DNA from: Chloroflexota bacterium
GTDB lineage: Bacteria; Chloroflexota; Dehalococcoidia; SHYB01
Length of the DNA: 36,131 bases
Direction of reading: 5' to 3'
Assembly: GCA_016875535.1 (NCBI GenBank)
Contig: VGPF01000024.1
Location: 1-36,131 of the forward strand
The notes below the pieces were generated by a model. The model worked only from the letters and a program-made list of their open reading frames with translations, was not told where the DNA came from and did not search any database. The position numbers and the translations under genes are program-made. Below are positions 1 to 36,131 of this stretch, in pieces; within the stretch, counting starts at the first letter, position 1; each line of letters starts with the position of its first letter.

Positions 1-117
1 CTTGGTCGCTATGGAGGTGATCGCTGCCCACGGTGAAGGGTACTCTGCCCGGTGCTCCTGCACCAAGCGCACCGCCCGCTCTCGCACCTCCGCTGGATAC
101 CGTCCCGGTCGTGTCAT
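1..117 (-). CDS. IS3-family transposase OrfA, N-terminal part (runs off the window)
   Basis: Read on the minus strand, an ATG at 115-117 opens a frame of 39 codons that is still open at base 1. It begins [19 protein letters not shown] and continues with a segment containing EYPSPWAAI, the typical opening of IS3-family OrfA proteins. These carry the helix-turn-helix that binds the element's ends and are joined to OrfB by programmed frameshifting. A strong ribosome binding site (GAGAGGAGGAAGCC) lies directly before the ATG. The rest of the element lies left of the window. Family assignment is from recognised sequence. Confidence 0.85.
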
Positions 118-133
118 GGCTTCCTCCTCTCAA

Positions 134-167
134 GGATAATAGCCTCCACTTTTCCCGGGGCGGTTCA
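134..167 (-). repeat. Terminal inverted repeat of the left-edge IS3 element
   Basis: On the minus strand the sequence starting at base 167 reads TGAACCGCCCCGGGAAAAG, a typical IS3-family end beginning with TG. It sits about 50 bases upstream of the OrfA start, so base 167 is the probable outer boundary of the element. The first bases resemble the end found at 35982 (TGAACAGCCGGG). Confidence 0.65.
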
Positions 168-271
168 CCCTGCGAGGGTAGGGGTTTTTCGTTTGTGTGG
201 GCATGGGGCGTTCGCGATAAATGGAGGGCTTACGGCACATTCTTTGAGGGCTTGGATGAAGACCCGGAATA

Positions 272-296
272 GAAAAGGCCCCTCGGCAGAGGGGCC
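272..296 (-). terminator. Rho-independent terminator, reading leftward
   Basis: GGCCCCTC (277-284) pairs perfectly with GAGGGGCC (289-296) around a 4-base loop. On the minus strand the stem is followed by TTTTCTATT, the expected U-tract. Read on the plus strand it has no T-run, so it would stop leftward transcription. No obvious minus-strand gene ends just to its right. It may insulate the region from, or be left over from, a lost gene. Confidence 0.6.
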
Positions 297-356
297 CCGG
301 CAGGAAAAAGACCTGAAAACAGGTCAAAACAACAGGAACTGAGGACAATCCACATA

Positions 357-384
357 TTGAACTCAGTTCAAAACTAAGTATATG
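357..384 (+). promoter_or_regulatory. Palindromic operator-like site overlapping a weak promoter
   Basis: TTGAACTCAGTTCAA at 357-371 is a perfect 6-3-6 inverted repeat. Its left half TTGAAC could act as a -35 box, with TATATG at 379-384 as -10 and a 16-base spacer. The half-site GAAC resembles a SOS box half-site but the spacing is 3, not 4. The SDR gene starts about 400 bases downstream. A regulatory role is inference. Confidence 0.25.
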
Positions 385-791
385 GTTGGAGAGGTGGGGT
401 GTCAAGAGGGGGAGGAGACCTAAGTTTTGCCAGGGGTGAGCAAAGGGAATCAGAGACCTCTCCCCCGATGCGGCATCGGGGTCTCGAAGACTCGACCTGC
501 GAGTGCCCGCTCGTTGCTCCTAAGAAGGGGCGTAGCTCATCAGGATGAGCACATGCCATCGGAATGGCGCAGACGAGAAGGAATGGACTTCAGAGACCTC
601 ACCCTTTTTCCTCTCCTGCGAGGCGAGGGATAGGGGTTGCTGGGGCAACCCAGAGAGCGTAGGGCCGTTCGTCGTGGTGATGGGGAATCACCTATGCTCA
701 GGGAGGAGAAGGGACGGCCCAAGAGGCATTGGACAAGGGGGTGATGTGACCCATATCATCGCGGGCCTGGAGACCATAAGAGAGGTGACGT

Positions 792-1547
792 ATGCGCCTG
801 AGCGGGAAGGTCGCGGTTGTGACGGGGGCGGGGAGCGGGATCGGGCGGGGGATCTGCCTGCGGTTCGCGGAGGAGGGGGCGAAGATCGTCGCGGCCGATT
901 ATCAGGAGAAGGGGAATGAGGAGACGGCGCGGCTGGTGCGGGAGCGGGGCGGCGACGCGGTGACGGTGACGGCGGACGTTTCCAAGCGCGCCGATGTGCA
1001 GCGCATCTTCGCGAAGGCGATGGAGCGGCACAAGGGTTACGACATCCTGGTGAACAACGCAGGCATCCTGACGAGCGGCAGCATCCTGGAGCTGACGGAG
1101 GAGGCATGGGACCGGGTGATCGCGGTGAACCTGAAGAGCATGTTTCTCTGCACGCAGGAGGCGGCGCGGTACTGGGTGGCGAATAAGCGGCAGGGGAAGA
1201 TCGTGAACCTTGGGTCGGTAAACTCCGAGTTCGCGGTGCCGGGTCACCCGCACTACTGCGCCTCCAAGGGCGGGGTGAAGATGTTCACGCGGGCGGTGGC
1301 GCTGGAGCTTGCGCCGTATGGGATCAATGTGAACGCCATCGGCCCTGGGGGAACGCAGACGATGATCTCGCCGAACTTCTCCAAGCCGGAGGTGGTGGAG
1401 CAGATCGCGAAGGGGGTGCCGCTGGGGCGCATGGCGCAGCCGCGTGACATGGCGAACCTGGCGCTGTTCCTGGCGTCAGAGGATGCGGCCTATATCACAG
1501 GGCAATTGATCTTTTCAGATGGGGGAAGGACGGCGCGGCTGGGGTAG
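792..1547 (+). CDS. Short-chain dehydrogenase/reductase (SDR), 251 aa
   Basis: This is an NAD(P)-dependent oxidoreductase of the classical SDR family, probably acting on an alcohol/ketone of a hydroxyacyl or small-molecule substrate in the cytoplasm. It has the cofactor-binding TGAGSGIG motif near residue 12, the NNAG motif near residue 90, an active-site serine in the LGSVNS region and the YCASK catalytic pair around residues 155-159. The C-terminus has the usual ITGQ...DGG ending. The length (251 aa) is standard. The ATG has a good ribosome binding site (GAGAGGTGACGT). It stands alone on the plus strand, facing away from the RidA operon. The substrate cannot be assigned; 3-oxoacyl-ACP reductase-like annotations are also possible. 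Confidence 0.92.
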   Translation: MRLSGKVAVVTGAGSGIGRGICLRFAEEGAKIVAADYQEKGNEETARLVRERGGDAVTVTADVSKRADVQRIFAKAMERHKGYDILVNNAGILTSGSILELTEEAWDRVIAVNLKSMFLCTQEAARYWVANKRQGKIVNLGSVNSEFAVPGHPHYCASKGGVKMFTRAVALELAPYGINVNAIGPGGTQTMISPNFSKPEVVEQIAKGVPLGRMAQPRDMANLALFLASEDAAYITGQLIFSDGGRTARLG

Positions 1548-2014
1548 GACGGAAAGCAGCATCAATCCGCGAGTGACGATTCTCCAGCCGCGAGCTCGCG
1601 GCTTTCGCGAGGAGGCAAAGGTGGCAACGATAGCGAATCTCTTCGCGCCTGACCGGTGGGTAGCAGGGGGAGGGAGCGGGATCTGGTCGCAGACGATCTC
1701 GGGCAACCCAAGAGAGGGGCGGTACGTTGGGCTGGCTCGTTTTGAGCCTGGGGCGAGCGCCTGGTTTGGGACCAGAAGGCACCGAGTTCCAATCTCGGCA
1801 TCCAGGCTAAGTGCTAAGTGGAGCACGACACCTTTTACAGGCCAAGCCGTTTGATAAGAGTGTTCAACCGAGAGAACACGGTTCAATGCAGAATGCCATG
1901 GAGCATACGTCTCAGCTCAACTCGCATCTTCTTTACGTCTTCTCGAAGCGTTCCCACCAGCAGCCCCAGAGTGGTTTGTGAACTCCAGCATTTATGCTAG
2001 ACAGATTCCCGCGA
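1548..2014. other. Intergenic stretch with a tRNA relic and a perfect palindrome
   Basis: No believable gene is seen. CCGCGAGCTCGCGG at 1588-1601 is a perfect 14-base palindrome shortly after the SDR stop. A tRNA-Pro-like sequence occupies 1732-1806. The remainder up to the convergent RidA gene shows nothing recognisable. Confidence 0.5.
1732..1806 (+). pseudogene. Decayed tRNA-Pro(TGG)-like sequence or tRNA 3'-end remnant
   Basis: The 3' half is clearly tRNA-like. A 7-base loop TTTGGGA (1765-1771) with anticodon TGG sits on a stem with four of five pairs. A 5-base variable loop follows, then a T-arm with a perfect CCGAG/CTCGG stem (1782-1798) around TTCCAAT, then CATCCAG as the 3' acceptor strand. 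The anticodon-arm wording matches bacterial tRNA-Pro. The 5' half fails: CTGGCTC at 1732-1738 pairs with the acceptor at only five of seven positions and no proper D-stem forms. R57 is C, and no CCA is encoded. It may be a dead tRNA gene or a copied tRNA 3' end left by an integration event. Confidence 0.5.
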
Positions 2015-3205
2015 TTAGGCGAGCGCCACTGCGGCTACTGAAAAGATGGTGTTTGTCCTCATGTTCTGGTGGATGATGAGGCCGGTGGCGGCTGGGAAGC
2101 TCGCTCCGAAATATTCACGGCGCACTTGCCCTAAAACGCGAACATCGCCCATGACTGTGGGAGGGACCAGTTCCAGCGTGTAGGCGATGTCATCCATGGA
2201 GACGCCCGCAGCCGAGCAGACTTGCCGGAGGTTCTGGTATGCCTGTCGTGCTTGAGCTCCGAGGTCGTAGTTAGCGACTACCGTCTTGCCGGTCGTATGG
2301 TCAATAGAGGCCTGCGAAGAAAAGTAAACCAAGTTGCCCATCCGTACGGCTGGGACGGACCGGAGCTTTTGATAGCTCTGCTCCCAGCCAGGGACCAGGA
2401 TCTCTTCGCGTTTGCCCGTGAGGGATGCGATGACATCTACTTCTAGGTGACCTCTCGGATTCAGGATGCCGTGGAAGACCGCGGCGTTGACCGAGGGGCG
2501 GCTATCCCCGAAATGCGCCTGACGGACCGCGGCCATGGCTTCATAATGCTCAACCGTCATCGGAGCCACGTAGTCCACGATGTGGACCACGTTCGTGTAG
2601 GATGCTCCTGCTGCCTGCAGCGTCTTGTCAATGCGTGTGTAGCAGGCCTTCGCCTGATTCTCTGCCGTTGTCGGCTCAAGCTCAACGACTCCAGAAAAGA
2701 AGAGCTTGCCTCCCGCCTTCACGGCCGGAGCATACGTTAGATCCTTGAATCGCTCGTATTCGGGCCCCGCGGGTATGACGACTTCTTTTCCCCCTTTGAC
2801 TGCGATCGCTTGAATCTCGATAAGGGCATCGGGCCTAAGGAGGCTATGGACCAGGACCCCCGTGGAAGCGACGGGGCTCTTCCCGAGGAATTGCCGCCGC
2901 ACATCGCCGGTTTTGCTATACAGAGGGAAGCCCCTGGGTACAACGTAGTCCACTGTTCGCACGATGTCCGTGTATGCCATCCCGGCGGCTTGAAGGATGA
3001 CGCCGATTTTCTCCCACGCTATCTTCGTCTGCTCCACGATGTCGCCTTTGCAAAGAACACTCCGGGACTCGGCATCGTAGGCGCTGCCTGTCTGCCCGGA
3101 GATATACGCGACACCCTTGTGCTCGACCCCCATCGAGAACGTATATCGGTTGAGGTCGAGCCATGGGAATTTCTCTGGTTTCACTTGGATGTGATTGCGG
3201 GCCAT
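2015..3205 (-). CDS. Triple RidA/YjgF-domain protein, 396 aa
   Basis: This protein consists of three consecutive RidA (YjgF/YER057c/UK114) domains at about residues 1-130, 140-262 and 270-396. Each repeats the pattern of a GN/GKL-F-SGQ-type strand, a TLQAAGASYTN-like helix, a DYV strand, a R..HFG motif and a final hydrophobic strand. Single-domain RidA proteins are about 130 aa trimers that deaminate reactive enamines/imines; here one chain could fold as a pseudo-trimer. The arginine that RidA uses to bind the substrate carboxylate near the domain end is not evident: those strands read ALIEIQAIA, GHLEVDVIAS and TIFSVAAVALA. The substrate may therefore be different. It is the last gene of the minus-strand amidase/CoA-transferase operon, 27 bases after the CoA-transferase stop. 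Confidence 0.85.
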   Translation of the reverse strand: MARNHIQVKPEKFPWLDLNRYTFSMGVEHKGVAYISGQTGSAYDAESRSVLCKGDIVEQTKIAWEKIGVILQAAGMAYTDIVRTVDYVVPRGFPLYSKTGDVRRQFLGKSPVASTGVLVHSLLRPDALIEIQAIAVKGGKEVVIPAGPEYERFKDLTYAPAVKAGGKLFFSGVVELEPTTAENQAKACYTRIDKTLQAAGASYTNVVHIVDYVAPMTVEHYEAMAAVRQAHFGDSRPSVNAAVFHGILNPRGHLEVDVIASLTGKREEILVPGWEQSYQKLRSVPAVRMGNLVYFSSQASIDHTTGKTVVANYDLGAQARQAYQNLRQVCSAAGVSMDDIAYTLELVPPTVMGDVRVLGQVRREYFGASFPAATGLIIHQNMRTNTIFSVAAVALA

Positions 3206-3232
3206 TGATGTACCTCCACTATAGATAGATTG

Positions 3233-5707
3233 CTACCGTGGTGCGTGTTCTGCGGGCGTGGCTCTTAGCAGGGGATCCTTCTCAGCGGGGAGTCCCTGCA
3301 GCAGGCTTTTGCGTATCAACTCGGTGTGCTGACCCAAGAGGGGCGCAGCCTTGAATTCGGGAGGGCGCTCGCCATTGAGGAGCCATGGCGTGGTGCCCAT
3401 GCGGCGCCTTCCGATTTCCGGGTGAAAAACATCGGCGATGAAGTGGCGCTGCAGGAGGTGACGGTCCGAGATGAGGTCCGCCGAGTCGAAGACCACCGTT
3501 GCAGGAACGCCTGCCCTCTGTAGAAGCTCTTCTGCCGCCTCCGCCGGCTGTGGGCTGGTCCAAGACTCGATGACGGCATCCAACTCGGCTGCGTTGCGTT
3601 CCCGCGCTTCGGGGTCGCGGAAGCGTGGGTCGGCCATCCATTCGGGATGGCCCGTGGAGCGGCAGAAGGCTTCCCACTGACCGTTGCCGCCGATGGAGAT
3701 GGCGACCCATCGCTGCGCTCCGGCGCACCGATAGATGCCGTGAGGTGTCTTTCCCCTTTCCTTGTTGCCCACGAGCGTCGGCTCGTGATAGTTCAGCCCG
3801 TAGGCGGCGATGGCTTCGGGGATAACAGTCGCCAGGGCTTCCGTCATGGCGAGCTCAATGAACTGTCCCCGGCCTGTGCGGGCGCGCAGCCGGAGGGCTG
3901 CCAATATAGCGAGCACGCAATAGCAGCCACTGAAGTAGTCCGGGAAGAAGGCCCCGAGAATGCGGGGATGCCCTCCCGGGTATCCAGTCACAGAGGCCAA
4001 CCCGCTGTACAGGTTGATCACGCTGTGGAAGCCCACAAAGTTGCGCATGGGCCCGCTGCGCCCGAATGCTGTCAGCGAGAGGAAGATAAGATCAGGCCGG
4101 AGCGCCCGGGCTGCTTTGTACGGCAGGCCTAGGCGTTCCATGATGCCAAACGAGAAGTTTTCTACAACCACGTCGCTAACAGCTACGAGCTCGCGGGCGA
4201 TTTGCAGGTCTCTCGCCTCGCCCAAATCCAGGCAGATACTCTGCTTGTTCGTATTCAGCAGATTGAAGCCGCCGCTCCGATTCACCCCAGGCTGTGCCTC
4301 AGCGTAGGGGGGAAGCCCTCGCAGTGTCAGCTTCTCAGGGTTCTCCACGAGCAGCACTTCGGCTCCGAGCCATGCGAGCGCCTGCGTAGCGTACGGGACG
4401 GCGATGAGCTGTCCGAAATCGAGGATGCGGATGCCGGCAAGCGGCTTGCGCGGGTCCCGAGAAGCGGGGTGGACAGCCTGACCAGCGCTCGTCCGCTGCG
4501 TCCATGGGTCAGTTGCTGCCTCTCTGGGGATGAAGCTGAAGGCGTTTCCGGGTGGAGCCGACAGGCCGGCGGTGCTCCCCCGGCGAGCGTTCACGCGTAT
4601 CGGGTTGCCCGGCAGCAGCACCCGGCTTCCATCGGTCAGGCGATCTTTTCTTATGAAGCCTCGGGATCTGGTTTGCGGCGAATCTACCATCTGGCCGATC
4701 CCGTACGCCGGGAAGCAGGGCACGCCGTGCACTTGGGCGAGTTTGGCGATCTCTTCGCCGGTGTGCGCCGTTGTCCACTCGAGGAGCAGCGGCTCAAGGG
4801 CGTCCCAGTTTCGCGCGCGGTCGGCGGAGGTGGCAAAGACCTCTGACGCTCCCCAATCGGGCCGGCCCATGACCCTGACCAGGCTGCGCCAGTGGTGGTC
4901 CAGAAAGGCGGCAACGACAACATAGCCGTCCTTGCACGGAAGGTACGCGTTCGGCTGACTGCCAAAAACCTCAGGATTCCGCCGTTTAGGCGTAAGGTGG
5001 GATGCGTGGGCGATCTCCCAGGTCATGATGGCCGCTACGGCTTCCTGCTTGCTGATATCGAGCTCGCACCCCTGTCCGGTGATATCTCTGCGCGCCAGCC
5101 CCGCAAAAACTGCCGTGGCGGCCTGGATGCCGGCGGTGTACTCGCCGATATGGGTGTTCGCACGGAGCGGCGGCTCCTCATAGGGGTCCCGGGGCATATC
5201 AGGCAATCCCGGGGACGCAAAGGCGAGTCCGCCGGCGCTCACGGTGATCAGGTCGTCGCCGAGATACGTTCGCTTAGAGCCCGTTAATCCGAAGGGCGTC
5301 AGTATGGAGACAATGAGCCTGGGATTAACTGACGCAAGCTCTGCGTAGCGGAGATTGAGCCGGTCTATCGTGGATGCCGGGGCATCAAGCAGCAGCACGT
5401 CTGCATCGTTGAGGAGCTCGAGTATCCGGGGGCGGTTCTGCCGCTCGGAGCAATCAAGAATCAGACCTCGCTTCCCTCGATTGAGGTAGTGAAAGAGGAT
5501 GCTTGAATTCGGTCCCGGCGTCCGGCCCGGAAATGGGCCTCGGGAACGGGAGCTATCACCCGTTGGCGGTTCAATTTTGATGACATCGGCTCCGGCATCG
5601 GCCAGGAGGCGGCAGGCGTAAGGTCCGGCCACGAAATCGGCAATCTCAACGACGCGGAGGCCGCTCAATGGAGCGGTTGGCAGTGAGTGGTGTGCGCTGC
5701 GACGCAT
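3233..5707 (-). CDS. Double-domain family III (CaiB/BaiF) CoA-transferase, 824 aa
   Basis: Two complete family III CoA-transferase domains are fused: about residues 12-395 (opening PLSGLRVVEIADFVAGPYA) and 420-800 (opening PLAGIRILDFGQLIAVPYA). These enzymes move CoA between carboxylic acids through a glutamyl/aspartyl-CoA intermediate. The first domain keeps the catalytic aspartate, D152 in GDDLITVSAGG. The matching position of the second domain is H561 in GFHSVINLYSG. One half may therefore be structural, whereas single-domain family members are interlocked homodimers with two sites. Typical members are 380-430 aa, so the length reflects the fusion. The start codon lies 2 bases after the amidase stop, indicating translational coupling. 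The role is probably CoA activation of the acid released by the amidase; this is inference. Confidence 0.9.
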   Translation of the reverse strand: MRRSAHHSLPTAPLSGLRVVEIADFVAGPYACRLLADAGADVIKIEPPTGDSSRSRGPFPGRTPGPNSSILFHYLNRGKRGLILDCSERQNRPRILELLNDADVLLLDAPASTIDRLNLRYAELASVNPRLIVSILTPFGLTGSKRTYLGDDLITVSAGGLAFASPGLPDMPRDPYEEPPLRANTHIGEYTAGIQAATAVFAGLARRDITGQGCELDISKQEAVAAIMTWEIAHASHLTPKRRNPEVFGSQPNAYLPCKDGYVVVAAFLDHHWRSLVRVMGRPDWGASEVFATSADRARNWDALEPLLLEWTTAHTGEEIAKLAQVHGVPCFPAYGIGQMVDSPQTRSRGFIRKDRLTDGSRVLLPGNPIRVNARRGSTAGLSAPPGNAFSFIPREAATDPWTQRTSAGQAVHPASRDPRKPLAGIRILDFGQLIAVPYATQALAWLGAEVLLVENPEKLTLRGLPPYAEAQPGVNRSGGFNLLNTNKQSICLDLGEARDLQIARELVAVSDVVVENFSFGIMERLGLPYKAARALRPDLIFLSLTAFGRSGPMRNFVGFHSVINLYSGLASVTGYPGGHPRILGAFFPDYFSGCYCVLAILAALRLRARTGRGQFIELAMTEALATVIPEAIAAYGLNYHEPTLVGNKERGKTPHGIYRCAGAQRWVAISIGGNGQWEAFCRSTGHPEWMADPRFRDPEARERNAAELDAVIESWTSPQPAEAAEELLQRAGVPATVVFDSADLISDRHLLQRHFIADVFHPEIGRRRMGTTPWLLNGERPPEFKAAPLLGQHTELIRKSLLQGLPAEKDPLLRATPAEHAPR

Positions 5708-5709
5708 GA

Positions 5710-7122
5710 CTAGAGAGAGGGAATGAGGTTATGCCAGCCCAAAGCCTGCTCGTATGTATATGCGATGCGGAGGATGAGAGCATCGGTGAACCGCCTGCCG
5801 ACGATCTGAATGCCGACCGGCAGCTGCTCTGCGGTATATCCGCAGGGAACGGTAACCGCAGGCCATCCCCCGGGATTGAAGACCCGCGTGATGCGCGAAA
5901 GAAGGAATCGAACCCGAAACTCAGTGGCGCCTAAGGTGATGATCGGCGAATCGTATCGGGGTGCGGCGACGGGAACGGTCGGCATGACCAGGGCATCGAC
6001 ACCGGAAAGAGCCGTTTCCACCTCCTGGCTCAGGGCGTGGCGGGCTTGTTGGGCTTTGCAATAGTCGGCAGCGGAGATGAAGAGGCCCGATTCCACGTGC
6101 ATCCTCGTGATGCGGTCGTAGTCGCTTCCTCGAGAAAGAACAAGTTGCCGATGAACTGCGGCGGCCTCTGCAGGGATAATGGTGCTCATCACCAGGCTCA
6201 TTTCGTCCAGGTGAGGGATGGAGACTTCTATCAGGGTGGCGCCAAGGTCTTCGAGCCGGGAAAAGGCACGCCTCACTGTCGCTTCGATCTCAGGGTCTAT
6301 GAAGTCCCAGATGTATTCCCGGGGGACGCCTAGCCGCATCCCGTTGATGCCTCCGAATAAGGATCTCAGGTAGTTTTCCGGGCGTGCTCCTTTGGTCGTT
6401 TCATCGCGGGGGTCTTCGCCTGCGATAACCTCCAAAGCTGCTGCAATGCCCTCCACTGACTTGGAGAGAGGCCCCGGGTGATCAAGAGACCAGGAGAGGG
6501 GTGTCATGCCGAAGCGGCTCACAAGGCCAAAGGTCGGTTTGAGACCTACAAGGCCGCAGAGAGCGGCAGGAACTCGAATAGAGCCGCCGGTATCGCTCCC
6601 GAGCGAGATGGCGCACTCGCCTGCGGCAACCGATGCGGCAGAACCTGTGCTGGAGCCGCCGGGTATGCGTGCAAGGTCCCAGGGGTTGTGCACATCGCCG
6701 TAATGCTGGTTCCGCCCCTGCTCGCCGAAGGCGAATTCGGTCATCATGAGTTTAGCGACGATGATGGCTCCTGCTTGACGGAGGCGAGATACGACCGAAG
6801 CGTCCTCCGCCGGAACGTAATCTGCGAAGATCTTGGAACCCGATGTCGTTCGTATCGTTTTTGTGGCGAAGAGATCTTTCAGTCCTATGGGGATGCCATG
6901 GAGCATCCCGCGGTAGCCATACCGGGCGATTTCCTGATCGGCCGCTTTTGCGGCTGCAACGGCATCGTCGGCTGTCACGGTGATGATAGCGTGGACCCTA
7001 GGCTCCACCTGTTCGATTCGGCGGAGGAAAGCCTGGGTCACTTCAAGGACCGATACCTGCCGCCTTTGTATGGCCGCTGCGAGGTCCCGGATTGACCAGC
7101 TGGTCACATCGGAGGACGTCAC
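5710..7122 (-). CDS. Amidase-signature hydrolase (GatA/AtzE-like), 470 aa
   Basis: This enzyme hydrolyses a carboxamide or ureide C-N bond with the amidase-signature Ser-cisSer-Lys triad. The residues are visible: K82 in GLKDLF, S157 in the GGSSTGSA block and nucleophile S181 in SDTGGSIRVP. The length is normal for the family. It starts with GTG at 7122, overlapping the stop of the upstream small gene by four bases (GTGA), so the two are co-translated. That pairing with a GatC-like small protein resembles the AtzG-AtzE arrangement of biuret and related amidohydrolases, as well as GatC-GatA. The lack of a GatB partner and the catabolic neighbours argue against a role in tRNA amidation. Substrate unknown. 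Confidence 0.9.
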   Translation of the reverse strand: MTSSDVTSWSIRDLAAAIQRRQVSVLEVTQAFLRRIEQVEPRVHAIITVTADDAVAAAKAADQEIARYGYRGMLHGIPIGLKDLFATKTIRTTSGSKIFADYVPAEDASVVSRLRQAGAIIVAKLMMTEFAFGEQGRNQHYGDVHNPWDLARIPGGSSTGSAASVAAGECAISLGSDTGGSIRVPAALCGLVGLKPTFGLVSRFGMTPLSWSLDHPGPLSKSVEGIAAALEVIAGEDPRDETTKGARPENYLRSLFGGINGMRLGVPREYIWDFIDPEIEATVRRAFSRLEDLGATLIEVSIPHLDEMSLVMSTIIPAEAAAVHRQLVLSRGSDYDRITRMHVESGLFISAADYCKAQQARHALSQEVETALSGVDALVMPTVPVAAPRYDSPIITLGATEFRVRFLLSRITRVFNPGGWPAVTVPCGYTAEQLPVGIQIVGRRFTDALILRIAYTYEQALGWHNLIPSL

Positions 7123-7322
7123 TCGCGCCTCCGCTTCTCTTCAGGCGAGAAAAGGGTCATATGCGCTTCTGCATACGGGAGCGCCCGGAGCCTCGCCAGC
7201 ACGCCAAAGAGCGTTTCCACTTCAGGCCGTAACACGCGAAGATGCTCATCGCTCGGATCGAGACCGGCTTCCTGCGCCAGGAGACGGAAGGACTCTTCGC
7301 TGAGATGGTGCTGGTCAGACAT
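7119..7322 (-). CDS. Small GatC/AtzG-like amidase partner, 67 aa
   Basis: A short, charged, all-helical protein lies immediately upstream of the amidase with a four-base overlap. GatC- and AtzG-like proteins occupy this position and wrap around their amidase to stabilise it; the size fits (67 aa). The start chosen is the ATG at 7320-7322, which has AAGGA eight bases upstream. A longer frame to 7349 lacks such a site. The C-terminus contains PYAEAHMTLFSPEE, reminiscent of the L..R.D family ending. The assignment rests mainly on position and size. Confidence 0.55.
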   Translation of the reverse strand: MSDQHHLSEESFRLLAQEAGLDPSDEHLRVLRPEVETLFGVLARLRALPYAEAHMTLFSPEEKRRRE

Positions 7323-7531
7323 AGGGGATGTCCTTAAGGTTTGCAACATTCTAGAAGCCGGACCTTCAGACTCAAAGAGATGCCGCTTCTCCGAAGCGTG
7401 TAGATGCGTACGGCTCGGCCTTAAGCTCTTACGCGAGACTCAAATCTTCATCCGTACCCTCCTCCCTTCAGAAGGATATCTAGGCCTATGTAGCATGCTC
7501 TGGACTGAAATAGCCCATTACGGCTTTCGGG
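7323..7531. promoter_or_regulatory. Divergent intergenic region between the amidase operon and a CoA-transferase gene
   Basis: This 209-base gap separates the leftward amidase/RidA operon from the rightward CoA-transferase/crotonase group and must hold promoters for both. I see no convincing -35/-10 pair or operator by eye. Confidence 0.35.
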
Positions 7532-8836
7532 ATGACTCCTAGCGGAGCCTGCAAATCCATGCGCCAGCCATACGCTGACTTTCTCAAGGGTATCCGGATC
7601 GTTGACTTTTCACGCGCATTGGCGGGGCCAAGCTGCACGCGCCTTATGGCTGACCTTGGCGCTGAAGTGATTAAAGTCGAGCCCCCCACCGGCGATCAGA
7701 CAAGGACCTTTGCATATCAGCGGAACGGGCGCAGCGGCTATTTCATCCAGCAGAATCTCGGCAAGCACGGTCTTTCGATTGACCTTCGGAAAGAGGCCGG
7801 GAAGGCCCTGGCACTGGAGTTGATCTCCATCGCAGATGTGGTTGTGGAGAGTTTTCGCCCCGGCGTGATGGCACGCCTGAGCCTGGATTATCCCCGCCTT
7901 CGACATGTGAATCCCTCGGTGGTCTTGTGCTCCATCTCCGCCTTTGGCCAATATGGGCCGTACGCCGACCGCCGAGGAGGCGATTACAACATCCAAGCGC
8001 TCAGCGGCATGATGTCCCTTAACGGACATCCGGACGGCCCTCCCATGTGGACGGGGAATGCCTACTCCGATACCACAACCGGGCTGCACGCATTTGGAGC
8101 GACCATGGCTGCGCTCTACCGGCGCCTTCAGACGGGCATCGGCGAACATATTGATGTCGCGCTGCTGGATTGCTCGCTCTGGCATCAAGAGCTCTCTTTC
8201 CAGCAGTATCTCTTGAGCGAAGGCAAGATGCTGCAGTTGCGCGCAGGCAGCGGAAGAACGGACAACGCTCCCGTGAATGTCTACAAGGGCCGGGACGGCC
8301 ATATGGTGCTCGCGGCAATGAGCGAAAGCGCATGGAAGACGCTTTGCGAGGCCATGGAGTTTCCGATGCTTGTAACGGATTCCCGGTTCAGTTCCAAGGC
8401 CCTTCGCATCCAAAATGTCGCGGCTTTGGACCACGTTATCGAGCGGTGGATCTGTACCTTCCCTTCGGTTGATGATGCCATCGAACGGCTTCTGAGCCGA
8501 GGCCTGGTCTGCGGCCGCGTGCGAACGATTCCCGAGATAGCGGCTGACTTGAATACCGATGCGAGAGAGATGCTGGTGGAGGTGCCGGACCCGGCATTCG
8601 ACAAGCCTCTGCGCGTCATGAATTCCCCTATGCGCTTCTCCGCCTCCTCAGCATATCCCCGGGGGCACGCTCCACTCTTGGGTGAAAGCGCCGCTTCTAT
8701 CCCCACGCAATTGCTCGGCTATACCTCCAGGGAGGTTCTCCAACTACTCGGGGAAGGGGTGCTGACTGTTGAGGAGCGCGCCGCACCTCAAGTAATGAAG
8801 GAATTGGAAGCGGGAGAAAGGGGGCCCGGTCAATGA
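7532..8836 (+). CDS. Family III (CaiB/BaiF) CoA-transferase, 434 aa
   Basis: This is a single-domain CoA-transferase with the family opening FLKGIRIVDFSRALAGPSC, the ADLGAEVIKVEPPTGD block, SISAFGQYGPY, and the catalytic aspartate D151 in GGDYNIQALSG. It would transfer CoA from a donor such as succinyl- or acetyl-CoA onto a carboxylic acid. The length is typical. An in-frame ATG at 7559 could be the true start (425 aa); neither has a clear ribosome binding site. It heads a plus-strand group with a luciferase-like enzyme and two crotonases, and is transcribed divergently from the amidase operon. Confidence 0.92.
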   Translation: MTPSGACKSMRQPYADFLKGIRIVDFSRALAGPSCTRLMADLGAEVIKVEPPTGDQTRTFAYQRNGRSGYFIQQNLGKHGLSIDLRKEAGKALALELISIADVVVESFRPGVMARLSLDYPRLRHVNPSVVLCSISAFGQYGPYADRRGGDYNIQALSGMMSLNGHPDGPPMWTGNAYSDTTTGLHAFGATMAALYRRLQTGIGEHIDVALLDCSLWHQELSFQQYLLSEGKMLQLRAGSGRTDNAPVNVYKGRDGHMVLAAMSESAWKTLCEAMEFPMLVTDSRFSSKALRIQNVAALDHVIERWICTFPSVDDAIERLLSRGLVCGRVRTIPEIAADLNTDAREMLVEVPDPAFDKPLRVMNSPMRFSASSAYPRGHAPLLGESAASIPTQLLGYTSREVLQLLGEGVLTVEERAAPQVMKELEAGERGPGQ

Positions 8837-8856
8837 CACGGGCAGGCAGCTAACGT

Positions 8857-9795
8857 ATGGCGACGGCAGATCTCGGCGCCGTGCTGCCGACGCTATCCAC
8901 ATACTGGCATGAGCTTGGTCAGGCCGCTCATGCGGCTGAAGAGGCTGGGCTGCGGTATATCTTTTGTAATGAGCAACCTGGGAGCGACGCTATGACCGGC
9001 GCACAGGCGCTCATCGCCGGAACCAGCAGAGCGCACATCGGAACCAGTGTAGCGAACATCTATCTGAGGCATCCCTACTTGATGGCCCGCTCTGCGGCGA
9101 TGCTGCAAGCGCTCTCAAAGGGCAGATTCATCCTCGGGCTTGGCACAAGTCACGACGCTATCAACCGACCCAAAGGACTAGGCTCCCCCCACCCTATCCG
9201 GGATATGGACGCATATGTTGGGGCGGTGCGCTCGCAGCTTGCTCGGGAGGAATCCACACCGATATGGCTCGGAGCGCTGCGGCAACAGATGACCCAACTG
9301 GCCGGCGGACTTGCAGATGGCGTGATTTTCCATCTTGTCCCCGTGGGTTTGCTGCGGAAGTCCGTCGCTGTCCTCCGCGCGGCAGAGGCGAACGCAAACC
9401 GGTCAGGGAGAGTGCATGTGGCGGCGTATGCCCGAATCGCCATTTCGAGCGACCTCGCGCATGCCAGGGCGAGAGCGCGGAATATGCTTGCATTCTACCT
9501 GCGCTTCCCAGCCTATCAGGCACTCTTTTCTGCGCAGGGCTTCGCAGGAGACGTGGAAGCGTGGACACGGGCAGGGACGGCTTCCGGCCCAATCGCCCCA
9601 GAGGAGGCCATCAGCGACTCATTGATTGACGCCACCTGCATCGTAGGTTCCGAAGGACGTTGTGTAGAGCGGATCCAGGAGTATCAGGCTGCCGGAGTTG
9701 AGATCCTGCTCCTTGCGCCTGTGCCTGAGGAGAGGGCTTCACTCAGCCGCCTGTTTACCCCTGCCTTTCGCTTAGCGAGGCGACTACAACAGTAA
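8857..9795 (+). CDS. Luciferase-like (LLM class, probably F420-dependent) oxidoreductase, 312 aa
   Basis: The sequence shows the luciferase-like TIM-barrel pattern: an AEEAGLRYIFCNEQ segment, IGTSVANIYLRHPYLMARSAAMLQALSKGRFILGLG (start about residue 55), and PIWLGALRQQMTQLAGGLADGVIF in the middle. Such enzymes use F420H2 or FMNH2 to reduce or oxygenate small molecules. The barrel layout is closest to F420-dependent methylenetetrahydromethanopterin-reductase-like proteins common in Actinobacteria and Chloroflexota. It follows the CoA-transferase by 20 bases and is 8 bases ahead of a crotonase, so it is in the same operon. Cofactor and substrate are inferred from the family only. Confidence 0.85.
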   Translation: MATADLGAVLPTLSTYWHELGQAAHAAEEAGLRYIFCNEQPGSDAMTGAQALIAGTSRAHIGTSVANIYLRHPYLMARSAAMLQALSKGRFILGLGTSHDAINRPKGLGSPHPIRDMDAYVGAVRSQLAREESTPIWLGALRQQMTQLAGGLADGVIFHLVPVGLLRKSVAVLRAAEANANRSGRVHVAAYARIAISSDLAHARARARNMLAFYLRFPAYQALFSAQGFAGDVEAWTRAGTASGPIAPEEAISDSLIDATCIVGSEGRCVERIQEYQAAGVEILLLAPVPEERASLSRLFTPAFRLARRLQQ

Positions 9796-9803
9796 GGAGC
9801 ACT

Positions 9804-10649
9804 ATGGACTATCAGACCATCGCATACAGCACCGTCGGCCCTGTTGCTGTTATCACGCTCAATCGCCCCGAGGTGCGCAATGCGCAAAACGAGCTTCTGA
9901 AAGAGGAGCTTGATGCTGCTTTGCATCGGGCTGATGCGGAAGAGGCTATCCGAGTCATAATCCTAAAGGGGGCCGGCTCGAACTTTTCCGCCGGACACGA
10001 TATGAAGCAGTTCCCAAAGGACCCGACCGCCTTTGGGGCCGCCGATCCCAGGAAGTGGTTTGAGGGGGATACGGAAAAATTCCGTCAGTTCGTCTACAAG
10101 GTGCTCCGCCTCTTTCTGAATGTGCACTACACCAAAAAGCCGACAATCGCCCAGGTTCACGGCCATGTCATCGCCGGCGGGTGGGTTTTGGCTTCCATGT
10201 GCGACCTGATCATCGCTTCTGACGACACTACCATCGCAGACCCGGTGGTGCGGATGGGTTCGGCGGGCGTTGAAGCGATTGTGGAGCCTTGGGATGTGGG
10301 TCCGCGGAGAGCCAAGGAGCTCTTGTGGACCGGCGATTCAATCTCGGCTGACGAGGCCTGGCGGCTCGGTATGGTAAACCGGGTTGTTCCGGCGGCGAAA
10401 CTTGACGAAGAGACGATGAGACTCGCGCAGAAGATAGCGCTCTCGCCCCCTGGAACGGTACAGGCAACAAAGCGCTCCATCAATCATGCCCTTGATCTGA
10501 TGGGGTGGCGCGCGAGCCACGAATTCCATACAGAGTTGTGGGTGGCGAACAACCTTAGCGATGAGCACAAACGGCTCCACGCTGAGAGGGAGAGCATGGG
10601 CCTCCGTGAATTCATCAGGCGGCGAGATCAGCCGTTCCAGAAGCGCTAG
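9804..10649 (+). CDS. Enoyl-CoA hydratase/isomerase family (crotonase), 281 aa
   Basis: This crotonase-fold enzyme has the NRPEVRNAQN opening, the first oxyanion-hole segment SAGHDMKQF, the second at HGHVIAGGWVLASMCDLIIAS, and ADPVVRMGSAGVEAIVEPWDVG in the active-site region. It probably hydrates, isomerises or cleaves an acyl-CoA. A good ribosome binding site (AAGGAG) precedes the ATG. It is a close paralogue of the next gene: both share long stretches, the unusual FPKDP/FPRDP-type insert after the oxyanion hole, and a basic C-terminal tail. The pair probably arose by tandem duplication. The specific reaction is unknown. Confidence 0.9.
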   Translation: MDYQTIAYSTVGPVAVITLNRPEVRNAQNELLKEELDAALHRADAEEAIRVIILKGAGSNFSAGHDMKQFPKDPTAFGAADPRKWFEGDTEKFRQFVYKVLRLFLNVHYTKKPTIAQVHGHVIAGGWVLASMCDLIIASDDTTIADPVVRMGSAGVEAIVEPWDVGPRRAKELLWTGDSISADEAWRLGMVNRVVPAAKLDEETMRLAQKIALSPPGTVQATKRSINHALDLMGWRASHEFHTELWVANNLSDEHKRLHAERESMGLREFIRRRDQPFQKR

Positions 10650-10662
10650 CGGAGGGGCGACG

Positions 10663-11514
10663 ATGGCATACCGAACAATTCGTTATGAGACAGCAGGCCC
10701 GATAGCCGTAGTGACGCTCAATCGGCCCCAGGCACTGAATGCGCAGAATCAGGATATGAAGGAAGAGCTTGCCGAGGCCTTCAACGTTGCTGCGAGGAGC
10801 GATAGCGTCCGTGTAGCGGTCCTGCGCGCTGAAGGCAGAGCCTTCTCTTCCGGCCATGACCTTAAGAGTTTCCCGCGCGACCCGGAGGCGCTCGGCGGAC
10901 CTTCAAGCGACAAGTGGTTCGAAGGGGACTCGGCTAAGGTGCGTGACCTCTTCTATGAAGCGATTACCCTGAAGTGTCTGGCTATCCACGATTTCAAGAA
11001 GCCTCTCATCGCCCAGGTTCATGGGTACTGCGTTGCAGGCGGATGGCTTCTTGCCTCGATGTGCGACATCATCATCGCAGCTGATGACGCCCGCTTTCGA
11101 GACCCTGTGGTGCTCATGGCCGCCGGCGGCCTTGAGCTTCTGGTGGAGCCCTGGGACGTCGGCGTGCGCAAGGCCAAGGAGTTGATGTGGACCGGGGACT
11201 ACATGGATGCCCAGGAAGCCCTGCGCCTTGGATTTGTGAACAGGGTGGTGCCGCGCGCGAGGCTTGAGACGGAGGTGATGACGCTTGCAAGCCGGATCGC
11301 GATGATGCCTCCGGTCACCGTCCAGGCGGTGAAGCGATCGGTGAATCATATGCTGGACTTGAAGGGATGGCGTCGGTCTCATGCCGATCACTTCGAGATC
11401 TGGTCGTCCTGCATGGTGAGCGATGAGCATAAGGCCGGCCATGAGGGGATGGCAGCCGGTACGCTCAAGCAGTTCATCAGAAAGCGGGACGAGCCGTATG
11501 AGCGGATGACGTGA
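10663..11514 (+). CDS. Enoyl-CoA hydratase/isomerase family (crotonase), 283 aa
   Basis: This is the tandem paralogue of the preceding crotonase, with SSGHDLKSFPRDPEAL, HGYCVAGGWLLASMCDIIIAADD and GGLELLVEPWDVGVRKAKELMWTGD. The start is taken at the ATG at 10663, which has GGAGGGGCGACG directly upstream; a longer frame reaching into the previous gene is not used. The stop is only 6 bases from the stop of the convergent isochorismatase-like gene. The two crotonases may form a hetero-oligomer or act on successive intermediates; this is inference. Confidence 0.9.
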   Translation: MAYRTIRYETAGPIAVVTLNRPQALNAQNQDMKEELAEAFNVAARSDSVRVAVLRAEGRAFSSGHDLKSFPRDPEALGGPSSDKWFEGDSAKVRDLFYEAITLKCLAIHDFKKPLIAQVHGYCVAGGWLLASMCDIIIAADDARFRDPVVLMAAGGLELLVEPWDVGVRKAKELMWTGDYMDAQEALRLGFVNRVVPRARLETEVMTLASRIAMMPPVTVQAVKRSVNHMLDLKGWRRSHADHFEIWSSCMVSDEHKAGHEGMAAGTLKQFIRKRDEPYERMT

Positions 11515-11520
11515 TCGGCG

Positions 11521-12237
11521 CTAGGAGTGCTTCTTAGAAGCTTCTGTCATCCAGGCCGCGACCTCGTCTGCAGGAGCCACGGTGGCGATGTACTTCCAGA
11601 TGTCAAAGAGGCTGGCCTTATGGGCCCAGAGGTTTTTGTCACAAACACCCTCTTCCACAACAACCGTGCGGAAGTTGGCTGAGACGGCATCGAGAGCTGT
11701 GGCTCTGACACAGCCGCTCGTGGCGCACCCCGTGATGATGCAGGTGTCAATGCCCTTTTGCACGAGCATCGGCACCAGGTATGTCCCGAAGAATCCTGAA
11801 GCCGCCTGCTTCCACACGATAGGCTCGCCTCTCGCCGGGGCCACCCGCGGGTCTATCTCCACCCAGGGCTGACCTGCCCGCATGTATTGGCCTAGGCTGG
11901 GAAACTTCTCACCCCTGATGCCACAGTCGCTGCCGTCCGGGAGGAATCGGTCGCCGGTGTAGAAGATCGGGATGCCGGCTGCACGGGCGGTTCGGATAAG
12001 CCGTGCAGTCTGGGCGATGGCGCCGTCTACGATTTCCTGCAGCTCCGGCGGCTGGCCCCTGACCCAGGGCTTCTGTTCAGGAGAAACGTAGCCGCGCTGC
12101 AGGTCTATAACAAGCAGCGCCGGGCGTATGCCCTTCTGGTAGAACGCCTTATCGGACTCACCGAGGCCATCATTGGCGGTCAGGGATGTCCGGATGTATG
12201 CGATTTCCGCATCTGGCTGGAGGAAGTGAAGTCCCAT
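11521..12237 (-). CDS. Isochorismatase-like cysteine hydrolase, 238 aa
   Basis: The isochorismatase-like fold is shown by LLVIDLQRGYVSP, VWKQAASGFFGT and ITGCATSGCVRATALDA. The cysteine-hydrolase triad is D45, K143 and C176, and the non-proline cis-peptide region is in place. The family includes N-carbamoylsarcosine amidohydrolase, ureidoacrylate hydrolase (RutB) and nicotinamidase. A C-N hydrolase acting on a carbamoyl or amide intermediate is therefore likely. It lies 6 bases after the stop of a same-length paralogue and is co-transcribed with it. The convergent crotonase gene ends 6 bases away. Substrate unknown. Confidence 0.9.
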   Translation of the reverse strand: MGLHFLQPDAEIAYIRTSLTANDGLGESDKAFYQKGIRPALLVIDLQRGYVSPEQKPWVRGQPPELQEIVDGAIAQTARLIRTARAAGIPIFYTGDRFLPDGSDCGIRGEKFPSLGQYMRAGQPWVEIDPRVAPARGEPIVWKQAASGFFGTYLVPMLVQKGIDTCIITGCATSGCVRATALDAVSANFRTVVVEEGVCDKNLWAHKASLFDIWKYIATVAPADEVAAWMTEASKKHS

Positions 12238-12243
12238 TGGCGT

Positions 12244-12975
12244 TTACCGTGTTGAGAGAGGCGGCTGCATTGCCTGCAAGCTCTCCATCCAGTTGATGAC
12301 GTCGATCTCCGTCGCGACCGTTGCGATATAGCGCCAGAGATCAAAGAGAGTTGCTTTGTGAGCCCACAGATTCTTGTCGCAAACCGCTTCCTCAACCACC
12401 ACAGTCCTGAAATTGGCGGATACCGCATCCACCGCCGCGGCCCGAACGCACCCGCTGGTTGCCGTTCCGGCGATGATACACGTATTAGCACCTCTTTGGA
12501 TAAGGATCGGCATCAAATACGTGGCAAAGAAGCCGGAGGCTACCTTTTTCCAGATAACAGGCTCTCCAGACCGAGGCGCAAGGCGTGGGTCTATCTCCGG
12601 CCAGGGCAGGCCTTCCCGCATATATTCCTTCAGGTACGGGAACTTCTCAGCGCGGATGCCGCAATCGCTTCCATCGGGCAGATAGCGGGTGCCGGTGTAG
12701 ACGATAGGGATGCCGTGCGTTCGCGCCGCCTTGATGAGGCGCTCGGTGGAGACGACAGCCCGGTCTGCCGCCGCTTGGATCTCTGGAGAGGACGCCTTGA
12801 TCCACGGCTTGGGTTCCGGCGAGACATAGCCGCGCTGCATATCAATGATGAGCAGCACCGGCCGCTTGCCGCGCCGGTAAAAACCGTGGTCCGGCTGTTT
12901 CGCGCGTTCAGGCTCGGTTAGCGAATGCGTGATGTACAGGACATGCTCATCGTATTCAAGGAACCCCAAGCTCAT
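12244..12975 (-). CDS. Isochorismatase-like cysteine hydrolase, 243 aa (tandem paralogue)
   Basis: This is collinear with its neighbour: D45 in LLIIDMQRGYVSP, K143 in IWKKVASGFF and C176 in GTATSGCVRAAAVDA occupy identical positions. The start is placed at the ATG at 12973-12975, with GAGG six bases upstream and an N-terminus (MSLGFLEYDEH) aligning with the paralogue. A longer frame to 13005 lacks a ribosome binding site. The conservation of both triads suggests two active enzymes rather than a decayed copy, perhaps with different substrates or as a heteromer. It is probably transcribed with, or just after, the regulator gene 115 bases upstream. Confidence 0.9.
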   Translation of the reverse strand: MSLGFLEYDEHVLYITHSLTEPERAKQPDHGFYRRGKRPVLLIIDMQRGYVSPEPKPWIKASSPEIQAAADRAVVSTERLIKAARTHGIPIVYTGTRYLPDGSDCGIRAEKFPYLKEYMREGLPWPEIDPRLAPRSGEPVIWKKVASGFFATYLMPILIQRGANTCIIAGTATSGCVRAAAVDAVSANFRTVVVEEAVCDKNLWAHKATLFDLWRYIATVATEIDVINWMESLQAMQPPLSTR

Positions 12976-13089
12976 CAGCGCCTCGCTTCCAGGAAGGAGA
13001 AGCATCTGCTTGATGTTAGCTTAGCAGAGGGTCGAGACAAGTGCAGCCGAGGCGCATTCCGGGAAAGGGGTAATCTGTTCGGATTCCGG

Positions 13090-14259
13090 CTATCCAGGCC
13101 GCGCCGGCCCAACAGTGCCGCCCGTCCGGGCGCAGATGACATGGTCATCAAGCCGAGTGACTTCAGTGAAGGCGGAGCCCTTGTCCAGTCCAAGCGCGAG
13201 GCGTCCGGCAAGCCTGCCCGTCTCGTAGTACGGCGGGTTGATATGGGTAAGCGGCGGGTTCAGCAGGGAATCCGTCCATGCGCAAGGGCGGATCGCCAAG
13301 ACGGACACATCGCCCGGACAGCGGCGTCCCTCTCTGCGGAGGCTGAGCAGGATGCTCACAGCTGCCATTTCAGAGGGGGCGATGATGGCGGTTATGTCCT
13401 CTCGTTGCGCCAGATGCGTGGCCGCTCGCGCCACCGGGGTCTGTTCCACCGGCTGTTGCACGGCTCGGTGCTCGCCTTCGGATGTCGCCCACCTGACCAA
13501 GAGGTCATCCGGCTTCAGCCGGTACTTTGCGATGGCCTGCTGGAAGCCGGTGAACCGCTCTTCTTGCACCGGGTGGTTACGGACAAAGAGCGCTCCGATG
13601 TGTCTATGGCCCAGGCTGTACAGGTGGGAAACGGCCAACTCCATCAGGTGGCGCTCATCAACACGCACCATCGTCTCACCTTTGATGTGGGTCGGCTGGC
13701 AGGAGATGACACGGATACCGTCGGCAACCAGACTTGCCCGAAGCTCCCCTGCCTCTCCTCCTTCGGCTGATTGAGAGAGGATGACCAGCGCCGCGGGTCG
13801 GTGCAATCTGATCGCCTTCAGTTGCTGGACATGCTGGTGCCTGCTTGACCAGTCGGACAGCACCGCCACTTCGAAGGATGACGAGTTTGCCACCTCAGCA
13901 GAGATGCCGGACATCATCGTGCTTTGCGACACGAACCGAGGGTCGCTGATAAGCACAAGGATAGTCTGCTGCCAGGTGGTGGGAGGCCGGGTGGCGTATT
14001 CCGCCATACGCTGGAGGTCCAGACCGCCGGCGGTGGCCTCTGCGCGCACATATTCCGCGACTTCGTCAGCAGGGATACCGCGTTCACGGAGAAAATGGGC
14101 AAGGGAGGTCAGCATATGTGGGCGAACGCTGGAGCGGCCGATGCACCAATTATCAACAGTGTCCTCTGAGACAAAGAGCGCATCGGCAACAGCAGAGCGG
14201 GTCATCCCGTAACGTCGCAACAGCGCACCGAGCATCTGGCTGGTTCGAGCGGTCTGCAT
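13090..14259 (-). CDS. Transcriptional regulator: XRE-like HTH plus LacI-type sensor domain, 389 aa
   Basis: Residues about 8-60 form a helix-turn-helix with the pattern RYGMTRSAVADALFVSEDTVDNW, closer to XRE/Cro-type than to the canonical LacI headpiece. From about residue 95 a periplasmic-binding-protein-like sensor follows: ILVLISDPRF, RPAALVILSQ, HLYSLGHRHIGALFVRN, ITAIIAPSEMAAVSIL and LTHINPPYYETGRLAGRLAL. Such proteins bind a small ligand and control nearby catabolic genes. A good ribosome binding site (GAGGTGG) precedes the ATG. It is divergent from the ABC binding-protein gene and upstream of the isochorismatase-like genes, so it is the likely regulator of this cluster. Ligand unknown. 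Confidence 0.82.
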   Translation of the reverse strand: MQTARTSQMLGALLRRYGMTRSAVADALFVSEDTVDNWCIGRSSVRPHMLTSLAHFLRERGIPADEVAEYVRAEATAGGLDLQRMAEYATRPPTTWQQTILVLISDPRFVSQSTMMSGISAEVANSSSFEVAVLSDWSSRHQHVQQLKAIRLHRPAALVILSQSAEGGEAGELRASLVADGIRVISCQPTHIKGETMVRVDERHLMELAVSHLYSLGHRHIGALFVRNHPVQEERFTGFQQAIAKYRLKPDDLLVRWATSEGEHRAVQQPVEQTPVARAATHLAQREDITAIIAPSEMAAVSILLSLRREGRRCPGDVSVLAIRPCAWTDSLLNPPLTHINPPYYETGRLAGRLALGLDKGSAFTEVTRLDDHVICARTGGTVGPARPG

Positions 14260-14449
14260 GACGCCACCTCACCCCTCAGGATTCCACGACTCCCCGTAAA
14301 TCTATCCCCGCAGGCCGTAAGTATACACGCTTGCCCCTAGGGAGGCACAATCTCTAGCATCGGGACATGCTGCGGAAGCCGATTTGCTTCCGCGGCGTGC
14401 AAGTCGTGCGAATTCGGGCTGGATCTCACCACCTGAGGAGGTGCCTGCG
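14260..14449. promoter_or_regulatory. Divergent control region between regulator and ABC binding-protein gene
   Basis: This gap separates the regulator gene from the ABC operon and is where an operator would be expected. A perfect 8-bp inverted repeat, GCGGAAGC (14372-14379) and GCTTCCGC (14386-14393), lies about 60 bases before the binding-protein start and is a candidate operator or leader hairpin. On the minus strand TATACT (14320-14325) could be the -10 of the regulator gene. No clean -35 is seen for either direction. Confidence 0.4.
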
Positions 14450-16207
14450 ATGCGAATTTTGGTGAAAAAGAGCGTTCTTTCCACCCTTGCGGCAGTCATG
14501 GCGCTGGTGCTCGTCATCGCGGCTTGCGGCGGCGACGACGCAGAGCCCACGGCAACGCCAGTCCCCACGGCAACGCCAGTCCCCACAGCTGCCCCTACTG
14601 CAGCGCCGACCGCGGCGGCAACCCGCGCACCTACGGCGGTGCCGACACCTGCGCCGACGCCGACGCCGGCCTCTACAATCAAAGACACGACCATCGTTGT
14701 GGCGCTGGACACCCTAGAGCGTGAATTGTGGTTGCACCATTACGGCGGCTCCACCATGTTCAACCCGCGGCATGCGATGTTTGAGGAGCTGGCCGTCTGG
14801 ACGCCTAGGTTCTCTGAAGCGCGCCTTGCAGAGTCTTGGTCGGTCGGGTCCGACTCCAAGAGCTTCACGATCAAGCTTCGCAAGGGCATCAAGTTCCATG
14901 ACGGCGATGAATTTATCGCTGAAGATGTCATCAAAACCTACGATCTTCTCTACGAGCGTGAGGCGAGCCACGCCGGTCTCTCAACCATCCGGCCTCTCCT
15001 CGGCACAACCCAGGACGAATTCCGGACCAATATCCGCGCCCTGGATCAATACACGGTTGAGATGAAGTCCAAGATCCCATACGCGCAGTGGCTGCCAACC
15101 ATCATCGGACCAGTTTCTGCTCCTTTCCTTGTTGTCAATGCGAGCGTGGTGAATCGTGTCGGAACCACGGAGGCTGCAGCCAAGCCTGTCGGTACCGGAC
15201 CGTTCAAGTTCGAGCGTCACAACAAGGGTCAGAGCATCCGTGTTGAGGCTGTTGCCAACCATTGGCGCAAGACTCCTACGGTAAAGTACGTTGATTACCA
15301 AATCGTCCCTGAGTACGCGACCCAGCTTGCACTTGTGGCAACGGGGAGGGCGGACATCATCAACATCTCCGCTAGTCAGGTCGCCCAAGCCCGCCGCGTC
15401 GGTGCGAAGCAGGTGGTGGACGATGCCGGGTACAACGTGTGGTATGCCCTGCGCGGCCAGATCCCTGAGACGCACAAGAATTACGATGGAACGCTGCCCT
15501 GGGTGGACGGCAAAGACCCGGAGCGCGCCAAGAAGGTACGCCTCGCGCTCAACCTCGCCCTTGATAGGAAAGGCATCATTGACAGGCTCTACGGCGGCAT
15601 AGGCCAGCTTTCCTCCCTTGGCGCCTGCACCTTCCCCGGCCAGTCGTGGTACTACGGCGACCCGTACCCCTACGACCAGACCCAGGCCAAGCAACTCCTA
15701 ACGGAGGCCGGATACGCCAACGGCTTTGAATTAGAGATCCCCATCTACGACCAGGCCAGCGGCCCGGTTGGCCTCGGCCTTCATGATGTGGTGGCGGACC
15801 AGTGGCGCCAGATCGGCGTGAAGGTGAAGACGGTTCCGGCAGACTTCACCGTCTTCCGCGAAATCCTGCTCAACATCACTCAGCCCAAGCTGACCTACTA
15901 CTGGTACTGCAACTTCTCCGACCCCGACCCGATGCGCTACTACAACTTCTTCTACCACGTAGCGAACCCGGTCTGGTTCGGCAGCCCCGCTCTTGAGACC
16001 ATGCTGGATAAGGCGAATGCGGGCCTTACACCTGAGCAGCGGAGGGAGCCGATTCTTGCGATTAACAAGTACTTCCGGGATAACCACTACTGGGTACCCA
16101 TGTTCGTGCTTCCCAAGCTGTACGCAACCTCCCAGCGCATTGACAAATGGCCGCTGGTTTCCGGACACCTTCGTGTCCACAATCTCGAGCATCTGACGGT
16201 GAACTAG
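14450..16207 (+). CDS. ABC transporter substrate-binding lipoprotein, family 5 (peptide/opine/nickel type), 585 aa
   Basis: This is a secreted, membrane-anchored binding protein. A basic start and hydrophobic stretch end in the lipobox LVIAAC, with lipidated C26. A low-complexity Pro/Thr/Ala linker of about 45 residues follows, as seen in many Chloroflexota lipoproteins. The mature part carries family 5 features: LAESWSVGSDSKSFTIKLRKG, KFHDGDEFIAEDV, KPVGTGPFKFERH, LALNLALDRKGIIDRLYGG and a late PDPMRYYNFFYH segment. It captures a peptide-like or other small organic ligand for the two permeases encoded downstream. The ATG at 14450 follows GAGGAGGTGCC; an upstream ATG at 14384 is not used. A terminator follows at 16258. 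Confidence 0.93.
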   Translation: MRILVKKSVLSTLAAVMALVLVIAACGGDDAEPTATPVPTATPVPTAAPTAAPTAAATRAPTAVPTPAPTPTPASTIKDTTIVVALDTLERELWLHHYGGSTMFNPRHAMFEELAVWTPRFSEARLAESWSVGSDSKSFTIKLRKGIKFHDGDEFIAEDVIKTYDLLYEREASHAGLSTIRPLLGTTQDEFRTNIRALDQYTVEMKSKIPYAQWLPTIIGPVSAPFLVVNASVVNRVGTTEAAAKPVGTGPFKFERHNKGQSIRVEAVANHWRKTPTVKYVDYQIVPEYATQLALVATGRADIINISASQVAQARRVGAKQVVDDAGYNVWYALRGQIPETHKNYDGTLPWVDGKDPERAKKVRLALNLALDRKGIIDRLYGGIGQLSSLGACTFPGQSWYYGDPYPYDQTQAKQLLTEAGYANGFELEIPIYDQASGPVGLGLHDVVADQWRQIGVKVKTVPADFTVFREILLNITQPKLTYYWYCNFSDPDPMRYYNFFYHVANPVWFGSPALETMLDKANAGLTPEQRREPILAINKYFRDNHYWVPMFVLPKLYATSQRIDKWPLVSGHLRVHNLEHLTVN

Positions 16208-16251
16208 ACCAGCCTACTGGGCCAAACAGGGCCCGGGCGGAGCGCATGGGT

Positions 16252-17493
16252 ATGAAGACACCGGGGCGAGAAGCTGCTTCTTCTCGCCCCGGTGTAGTTT
16301 TTGGGCCCCTGCACGGAGTCAGAGTCCTCGATCTTGCAGGGAGGGCTGGGGACTTATGCGGAAGGCTCTTGGCTGATGCGGGGGCAGATGTCATCAAGGT
16401 GGAGCCCCCGGACGGTAACTCCGCTCGCCAACGCCCGCCTTTCATCGCTGACACTCCAGATCCCGAGCGTAGCCTGACCTTCCTCCACTACAACGCCGGA
16501 AAGCGCGGCATCACTCTTGACTACAGCAAACCTGCCGGGAGGGAACTCCTCTTGCGGCTTGTGGGCCGGGCGGACATCCTTGTGGAAGACGCTGGGGAAG
16601 ATAGTCTTGCCAGGTGCGGTATCGGACATAGCGCCCTGATGAAGGCCAGTCCTGGATTGGCCCACGTATCCATCACCCAGTTCGGCCTTTCGGGGCCCTA
16701 TCGGAATTACGCCGCCAATGACTTCATCTGCTTTGCGCTCGGAGGTCTCATGGCAACCAGTGGCGAGCCGGGGATGCCCCCCATCGTTGCGCCGGGGGAG
16801 CTGGCATACGCTGTTGCCTCCGGTTATGCGGCTTTGGGCGGCCTTATCGCTTACTACAACTGCGCTCTGACGGGAGAAGGGCAGCTGGTGGACGTGTCCA
16901 TCCATGAGGCCGCCGCCTTTACTGCCGGGTATGCGGTCCCGGTCTACACCGCAACCGGAGAAAAACCCTTTCGCCAGAGTTGGAAGAAGCGCCTCTTTGA
17001 CCTCTACGATGTGTACCCTACCAAAGACGGGTTCATCCGGATATTCATCATGCCGAAGAAGCACTGGCAATCGCTCCTGGATTGGCTGGGGCGTCCGCCG
17101 GAGCTGATGTCTGAAATCTTCAATGACCAGAAGCTGCGGTGGCAGAACAGCGAAATCATAGATCCCTTCATTGAGCGGCTTTGCCGTGGTTATACCAAGG
17201 ACGGCATATTTCGAGAGGCACAGCGGAGACACATCGCCGCCTCTCCGCTGAACACACCTGCCGAATTCGTCCAGAGTGACCAAGCGCGTGCGCGCGGCTT
17301 TCTCACTACGGTGCACCACCCAGTTGCGGGAGCGTACCCCCAAACGAACCCGGTCTTTCGGTTCAGCGCTTCTCCTGGGTTTGTTTTACGACGAGCCCCG
17401 ACCCTCGGTGAGCATAATACGGAGGTCTTTTGCGGAGAGCTCCGGCTATCCCACACGGAGCTCAAAGCCCTTCAGTCAGGAGGAATTGTCTGA
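16252..17493 (+). CDS. Family III (CaiB/BaiF) CoA-transferase, 413 aa
   Basis: The family pattern is clear: PLHGVRVLDLAG, ADAGADVIKVEPPDGN, ITQFGLSGPY, the catalytic aspartate D157 in ANDFICFALGG, and LVDVSIHEAAA. The start is the ATG at 16252, with GGAG nine bases upstream; no usable start codon exists further in until well inside the conserved domain. As a result the first 15 codons contain a strong terminator hairpin (16258-16302), so expression from the upstream binding-protein promoter may be attenuated. The stop overlaps the ribosome-binding region of the next CoA-transferase gene, indicating a tight operon. Confidence 0.9.
   Translation: MKTPGREAASSRPGVVFGPLHGVRVLDLAGRAGDLCGRLLADAGADVIKVEPPDGNSARQRPPFIADTPDPERSLTFLHYNAGKRGITLDYSKPAGRELLLRLVGRADILVEDAGEDSLARCGIGHSALMKASPGLAHVSITQFGLSGPYRNYAANDFICFALGGLMATSGEPGMPPIVAPGELAYAVASGYAALGGLIAYYNCALTGEGQLVDVSIHEAAAFTAGYAVPVYTATGEKPFRQSWKKRLFDLYDVYPTKDGFIRIFIMPKKHWQSLLDWLGRPPELMSEIFNDQKLRWQNSEIIDPFIERLCRGYTKDGIFREAQRRHIAASPLNTPAEFVQSDQARARGFLTTVHHPVAGAYPQTNPVFRFSASPGFVLRRAPTLGEHNTEVFCGELRLSHTELKALQSGGIV
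16258..16302 (+). terminator. Strong Rho-independent terminator lying inside the start of the CoA-transferase gene
   Basis: ACACCGGGGCGAGAAG (16258-16273) pairs perfectly over 16 bases with 16280-16295 around the loop CTGCTT, and is followed by AG and five Ts (16298-16302). It is placed 50 bases after the stop of the binding-protein gene. It also overlaps codons 3-17 of the next frame. It should end most transcripts of the binding-protein gene, giving high binding protein and low downstream expression. Confidence 0.85.
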
Positions 17494-17494
17494 C

Positions 17495-18730
17495 GTGGAA
17501 ACCACAAGACTACTTCCCCCCCGCCGCCTTCCCCTTCAGGATAGCCGCGTCCTTTCGCTGACGCTTGGGGCCGCAGGCCCAATGACTGCGAACGCCCTCG
17601 GCTACTTCGGCGCAGAAGTCGTCCATGTGGAGTCTAGAATGCGTCCTGACGGCCACCGCGGGGGGAACGATCCGAACGCCTGGGATAAGACTCCTTTTTT
17701 CGTGAAGATTCACCGGAACTTCCAGAGCGCAACGATTAATTTCAACACGAAGTCCGGCCTAGACCTGGTGAAGCAGTTGGTTCAGGTGAGCGACGTCGTC
17801 ATCGAGAATTTCTCCCTCGGAGTTCTTCCGCGCTTAGGACTGGACTATCCGAACATACGGAAGATCCGCCCCGACATTGTGATGGCCGGCCTTCGTGGCT
17901 ATGGCTCTACAGGTCCCTGGGCCTCCTATGCCTCCTGGGGACCGAACCTGGGAGCGATGCTTGGCATGAGCTATCTCTGGAACTACCCGGATGCTGAAAC
18001 GCCGACAGCTGAGGCCCGGTCCCAACATCCGGACTTCCTCTCTGGTGTGTGCGGAGCCTTCGCAGTAATGGCTGCGCTCATCCACCGCCGCAAGACAGGG
18101 GAGGGTCAGTGGATAGACCTGTCCCAGGCAGAGGTCGGCTCTATGACGCTGGCCCCGATCTTCCTAGATACGCTGGTCAACCACCGAGAGTCCCGACCCA
18201 GGGGGAATCGTCATTGGGGGTCCGGCTTGCAGGGGGTCTACCCATGCGCGGGAGAGGACCAGTGGTGCGCGATTTCGATCGAGACCGAAGCACAGTGGAA
18301 TGCCTTCTGCGAAGCGCTGGGCCGTCCGGATTGGGCCCGAGGCGTCACCTTGACAATGGTCGCCTCTTCGCCTGCGCGCCAGGCAGAGATCGAGCGAGGG
18401 GTCCGGCGATGGACGCAATCGCTAACGAAATATGATGTCATGGCTCGTCTCCAGTCTTGCAAGATCCCGGCAGCGGCAGTGCAGGATGTGGAGGACGAGG
18501 TCAAACGGGATCCGCAGTACCGATCGCGGAATTTCTTCGTTGAGATGGAAGAGCTTGAGATGGGAAAAGTTGCTGCGGAGCGGCTACCCATCCTCCTCTC
18601 CAAAACGCCTGGGAGTTTTAGAACCTCAACGCCGTTTTTCGGCGAGCATACGCGTGTGGTCTGTCAGGCGCTCCTGGGGAAGGATGACGGACAGTTCACG
18701 GAATTGCAGGCTGAGAAGGCCTTGTATTAG
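17495..18730 (+). CDS. Family III (CaiB/BaiF)-like CoA-transferase, 411 aa, lacking the usual catalytic Asp
   Basis: This CoA-transferase-fold protein contains ALGYFGAEVVHVES, VVIENFSLGVLPRLGLDYP, GLRGYGSTGPW and a conserved IDLSQAEVG. The position normally held by the catalytic aspartate is G149 in SWGPNLGAMLG. Some family members of this branch lack the residue, so activity cannot be assumed. The start is a GTG at 17495, one base after the upstream stop, with AGGAGG eleven bases before it. Longer frames starting inside the previous gene are not used. It may pair with the preceding CoA-transferase as a heterodimer; this is inference. Confidence 0.87.
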   Translation: METTRLLPPRRLPLQDSRVLSLTLGAAGPMTANALGYFGAEVVHVESRMRPDGHRGGNDPNAWDKTPFFVKIHRNFQSATINFNTKSGLDLVKQLVQVSDVVIENFSLGVLPRLGLDYPNIRKIRPDIVMAGLRGYGSTGPWASYASWGPNLGAMLGMSYLWNYPDAETPTAEARSQHPDFLSGVCGAFAVMAALIHRRKTGEGQWIDLSQAEVGSMTLAPIFLDTLVNHRESRPRGNRHWGSGLQGVYPCAGEDQWCAISIETEAQWNAFCEALGRPDWARGVTLTMVASSPARQAEIERGVRRWTQSLTKYDVMARLQSCKIPAAAVQDVEDEVKRDPQYRSRNFFVEMEELEMGKVAAERLPILLSKTPGSFRTSTPFFGEHTRVVCQALLGKDDGQFTELQAEKALY

Positions 18731-18753
18731 CGCAGAGATTGGAGTGTGAGCAT

Positions 18754-19551
18754 ATGGGATCTTTGGCTCTGTATCAAAAGCACGAGCACGTCGTGACCAT
18801 CACGATGAACCGGCCGGACAAAAAGAACGCCATCAACGCCCAGCTGCGGGATGAGTTGACCCGCTGTTGGGAAACCTTCAGAGATGATGACGATGCCTGG
18901 GTTGCGATCCTCACCGGTGCGGGAGATGCCTTCTGCTCGGGCGGCGATTTGAAGGATAACTTATCCCGATCGGAGGGCAAACTGCCTGAATTCGCCACAC
19001 CGGGTCGAGCGGTGAAGGCTCCGACTGTCTATAGTGACTTCGTTTGGGAAGACCGGGTGTACAAGCCCATAATAGCAGCCGTGAACGGCTTCGCAGGCGG
19101 AGGGGGGTTTGCTATGGCCCTGAACGCCGATATCCGCATCGCCTCGGACAGAGCGCAATTCGGGTGTTCCGCCGTTCGCTGGTCGCACATGGCCGGCGGT
19201 CAAGCGCACATGCTGCCTCGCTCACTTCCACTTGGCTGGGCTTTCTGGTTCCTCTACACCGGACAGACCATTGATGCGCACAAGGCCTTCCAAATCGGTT
19301 TGGTTCAGGAGGTAACGCCTCCGGATGGGCTTATGGAGGCAGCCAGACGCCTCGCTGAGACAATCTGCGCTAATGGACCGCTGGTTTCCCAGTATCACAA
19401 AGAGTTCGTGTACAAGGCGCTTGATGTCCCACTGAGCTCAGCGAGGTTTCTTGAACGGGTCATGTACGAGCAGTTGCGGAGTCGTCCGGACTACAACGAA
19501 GGCACAAGAGCCTTTGTGGAGAAGCGCAAAGCCAGATACAGCGGGCAGTGA
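18754..19551 (+). CDS. Enoyl-CoA hydratase/isomerase family (crotonase), 265 aa
   Basis: This is a crotonase-fold enzyme with MNRPDKKNAINAQL, the oxyanion-hole segment CSGGDLKDN, the second segment NGFAGGGGFAMALNADIRIAS, and AQFGCSAVRWSHMAGGQAHML in the active-site region. The ATG at 18754 is preceded by GGAG. It lies between the CoA-transferase and ABC permease genes in one plus-strand operon. It resembles the crotonase at 21401 in layout, including the W-rich VRW.xxAGGQ segment, and the two may be related paralogues. Acyl-CoA substrate unknown. Confidence 0.9.
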   Translation: MGSLALYQKHEHVVTITMNRPDKKNAINAQLRDELTRCWETFRDDDDAWVAILTGAGDAFCSGGDLKDNLSRSEGKLPEFATPGRAVKAPTVYSDFVWEDRVYKPIIAAVNGFAGGGGFAMALNADIRIASDRAQFGCSAVRWSHMAGGQAHMLPRSLPLGWAFWFLYTGQTIDAHKAFQIGLVQEVTPPDGLMEAARRLAETICANGPLVSQYHKEFVYKALDVPLSSARFLERVMYEQLRSRPDYNEGTRAFVEKRKARYSGQ

Positions 19552-19569
19552 CCGGGGAGCCGTCTACGC

Positions 19570-20490
19570 ATGGGGAAATTGATCGCAGGGAGGATGGCGC
19601 AAGCGGTGGTGGCGCTCTTTGCCATCACCGTCATCGTCTTTGTCCTGATCAGGATGGCCGGTGACCCCACCTCCGTCCTGCTTCCCTTGAATGCAACGCC
19701 GGAGGACAAGGTCCGCTTACAGGAAGAACTCGGCCTTGATAAGTCCCAATTACGGCAGTATTTCATCTTCCTGGGAGATGCCCTTCAGGGGGACTTCGGC
19801 AAATCCATCCGTCTGCGCCAGCCTGCATTGGAATCCGCTCTGGATGCCTTTCCGGCGACGCTGCAACTCGCCGGCGTAAGCATCGCAGTGCTTGTCCTAG
19901 TTGCAGTCCCCTTGGGCGTCTATGCTGCCCTGAAGCGGGGGAGCGTCGTTGACTTGCTTATTCGCTTCGTTTCCCTTCTGGGCAATTCTTTCCCTTCATT
20001 CTGGCTGGGCCTTGTGCTCATGTTGATCTTTGCCGTTTGGCTTCAGTGGGTGCCCCCCGGAGGCAAAGGCTCTTGGAAGCAATTGATTCTTCCTTCCGTT
20101 ACCCTGTCCTGGTACTTGGCCGGACCATTGGTCCGGGTGGTCCGTGCAAGCATGCTTGAGGTCCTGGGCCGGGATTATATCCGGACAGCCAGGTCAAAGG
20201 GGTTGCACGAGAGGTCAGTGGTGTGGCGGCATGCATTCCGCAGCGCCCTGCTGCCTATCGTGACCTATGCCGGCGTGATATTCCTTCGCTTGATCACAGG
20301 CGCGGTAGTTGTTGAGACCCTCTTTGGTTGGCCTGGTGTCGGGCGGGCCGTGGTTACCAGCATCCACTTCCGTGATTATCCGATGGTGCAGACCATCGTG
20401 CTTCTGCTCGCCGCGCTTATCATCGTGGGGAACCTCTTGGTGGACATCGCTTACTACTACATAGACCCGAGGCTCCGCCGTGCGAGCTGA
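19570..20490 (+). CDS. ABC transporter permease, DppB/OppB type, 306 aa
   Basis: This inner-membrane permease has an N-terminal transmembrane helix (VVALFAITVIVFVLIRM), the family's DPT..L.. and LGLDKS...Y segments, a cluster of hydrophobic helices, and the cytoplasmic EAA-type loop RTARSKGLHERSVVWRHAFRSALLP that contacts the ATPase. It forms the pore with the next gene's product and would be fed by the lipoprotein at 14450. Its end overlaps the next start. No ATPase gene is present in the window, so these subunits must borrow one from elsewhere. Confidence 0.93.
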   Translation: MGKLIAGRMAQAVVALFAITVIVFVLIRMAGDPTSVLLPLNATPEDKVRLQEELGLDKSQLRQYFIFLGDALQGDFGKSIRLRQPALESALDAFPATLQLAGVSIAVLVLVAVPLGVYAALKRGSVVDLLIRFVSLLGNSFPSFWLGLVLMLIFAVWLQWVPPGGKGSWKQLILPSVTLSWYLAGPLVRVVRASMLEVLGRDYIRTARSKGLHERSVVWRHAFRSALLPIVTYAGVIFLRLITGAVVVETLFGWPGVGRAVVTSIHFRDYPMVQTIVLLLAALIIVGNLLVDIAYYYIDPRLRRAS

Positions 20491-21346
20491 GGCGTGGATG
20501 CGTCAACTGCGGTCCTGGCGCAGGTGGCTTATGACCTGGTGGCCTGTCCCGATACTCGCGCTGCTGAGCATCCTTGCGATCTTTGCGCCATTGATCACCA
20601 TCCATGATCCTGCCAGGACCTCCCTCCAGGACACGTTGCGTCCTCCATGGGGCTTTGAAGGGGGGGCGGCCTCTCACTTCTTGGGGACCGATCAAGTGGG
20701 CCGGGATATCTTCAGCCGGATCGTCTATGGGGCTCGCGTCTCCTTAGGCATCGCAGCTGTGTCCATTCTGTTGAGCGGGCTATTCGGAAGTGTCATCGGT
20801 CTGTTCGCAGGATACACCGGCGGCATTGCGGAGGCCGTTGTGATGCGACTGACAGATATTCTTCTGTCCATTCCCATCTTCCTCCTCGCCATCGTTGCTG
20901 CCGTCTCCCTTGGGCCAAGCACTGGGCTTGTCGTCGGGATCATCACGGTGCTTATCTGGCCGTACTTCGCGCGTCAGATTCGCGGGGAGACCCTAAGCCT
21001 CAGGCAGGCTGAGTTTGTGACCGCCGCGCGAGCCCTTGGCGGATCGAACGTCCACATCATGACCCGCCATATCTTCCCGAACGTCCTTCCCACGATCATC
21101 ATCTTCGCTTCGCTCCAGGTGAATTTAGTGATCGTTACTGAAGCATCATTAAGCTTTTTGGGCGTGGGCGTTCCGCCTCCCGCCCCTAGCTGGGGACGGA
21201 TGGTCTCTGATGGGCGTGATGTGGTGGTGACTTCTTGGTGGGTATCTGCGGTACCAGGATTCGTCGTCTCCATCGTTGTTCTGTGCTTCGGCTTCCTTGG
21301 GGACACCATGAGAGATCGGCTTGACCCCATTCTCCGTCGCAGATAG
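20480..21346 (+). CDS. ABC transporter permease, DppC/OppC type, 288 aa
   Basis: This is the second pore subunit, with the N-terminal membrane helix, the LGTDQVGRDIFSRIVYGARVSL motif typical of the C-type permease, several membrane helices, and the EAA loop FVTAARALGGSNVHIMTRHIFPN. It starts at GTG 20480, overlapping the upstream gene by 11 bases. An ATG at 20498 with GAGG five bases upstream is an equally good start (282 aa). The product works with the DppB-type permease and the family 5 binding protein. Confidence 0.93.
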   Translation: MRAEAWMRQLRSWRRWLMTWWPVPILALLSILAIFAPLITIHDPARTSLQDTLRPPWGFEGGAASHFLGTDQVGRDIFSRIVYGARVSLGIAAVSILLSGLFGSVIGLFAGYTGGIAEAVVMRLTDILLSIPIFLLAIVAAVSLGPSTGLVVGIITVLIWPYFARQIRGETLSLRQAEFVTAARALGGSNVHIMTRHIFPNVLPTIIIFASLQVNLVIVTEASLSFLGVGVPPPAPSWGRMVSDGRDVVVTSWWVSAVPGFVVSIVVLCFGFLGDTMRDRLDPILRRR

Positions 21347-21400
21347 GGCGGCCATAGATGCAAACTGACGGCTGACTGCCGAAGGAAAGGTAAGGAGTAC

Positions 21401-22204
21401 ATGACTGCGAAAGAGCCAGTCCTAATAGTCGAAAAGCATAGAGACGGCAAGGTCTGGGTGATGAAGATGAATCGCCCTCACCGTCTCAATGCGATTGGGG
21501 AGGGGATGATGGGCCAATTGACCAAGACGTGGAAGGAATTCCGAGACGACCCGGTCGCGCGGGTTGCGATCCTAGCGGCCAATGGGAGGGCCTTCTCGGC
21601 AGGTATGGATCTTAAGGAGGGTGCGGAGCGCATAGAGAGGCTGGCCCGTGGTGAAGCAGTTCCCCCTATGGATGACCGCTGGATCCCGCTTAGCGAGAGC
21701 CTGGATATGTGGAAGCCCACGATCGCTGCCGTGAATGGGTATGCCTTAGCCGGAGGCTTCATGTTTGCGATGCAGTGCGATATACGGATCGCTTCGGAGG
21801 ATGCTGAGTTCGGCGTGCCTGAGGTCCGGTGGAACAGAGCTGGTGGCCAGTGGATGACGTGCATGACGCGCATCATCGGTCTGGGGCATGCCGCAGAGCT
21901 GTGTATGTGGGGCGATGGCCGCATCAGTGCGCGCCGCGCCTATGAGATCGGACTTGTGAACAGGGTGGTTCCCAAGGACAAGCTCGTGGAAGAGGCCATG
22001 GCCTGGGCGGATAGGATGCTGCTCTTAGCCCCCAGGTCGGTTATGAACGTGAAACGGTGCCTCTATAGGGGTTATTACATGAGCCCCCTGGATGGCGAAG
22101 CCTTCGGGAAGGCCGTCGAGCAGAATCTCGCCGGGATGGAAGACAGCGTGGAAGGCTCTCGCGCCTTTGAAGAAGGCCGGCCCCCTGTATATAAGAACCG
22201 CTAA
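21401..22204 (+). CDS. Enoyl-CoA hydratase/isomerase family (crotonase), 267 aa
   Basis: A crotonase with MNRPHRLNAIGEGM, SAGMDLKEGA for the first oxyanion-hole residue, NGYALAGGFMFAMQCDIRIASEDAEFGVPEVRWNRAGG across the second oxyanion-hole segment and active site, and a normal C-terminal helix. Glutamate in the VPEVRW segment sits where hydratases keep a catalytic glutamate. AAGGAG lies four bases before the ATG. It is followed 11 bases later by an acyl-CoA dehydrogenase, giving a dehydrogenation-hydration pair typical of beta-oxidation. Confidence 0.91.
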   Translation: MTAKEPVLIVEKHRDGKVWVMKMNRPHRLNAIGEGMMGQLTKTWKEFRDDPVARVAILAANGRAFSAGMDLKEGAERIERLARGEAVPPMDDRWIPLSESLDMWKPTIAAVNGYALAGGFMFAMQCDIRIASEDAEFGVPEVRWNRAGGQWMTCMTRIIGLGHAAELCMWGDGRISARRAYEIGLVNRVVPKDKLVEEAMAWADRMLLLAPRSVMNVKRCLYRGYYMSPLDGEAFGKAVEQNLAGMEDSVEGSRAFEEGRPPVYKNR

Positions 22205-22215
22205 AGAGGAACACG

Positions 22216-23385
22216 ATGACGCCAGCCACTGAGACCATGAGCGAGCAAGATAAGGCGATTATCACGATGATCCGCGACTTCGTGAAACGCGAAGTCGAGC
22301 CCGCGGCGCTGGAGATGGAGAACAAGGACGTTTATCCGTTCGCGCTCGTCGAAAGGATGAAGTCCCTGGGCCTGTTCGGGTGCACCATCTCGGAGCAATA
22401 CGGAGGCATGGGCCTCAGCGTGACTACCTACGTACGGGTGATCGAGGAAATCTGCAAGGGATGGATGAGCGTTTCAGGCATCATCAACGCGCACCTCATC
22501 ATGGCCTATATCGTTGAGCAGTTCGCCACGGAGGACCAGAAACGCCGGTGGCTTCCTAACATGGCGACCGGCGAGACGCGGGGCGGTTTTGCGCTTACTG
22601 AGCCCGATTGCGGCAGCGATGTCTCTGCCATCCGGACGTTTGCCGTCAAGCACGGCGATCACTACGTGGTGAATGGCAACAAGATGATGACCACCAACGG
22701 AGAGCACGGGACGACTTTCCTAGTCCTCGTGAAAACCGACCGGGAGATCCAACCACCTCACAAGGGGCTGAGCGCCTTCATCATGACCAAAGGGAACGGA
22801 TTTCGTCACGGGCGTCACCTCGATAAGCTCGGGTATCGGGGTGTTGACACCTCCGAACTTATCTTCGAGGACTTCCGGGTTCCCGCCGATGGTCTGATAG
22901 GCAAAAAGGAAGGCCAGGGCTTCAAGTACGTGATGAACGGCCTGGAGCTGGGTCGCATCAATGTTGCTTCCCGCGCCGTCGGCGTTGCCACGGCTGCCTT
23001 TGAAAAGGCTATTGCCTATGCACAGCAGCGCAAGACATTCGGCGTCCCTATCGCGGAGCACCAGGCCATCCAGTTGAAGCTTGCCGATATGTACACTCGC
23101 ATCGAAGCCTCACGGCTCCTGGTGCGCCAGGCAGCCGAGAAAAAGGATCGCGGAGAACGCTGCGACCTCGAGGCTGGGATGGCCAAGCTCTTCGCAAGCG
23201 AGACTTGTGGCTTTGTTTCCCTGGAGGCCATGCGCATTCATGGCGGCTACGGTTTCTTCAAGGACTACACGGTTGAGCGGTACTACCGGGATGCACCTCT
23301 CATGATGATCGGCGAAGGGACAAATGAGATTCAGCGGCTCGTTATCGCTCGTAATCTCCTTCAGCTCTACCAGGCTGGGGCCTAG
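22216..23385 (+). CDS. Acyl-CoA dehydrogenase, 389 aa
   Basis: This FAD enzyme introduces a 2,3-double bond into an acyl-CoA and passes electrons to ETF. The domains are in the standard order: an N-terminal helical domain, the beta domain with ALTEPDCGSDVSAIRT and the YVVNGNKMMTTNG strand, and the C-terminal helical domain with AQQRKTFGVPIAEHQAIQLKLADMY (start about residue 275), IHGGYGFFKDYTVERYYRDA and GEGTNEIQR, whose EGT glutamate is the usual catalytic base. The length is typical of short/medium-chain members. It sits between two crotonase genes and probably acts with them in one pathway. Chain length and substrate unassigned. Confidence 0.95.
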   Translation: MTPATETMSEQDKAIITMIRDFVKREVEPAALEMENKDVYPFALVERMKSLGLFGCTISEQYGGMGLSVTTYVRVIEEICKGWMSVSGIINAHLIMAYIVEQFATEDQKRRWLPNMATGETRGGFALTEPDCGSDVSAIRTFAVKHGDHYVVNGNKMMTTNGEHGTTFLVLVKTDREIQPPHKGLSAFIMTKGNGFRHGRHLDKLGYRGVDTSELIFEDFRVPADGLIGKKEGQGFKYVMNGLELGRINVASRAVGVATAAFEKAIAYAQQRKTFGVPIAEHQAIQLKLADMYTRIEASRLLVRQAAEKKDRGERCDLEAGMAKLFASETCGFVSLEAMRIHGGYGFFKDYTVERYYRDAPLMMIGEGTNEIQRLVIARNLLQLYQAGA

Positions 23386-23413
23386 CGCCACGGCGGCGAA
23401 TGGCTGTGCAGTC

Positions 23414-24220
23414 ATGAAATACCAGACGATCCTTCTCGAGCGCATTGGGCAGGTTGCCAAGCTGACCCTGAACAGGCCGGAAGTGTTGAACGCTATTAAC
23501 GGGCGGATGTTCGAGGAATTGCTCGCCGCCCTTCGCGAGGTGGCTGCAGACGATAGCTCTCGAGTCCTTGTGCTGACCGGAGCGGGCCGGGCGCTTTGCT
23601 CCGGCACAGACATCACCGAGGAGAAGGCTGAAGGCGAGCGGTTGCTCCCGCATATGTCTCCGCTTGAGATAACGGAATATATGAGGACAAGGCCGCAAGG
23701 GGTAGCCACTGCGCTCCAACGACTGCCCAAGCCGACCATCGCCATGGTCAATGGCCTGGCGATGGCGGATGGCTTCGACTGGGCCCTCGCATGCGATATA
23801 CGCATCGGCAGTGTGCATGCTCGATTCAGGAATGGCTCTCTACAGTTGGGCCTGGTATCGAACTCGGGCGCCACATGGCTCATGCCGCGAGCTCTTGGGC
23901 TGGGCAAGGCCTTTGAGTTCTTGTACACGGATGACTGGCTCGATGCGGAGACTGCATTGCAGCTCGGCGTTCTAAATAGACTCGTCCCTATTGATCAGTT
24001 GGAATCGGAGACGCTGGCCTTAGCCGAGCGGATCGCCTCTAAGGCGCCGGTTGCGAATCGCCTCGTGAAGGAGTTGGTCTACCGCGGCCTTCGACAGCAA
24101 TTTGAGGAGCATCTGCCTGAAGCAGCTTTCGCAGAGGCTCTTACGCTGGCCACTGACGACCACAAAGAAGCTCTCGATGCCTTCCTCAGCAAACGCCCGC
24201 CGAAATTCTCAGGGCGCTAA
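23414..24220 (+). CDS. Crotonase-family protein with altered active-site glycines, 268 aa
   Basis: It starts MKYQTILLERIGQVAKLTLNRP and follows the crotonase plan, but the usual GxxxGGG segment reads NGLAMADGFDWALACDIRIG, replacing two of three glycines by Ala-Asp. The first oxyanion-hole segment is SGTDI. The same change occurs in its paralogue at 24686, so it is a family feature, not an error. It probably catalyses a reaction other than simple hydration. The ATG at 23414 is taken because the sequence aligns with the paralogue; the ribosome binding site is weak. It follows the acyl-CoA dehydrogenase by 28 bases. Confidence 0.87.
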   Translation: MKYQTILLERIGQVAKLTLNRPEVLNAINGRMFEELLAALREVAADDSSRVLVLTGAGRALCSGTDITEEKAEGERLLPHMSPLEITEYMRTRPQGVATALQRLPKPTIAMVNGLAMADGFDWALACDIRIGSVHARFRNGSLQLGLVSNSGATWLMPRALGLGKAFEFLYTDDWLDAETALQLGVLNRLVPIDQLESETLALAERIASKAPVANRLVKELVYRGLRQQFEEHLPEAAFAEALTLATDDHKEALDAFLSKRPPKFSGR

Positions 24221-24685
24221 TGCGCCGCATGGACCTGACAGTCAGACGCGCCTCCCTTGGAGAAATGTCACCGCGACGCTACCGGCCAGCAGGTAGCTCA
24301 ACGCGTAGTCCTTCTCTAGGACGAGCTGAGGTTCTGCGCAGCCCGAGCTGCAGCAGCCATGCGTACTCGAAGCGGCCGCAGAGGCGCTGCGCCCTTACCG
24401 GCCATCGTTCAGGTTGTCGATGACGTGCCAGGCGGGATCGTGGCGACCTCGGGCTGGCCTGCCGGGCTTGAGTGGAGATTATCCCTTGGCGGGATACCTT
24501 CGCAAGGGTTCCAGCACAGACGGCGCAACGTTGAGCTCGTTCGAGCGCCCATCCAACGCGCTTCACCGCCTCCTAAGCACCCTGCCTCGCCGTGTGATAT
24601 CGTCCGTCCCTGCAGTCTTTCGATTGCCTGTATGATATTTCGCGTCGCTGTACGCGCCGCGTGAGCTCATCCATAAGGAAAGATC
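24221..24685. other. Gene-poor gap between two crotonase paralogues
   Basis: No gene is convincing in this 465-base stretch. Small inverted repeats are present (CTGACAGTCAG near 24235; GCTACC/GGTAGC at 24278-24297), but none is followed by a T-run. It must contain the promoter of the next crotonase if that gene is independently transcribed; no clear boxes are seen. Confidence 0.4.
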
Positions 24686-25492
24686 ATGAATTACACGACA
24701 ATCCTGCTCGAGAAGCGCGACCACATCGCCACACTCACCATGAACAGGCCAGAAAAGCTTAACGCTATCAACGAGACGATGTTTTCCGAGTTGAACCACG
24801 CCTTGGACGATGTGACCCGCGACGACGATGTGCGCGTCCTCATCTTCACCGGCGCGGGCAAGGCCTTCACCGCTTCCACCGATATCCGCGAGACGAACCA
24901 GGGCGGCGACCGCCTGCTGAGCCACATGAGCGAATACGAGATGTTCGATTTCATCCGGAAATTCCCGCAGCAGATCAGCCTCAAGCTCCAAAAGATGCCC
25001 AAGCCCACCATCGCGATGGTGAACGGCATAGCGGTGGCCGACGGCGTGGACTGGGTGATGGCCTGCGATATTCGCATCGGGGGCGAGGCGGCGCGCTTCA
25101 TGAACGCCTTCGTCCAGCTCGCCCTCGTCTCCAACACGGGTTCTACTTGGTTCTACCCGCGCGCCCTTGGGTTGAACAAGGCGCTGGAGTTCCTCTACAC
25201 CGGCGATTGGATCGATGCGAAGGAGGCTCTGCGCCTCGGATTGCTGAACAGCGTCTTTCCGGCGGACCAACTGGCGAGGGAAACGATGTCCCTCGCGCAG
25301 CGCATCGCGGCGCGCGCGCCCATCGCGAACCGCCTGGTGAAGGAGATGGTCTATCGCGGCCTCACCCAGACGCTGGACGACCACCTCCTCAGCGCCGCCT
25401 ATGCCGAGGCTTTCACCCTCACAACCAAAGACCACAAAGAAGCACTGGCAGCATTCCTTGCAAAGCGTACGTCCAAGTTCACAGGAAAGTGA
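24686..25492 (+). CDS. Crotonase-family protein with altered active-site glycines, 268 aa (paralogue)
   Basis: Same length as, and close throughout to, the crotonase at 23414: MNYTTILLEKRDHIATLTMNRP, TASTDIRET, NGIAVADGVDWVMACDIRIG, TGSTWFYPRALGLNKALEFLYTGDW, and a KFTGK ending. The Ala-Asp-Gly replacement of the glycine run is shared. TAAGGA lies upstream of the ATG. The 465-base gap before it suggests a separate transcript shared with the two MaoC-type genes downstream. Function beyond acyl-CoA chemistry is not assignable. Confidence 0.88.
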   Translation: MNYTTILLEKRDHIATLTMNRPEKLNAINETMFSELNHALDDVTRDDDVRVLIFTGAGKAFTASTDIRETNQGGDRLLSHMSEYEMFDFIRKFPQQISLKLQKMPKPTIAMVNGIAVADGVDWVMACDIRIGGEAARFMNAFVQLALVSNTGSTWFYPRALGLNKALEFLYTGDWIDAKEALRLGLLNSVFPADQLARETMSLAQRIAARAPIANRLVKEMVYRGLTQTLDDHLLSAAYAEAFTLTTKDHKEALAAFLAKRTSKFTGK

Positions 25493-25681
25493 TCAGACCA
25501 GCGCCACAGCCACTACCGCAAATATCTGGTCGGTGCCAAACAAGCGGTGGGGGATGATGCCCATCCCTTGATGCATCCCACCAACACGGTTCCGCCCGAA
25601 AGTGTTTACACGGTAGGGGAAGTCTCGTAACATCCAAAGAGTTGCATTTGATATTCCAAAAGATCGGCAACGCCAAACCCC

Positions 25682-26158
25682 ATGAGTGACCTTCTAAATC
25701 GGTTGCAAGCCAGCGTTGGGAAAGAGTTTGTTTTCAAGGCACAGTACCCCATCGGCCATGCGCCCATTCGCCAGTACGCCCTCTCCCTGGAAAACTTCAA
25801 CCCGCTCTATAGTGACTCCGCCTTCGCCAAGGCCCACGGCCTCCGCGACGTCATGGCCCCCCCGACCTTCATCTGCGATAGCTGGCAGTACTTCGGCGGA
25901 GACATCGATGAACGCGGCGAACTGCTGGGCCGTCATGAGCTTCGCGACTTGGTGGGCCTCCGTGCCGGGAACGACTACGAGTTTTTCCAGCCCGTCCACC
26001 CGGATGATACCATCACCGCGAAGTGGCGGGTCCTGGATGTTGCCGTCAAGGAAGGCCGCTCCGGCAAGACGATCTTTCAGAACTTCGAAGTGACCTTCTA
26101 CAACCAGCGCGACGAATTGCTCGCCAAAAGCATCGAGATGATGTTCCATCGCGGATAG
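25682..26158 (+). CDS. MaoC-like (hot-dog fold) dehydratase subunit, N-terminal-domain type, 158 aa
   Basis: This resembles the FAS1-type/HTD2-like N-terminal dehydratase domain: SVGKEFVFKAQYPIGHAPIRQYALSLENFNPLYSD, APPTFICDSWQYF, and a PVHPDDTITAKWRVLDV strand. Such half-size hot-dog proteins pair with a partner that carries the catalytic Asp/His dyad to hydrate enoyl-CoA. The next gene, 4 bases away, fits that partner. No clear Shine-Dalgarno sequence is seen before the ATG. Confidence 0.83.
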   Translation: MSDLLNRLQASVGKEFVFKAQYPIGHAPIRQYALSLENFNPLYSDSAFAKAHGLRDVMAPPTFICDSWQYFGGDIDERGELLGRHELRDLVGLRAGNDYEFFQPVHPDDTITAKWRVLDVAVKEGRSGKTIFQNFEVTFYNQRDELLAKSIEMMFHRG

Positions 26159-26162
26159 GGCC

Positions 26163-26606
26163 ATGACAACACCCGTGACGCGTTATTATGAAGATGTGAG
26201 CGAGGGCGAGCAGCTTCCAGTGCTGACGCGCACGATGTCCGTCGCGCGCATGATGATTTACGGCGCAGCCACCTGGGATTTCATCCGGCTCCACTACGAC
26301 GAGGGCTTCGCGAAGTCGAAGGGCTTCCCCGGGCCCTTCGTGGACGGCCAAATGACGGGTGGCCATCTGGCGCAGTTGGTGCAAGATTGGGCAGGCCCCA
26401 GTGCCTTCTTGCGCAAGCTGAGTTTCCGCAACCGCGCTATGCTCTTCCCCGGTGACATCATCACCCTCCAGGGGACAGTCACCAGGAAATGGATCGAGAA
26501 CGGCGAACACCTGGTTGAGTGTAGCCTCTGGGTGGACAACCAGAAGGGAGAAAAGGTGATTCAGCCCGGCAGCGCCGTTGTCCGCTTCGCCTCTCGCTCG
26601 AAGTAG
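26163..26606 (+). CDS. MaoC-like (hot-dog fold) hydratase subunit, 147 aa
   Basis: This is a hot-dog-fold protein beginning TRYYEDVSEGEQLPVLTRTMSVARMMIYGAATWDFIRLHYDEGFAKSKGF. The D-F-x-x-x-H-Y-D region matches where MaoC hydratases keep the catalytic Asp/His dyad, although the exact pattern is not the classical N-x-x-H. Later FVDGQMTGGHLAQLVQDW and FRNRAMLFPGDIITLQGTVTRKW follow the fold. With the preceding gene it probably forms a heterodimeric (R)-specific enoyl-CoA hydratase-like enzyme. It is the last gene of the catabolic block before the IS-rich accessory region. Confidence 0.83.
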   Translation: MTTPVTRYYEDVSEGEQLPVLTRTMSVARMMIYGAATWDFIRLHYDEGFAKSKGFPGPFVDGQMTGGHLAQLVQDWAGPSAFLRKLSFRNRAMLFPGDIITLQGTVTRKWIENGEHLVECSLWVDNQKGEKVIQPGSAVVRFASRSK

Positions 26607-26739
26607 ATCCATCCGGGCGTTTGCTACCAATCACCGCAACCTTAGTCCGTACTTCACTTCTAGTTGCGCGGAAACGACACTTCCATCTGTGGCGAGTTCT
26701 GTGGTACAGCTTCAGAATCGAGTTTGTTGCTGGATTGGG

Positions 26740-26902
26740 TGTACTGCCCCAGTTCATTTCTAGACAGTTTCCATTTTCCTGAGGAGTTTGGTCTGAGGGC
26801 GTCAGCGAAGGCGCTCTTGCTGTGCGGTCATCGCCGCAGATTCACGTGGCCTCACTCTTGAACTGCTCAAAGTAGCCTGTCCAATCTGAGGTGGGGCAGT
26901 GC
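26740..26902. mobile_element. MITE-like or internally deleted IS remnant
   Basis: The left end (26740-26767, TGTACTGCCCCAGTTCATTT then CTAGACAG) and the inverted right end (26876-26902, which on the minus strand reads GCACTGCCCCACCTCAGATT then GGACAG) match at about 20 of 27 positions. They enclose only about 110 bases, far too few for a transposase. A further end-like copy lies outside it at 27085-27111. This fits a decayed IS derivative or MITE. Confidence 0.5.
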
Positions 26903-26948
26903 GTTTCAACTCTGGAGGGGACAGGCACGATATTCCTCGAGTAGAGTC

Positions 26949-27067
26949 CCAGGGACTTCAGATAGGGATACCTAGGTAACCAGCTATCCAGCCCCTGGCA
27001 CGCGGCCCTTGCGCGGAGCGGCCGCCTGCATATACTGGCCCTAGCGGGCGTTGGGGTCGGGCGGCGC
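26949..27067 (+). repeat. Direct repeat, left copy, with promoter-like core
   Basis: It begins CCAGGGACTTCAGATAGGGA and is matched, with roughly one difference in five by eye, by 35585-35705 in the same orientation. Both copies keep TTGCGC, a 16-base spacer and TATACT (here 27009-27036). The nearest downstream gene is the OsmC-like selenoprotein candidate, 260 bases further. Confidence 0.75.
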
Positions 27068-27293
27068 TTGTGCAGGAATACCGTGGTCTGCACCAGTTGA
27101 AGTCTGGACAGGTGCAATTCGCTTGAGGAATCCAAGTAGTGGCCGGGTGCAGAGTCCGCAGCGCCGCGCCGGGGTCGCCTTTGTTTGCGCAGGCGCTAAT
27201 CCTGGGGAAGTGTACCTAGGCCGTCCAAATCTAATTGGTGCAGTACAAAGCCTGCAATCGCCTGCTTCTAGGATAATTTAGGGAGGAAGCTCA

Positions 27294-27815
27294 ATGGAAC
27301 CATCAACAGGTGGACAAAAAGAAATCTTCACGACGATTACCGCGAACCTTTTACGTGACTATCAGTCCCAAATCACTATTAACACGACAGAACCGCGAAA
27401 GGGCTACGGGCCATGGTCTTTCATCGTTGATGAGCAACCGGGTGCCGGAGGCCAAGGCGCTGGGCCGGCGCCGGGAGCAGTAGCAATGGCAGGCCTTGCG
27501 GCTTGAACTGTCGGCACAATGGCGGGCGTGGCCCGTCGAAGAAACATTCCGCTTCGATCTCTTAGAGTGGAAATCGAACTGCACCGCATCTTTCAAGACA
27601 AAACTGAAGCCGAGCGAGCCGCCGCGGAGGGCATCGGTCTAGACCGCAAACGGAAGGTTGTAAAGCGTGTAATCGTTGGTACTGCGGTTGAGTTGAGTGA
27701 GCGGGACGTGACTGTTCTGCGAAATACCATTAAGTACTGTCCCGTCGGTCGCATGTTTTCTGGGGGCAATATCGAATGGACAGAGGAGCTGCGGATAGAA
27801 AAGGTCGAGAACTAA
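27294..27815 (+). CDS. OsmC-family peroxidase, probable selenoprotein (in-frame UGA at the catalytic Cys position), 173 aa
   Basis: OsmC-type proteins reduce organic peroxides with a peroxidatic and a resolving cysteine. Codons 1-70 match the family's N-terminal half: a central strand FIVDEQPGAGGQGAGPAPGA and the start of the long helix VAMAGLAA. Codon 71 is TGA (27504-27506). Without changing frame, TVGTMAGVARRRNIPLRSL and the rest of an OsmC domain continue to 27815, including the second family cysteine C149 in KYCPVGRMF. The family reads LAALGxCT at the UGA site, so UGA stands exactly where the peroxidatic cysteine belongs. A GC-rich hairpin lies about 21 bases after the UGA, as a bacterial SECIS should. 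GGGAGG precedes the ATG. Alternatively it is a pseudogene with one nonsense mutation. Confidence in the OsmC identity is higher than in recoding. Confidence 0.8.
27522..27538 (+). promoter_or_regulatory. Candidate bacterial SECIS hairpin
   Basis: GGCGGGC (27522-27528 region) pairs with GCCCGTC around a small GTG-containing loop, giving seven pairs, six Watson-Crick and one G-U. The loop starts with G and lies about 21-24 bases downstream of the UGA codon at 27504-27506. That is inside the 16-37 base window known for bacterial SECIS elements, which must fall within the coding region. Folding was judged by eye. Confidence 0.6.
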
Positions 27816-28543
27816 TGAGATGAATCAATGAACCTGGTTCTTCGCATGACTGGTCGTCCTCCTTGTTGATGCCCGGAGGACCCCAATTATCCACGGATCT
27901 CTTCTCGGAGAAGACTCCAATATTATTCTTGCTACCAGCCTGTTTCCTAACATATTCCGAACTGCTTCCAGACTGGTTCTGCGTGACGTAGAGTCAGTTG
28001 CCTCAGGTTGTGTGTCAGAGCATCCGTACCGACCCCTCATTTCTGGACACCATCAGGCTACCCCCCCCGTCGCCGAACACGTCAGTAATCAGTTCATTCC
28101 TGGGCTTTGTCCCAAGGCGTTTCGCAGCGATTCGTCGTCGGTCGTGGGGGCCGAGTTTCCTCGGGAAGCGAGGACCTGCCTGGATAGCAAAGCGGTGAGC
28201 AACAGGTGTACTTTCCCCGCGCATATCAGGTACTTTCCAATGCTAAGTTCGGAAGCTCGGATCCTCTGCCTGGATCTTGCCGGTCCTGCGCAATTTCCGG
28301 TCGCCTGGCCGCCATGGCCGAGCGTGCCGCATTGCTACGGTACTGATCCCCGGTGAACGACCCTCAGTGGGGGACTGCGGTGGGGTAATCCCCAAGAGGT
28401 CGCCCTCCGTTACCTTCGCCCGGGTCTAGCTGGACTATCTGGGTCTTCTTGCCCGGCATTTTCATCAACCCCTTGAAAAACACGTGGGTTGTGGCATTTT
28501 GAATACAACGCAGTCTTACGGATCTTGAGTGGAGGACAGCACT
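27816..28543. other. Stretch without a recognisable gene
   Basis: All six frames are broken into short pieces resembling nothing I know. A sequence near 28033 (CCCCTCATTTCTGGACACC) recalls the IS-end motif at 26746, suggesting more IS decay. A possible leader precedes the gene at 28544. Confidence 0.4.
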
Positions 28544-28912
28544 ATGTTGATCCATTTGGCCCATGAGTTGCTCTCACGTCAGCAAGCCACAACGGCCAGT
28601 CGTCGTGCCGCCTCCGTTGCACCGCTTCAGCCAGCAATCAATGTGGTCGTGCTTGCCCACATGGACCGCCGTTGGCTGCGGGCCAGCGTCATGCCGAAGG
28701 TCCACATCGTTCTCCCATCCCCTCCTACCACGGTGAGCTCGCTGATGGAGAACGTCGTTGCAGTGGCGGTCAACCTTGCAAACCGAGGCTCAGGCCGGCG
28801 GAGAATGAGTCGGGAGTACGTCGTGACCGTTCGTGGGGCAATTCCTCCAGAGCTGCGTATGAGGATCGCTGCGCTACATGCTGCAGGAATTCTGGCTCGA
28901 GATCGTTCGTGA
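28544..28912 (+). CDS. Hypothetical protein, 122 aa
   Basis: I do not recognise this protein. An ATG at 28544 follows GGAGG by nine bases, a good start. The sequence begins MLIHLAHELLSRQQ, has a hydrophobic strand-like centre (INVVVLAHMDRRWLR, VHIVLPSPPTTV, ENVVAVAVNLANR) and a basic segment (SGRRRMSREY) before a short helical end. No signal peptide or membrane helix is apparent. The next gene starts 57 bases later on the same strand, so the two may be co-transcribed. Confidence 0.45.
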   Translation: MLIHLAHELLSRQQATTASRRAASVAPLQPAINVVVLAHMDRRWLRASVMPKVHIVLPSPPTTVSSLMENVVAVAVNLANRGSGRRRMSREYVVTVRGAIPPELRMRIAALHAAGILARDRS

Positions 28913-28969
28913 CGCTCCGGTTCAGGAAATCACCATTGACCTGCCCGAGCACTGTGCAGGAGCTACGGA

Positions 28970-29425
28970 ATGTTTTTCAATAAATACGCAAAAGTTACCC
29001 TGGACGACTATCTTCGTGAAGTAAAGGCCGGTGCTCGAACAAATCGTAGACGCCATGTTAGGCTGGGTCGATTCGCCCGTGACGCGGTGTTGTTGTGGGC
29101 CCTATCCCAGCGTTACAGCTGCTATCGCATCGTCAAAACGCTGCACATCTCGCCAAATACGTTCATCGCTCGAAGGAGATTCTACGATGACCATCCGTCG
29201 GCTCTCTTCAAGTTCCCAGTGATGCGATTTACCCTTCGAGGATTCCGGTGTGGTTTCTGTGGATTGCTGCTGCAGACCAAAGGGCGTCATCCCCGTAAAG
29301 ACGTCATTCGCGCCCGCATGCACGTGGCGCTGCATGTGGTGAGTAGGTCGCATATTGACCTCGCGGGCGGTGTGCTTGAGCGGGACGAGGAAGAGGCGTT
29401 GCGGGAATTTGGCGCGTTGATCTAA
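28970..29425 (+). CDS. Uncharacterised protein with HTH-like and C2H2 zinc-finger-like parts, 151 aa
   Basis: Not recognised as a named family. AGGAG lies seven bases before the ATG, supporting the start. Residues about 37-72 (DAVLLWALSQRYSCYRIVKTLHISPNTFIARRRFYD) read as a transposase- or resolvase-like helix-turn-helix. Further on C94-x2-C97 is followed by H118-x3-H122 (CGFC ... HVALH), a possible zinc site. It could be a DNA-binding regulator or a remnant of a mobile-element protein. The neighbouring IS debris makes the latter plausible. Confidence 0.5.
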   Translation: MFFNKYAKVTLDDYLREVKAGARTNRRRHVRLGRFARDAVLLWALSQRYSCYRIVKTLHISPNTFIARRRFYDDHPSALFKFPVMRFTLRGFRCGFCGLLLQTKGRHPRKDVIRARMHVALHVVSRSHIDLAGGVLERDEEEALREFGALI

Positions 29426-29576
29426 AGCCTGGGCCAGTCGCGACGGCCATTTAAGTGAGATCATCCTGTTTCGGCCCCAACTCCCCGGTTGTCATAACTG
29501 GATAGTTGCTTGGGTTGGAGTTGACCCGTTTTAGGTGGCAGTTCTAGATTCGGTGTCTGGCTAGAGTACCTAAGCG

Positions 29577-29660
29577 CTATCGAGCAGGCCGCCGCCCTTC
29601 AAATGCGGATGGGCTCAGATAGCCCAAGGTGGAATGATGCTGATGCCATTGGGGGAGCCC
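29577..29660 (-). pseudogene. C-terminal scrap of an IS3-family OrfB transposase
   Basis: Minus-strand translation gives QWHQHHSTLGYLSPSAFEGR followed by a few residues and a stop at 29577-29579. The HSTLGYLSP..FE signature is the usual tail of IS3-family OrfB integrases (RPHSSLGYLSPxxFE). Upstream the frame is broken within about ten codons, so only the extreme 3' end of an old insertion remains. Confidence 0.6.
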
Positions 29661-29672
29661 TCGACTTCAGAT

Positions 29673-29711
29673 GGGTTGAACGCCGAGGTGTTCAACCCTG
29701 TTCAATTGAAC
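29673..29711. promoter_or_regulatory. Double palindrome, candidate operator
   Basis: GGGTTGAAC (29673-29681) and GTTCAACCC (29690-29698) form a perfect 9-bp inverted repeat with an 8-base centre. Directly after it, GTTCAATTGAAC (29700-29711) is a perfect palindrome. They share the GTTCAA/TTGAAC half-site, also seen at 357-371. The site lies about 95 bases before the FmdB-like gene. Confidence 0.35.
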
Positions 29712-29804
29712 GCCTGCGTTGAGCCGGTGCTTCGACGGCTCGCCAAAGCATCCCGTGTATAGGCGCGGGGTATACTACCGGCATCTCGGCTTCAGAGGTG
29801 GGTA

Positions 29805-30137
29805 ATGGCTATCTACGAATTCCGCTGCAGCAAATGTGGTCATGTCTTTGAAGTCTTTCGGCCCATGAGCGAGTTCAATAAGCCAGCCAAGTGTCCCAAG
29901 TGCGGCAGCAGGGGCGAGCGCCTGGTTTCGGACTTCGCCTCTAACCAGGAGTCGTCGATGCAAGTGCCGACAGGAGAAGTGCTTCGTGAACCGCCACCCA
30001 GCGTGACAGGACCTGCCCCTCACCCGTCCCGACCAAAGAGCAAGGCAATGACAAAACGTCCCAGCCCTCGGAGCAAGCCTCGCAAGAAGCGGTCCAAGGT
30101 GACGCCTAACAAGAAACGTTCAGCCAAACGAAAGTAG
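29805..30137 (+). CDS. FmdB-like zinc-ribbon protein, 110 aa
   Basis: This is a small zinc ribbon with C8, C11, C30 and C33 (MAIYEFRCSKCGHVFEVF ... CPKCG) of the FmdB/CxxC_CxxC_SSSS type, a putative regulatory or nucleic-acid-binding family. After about residue 70 the protein becomes a basic Lys/Arg/Pro/Ser-rich tail, longer than in most members and likely disordered, suited to nucleic-acid contact. The start ATG at 29805 gives the canonical N-terminus. It precedes the SRAP gene by 110 bases. Function otherwise unknown. Confidence 0.85.
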   Translation: MAIYEFRCSKCGHVFEVFRPMSEFNKPAKCPKCGSRGERLVSDFASNQESSMQVPTGEVLREPPPSVTGPAPHPSRPKSKAMTKRPSPRSKPRKKRSKVTPNKKRSAKRK

Positions 30138-30247
30138 TCCTGCCTCATGAAGGGTTGGCGGAAGGTCCTTGGGTATTGCGCCTCTTTGTCGCGTCGCTGC
30201 CGTAAAATGTGACGGTCTCGCAGTACGTCTGAGCACGCTCCATCAAC

Positions 30248-30913
30248 ATGTGCGGACGATACACGCTCTACAGCGACATGACCGCGATGGAGGCCCGCTT
30301 CGAGTTTCGAGGCGAGGGGCTATCCTATCGCCCCAGCTACAACATCGCGCCTACCCAAGAAGTCCTTACCGTCGTCAACGACGGGATGCGCCATGGCCGG
30401 ATGATGAAGTGGGGCCTTATCCCATCATGGTCGAAGGACGGCAGGCCCTCATACTCCACGATTAACGCCAAGGCCGAGACCCTGGCGACCTCCAGGCTCT
30501 ACGCCCCCGCCTACAAGAAGCGCCGGTGCCTCGTCCTCGCGAGCGGCTTCTACGAGTGGCGCAAAGAGGGCGCGACCAAGACGCCGGTGCACATCCGTCT
30601 GAAATCGGACAAGCCCTTCGCCTTCGCTGGCCTGTGGGACTTCTGGAAGTCGCCTGAAGACAAGGGCGTCTTTTCCTGCACCATCGTCACAACGACGCCC
30701 AATGCCGTTGTCCGGCCCATCCATGACCGGATGCCGGTGATCCTGTCGCGAGAGGCCGAGGCGCTCTGGCTGGACCCGATGACGAGCGACGCCAAGGTTT
30801 TGGACAGGCTGCTCATCCCCTTCACAGACGAGCCGATGGTGGCCTATGAAGTGCCACTGGCCGTCGGCAACGTGAGGAACAACACCCCCGACCTAGTCAA
30901 GCCAGCTTCCTAG
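30248..30913 (+). CDS. SOS response-associated peptidase (SRAP; HMCES/YedK-like), 221 aa
   Basis: SRAP proteins crosslink covalently to abasic sites in single-stranded DNA through Cys2 and so protect them. All key residues are visible: C2 (MCGRYT), N73 (INAKAET), E103 (FYEW) and H159 (IHDRMP). The YNIAPTQ motif at 31-37 and the RRCLVLASGFYEW core are typical, as is the length. The initiator methionine must be removed to expose Cys2, so the ATG at 30248 is certain. It is 130 bases upstream of the SOS-controlled mutasome operon, forming a small DNA-damage island. No SOS box is seen before it. Confidence 0.95.
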   Translation: MCGRYTLYSDMTAMEARFEFRGEGLSYRPSYNIAPTQEVLTVVNDGMRHGRMMKWGLIPSWSKDGRPSYSTINAKAETLATSRLYAPAYKKRRCLVLASGFYEWRKEGATKTPVHIRLKSDKPFAFAGLWDFWKSPEDKGVFSCTIVTTTPNAVVRPIHDRMPVILSREAEALWLDPMTSDAKVLDRLLIPFTDEPMVAYEVPLAVGNVRNNTPDLVKPAS

Positions 30914-30973
30914 GCGAGTCCTTCTGGGCCGCCTCCTTCGATCCTCTTCTGTCGCCTATCTGACGAATCTATG

Positions 30974-31002
30974 TTGACGGCATAGAACGTCTGTTCTATC
31001 CT
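30974..31002 (+). promoter_or_regulatory. SOS promoter with LexA box, driving the imuB-dnaE2 operon
   Basis: The sequence ATAGAACGTCTGTTCTAT at 30982-30999 is a perfect 7-4-7 inverted repeat containing GAAC-N4-GTTC, the LexA box of Gram-positive/Chloroflexota type. It lies exactly between a -35 (TTGACG, 30974-30979) and a -10 (TATCCT, 30997-31002) with a 17-base spacer, so LexA binding would block RNA polymerase directly. The imuB start is about 40 bases downstream. Confidence 0.85.
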
Positions 31003-31043
31003 TGCTCTCCGCCCGCTTACCTAGGTGAGGCTAGGGGGAGGCT

Positions 31044-32225
31044 ATGTCCATTGCCTGTGTCCTGCTTACCCATTTCGCCGTCAAATTCGAGCTCCTGAGG
31101 CGTCCCGAGCTGCAGGGACGGCCTTTCCTAATCGCCAGCACGGAGGGACAGCCGTCGACCGTCATCGCCCGGTCTATCGAGGCGAAGGGCATCGATGCGG
31201 GGATGAAACTCGACCATGCCATGGCCCGTTGCCCGCAGGCGGCCGTCCTCAAAGCCGACACGGGGGCCTACCGCGAGGCCTGGGATAGGGTCCTGGATGC
31301 CCTGGAGCAGCGCAGCCCCGCCGTTGAGGACGCCGGGACCGGGACGGCATATGTGAACATGCAGGGCCTCGACATGCTCTACGGCACTGACGCCAACCTG
31401 GTGCATGCCCTCCTTGCCTCTGCGCCAGGGGCCTACAACCCCCGCATCGGCATCGCCAAGGGGAAGTTCCCTGCGATGGTGGCGGCCCTCAAGGCCCAGG
31501 CCTCCGGCGCATACCGGGCCGTAGACGATGTAGCCGCCTTCCTCGCCCCACTCCACGTCCGCCTGCTCCCGACATCGCTCGCCATCAAAGACAGGCTCGT
31601 CGGCTTCGGGCTTCATAGCCTCGGCAGCATCGCCGCCATAGGCTTTGGGAAGATGCAGGCGCAGTTCGGGCACGAGGGGGCGCGGCTCTGGCTTCTCGCG
31701 AACGGGATCGACGAGACGCCGGTCAGCGCCAGGGCGCACGAGAAGGTCTTCTCCTGTTACCTCGATTTCGCCGTGCCAACCGCCTCCCTCCAGGCGCTAA
31801 CCGCCGCCGTTGAGGACCTGATCCAGCGTGCCTTCAAGAGCGCCGACCTGGCTGGCCGCCACGTGCGGAAGGGCCGACTTTCGGGCGACGTAGAGGGAGG
31901 CGTGCCGTGGGTCAAACCCCTGCCGTTCCGTGAGCCGGTGAACAGCCCGACGGAGGCCATGCGCCGTGTCCGCTATCTCTTTGAGGGGGTATCCCTACCC
32001 GGCCCGCTCCTCAACCTTACCCTGACGCTTACCGGCGTGACCGGCGAAGCGGGCAAACAGGGCAGCCTCTTCCCGGAGGCGCGTGTCATCGAGCAAATCG
32101 ACGAAGAGTTGCGCCAGTACAGAGCGAGGCAGGGAGAGCCAGCCCCAATCTTCCACTACCGCGAGGTCGATCCATGGTCGCGACTGCCAGAGCGCCGGAA
32201 CGCGCTCATTCCATACGTCCCGTAA
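31044..32225 (+). CDS. imuB: ImuB-like inactive Y-family polymerase of the SOS mutasome, 393 aa
   Basis: This is a Y-family (DinB-related) protein in which the catalytic acids are gone: the first motif reads ACVLLTHFAVKFE, where an active enzyme has an aspartate, and the SIDE motif is replaced by VEDAGTGTAYVNM. That is the hallmark of ImuB, a scaffold linking DnaE2 to the sliding clamp. A clamp-binding motif Q339-G-S-L-F343 near the C-terminus supports this. The ATG follows GGGGGAGGCT. It is the first gene after the LexA box and is followed by an overlapping small gene and dnaE2. ImuA is absent from the window. Confidence 0.9.
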   Translation: MSIACVLLTHFAVKFELLRRPELQGRPFLIASTEGQPSTVIARSIEAKGIDAGMKLDHAMARCPQAAVLKADTGAYREAWDRVLDALEQRSPAVEDAGTGTAYVNMQGLDMLYGTDANLVHALLASAPGAYNPRIGIAKGKFPAMVAALKAQASGAYRAVDDVAAFLAPLHVRLLPTSLAIKDRLVGFGLHSLGSIAAIGFGKMQAQFGHEGARLWLLANGIDETPVSARAHEKVFSCYLDFAVPTASLQALTAAVEDLIQRAFKSADLAGRHVRKGRLSGDVEGGVPWVKPLPFREPVNSPTEAMRRVRYLFEGVSLPGPLLNLTLTLTGVTGEAGKQGSLFPEARVIEQIDEELRQYRARQGEPAPIFHYREVDPWSRLPERRNALIPYVP

Positions 32226-32461
32226 ATGAGCCAGTCAAGGTCTCTCTGCGCCTCGGGCACGACCGGAAGCCGAAGGCCGTGCTACATGACGGCCGCTGGC
32301 GCCCTGTTGTCCAGGTCAGGGATGCTTGGAAAGTGAAAGAAGGCTGGTGGGCAGGCAAAGAGGTGGCGCGGCTCTACTTCGAACTGCACTTGAGGGACGG
32401 CTCAACCATAGCCGTCTTTCAAGACATGGACAGCAGGCAGTGGTACAGCCAGCGCCTGTGA
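32174..32461 (+). CDS. DUF6504-like small protein of the mutasome operon, 95 aa
   Basis: This small protein contains W..VVQVRDAWKVKEGWWAG, RLYFELHLRDGS and VFQDMDSRQWYSQRL, resembling DUF6504, found as a separate protein or C-terminal domain beside ImuB/DnaE2 in Actinobacteria and related phyla. Its function is not established. The only in-frame start before the conserved part is the ATG at 32174, so the gene overlaps the imuB end by 52 bases. It ends 8 bases before the dnaE2 ATG, implying coupled translation of the three genes. Confidence 0.7.
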   Translation: MVATARAPERAHSIRPVNEPVKVSLRLGHDRKPKAVLHDGRWRPVVQVRDAWKVKEGWWAGKEVARLYFELHLRDGSTIAVFQDMDSRQWYSQRL

Positions 32462-32469
32462 GCCGTCCC

Positions 32470-35400
32470 ATGTACACAGAGCTTCACCTGCATACGAACT
32501 ACAGCTTCCACGACGGGGCCTCCCGCATCGATGAACTGGTGCAGCAGGCGAAGGCCTACGGCTATGCCGCCCTGGCCGCGACCGACCACGACAACCTGTG
32601 TGGAGCGATGGAGTTTGCCCTCGCCTGCCGTGACGCGGGCATCCAGCCCGTCACCGGCTGCGAAGTCACCCTGACGAACGGCTTCCACCTCACGCTCCTT
32701 GCCGAGAGCCGCACGGGCTACGGCAATCTCTCCTGGCTTATCTCCCAGGCCCATCAGCAGGACAGGCAGCATCCCGCACTTGACCCGAGCCTCATCGAGG
32801 GACACACGGATGGCCTGATCGCTCTCTCCGGCTGTCGTAAGGGCGAAGTGGCAACCCTCATAGGGCATGGCCAGTACGACCAAGCCCAACGAGTCGCGAC
32901 GAGGTACCGTGAACTCTTTGGGCGGGAGAGCTACTTCGTCGAGCTTCAGCACCACCGGATGCGCGGCGATACGGAGCGGAATCGCCGTCTGGCCGCCCTC
33001 GCGGAGGCCATCGAGGTCGGCACCGTCGCGACAGGCAACGTCCACTACCACGAGCCGTCCCGCCACCGCCTCCACGACTGCCTGACGGCCATCAGGCACA
33101 ACCAATCCGTCGTGGAAGCCTACCGGCACCTGTGGCCGAACGACGAACTCAGCCTCAAACGCCCCAGCGACATGCTGCGCCCCTTCCAGCCGCATGGTGG
33201 GGCCGTTGCCAACACCGTCCTGATCGCCGAGCGGTGCAAGGCCTTCGACCTCGTGCGTGACCTCGCCTATAAGTTCCCCGACTACCGCGCTCCCGACAGA
33301 CTGACCCCCCAGGCATATCTCGAAAAGCTGTGCACAGAGGCGGCCATGCGCCGCTACGGCTCATTGACCCCCAAAGTCAGGCAACGCCTGGAGCACGAGT
33401 TCCGGCTTATCAAGAAGCACGACCTGGCGGGCTTCCTGCTGATCTACCGCGACATCATCCTGCTTGCCCATGAAGTGGCGGTTGACCTGGGCATCAGCGA
33501 CCCTGAGATGCCTGTGGAGATGCAGCCGCCGTGCAGAGGGCGCGGCTCGTCCGTGGCGATGCTGGTGGGCTATCTCCTGGGCATGTCCCACATCGACCCG
33601 CTCCACTACGACCTTACCCTGGAGCGATTCCTGCCCGAAGACGCCCTCCCAAGCGTGCCGGATATCGACCTCGACTTCCCCCGGAATATCCGTGAGGAGC
33701 TGATCCTGCGCATCCACCAGAAGTACGGGTGGGAGCGGGCAGCCCTCACGGGCATGATCGACACCTACAGGGTCAAAGGCGCAGTCCGCGATATCGGCAA
33801 GGCCCTGGGCATCCCTCAAGACCAGATCGACAAGCTGGCGAAAGACGTGGACGATTCGAACGCGGCAGCGCTTCGCGACCAGATGCGCCTGCACCCGGCA
33901 TGGAAGGACAGAGCGGACAAGCACCCTTGGAACGAGCTCATATGCCTCTCCAGCCAGATCGCGGGCTTCCCCCGCCAGCTCGCCCAGCACCCGGGCGGCA
34001 TGGTGATCAGCGACAGGCCCCTGACTGAGGTGGTCCCCATCCAGCCGAGCGCGATAGGGGGGCGCTACGTCATGCAATGGGACAAGGACTCGATAGACGA
34101 GGCCCGGTTCGTCAAGATCGACCTCCTGGCCCTTGGGGTCCTCTCGCAGTTCCAGCACTGCCCCAAGGTCATCGAGCGCCAGGCGGGACGGTGGATCGAC
34201 CTCTCCCGCATCGACTTCAGCGACCCCGAGGTGTACAAGCTCCTGCACAGCGGCGAGACCGTGGGCATCTTCCAGGTGGAGTCCAGCGCACAGATACAGA
34301 CCCTCCCCCGCCTCCGGCCCCAGAACCTCATCGACATGGCCCATGAGGTCGGGGCCGTCCGGCCCGGCGTGGGGGCCAACAACGGCGTCCGCCACTATAT
34401 CCGCAGGCGGAGCGGAGAGGAGCCGGTGACGTTCAACCACCCGCTGGAGCGGAGGGCTTTGGAGCGCACTCTGGGCATCGTGCTCTTCCAAGACCAGCTC
34501 GTCCAGCTGGGCGTGGACGTGGCGGGCTTCACCCCGTCCGAAGCCGACAAGCTGCGCCGCGCCTTCGGGAAGCGCAACGCGGACGCCCTCATCCCCAAGT
34601 GGTGGGAACGGTTCCGTGACGGAGCGGCGAAAAAGGGCGTAGACGAGGCGACGGCGAAGCGCATATTCAGCGTTTATAACGGGATGTACCAGTTTCCGGA
34701 GGCCCACGCCTTCGCGTTCGGCGTCACGGCCTACCAGAGTGCGTGGCTGAAGTGGTACTACCCCCTGGCCTTCTACATCGGCCTCTTCAACGAGCAGCCG
34801 ATGGGCTTCTACTCCCCTGAATCGCTCAAGGAGGATGCCCGGCGCTTCGGCGTGACGGTGCTAAACCCGGACGTGAACAGGAGCGAGGTCCTCTGCGTGG
34901 ACGAGGGGGATGCCATCCGCCTGGGCGTCGGCTATGTGGAGCATATCGGGGCGGCCTCGGCGAAGGCCATCGTCAAGGCGAGAAGAGAGCGGCCGTACGA
35001 GAGCCTTGCCGACTTCATGCAGCGCGCTGGCCTCGTCCAGCGCCAAGTCGAGTGCCTCATCGACGCAGGGGCGATGGACAGCCTCTGCCAGGACCGCAGG
35101 CAGGCGCGATGGGAAGCCGGGCTCCGGTACAGGCCGGTGACCGCCCAGTTCTCCTTCGCCCTGCCAGTCGAACAGGACATGCCCAAGCTGCCGCAAACGA
35201 CCGCCTTCGAAGAGATGACCCGCGAGTACCAGGCGATGGGCATCCATCCAAAGGGCCACGTGATGGCCTACGTGCGCTCACAGCTGCCTAAGAGAGTCCT
35301 GACCAGCACACAGGCCCTGGAAATCGCTGAAGGCGCTACAGTGACCGTAGCGGGGCTCATCACGCACAAGCAGCGGCCCTTAGCGGAGGCCGTCTTTGTG

Positions 35401-35601
35401 AACGTGGAAGATGAGTTCGGCACGGTGCGGCTCATCGTCTGGGCGAAGACCTACGAACGGTTCAAGGCCCCGCTGAACAGCCCCTTCGTGATCGTGCGCG
35501 GGAGGGTTTCAAGGCGCGAGAACACCTTCAACGTCATCCTGGAGAGCGCCTGGCCTCTACAGGTCACAGAGCATACGCCTCGGTCCAGGGACTTCAGATA
35601 G
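32470..35601 (+). CDS. dnaE2: Error-prone DNA polymerase III alpha subunit DnaE2, 1043 aa
   Basis: This is a C-family polymerase that performs mutagenic translesion synthesis after DNA damage. The PHP domain opens at residue 1 (MYTELHLHTNYSFHDG, with H6 and H8, and TDHDN). GRGSS lies before the palm, the catalytic pair is D400 and D402 in PDIDLDFP, and the third aspartate is D551 in FVKIDLLAL. The finger region has FGKRNAD, then HAFAFGVTAYQSAWLKWYYP and a C-terminal OB fold (VTVAGLITHKQRPL ... TVRLIVWAK). The length fits DnaE2 rather than replicative DnaE1 (about 1160 aa). The ATG at 32470 matches the family start; a longer frame from 32326 is rejected. The stop codon lies inside the right direct repeat. 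Confidence 0.95.
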   Translation: MYTELHLHTNYSFHDGASRIDELVQQAKAYGYAALAATDHDNLCGAMEFALACRDAGIQPVTGCEVTLTNGFHLTLLAESRTGYGNLSWLISQAHQQDRQHPALDPSLIEGHTDGLIALSGCRKGEVATLIGHGQYDQAQRVATRYRELFGRESYFVELQHHRMRGDTERNRRLAALAEAIEVGTVATGNVHYHEPSRHRLHDCLTAIRHNQSVVEAYRHLWPNDELSLKRPSDMLRPFQPHGGAVANTVLIAERCKAFDLVRDLAYKFPDYRAPDRLTPQAYLEKLCTEAAMRRYGSLTPKVRQRLEHEFRLIKKHDLAGFLLIYRDIILLAHEVAVDLGISDPEMPVEMQPPCRGRGSSVAMLVGYLLGMSHIDPLHYDLTLERFLPEDALPSVPDIDLDFPRNIREELILRIHQKYGWERAALTGMIDTYRVKGAVRDIGKALGIPQDQIDKLAKDVDDSNAAALRDQMRLHPAWKDRADKHPWNELICLSSQIAGFPRQLAQHPGGMVISDRPLTEVVPIQPSAIGGRYVMQWDKDSIDEARFVKIDLLALGVLSQFQHCPKVIERQAGRWIDLSRIDFSDPEVYKLLHSGETVGIFQVESSAQIQTLPRLRPQNLIDMAHEVGAVRPGVGANNGVRHYIRRRSGEEPVTFNHPLERRALERTLGIVLFQDQLVQLGVDVAGFTPSEADKLRRAFGKRNADALIPKWWERFRDGAAKKGVDEATAKRIFSVYNGMYQFPEAHAFAFGVTAYQSAWLKWYYPLAFYIGLFNEQPMGFYSPESLKEDARRFGVTVLNPDVNRSEVLCVDEGDAIRLGVGYVEHIGAASAKAIVKARRERPYESLADFMQRAGLVQRQVECLIDAGAMDSLCQDRRQARWEAGLRYRPVTAQFSFALPVEQDMPKLPQTTAFEEMTREYQAMGIHPKGHVMAYVRSQLPKRVLTSTQALEIAEGATVTVAGLITHKQRPLAEAVFVNVEDEFGTVRLIVWAKTYERFKAPLNSPFVIVRGRVSRRENTFNVILESAWPLQVTEHTPRSRDFR

Positions 35602-35705
35602 GGAAACCTAGGCGGCCGGGTATCCAGCCCCCTGCCACGCACCCCTTGCGCGGAGAGCCCGCCTGCATATACTGCGATTGGTAGGCGTTGGGGACGGGCT
35701 GCGCT
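35585..35705 (+). repeat. Direct repeat, right copy, with promoter-like core
   Basis: This is the partner of 26949-27067, same orientation, starting CCAGGGACTTCAGATAGGGA inside the last codons of dnaE2 and ending past the stop. TTGCGC (35646-35651), a 16-base spacer and TATACT (35668-35673) are kept. It lies about 170 bases before the truncated DuOB-like gene. Confidence 0.75.
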
Positions 35706-35872
35706 CCAAAACCCTCCACGCAAGGCCCTTCAGTCACCCGCTCGAATCCCCGGCGCTCCAGAAGGACTCCCTTTTGACCGTACAGGTGCACTCTACAAAA
35801 GATGGAAGCGTGGCGTGGCGCTATAGTGCAGAGATGACGGGGCCCCTTGGTATGAGGAAGGGAAGATGTGAG

Positions 35873-35981
35873 ATGAAGATTATCAAGCCGCTAGTGTGCC
35901 TAGCGAATTCACGCAGGCTTCAGGGACGCTGCGTTGCTGGCCGTGAGATTATTGGGGTGGAGAGAGGTGGCTCCGTTTATC
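35873..35981 (+). pseudogene. 5' end of a dual-OB (DuOB)-like gene, cut by an IS3 element
   Basis: An ATG at 35873, after GGAAG, opens a frame starting MKIIKPLVCLANSRRLQGRC and continuing VAGREI. This resembles the conserved N-terminus of dual-OB-domain (DuOB) proteins (VCLANS.K..GRC.AG), which are often found in defence or DNA-modification neighbourhoods. At 35982 the IS end begins, so only about 36 codons of the host gene remain. The continued frame beyond is IS sequence. The family call is from memory of a short motif. Confidence 0.5.
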
Positions 35982-36131
35982 TGAACAGCCGGGCCCTGTG
36001 CGACAAGTGGAATCATGCTGCGGTGTTGTGGGTTGCCGCGGGCGCCGGCAACGACCTCGCATAGCGCTCGTCCGGGGTCATCCCGCCGAGACTCGAATGG
36101 GGCCGCCGGCTATTGTAGAACACGAAGTACC
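35982..36131 (-). mobile_element. Right-edge IS3-family element, 3' end (runs off the window)
   Basis: The outer end at 35982 reads TGAACAGCCGGG, resembling the terminal repeat at 167 (TGAACCGCCCCG). Inside lies the OrfB C-terminus on the minus strand. The element's orientation is the same as that of the left-edge copy. Confidence 0.7.
36013..36131 (-). CDS. IS3-family transposase OrfB (DDE integrase), C-terminal part
   Basis: Minus-strand translation from 36129 gives YFVFYNSRRPHSSLGGMTPD, then ERYAR and an alanine/proline-rich tail ending at the stop at 36013-36015. This is the standard end of IS3-family OrfB: the W..YN..RPHSSL...TP.E segment after the last catalytic glutamate. The rest of the gene lies beyond the window. 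Confidence 0.85.
   Translation of the reverse strand, partial: YFVFYNSRRPHSSLGGMTPDERYARSLPAPAATHNTAA

Follow-up and report, generated by a model that had tools for sequence, protein, structure and literature searches.

OsmC-like selenoproteins were described from the Sargasso Sea in 2005, with the motif UxxT (PMC1088965), and from the GOS data in 2008 (PMC2398784), so that the marine metagenome precedent mentioned in a preliminary description of the locus studied here does stand in the literature. MCS5647933.1 is an example of such a protein (PMC13188914), and the group appears in current reviews. In the Ohr protein of X. fastidiosa, Glu51, ten residues before Cys61, holds the catalytic Arg19 (PMC5962072); YhfA proteins, a subfamily with no assigned biochemical activity (PMC8945050, PMC5962072), lack this Arg and Glu but keep both cysteines (PMC8945050). 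Here, we compare with these systems a gene with an in-frame TGA in a 36,131-nucleotide stretch of DNA (the window) from a Chloroflexota bacterium of the Dehalococcoidia (GCA_016875535.1, contig VGPF01000024.1).

Results

The gene lies at positions 27294 to 27815 on the forward strand and is identified by its frame, by a Pfam OsmC match and by an orthologue that also contains TGA (both below). From the ATG at 27294 to the TAA stop it comprises 173 codons without a frameshift, and the sole internal stop is a TGA at codon 71 (27504 to 27506, forward strand), which, read as selenocysteine (Sec), gives a protein of 173 amino acids with U71. A Shine-Dalgarno-like sequence, AGGGAGGAAG, precedes the ATG at 27279 to 27288 on the same strand. 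The single frame with one TGA reported in the preliminary description was thus recovered without a second stop, and its expectation that a gene finder would split the gene proved correct: under translation table 11, the frame stops at codon 71 and the 3′ part is visible only as a separate 98-amino-acid ORF from the ATG at 27519, so that a standard gene finder would miss the gene as a whole. The GC3 of the gene is 0.52, compared with 0.73 in the large genes of the window, and the gene may therefore have been acquired recently, possibly by transfer.

As for the rest of the window, positions 3233 to 26606 hold many paralogous fatty-acid/CoA genes, including CaiB/BaiF-like CoA transferases, several enoyl-CoA hydratases, an acyl-CoA dehydrogenase and a MaoC pair, together with ABC peptide-transporter-like genes. 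Positions 29805 to 35601 encode an FmdB-type zinc ribbon, a SRAP peptidase, an ImuB/DinP-like Y-family polymerase and a 1091-amino-acid ORF resembling an error-prone DnaE polymerase, by the look of the genes an SOS mutagenesis-type cassette. The start coordinates are uncertain (TTG/ATG choice) for 10561 to 11514, 23324 to 24220 and 14384 to 16207, where the listed starts fall within the likely genes or far 5′ of them.

The host genome (2.52 Mb, 98% complete) encodes a tRNA-Sec with a UCA anticodon (66 bits; ARAGORN agrees) as well as selA, selB and selD, each scoring over its curated cutoff, and selD itself has an in-frame TGA, in GGU. The UGSC family (NF041046) has seven matches in the host, on seven contigs; six of the seven contain one in-frame TGA, and in five the TGA was directly observed to be the U of UGSC. 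These genes form a large paralogous set. Given the tRNA-Sec, selA, selB, the TGA-containing selD and the UGSC genes, the host very probably makes and uses Sec, and the search for the machinery bears out the earlier supposition of a Sec-making host.

To compare the TGA site among homologues, we aligned 36 OsmC-type genes with re-extracted frames, drawn from 148 related and 393 same-class genomes; five matches that gave no usable homologous frame on re-extraction were left out. The TGA of codon 71, placed on the OsmC active-site cysteine in the preliminary description, indeed aligns with this invariant residue: the column holds only U (TGA; 7 of the 36 genes) or Cys (the other 29). The TGA genes comprise the window gene, its orthologue from the same family, two genes that score 151.6 and 143.2 bits, over the cutoff of the NCBIfam model NF041052, and three genes under that cutoff, which are of another OsmC type. 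Beyond the 36-gene alignment, an OsmC gene from another Chloroflexota class has TGA at the same motif (ALGA-U-TAMT) and a −10.7 kcal/mol hairpin whose offset equals that in the window gene; counting this gene, the distant Chloroflexota OsmC genes with TGA at this column number six. The comparison across related genomes proposed at the outset therefore yields TGA in the orthologue and six distant homologues and Cys in the others. Codon 149 (27738 to 27740, forward strand; KYCPVG), the second conserved cysteine and presumed resolving residue, is likewise kept as described, with Cys in at least 90% of the aligned proteins.

The orthologue, the sole relative found in a scan of named genomes, belongs to Dehalococcoidia bacterium Baikal-deep-G108 (same family; SHYB01000018), shares 45-47% amino acid identity with the window protein and has TGA at the aligned codon. 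Amino acid identity between the two is 0.45 before the TGA and 0.43 after it; codon identity is 0.54-0.62 at positions 1 and 2, and at position 3 it is 0.35 before and 0.34 after the TGA. Judged from these values, the sequence before the TGA and the sequence after it are under equal, protein-like constraint. No orthologue was found in the same-genus genome (70% complete) or in another family member, and one further orthologue makes for a small family-level sample. There is no synteny between the two loci, the neighbours of the Baikal gene (hisS, prfA-like and others, from their translations) being unlike those in the window; the neighbourhood thus gives no functional clue.

Maximum-likelihood analysis unites the window gene with the Baikal orthologue in a single long-stemmed clade (100/99), which stands apart from the remaining TGA genes, the NF041052 pair included; because of long branches, the deep placements in this tree are uncertain. 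The Sec label changes five times on the tree, at least three of these changes being forced by well-supported branches, and they may be gains or losses. It is tempting to speculate that the two proteins form a separate deep OsmC subfamily that gained Sec independently of OsmC_like_Se (NF041052) and that, having no Ohr/OsmC Glu, has a distinct Sec chemistry, a tentative proposal to which we give somewhat less than an even chance. If true, OsmC in Chloroflexota would be a repeated Cys/Sec switch.

Bacterial SECIS (bSECIS) elements have been constrained to a loop of 3-9 nt, a stem of 4-16 bp, a G in the first two loop bases, a distance of 16-37 nt from the UGA and an MFE of at most −7.5 (PMC13188914). 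The candidate hairpin of the window gene (27521 to 27537, forward strand) lies within every one of these limits, with a 7-bp stem (27521-27527/27531-27537), a 3-nt GUG loop (27528-27530) with G first that begins 21 nt after the UGA, and an energy of −12.5 kcal/mol. An equally stable hairpin occurs at that offset for about 2% of the codons in the window's genes, and 15% reach −7.5. The preliminary description, which had pointed to a hairpin about 21 bases downstream with G in its loop, was accurate as to geometry, but the hairpin is not stronger than the amino acid sequence demands: 21% of synonymous recodings equal it (P = 0.21). A shuffle test on 56 nt gave z = 0.11; for this stretch the ensemble is mixed, and another fold has a slightly lower energy than the one with the hairpin. 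Across the alignment, all seven TGA genes have a hairpin of −8.6 or better, compared with 4 of 29 Cys genes at −8 or better; the value for the difference in strength under a restricted offset (Mann-Whitney p = 8e-5) is optimistic, as the offset range was tightened once the sequences were known, and a less strict score used before that separated the two groups less well (p = 0.01). In four host UGSC genes, the stems are perfect or nearly so and carry the loops GUU, GUA, GUG and GUA at offset 22, and the window hairpin resembles these GUN-triloop hairpins; the fifth UGSC gene and selD fit this geometry poorly. No Rfam family matched in the window at gathering thresholds, nor is a match to be expected, bSECIS hairpins being too variable. 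Given the recoding result and the mixed ensemble, we regard the hairpin as compatible with SECIS function and, by itself, as weak evidence, not as independent proof in this gene.

The read-through protein matches Pfam OsmC (PF02566) over residues 53-163 (E = 1.7e-10; 41.6 bits against a gathering threshold of 27.5), and this one match crosses the TGA, in line with the earlier view that both halves are OsmC. Its best NCBIfam match is NF041052 OsmC_like_Se, ‘OsmC-related (seleno)protein’ (E = 8.2e-11, 42 bits, residues 37-153). An AlphaFold2 model of the protein (pLDDT 88.5) has OsmC/Ohr-type entries in all of its top 32 PDB matches (Z 10-13), among them 1lql (Z 13.4) and E. coli 1ml8 (Z 12.7; 2.1 Å over 128 residues). 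Of the leading matches, 1ml8 gives the smallest rmsd. We take this protein, labelled there only as hypothetical and from the crp region, to be YhfA. A single-sequence search of the PDB found only one chain, the OsmC domain of 9wo1 (E = 4e-6).

The Ohr/OsmC catalytic Glu is not present in the window protein, which has Gly61 at −10 and Ala62 at −9 (in the orthologue, Val and Asn), and no Arg occurs in the Gly-rich loop (residues 49-57). Since this is the YhfA-type condition, the protein is, on its residues, best called a Sec-containing YhfA/OsmC-like protein. The absence of the Glu makes a peroxidase function doubtful, so that of the Sec peroxidase originally proposed, the Sec at the active-site cysteine is upheld by the column of U and C only, the TGA of the orthologue and the Sec machinery, while the peroxidase part is weakened by Gly61 in place of the Ohr Glu and by the loop without Arg. 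Arg21, in the predicted β1-β2 loop, is conserved in the Baikal orthologue and could, speculatively, stand in for the Ohr Arg.

Discussion

The frame, the placement of its TGA, the TGA kept in the orthologue, a complete set of Sec machinery and the geometry of the hairpin can all be read directly from the DNA, and we consider it almost certain (probability of about 0.9) that the product of the gene is a YhfA-like redox protein of the OsmC superfamily with UGA codon 71 decoded as selenocysteine. SelB and tRNA-Sec would carry out this decoding, helped by the hairpin just downstream. In the product, presumably dimeric as its relatives are, Sec71 would be the attacking selenolate that reduces a peroxide or a similar electrophile, Cys149 would resolve it as a selenenylsulfide, and this Sec71-Cys149 bond would then be reduced by a cellular thiol or dithiol. 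Peroxide reduction by Sec71 with Cys149 as the resolving residue seems the most natural mechanism.

The same TGA could also be explained without Sec. The gene might be a Cys OsmC gene in which TGA is a sequencing or assembly error for TGC or TGT, a reading suggested by the Cys of 29 of the 36 homologues but rendered extremely improbable by an independent assembly with TGA at the same codon (SHYB01000018, only 45-47% identical at the amino acid level), by six more TGA genes in the phylum at the same column and by the Sec machinery. A pseudogene or a real stop, with a truncated 70-amino-acid product and a 98-amino-acid 3′ part translated separately or never, would agree with the stop under table 11, the internal ATG at 27519 and the low GC3; nevertheless, the only stop in 173 codons falls exactly on the catalytic residue, no frameshift or second stop accompanies it and the orthologue keeps the TGA, which leaves this reading very unlikely. 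Neither an error nor decay behind a real stop fits the equal conservation on the two sides combined with the shared TGA. It could further be argued that a frame opened by altering the code does not alone point to Sec, and that TGA is decoded as another amino acid, through a reassigned code or near-cognate read-through to Trp or Cys. However, TGA is also a normal stop in this host, where it ends 6 of the 26 large ORFs of the window, the Trp codons of the window ORFs are TGG (158), tRNA-Sec(UCA), SelA, SelB and SelD are all present, and homologues have Cys at the site, as is typical of Sec sites; we hold such decoding to be scarcely credible.

A selenoprotein that is not a peroxidase, in which Sec71 serves, for instance, thiol-disulfide exchange or the detoxification of other electrophiles, as may be the case in YhfA-type proteins, is a variant of our preferred explanation that differs only in the reaction. 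We rate it a serious contender, if at slightly less than even odds: the missing Glu and the Gly-rich loop without Arg (compare PMC5962072 and PMC8945050) and the lowest rmsd to 1ml8, there just a hypothetical protein, speak in its favor, but the Sec/Cys pair of the superfamily is kept and Arg21, if it does replace the Ohr Arg, would point back to a peroxidase.

The Sec-containing reading of the gene confirms a selenoprotein that standard gene finders would split and that the NCBI model NF041052 misses at its cutoff. It points to Sec use in these uncultivated bacteria, suggests repeated Cys/Sec exchange in OsmC within Chloroflexota and offers biochemistry a Sec form of YhfA-type OsmC proteins.

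Compared with known systems, the window protein shares with the Ohr/OsmC organic hydroperoxide peroxidases the fold and the paired active-site Sec/Cys positions, but those enzymes have a Glu ten residues before the Cys and an Arg in the Ohr loop or the OsmC Gly-rich loop, and the window protein has neither the Glu nor a Gly-rich-loop Arg. E. coli YhfA (1ml8) resembles it in fold, in the two active-site positions and in the missing Glu, and differs in having Cys in place of Sec and in an identity of only about 12%. The osmotically inducible protein C of 9wo1 (400 amino acids), matched at residues 283-340, also has Cys at the site. NF041052 OsmC_like_Se is the nearest NCBIfam model, yet the window protein (42 bits) and the Baikal orthologue (48 bits) miss its curated cutoff of 95 bits by far, whereas the two family members in our alignment score 152 and 143, and its second Cys lies in SACYVEQ, not in KYCPVG. 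With the published OsmC-like selenoproteins, the window gene has in common OsmC (PF02566/COG1765), a UGA in place of the active-site Cys codon and, downstream of it, a SECIS-type hairpin; the published motif UxxT sets it apart, as window (U-T-V-G-T) and orthologue (U-T-V-V-T) are without Thr at +3. Taken together, the gene belongs to a small, divergent branch of OsmC, and its protein is a new, divergent member of the known OsmC-like selenoproteins, not a new kind.
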